Part shown: positions 1-7,355 of the stretch, piece by piece
How positions within the stretch are numbered: position 1 is the stretch's first letter
Layout of the letters: each line of letters begins with the position of its first letter
Assembly (NCBI GenBank): GCA_016188625.1
Contig: JACPHL010000215.1
Coordinates: 1 to 7,355, forward strand
From: Candidatus Rokuibacteriota bacterium
GTDB taxonomy: Bacteria > Methylomirabilota > Methylomirabilia > Rokubacteriales > JACPHL01
Length of the DNA stretch: 7,355 bases
Reading direction: 5' to 3'
The notes under the pieces: model-generated
Seen by the model: only the letters and a program-made list of their open reading frames with translations
The model's database searches: none
What the model was told of the DNA's origin: nothing
Position numbers and translations under genes: made by a program

Positions 1-990
1 CAGGCGCGGCTCGACCAGCTCACGAAGCCGCCGGGGAGCCTCGGCCGGCTCGAGGAGCTGGCGCGACGGGTCGTCGTCATGACCGGCGAGCCGATGCCCC
101 GGCTCTCCCGGCCGGTCATCTTCACCCTCGCGGGCGACCACGGCGTGGTGGCGGAGGGGGTGAGCGCCTACCCGCAGGTCGTCACGGCCCAGATGGTGGA
201 GAACCTCTGCCGGGGCAGCGCAGCCGTGAACGTCCTGGCCCGCCACGTGGGGGCGCAGGTCGTCGTGGCCGACCTCGGGGTCGCGGCGGAGCTCCCGGCC
301 TACCCCGGCCTCGTCTCCCGCAAGGTCGCCCCCGGCACCGACAACATGGCCCACGGCCCGGCGATGGGCCGGGAGCAGGCCCTGCGCGCCGTCGAGGTCG
401 GGATCGAGCTGGTGGGCGAGGCCGCCCCGGACCTCGTCGGGACCGGGGAGATGGGGATCGGCAACACCACGGCGGCGAGCGCGCTGACCGTGGCCCTGAC
501 CGGCGCCGACCCCGAGGCGGCGACCGGCCTCGGGACCGGGATCGACGAGGCGACCCGCCGCCGGAAGCTCGAGGCCATCCGTCGCGCCCTGGCGGTGAAC
601 CGCCCGGACCCGGCCGATCCGCTCGATCCCCTCGCCAAGGTCGGGGGGCTCGAGATCGCGGGGCTGGTCGGGATCGTCCTGGCGGCGGCCGCGCGAAAGG
701 TCCCCGTGGTCGTGGACGGCTTCATCGCCACGGCCGCCGCGCTCGTGGCGGTTCGTCTCAAGGCCGAGGCCCGCGACTACCGCATCGCTTCCCACCGCTC
801 CCCCGAGCCCGGCCATCGGCTCCTCCTCGAGACCCTCGGCCTGGCCCCGCTCCTCGACCTCGGGATGCGGCTCGGGGAAGGGACCGGGGCGGCCCTCGCC
901 ATCGGGCTGATCCAGGCGGCGCTCGGGCTCTACCGCGAGATGGCGACCTTCAAGGAGGCCGGGGTGAGCGGGCGAGAGGGCGGGCCGTGA
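1..990 (+). CDS. cobT: Nicotinate-nucleotide--dimethylbenzimidazole phosphoribosyltransferase, 5' end outside window
   Basis: This enzyme transfers phosphoribose from nicotinate mononucleotide to a lower-ligand base such as dimethylbenzimidazole, making the alpha-riboside phosphate used for the nucleotide loop of cobalamin in the cytoplasm. The frame is open from base 1 and already reads the family's N-terminal motif LTKPPGSLGRLEELA at window codons 7-21. The ATG at 79 would cut this motif off, so the true start lies upstream. Further family blocks are GDHGVVAEGVSAYPQ (from codon 45), GEMGIGNTTAA (codons 149-159) and SHRSPEPGH followed by RLGEGTGAA. Glu150 and Glu293 fit Glu174 and the catalytic Glu317 of the Salmonella enzyme by eye. 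Both differ by 24, which suggests only about 20-24 residues are missing. The 330 residues seen agree with a family length near 350. The stop overlaps the next start as GTGA. Identity is very secure; substrate base preference cannot be read. Confidence 0.96.
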   Translation, partial: QARLDQLTKPPGSLGRLEELARRVVVMTGEPMPRLSRPVIFTLAGDHGVVAEGVSAYPQVVTAQMVENLCRGSAAVNVLARHVGAQVVVADLGVAAELPAYPGLVSRKVAPGTDNMAHGPAMGREQALRAVEVGIELVGEAAPDLVGTGEMGIGNTTAASALTVALTGADPEAATGLGTGIDEATRRRKLEAIRRALAVNRPDPADPLDPLAKVGGLEIAGLVGIVLAAAARKVPVVVDGFIATAAALVAVRLKAEARDYRIASHRSPEPGHRLLLETLGLAPLLDLGMRLGEGTGAALAIGLIQAALGLYREMATFKEAGVSGREGGP

Positions 991-2354
991 GTCGGGTCCC
1001 CGCGCTCGTCGTCGCCGGGATCGCCTCCGGGGTGGGGAAGACCACCCTCACCCTCGGCCTGGCCGCCGCGCTCCGGCGCCGGGGGCTCCGGGTCCGGGCG
1101 GCCAAGGTCGGTCCGGACTTCATCGACCCGGGCTTCCACGAGGCGGTCACCGGCGCGCCGAGCCGCACCCTGGATGGCTGGATGCTCTCCCCCGACGCCC
1201 TCAGGCGGAGCTTCGCCCGCACCGGGGCCGGGGCGGACCTGGTCCTGGTGGAGGGGATGATGGGGCTCTTCGACGGGCTCGACGGCCGGAGCGAGGTCGG
1301 GAGCACGGCCCAGGTCGCCAAGCTCCTCGGCGCGCCCGTGGTCCTGGTCCTCGACGCCTCGGCCCTGGTCCGGAGCGCCGGGGCGATCGTCCTCGGCGCG
1401 GAGCGCTACGACCCCGATCTGGAGATCGCGGGGGTGATCTGGAACGGCGCGGGCGGCGAGCGCCACGTCCGCTGGCTCGCCGAGAGCCTCGAGGGGCGCT
1501 GCCGGGCGGCCTCGCTCGGGTGGCTCCCGCGGCAGGGAGACCTCCACCTCCCGGAGCGCCATCTCGGCCTCGTCACCGCGCGGGAGCGGCGCTTCGACCC
1601 CGGGCTCCTGGCACGGCTCGGCGAGCTGGTGGAGGCGCATGTCGATCTCGAGCGCCTGCTCGCCCTGGCCCGGAGCGGCGTGGAGGGCGAGGTCGAGCCC
1701 GCCGCTCCCCCGGAGACCCGGGCGAGGATCGGCGTCGCGCTGGACGAGGCGTTCCAGTTCTACTACCCCGAGAATCTCGAGCTGCTCCGCGAGGCCGGGG
1801 CCGAGCTGCTCTTCTGGAGCCCGCTCAAGGATCCCGACCTCCCCGACGTGGACGGCCTCTACCTCGGCGGCGGCTACCCCGAGGTCCACGCCAAAGAGCT
1901 CGCCGCCAACGACTCGATGCGGGCCGCCATCAGGGCCTTCACCCTCGGCGGCGGGCCCCTCTACGCCGAATGCGGGGGGCTCATGTACCTGGCCGAGCGC
2001 CTCGAGGACCTCGAGGGGACCCTCCACCCGATGGTCGGGCTCCTCCCGCTCACGGTCAGGATGCTCCCCCGCCGCCTCACCCTCGGCTACCGCGAGGTGA
2101 TCCTCGAGGCCCCGAGCCTGCTCGGGGGGCCAGGCACACTCCTCCGCGGCCACGAGTTCCACCACTCCCACGCCGACAGCGATCTCGCGGGGATCGAGCG
2201 GGTCTACCGCGTCAGCGACCCGGGCGAGGGGAGGGTCTGGCCCGAAGGGTACCGGCTCGCCAGCGTCCTGGCGAGCTACGTCCACCTCCACTTCGGCTCG
2301 AACCCGGCCGCCGCCCGCGCGTTCGTGGCGGCCTGCGAGGCGAGGCGGCGATGA
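987..2354 (+). CDS. cobB/cbiA: Cobyrinate (or hydrogenobyrinate) a,c-diamide synthase
   Basis: This glutamine-dependent amidotransferase uses ATP to amidate the a and c side chains of the corrin ring in the cytoplasm. The 455 residues match the usual length. The N-terminal P-loop domain has GIASGVGKTT (residues 11-20, Lys18), KVGPDFIDPGFH (40-51) and EGMMGLFDG (89-97). The C-terminal class I glutaminase domain starts near residue 245. It carries YLGGGYPEVHA, the nucleophile Cys329 in AECGG (Cys330 in Salmonella CbiA, from memory), GHEFHHS, and His433/His435 in YVHLHF. Length and these motifs separate it from the larger cobyric acid synthase CobQ/CbiP. Whether it acts before (CobB) or after (CbiA) cobalt insertion cannot be told here; cobalt-handling genes upstream would decide. 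The GTG start lies inside the cobT stop (GTGA), with a weak purine-rich GAGAGGG about 6 bases ahead, so translation is probably coupled. The next gene begins at the ATGA of its stop. Confidence 0.95.
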   Translation: MSRVPALVVAGIASGVGKTTLTLGLAAALRRRGLRVRAAKVGPDFIDPGFHEAVTGAPSRTLDGWMLSPDALRRSFARTGAGADLVLVEGMMGLFDGLDGRSEVGSTAQVAKLLGAPVVLVLDASALVRSAGAIVLGAERYDPDLEIAGVIWNGAGGERHVRWLAESLEGRCRAASLGWLPRQGDLHLPERHLGLVTARERRFDPGLLARLGELVEAHVDLERLLALARSGVEGEVEPAAPPETRARIGVALDEAFQFYYPENLELLREAGAELLFWSPLKDPDLPDVDGLYLGGGYPEVHAKELAANDSMRAAIRAFTLGGGPLYAECGGLMYLAERLEDLEGTLHPMVGLLPLTVRMLPRRLTLGYREVILEAPSLLGGPGTLLRGHEFHHSHADSDLAGIERVYRVSDPGEGRVWPEGYRLASVLASYVHLHFGSNPAAARAFVAACEARRR

Positions 2355-3223
2355 AGGGGCTGCTCCTCGCCCTGGCCCTCCTCCTGGCCGCCGGGTCGGC
2401 CGAGGCCGGGACGGTCCGGGACATGCTCGGCCGCGAGGTCAGGGTCCCGGAGCGGCCGGGGCGCGTGGTCTCGCTGGCCCCGAGCCTCACCGAGACCGTC
2501 TACGCCCTCGGCGCCGAGGCCCAGCTCGTCGGGGTCACCACCAACTGCGACTACCCGCCCGAGGCGGCGAAGAAACCCAAGGTCGGGGGGATGGTCACCC
2601 CGAGCCTCGAGGCGATCCTCACGCTACGCCCGGATCTGGTCCTGGCGACGACCGAGGGGAACCGGGAGGAGCACGTCCTGGAGCTCGAGCGGCTCGGCCT
2701 TTCGGTCTACCTGGTCCGCCCGACGAGCTTCGCCACCGTGCTGGAGAGTGTCCTCCGGGTGGGCGAGCTGCTCGGGCGGGAGGCCGAGGCCCGGAAGCTC
2801 GTCGAGGAGATGCGGCGGGAGGTCGCGGCGGTCGCGCAGGCGACCCGGCCGCGCCCCCGCCCCCGGGTCCTCTACGTCCTCTGGGGCAACCCCCTCATCG
2901 TCCCCGGCCGCGACACGATCATGACCGATCTGATCCGCCTTGCCGGCGGCGTGAGCGTGACCGGGGAGGAGGCGCTCCCCTATCCCCGCTTCAGCCTCGA
3001 GGAGGTGGTGGCCCGGAACCCCGAGATCATCGTCCTGGCCCAGCACGGTTTGAACTCGGTGGACGAGCGGCTCCAGCGCTGGCGCCACCTCAAGCTCCTC
3101 CCCGCCGTCCGGGCGGGGCGGATCTACGGGATCGACGGCAACCTCCTCCACCGCCCCGGCCCCCGGATCGTCGAGGGGCTCCGCGCCCTGGCCCGGCTCC
3201 TCCACCCCGAGGTCCTGCCGTGA
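2351..3223 (+). CDS. btuF: Periplasmic cobalamin-binding protein of the BtuCDF importer
   Basis: This protein captures corrinoid in the periplasm and docks on BtuC. The 290-residue product starts at the ATG overlapping the cobB stop (ATGA), with GAGG 5 bases ahead. The same frame is open far upstream (from 1520), but that part is shadow coding across cobB. This start gives a clean signal peptide: MKG, a Leu/Ala-rich core, then a signal peptidase I site after AEA at residues 17-19. There is no lipobox cysteine, so it should be soluble. The class III binding fold is shown by RVVSLAPSLTETVYALGA, then CDYPPEA, whose Tyr68 aligns with a B12-contacting tyrosine in E. coli BtuF. Glu87 in SLEAIL and Glu217 in SLEEVVARNP align by eye with the two glutamates that salt-bridge to BtuC arginines (Glu72 and Glu202 in E. 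coli). Siderophore or haem binders share the fold; the cob genes and the B12 riboswitch make cobalamin the likely ligand. Confidence 0.9.
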   Translation: MKGLLLALALLLAAGSAEAGTVRDMLGREVRVPERPGRVVSLAPSLTETVYALGAEAQLVGVTTNCDYPPEAAKKPKVGGMVTPSLEAILTLRPDLVLATTEGNREEHVLELERLGLSVYLVRPTSFATVLESVLRVGELLGREAEARKLVEEMRREVAAVAQATRPRPRPRVLYVLWGNPLIVPGRDTIMTDLIRLAGGVSVTGEEALPYPRFSLEEVVARNPEIIVLAQHGLNSVDERLQRWRHLKLLPAVRAGRIYGIDGNLLHRPGPRIVEGLRALARLLHPEVLP

Positions 3224-4239
3224 TCACCCTTCGGCGGACCCTCGTGGTCACGGCCGCGCTCTTCGGGGGGTTCTGCCTCGTCGCGGCGGTCGCGCTCACC
3301 CTGGGCTCCGCGGCCATCGGTCTCGGCGAGATCGCCCGCGTCCTCCGTCGCCCCTGGCAGGAGTGGGGCGACCTCGCGGCCACCGTGATCCTGGGGCTCC
3401 GGCTTCCCAGGATCCTCCTCGCGGCCATGGCCGGGGCCGGGCTGGCAGTGGCAGGGGCCGCCTTCCAGGGGCTGACCCGGAACCCGCTGGCCGACCCCGC
3501 GATCCTCGGGGTCGCGAGCGGCGCGGCCTTCGGCGTCGTCGTCGCCCAGGTCCTGGGGCTCGAGGCCCTGCCGTTCGGATTCGTTCCCCTCGCGGCCTTC
3601 GCCTTCGGCGGGGCGCTCCTGGCGGCCACGGCCGTCTACCTCATCGCCTCCGTGGGGGGCCGTCTCCCCATCCAGACCCTGCTCTTGGCCGGGGTCATCA
3701 CCGGACTCTTCTTCACCTCCGCCATCACCCTGATCGTCTCGCTCCTCGACTTCGGCCGGCTCGGCGGGGTGATCCACTGGCTCCTCGGGAACCTCTCCTC
3801 GGTCGGCTACCGTGGGCTCGAGGTCATGGCGATCGCGCTCGCGATCGGGGTGGGGCTGGTCTACGCCCAGGCCCGGAGCCTGAACCTCCTCGCCCTCGGC
3901 GAGGAGTCGGCCCTCCAGCTCGGCGTGGAGGCCGAGCGGGTCAAGCGGATCATCTTTCTGGCCGCCTCCCTCCTCACCGGGGTCGTCGTGGCGTTCACCG
4001 GCCCCATCGGCTTCGTGGGGCTGATCGTCCCCCACGCGGTCCGGATGCTCTTCGGTCCCGACCACCGCCTCCTGATCCCGGCCGCGGTCCTCTCCGGCGC
4101 GGGGTTCCTGGTGCTGGCCGACGGCCTCGCCCGGACCCTGATCCGGCCGGCCGAGCTGCCGGTCGGGGTCATCACCGCCTTCTGCGGGGCGCCGTTCTTC
4201 ATCTACCTCCTGCGCACCCGCCTCCACCCACGGCTATGA
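3220..4239 (+). CDS. btuC: Cobalamin ABC transporter permease (FecCD family)
   Basis: This is the inner-membrane channel of the importer, working as a homodimer with two BtuD subunits. The 339 residues, close to the 326 of E. coli BtuC, are strongly hydrophobic and fit the family's ten membrane helices. Signature blocks are LRLPR (residues 60-64), GAAFQGLTRNPLADPAILG and TGPIGFVGLIVPHAVR, and a C-terminal AELPVGVITAFCGAPFF. Arg61, Arg64 and Arg305 line up with E. coli Arg56, Arg59 and Arg295, which contact the two BtuF glutamates; both halves of this docking code are therefore kept here. The start is GTG within the btuF stop (GTGA), with GAGGT 7 bases upstream. The stop overlaps the btuD start as ATGA. 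FecCD permeases also carry iron-siderophores, so the B12 assignment rests partly on context. Confidence 0.92.
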   Translation: MITLRRTLVVTAALFGGFCLVAAVALTLGSAAIGLGEIARVLRRPWQEWGDLAATVILGLRLPRILLAAMAGAGLAVAGAAFQGLTRNPLADPAILGVASGAAFGVVVAQVLGLEALPFGFVPLAAFAFGGALLAATAVYLIASVGGRLPIQTLLLAGVITGLFFTSAITLIVSLLDFGRLGGVIHWLLGNLSSVGYRGLEVMAIALAIGVGLVYAQARSLNLLALGEESALQLGVEAERVKRIIFLAASLLTGVVVAFTGPIGFVGLIVPHAVRMLFGPDHRLLIPAAVLSGAGFLVLADGLARTLIRPAELPVGVITAFCGAPFFIYLLRTRLHPRL

Positions 4240-5042
4240 CCGGCTCCGGGGCGCTGATCGAGGTCCGGGACCTCGCCTTCGGGTACAACGGCGCCTTCCG
4301 CCTTGAGGACGTCAGCTTCGCGCTGGCCCGCGGCGAGATCCTCGGCGTCATCGGCCCGAACAGCGCGGGGAAGACCACGCTGATCCGGCTCCTCTCCCGG
4401 GTGCTCACCCCGCAGCGGGGGGAGATCCTCATCGAGGGGGAGCCGATCGCGCGCCTTTCGAGGAGTGCCCTGGCCCGGCGGGTCGCGGTAGTCCCGCAGG
4501 AGCTCCAGCTCGCCTTTTCCTTCACGGTCCAGGAGCTGGTCCTGATGGGACGCCACCCCCACGCCCGCGGGCTCTTCTTCGAGGGGCCGCGCGATCTGAC
4601 CGTGGCGCGCCACGCCATGGCGGCCGCGGGTGTCCTCGAGCTGGCCGAGCAGTCCGTGGAGACCCTCTCGGGCGGGGAGCGGCAGCGGGCGGTGATCGCC
4701 CGGGCCCTGGCCCAGGAGCCCCACCTGCTGCTCCTCGACGAGCCGACGAGCCACCTCGACCTCCGCCACCAGGGGGAGATCGTGGGGCTGCTCCGCCGGC
4801 TCAACCGCCGGGAGGGGACCACGATCCTCCTGGTCTCCCACGACCTCAACCTGGCCGCCGAGCTGGCGGATCGCCTCCTCCTCCTCGCGCGGGGGCGCCT
4901 GGTCTCGATCGGTGACCCCGTGGAGGTCCTGGACGAGGCGAGCCTCGAGGCGGTCTACGGCTGCCGGGTGCATGTGGAGAAGAGCCCGTGGAGCGGTCGG
5001 CCGGTGGTCTCGGTCCGGTGGCCTGACGGCGAAGGGGGGTGA
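4236..5042 (+). CDS. btuD: Cobalamin ABC transporter ATP-binding protein
   Basis: This ATPase powers BtuC. The chosen ATG overlaps the btuC stop (ATGA) and gives 268 residues, the normal size for this family. The open frame running back to 3363 is shadow across btuC. All ABC motifs are intact: Walker A GPNSAGKTT (residues 40-48, Lys46), a Q-loop in VVPQELQ, signature LSGGERQR (144-151), Walker B LLLLDEPT with Glu169 as catalytic base, D-loop SHLDL, and the H-loop His202 in VSHD. Walker A has Ser-Ala where many relatives have Gly-Ser, a tolerated variant of GxxxxGK(S/T). I see no Shine-Dalgarno before the ATG (the preceding bases are a CCTCCACCCACGG run), so translation most likely depends on ribosomes finishing btuC. 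It is the last gene of the overlapping chain. No obvious terminator follows before the riboswitch, so some read-through into btuB is possible. Confidence 0.93.
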   Translation: MTGSGALIEVRDLAFGYNGAFRLEDVSFALARGEILGVIGPNSAGKTTLIRLLSRVLTPQRGEILIEGEPIARLSRSALARRVAVVPQELQLAFSFTVQELVLMGRHPHARGLFFEGPRDLTVARHAMAAAGVLELAEQSVETLSGGERQRAVIARALAQEPHLLLLDEPTSHLDLRHQGEIVGLLRRLNRREGTTILLVSHDLNLAAELADRLLLLARGRLVSIGDPVEVLDEASLEAVYGCRVHVEKSPWSGRPVVSVRWPDGEGG

Positions 5043-5069
5043 GAGCGGGCACGACGACGGAGGATGAGG

Positions 5070-5230
5070 CAGCCCCGGATCCAAGGGAAGCGGGTGAGAC
5101 CCAAGGTCGAATCCCGCACGGACCCGCCACTGTAAGTGGGGAGCGGCCCGCATCGATGCCACTGGAGGAGTTTCTCCGGGAAGGCGCGATGGCCGCGGCG
5201 ATCCACGAGTCAGGAGACCTGTCCGGGGCC
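5070..5230 (+). promoter_or_regulatory. Cobalamin riboswitch aptamer (RF00174 type) ahead of btuB
   Basis: This RNA element binds adenosylcobalamin or a related corrinoid and lowers expression of the gene behind it. The conserved B12 box is seen as GAGTCAGGAGACCT at 5207-5220. The core block GACCCGCCACTGTAAGTGGGG (5131-5151; consensus close to CCCGCAACTGTAA) and the GGGAAGCGGGTGAGA block (5085-5099) lie upstream in the right order. An 8-base-pair closing helix P1 can form between 5072-5079 (GCCCCGGA) and 5222-5229 (TCCGGGGC). Inner helices include GCGGG 5090-5094 with CCCGC 5113-5117, CCAC 5137-5140 with GTGG 5146-5149, and a small GGAG/CTCC hairpin at 5164-5177. The element begins about 30 bases after the btuD stop and points at btuB. 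Subclass and ligand (adenosyl- versus hydroxo/methylcobalamin) cannot be read by eye. Confidence 0.93.
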
Positions 5231-5236
5231 AGGAGG

Positions 5237-5261
5237 CACCCCTTTCGTGGAGAAGGAGGTG
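5237..5261 (+). promoter_or_regulatory. Ribosome-binding-site hairpin: riboswitch expression platform
   Basis: Immediately after helix P1, 5237-5245 (CACCCCTTT) can fold onto 5253-5261 (AAGGAGGTG). This gives four pairs, one C-A mismatch, then four more pairs including one G-T(U). The loop is 5246-5252. The downstream arm is the Shine-Dalgarno itself, so folding would hide it. There is no run of T after the stem, which argues for control of translation and against transcription termination. The loop bases GTGG (5247-5250) could pair with CCAC in the aptamer (5137-5140), a possible version of the kissing contact known in this riboswitch class; that part is speculative. Confidence 0.65.
5253..5260 (+). 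promoter_or_regulatory. Strong Shine-Dalgarno of btuB
   Basis: AAGGAGGT is a near-perfect match to the anti-Shine-Dalgarno end of 16S rRNA and lies 5 bases before the ATG at 5266. It fixes that start, which also gives a proper signal peptide. It is much stronger than the sites of the other genes here, as expected for a stand-alone leader whose access is gated by a hairpin. Confidence 0.85.
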
Positions 5262-5265
5262 TGGG

Positions 5266-6546
5266 ATGGTCGGGCGATACGGTCGGTGGGTGGTGGGGGT
5301 GGTTATGCTGGGGGCGCTGGCGGTCGAGCGGGATGCCTTCGCCCAGGAGGTCCAGCGCCTCGAGCCGGTGGTCGTCACGGCGACCCGGATCGAGGAGCCC
5401 CTCGAGCGGATCGGGGCCTCGGTCTCGGTCATCACGGAGGAGGAGATCGAGGCCCGGCAGTACCGGAGCGTGGCGGAGGCCCTCCGGAGCATCCCGGGCC
5501 TGGACGTGCAGCGGTCGGGGAGCCCCGGCCGGCTTACCACGGTCCGGATCCGCGGCGCCGGGGCCCAGCAGATCCAGGTCCTGATCGACGGGGTCCGGGT
5601 CAAGAGCACGACCAGCGGCGACTTCGACTTCGCCGACCTGACGACCGACGACATCGAGCGGATCGAGGTGGTCCGCGGCCCCCAGTCCACCCTCTACGGC
5701 GCCGACGCCATCGGCGGGGTCATCAACATCATCACCAAGAAGGGGCGGGGCCGCCCTTCGGGGTTCGCCCAGGTCGAGGCCGGGAACTTCGACACCTTCC
5801 GGGAGCGGGCAGGCGTCTCGGGGGCCGTGGGGCCCTGGGACTTCTCCCTCGGCGTCTCGCGCCTCGACTTCGGCGGGCAGTTCCGGAACGACGAGCACTC
5901 CAACACGACCGTGAACGGCCGGGTCGGGCTCGCCCTGCCGAACCGCGGCCAGCTCAGCCTGATCGGCCGCTTCACCGACGCCCACCGCGGGATCCCCTTC
6001 CGGACGGTCTTCCCCGACTTCGACCGGAACCGCGAGCAGGACGACACCCTCTTCCTCCTCTCGGGGCAGTGGCGCCAGCCCTGGACCGCCTGGTACGAGC
6101 ACCAGCTCACCCTGTCCACGTTTGGGTCTGAGCTCCTCTTCCGCGACCCGCCCGACCCCGGCGAGGCCGGGCCCGGGATCGAGTCCGAGATCGACATCCG
6201 GCGCCGGGAGGTGGACTGGCTCCACCACGTCCACCTCGGGAAGCTCGACACCGTGACCCTCGGCCGCGAGCTGCGGGAGGAGGAGGGGACGATCCGGGAG
6301 GCCTTCTCCAAGTCGATCACCACCCGCGCCGCCTGGCTCCAGAACGAGCTCCGGCTCTTCGACCGGTTCTTCCTCACGGCGGGGGTCCGTCACGACGACA
6401 ACTCCGCCTTCGGGGGCGAGACGACCTTCCGGGCGGCGGTCTCCTACCTCCTGAAAGAGACCGGGACCCGGCTCTCGAGCAGCGGTTCTGGCAGAACCGG
6501 ATCCGGCTCGGGGCCACGTACTTCCGCAACACCTTCAAGGATCTGA
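5266..6546 (+). CDS. BtuB N-terminal part: signal peptide, TonB box, plug and first barrel strands
   Basis: This is the intact reading frame of the 5' part of the broken btuB, 426 residues. A signal peptide ends at AFA (residues 24-26, cleavage before Gln27). The TonB box region EPVVVTATR follows at 33-41. The plug domain runs to about residue 165 and includes IPGLDVQRSG, VRIRGAGAQQIQVLIDGVRV and the highly typical RGPQSTLYGADAIGGVINI. Beta-barrel strands follow up to residue 403. The last 23 residues (Ser/Gly/Arg-rich, ending at the TGA 6544-6546) come from the wrong frame. A product made from this alone would lack the C-terminal strands and the terminal aromatic residue needed for outer-membrane insertion, so it is unlikely to work. 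Confidence 0.85.
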   Translation: MVGRYGRWVVGVVMLGALAVERDAFAQEVQRLEPVVVTATRIEEPLERIGASVSVITEEEIEARQYRSVAEALRSIPGLDVQRSGSPGRLTTVRIRGAGAQQIQVLIDGVRVKSTTSGDFDFADLTTDDIERIEVVRGPQSTLYGADAIGGVINIITKKGRGRPSGFAQVEAGNFDTFRERAGVSGAVGPWDFSLGVSRLDFGGQFRNDEHSNTTVNGRVGLALPNRGQLSLIGRFTDAHRGIPFRTVFPDFDRNREQDDTLFLLSGQWRQPWTAWYEHQLTLSTFGSELLFRDPPDPGEAGPGIESEIDIRRREVDWLHHVHLGKLDTVTLGRELREEEGTIREAFSKSITTRAAWLQNELRLFDRFFLTAGVRHDDNSAFGGETTFRAAVSYLLKETGTRLSSSGSGRTGSGSGPRTSATPSRI

Positions 6547-7022
6547 TCCAGGTCGTCCTGGTGGACCCCGAGACCTTCCTCTTCGCCCCGGTCAACGTGG
6601 CCCGGGCCCGGACCCAGGGGGTGGAGGTGGAGGGGAGCATCGAGCCGGTGGACCGCCTCCTCCTCCAGGTCGCCTACACCCACACCGACACCGAGGACCT
6701 CGCGACCGGCAAGCCGCTCCGGCGCTTCGCCCCGAACAAGTGGAGCCTGAGCGGTTCCTACGAGCCGCTCACCGGTCTGGTCCTCACCGCTCAGGCCTTC
6801 ATCGTCTCGAGCCAGTTCGAGTCCCAGGCCCTCGGCCGCAACCCCGGCTACACGCGCGTGGACGCGGGCCTGACCTACCGGCTCCCCTGGCGGCGCTGGC
6901 CGCTCCGGGACCTCGAGCTGAGCGCCCGGGTGGAGAATCTCTTCGACGAGGAGTACGAGGAGGCGAAGGGGTTCCCGGCCCTGGGAACCCACTATGTCTT
7001 CGGCCTCCGCGGGACCTTCTGA
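6474..7022 (+). CDS. BtuB C-terminal barrel fragment, out of frame with its 5' part
   Basis: These are the last ~180 codons of the receptor: EQRFWQNRIRLGATYFRN, FKDLIQVV, NVARARTQGVEVEG, then alternating barrel strands, RVENLFDEEYEEAKG and a final strand ending GLRGTF. The closing phenylalanine is the usual outer-membrane assembly signal. The GTG at 6561 is an internal valine codon (LVDPETF) and has no ribosome binding site, so I do not think this piece has its own start. The codon style equals that of the 5' part, so both come from one gene. The stop TGA shares its last base with the ATG of the next gene. Confidence 0.8.
   Translation, partial: LEQRFWQNRIRLGATYFRNTFKDLIQVVLVDPETFLFAPVNVARARTQGVEVEGSIEPVDRLLLQVAYTHTDTEDLATGKPLRRFAPNKWSLSGSYEPLTGLVLTAQAFIVSSQFESQALGRNPGYTRVDAGLTYRLPWRRWPLRDLELSARVENLFDEEYEEAKGFPALGTHYVFGLRGTF
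6483..6499 (+). repeat. Perfect 7-bp inverted repeat beside the btuB break
   Basis: CGGTTCT (6483-6489) and AGAACCG (6493-6499) are exact reverse complements with a 3-base loop. They begin a few bases after the point where the btuB frame changes. The sequence is also ordinary coding sequence (RFWQNR), so the repeat may be chance. A tight hairpin is a plausible aid to replication slippage or to an assembly collapse. Confidence 0.5.
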
Positions 7023-7355
7023 TGAAACTTCAAATCCTCGGCTCGGGCGACGCGTTCGGGAGCGGAGGCCGCTTTCAGACCTGCCTCTGCCTCTCGGGCC
7101 GTGACGGGACGCTGCTGATCGACTGCGGGGCGTCGTCGCTGATCGCGATGAGACGCGCGGGCGTCGATCCGTCCGAGGTGGGCTGGATCCTGTTGACGCA
7201 CCTACACGGCGACCACTTCGGTGGTCTGCCGTTCCTGATCCTGGACGGTCAGTTCAGCCGTCGAGTCCGGCCGCTCGTCATCACCGGCCCGCCCGGGGTG
7301 CGGGAGCGGGTCGAGGCGGCCATGGAGGTGTTCTTCCCTGGTTCGACCAGCATCA
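7022..7355 (+). CDS. Metallo-beta-lactamase-fold hydrolase, RNase Z/phosphodiesterase-like, 3' end outside window
   Basis: The first 111 residues of a metal-dependent hydrolase are present. They open with MKLQILGSGDAF, the first strand and loop typical of the RNase Z-like branch of the fold. Then follow a strand with LLIDCG (Asp34) and the metal-binding motif THLHGDHFGG (His60, His62, Asp64, His65), fully intact. The ATG shares its A with the btuB stop (TGATG) and has no clear Shine-Dalgarno, so it probably relies on re-initiation after btuB. Base and codon use look slightly less extreme than upstream (AAA, CAA, CTT, TTT, TTG, more CTG and TCG). The substrate cannot be told: this branch includes tRNA 3' processing enzymes, cyclic-nucleotide phosphodiesterases and many uncharacterised members. 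A role in B12 metabolism is not shown by its sequence. Confidence 0.85.
   Translation, partial: MKLQILGSGDAFGSGGRFQTCLCLSGRDGTLLIDCGASSLIAMRRAGVDPSEVGWILLTHLHGDHFGGLPFLILDGQFSRRVRPLVITGPPGVRERVEAAMEVFFPGSTSI

Follow-up and report, generated by a model that had tools for sequence, protein, structure and literature searches.

A putative btuB gene missing a conserved mid-barrel segment in a fragmented MAG: most likely an assembly artefact

The btuB gene of a cobalamin locus in a fragmented, scaffolded MAG (2.6 Mb, 344 contigs, 84% complete) lacks a conserved internal segment of 110–130 bases and continues in a different reading frame beyond the loss. As a description of the deposited sequence, the deletion read there by the initial annotation is confirmed. 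The missing bases, in all likelihood, are absent from the deposited sequence and not from the organism, the loss being an artefact of assembly.

The window, the whole stretch of DNA analysed here (7,355 bases), is one complete short contig, C11. All of its genes lie on the + strand, and all except btuB are open throughout the portion present:

1–990, +, cobT-like phosphoribosyltransferase (PF02277, E 5.4e-131), truncated by the contig start
987–2354, +, intact 455-aa open frame, putatively cobyrinic acid a,c-diamide synthase-like (cobB/cbiA)
2351–3223, +, btuF-like periplasmic binding protein, intact (PF01497, E 1.5e-40)
3220–4239, +, btuC-like permease, intact (PF01032 FecCD, E 1.4e-87)
4236–5042, +, btuD-like ATPase, intact (PF00005, E 4.8e-34)
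5060–5240, +, cobalamin riboswitch, 5′ of btuB (RF00174, 89.2 bits)
5266–6474, +, first part of btuB, 403 codons in frame 1, encoding the plug and the first half of the barrel (PF07715, E 1e-32; PF00593 positions 21–228)
6474–6477, +, btuB joint, with TC (bases 6475–6476) in place of 36–46 codons of the relatives and a change from frame 1 to frame 3
6477–7022, +, second part of btuB, 181 codons and a stop in frame 3, encoding the C-terminal part of the barrel (PF00593 positions 281–436)
after btuB, +, metallo-hydrolase gene, start only

Judged by its domains and its B12 context, in which the RF00174 riboswitch and the btuF, btuC and btuD families adjoin it, btuB encodes a putative cobalamin receptor and importer. 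The riboswitch is likewise present at 12 of 13 loci of relatives. The ATP-binding loop of the btuD-like protein (window 4350–4375) reads GPNSAGKTT, as opposed to GPNGSGKTT in the closest relative, and still fits the general pattern.

The switch from frame 1 to frame 3 that had been placed near 6474–6477 is borne out both by the reading frames and by an HMM of codon usage, trained on this genome, which sets the change at 6472/6473, between a block in frame 1 (5264–6472) and a block in frame 3 (6473–7017). Past the break, frame 1 continues for about 24 non-homologous codons and ends at a stop at 6544–6546. The PF07715 plug match runs over profile positions 3–107 of 107, whereas the β-barrel is not covered in any single frame, with PF00593 profile positions 229–280 matched by neither piece. 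Against the BtuB family model TIGR01779, the two pieces align to positions 20–399 and 455–611 and score 195.8 and 33.5 bits, both below the curated cut-off of 599.7 bits. Together, the PF00593 and TIGR01779 profile coordinates indicate that the pieces are the two halves of one receptor with roughly 35–45 residues missing. Coding is clean in both halves, with no second lesion, and the joint contains no N's.

We aligned the btuB halves to 37 relatives, mostly from the same order. In 36 of them the halves are separated by 36–46 residues, always within a single open frame, with a mode of 38 and a distance of 44 in the closest relative, from genome G003; the segment is present in the 37th (L034) too, but the alignment of the first half is incomplete there, and the 65 residues obtained cannot be set beside the other distances. 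The net loss comes to 112 nt relative to the modal relative and, at the DNA level, to 130 nt relative to G003, where the flanking diagonals lie 130 bases apart. Both values are of the form 3n+1 and fall within the 105–135 bases, likewise 3n+1, that the initial annotation had estimated. The lost block, conserved and located mid-barrel, reads for instance GSWGEGFRAPTFNELFFP...GNPDLRPEKSESWDAGVEQ in the G003 gene (L002) and also aligns to the colicin I receptor Cir of E. coli. It is present in all 37 relatives and in no frame here, so the gene has lost a conserved segment, as had been proposed, and not merely its reading frame. A one-base slip is ruled out, as the segment is found in no frame and 110–130 bases are gone. 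Nor has the segment been relocated within the genome: a search of the recovered genome with a relative's segment did not find it elsewhere.

The same alignments bear on whether this could be a naturally shorter receptor subfamily, or a gene read by programmed frameshifting. We found no support for either. Two ways in which the proposed deletion might have failed, a shorter gene in close relatives or a subfamily devoid of the segment, are contradicted by the btuB genes of the closest genomes: the segment occurs throughout the subfamily, in one open frame in every one of the 37 relatives, which rules out the shorter subfamily, and programmed frameshifting cannot bring back residues for which there are no codons. 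Natural shortening and frameshifting are, taken together, scarcely conceivable. Among the relatives compared, btuB is intact in all and broken in this MAG alone.

Two details of the joint to which attention had been drawn do not stand out. The perfect 7-bp hairpin beside it is ordinary: the window has 22 such hairpins (2.99 per kb, compared with 2.86 per kb across 73 contigs of the same genome), and at that density it is ruled out as the cause of the deletion. The short bases said to be shared at the joint (TC/CTC) are not demonstrable without an intact allele. At the joint, CTC is followed directly by TCGAG, where in G003 the left edge of the segment reads CTCAAG and the right edge GTCGAG; by this comparison the joint looks blunt. 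None of the 95 genomes in the class is a close relative, and a near-identical intact allele was thus unavailable for comparison.

Similar breaks occur elsewhere in the MAG. We scanned 73 contigs (562 kb, window included) for points at which the coding frame changes abruptly with no stop close by in the upstream frame. Of the 26 flags, some clearly correspond to gene ends or intergenic stretches, or are false positives. Among the flags examined, we identified four frame-changing losses of conserved segments in addition to btuB, two direct repeats at frame breaks within genes, and three breaks with little or no loss:

L097:3861, MoxR-type ATPase, net loss of 101 nt relative to intact relatives, frame change
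L121:6177, antiporter subunit, net loss of 164 nt relative to intact relatives, frame change
L084:12995, NtrC-type regulator, net loss of 73 nt relative to intact relatives, frame change
L063:4832, acyl-CoA dehydrogenase, loss of 25 nt relative to the neighbouring paralogue, frame change
L061:5228–5320 and L076:3395–3492 (contigs C18 and C33), direct repeat at an in-gene frame break
L045:3837, lhr helicase, frame break at which profile coordinates show little loss or none
L062:14555, LL-diaminopimelate aminotransferase (lysine and cell-wall pathway), frame break at which profile coordinates show little loss or none
L077:3553, malate synthase, frame break at which profile coordinates show little loss or none

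The two direct repeats are 46–48 nt long and 93–98% identical, with 1–2 spacer bases, and their copies differ by 1–3 bases; they are probably unmerged contig overlaps. There are also six N gaps of non-round length (5–41 bases), which point to scaffolding with estimated gap sizes. Joints like that of btuB thus recur in unrelated genes of the assembly, as in local assembly errors of MAGs. The flag rate, which counts flags and not proven lesions, is 4.6 per 100 kb here, compared with 3.7 and 5.1 in two related MAGs, so that this MAG is no outlier and such breaks look like background in data of this kind. In G003, a gene at L176:6195 that is presumably an enolase, from the residues seen, is also split between frames, indicating that related MAGs have comparable breaks.

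What we observe is the loss in btuB, with its size and its frame, together with similar lesions at other sites; from these we infer that the lesions were made by the assembler and not by the cell. In the process we favour, two contig ends flanking an unassembled stretch would have been abutted, without N's and without any genuine overlap between them. Where the true gap was positive, such joining would produce internal losses of 25–164 bases, and where the ends did in fact overlap without being merged, it would produce duplications of 46–48 bases; a single process, the joining of ends with a wrong gap size, would then cover btuB and the other joints together. The recurrence of lesions, the unmerged-overlap repeats, the N gaps, the shortness of the contig that forms the window and the cleanness of both btuB halves all count towards such a misjoin. 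Weighing against it, the btuB joint has no N's and deletions without long repeats occur in real genomes too, and the flag rate resembles that of the two related MAGs, part of the flags being false positives.

Had the sampled strain truly undergone a recent deletion, it would have lost some 110–130 bases and been left with a truncated receptor unable to form a barrel, with btuFCD intact. The joint without N's is compatible with such an event, the undamaged downstream half fits a recent one, and the adjoining B12 synthesis genes mean that uptake may be dispensable; no other plug domain was found in the genome, which leaves no obvious substitute receptor. Similar lesions, however, affect several unrelated conserved genes, including that of LL-diaminopimelate aminotransferase, and single-event biology would not yield them alongside unmerged-overlap duplications. 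We therefore consider a true deletion unlikely, and quite unlikely the fuller scenario of a cobalamin-making, putatively Rokubacteria-like lineage in which the sole TonB-dependent receptor disappeared recently and the BtuFCD importer was retained. The dead receptor suggested by the initial annotation is accordingly unsupported as a property of the cell, and its own alternative, an artefact of assembly, is much the likelier reading given the recurring lesions and the duplications. The further suggestion of another receptor copy found no match either: in the whole genome, 84% complete, btuB carries the sole TonB-dependent receptor plug domain found. Two TonB C-terminal domains are present.

A mixed-strain sample, in which a minor strain carried the deletion and the assembler followed its path, is very improbable. 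At two joints elsewhere the duplicated ends differ by 1–3 bases, suggesting strain variation, but btuB gives no sign of two alleles and the missing segment lies on no other contig of the MAG.

With misassembly as the preferred reading, the case argues for caution: a pseudogene that has lost a conserved block in a fragmented high-GC MAG should be compared with the background of broken genes in its assembly before physiological claims are made. If true, the btuB deletion would amount to a recent gene loss of an ordinary kind, somewhat weightier because no other plug domain was found, although the genome is 84% complete.

Local assembly errors in MAGs, including duplicated sequence at scaffold joins, have been described by Chen et al. 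2020 (PMC7111523), who noted that incorrect genes enter public databases in this way. The present joints resemble those errors of metagenome assemblers in their duplicated sequence and incorrect gene sequences; there the errors were detected by mapped reads, whereas here the joints are read from the assembled sequence. As with BtuB of the TIGR01779 family (E. coli BtuB, PDB 1nqe), the gene described here encodes a plug domain and a barrel, with a cobalamin riboswitch 5′ of it and btuFCD adjoining, but it is divided between two frames, 36–46 conserved mid-barrel residues are missing and its halves fall under the family cut-off. The btuB gene on contig 194 of G003 is 70% identical in the first half and 57% in the second, and the order btuC–btuD–riboswitch–btuB–metallo-hydrolase is common to both loci; unlike the gene in the window, it is a single open frame, with the 44 residues between the halves in place.
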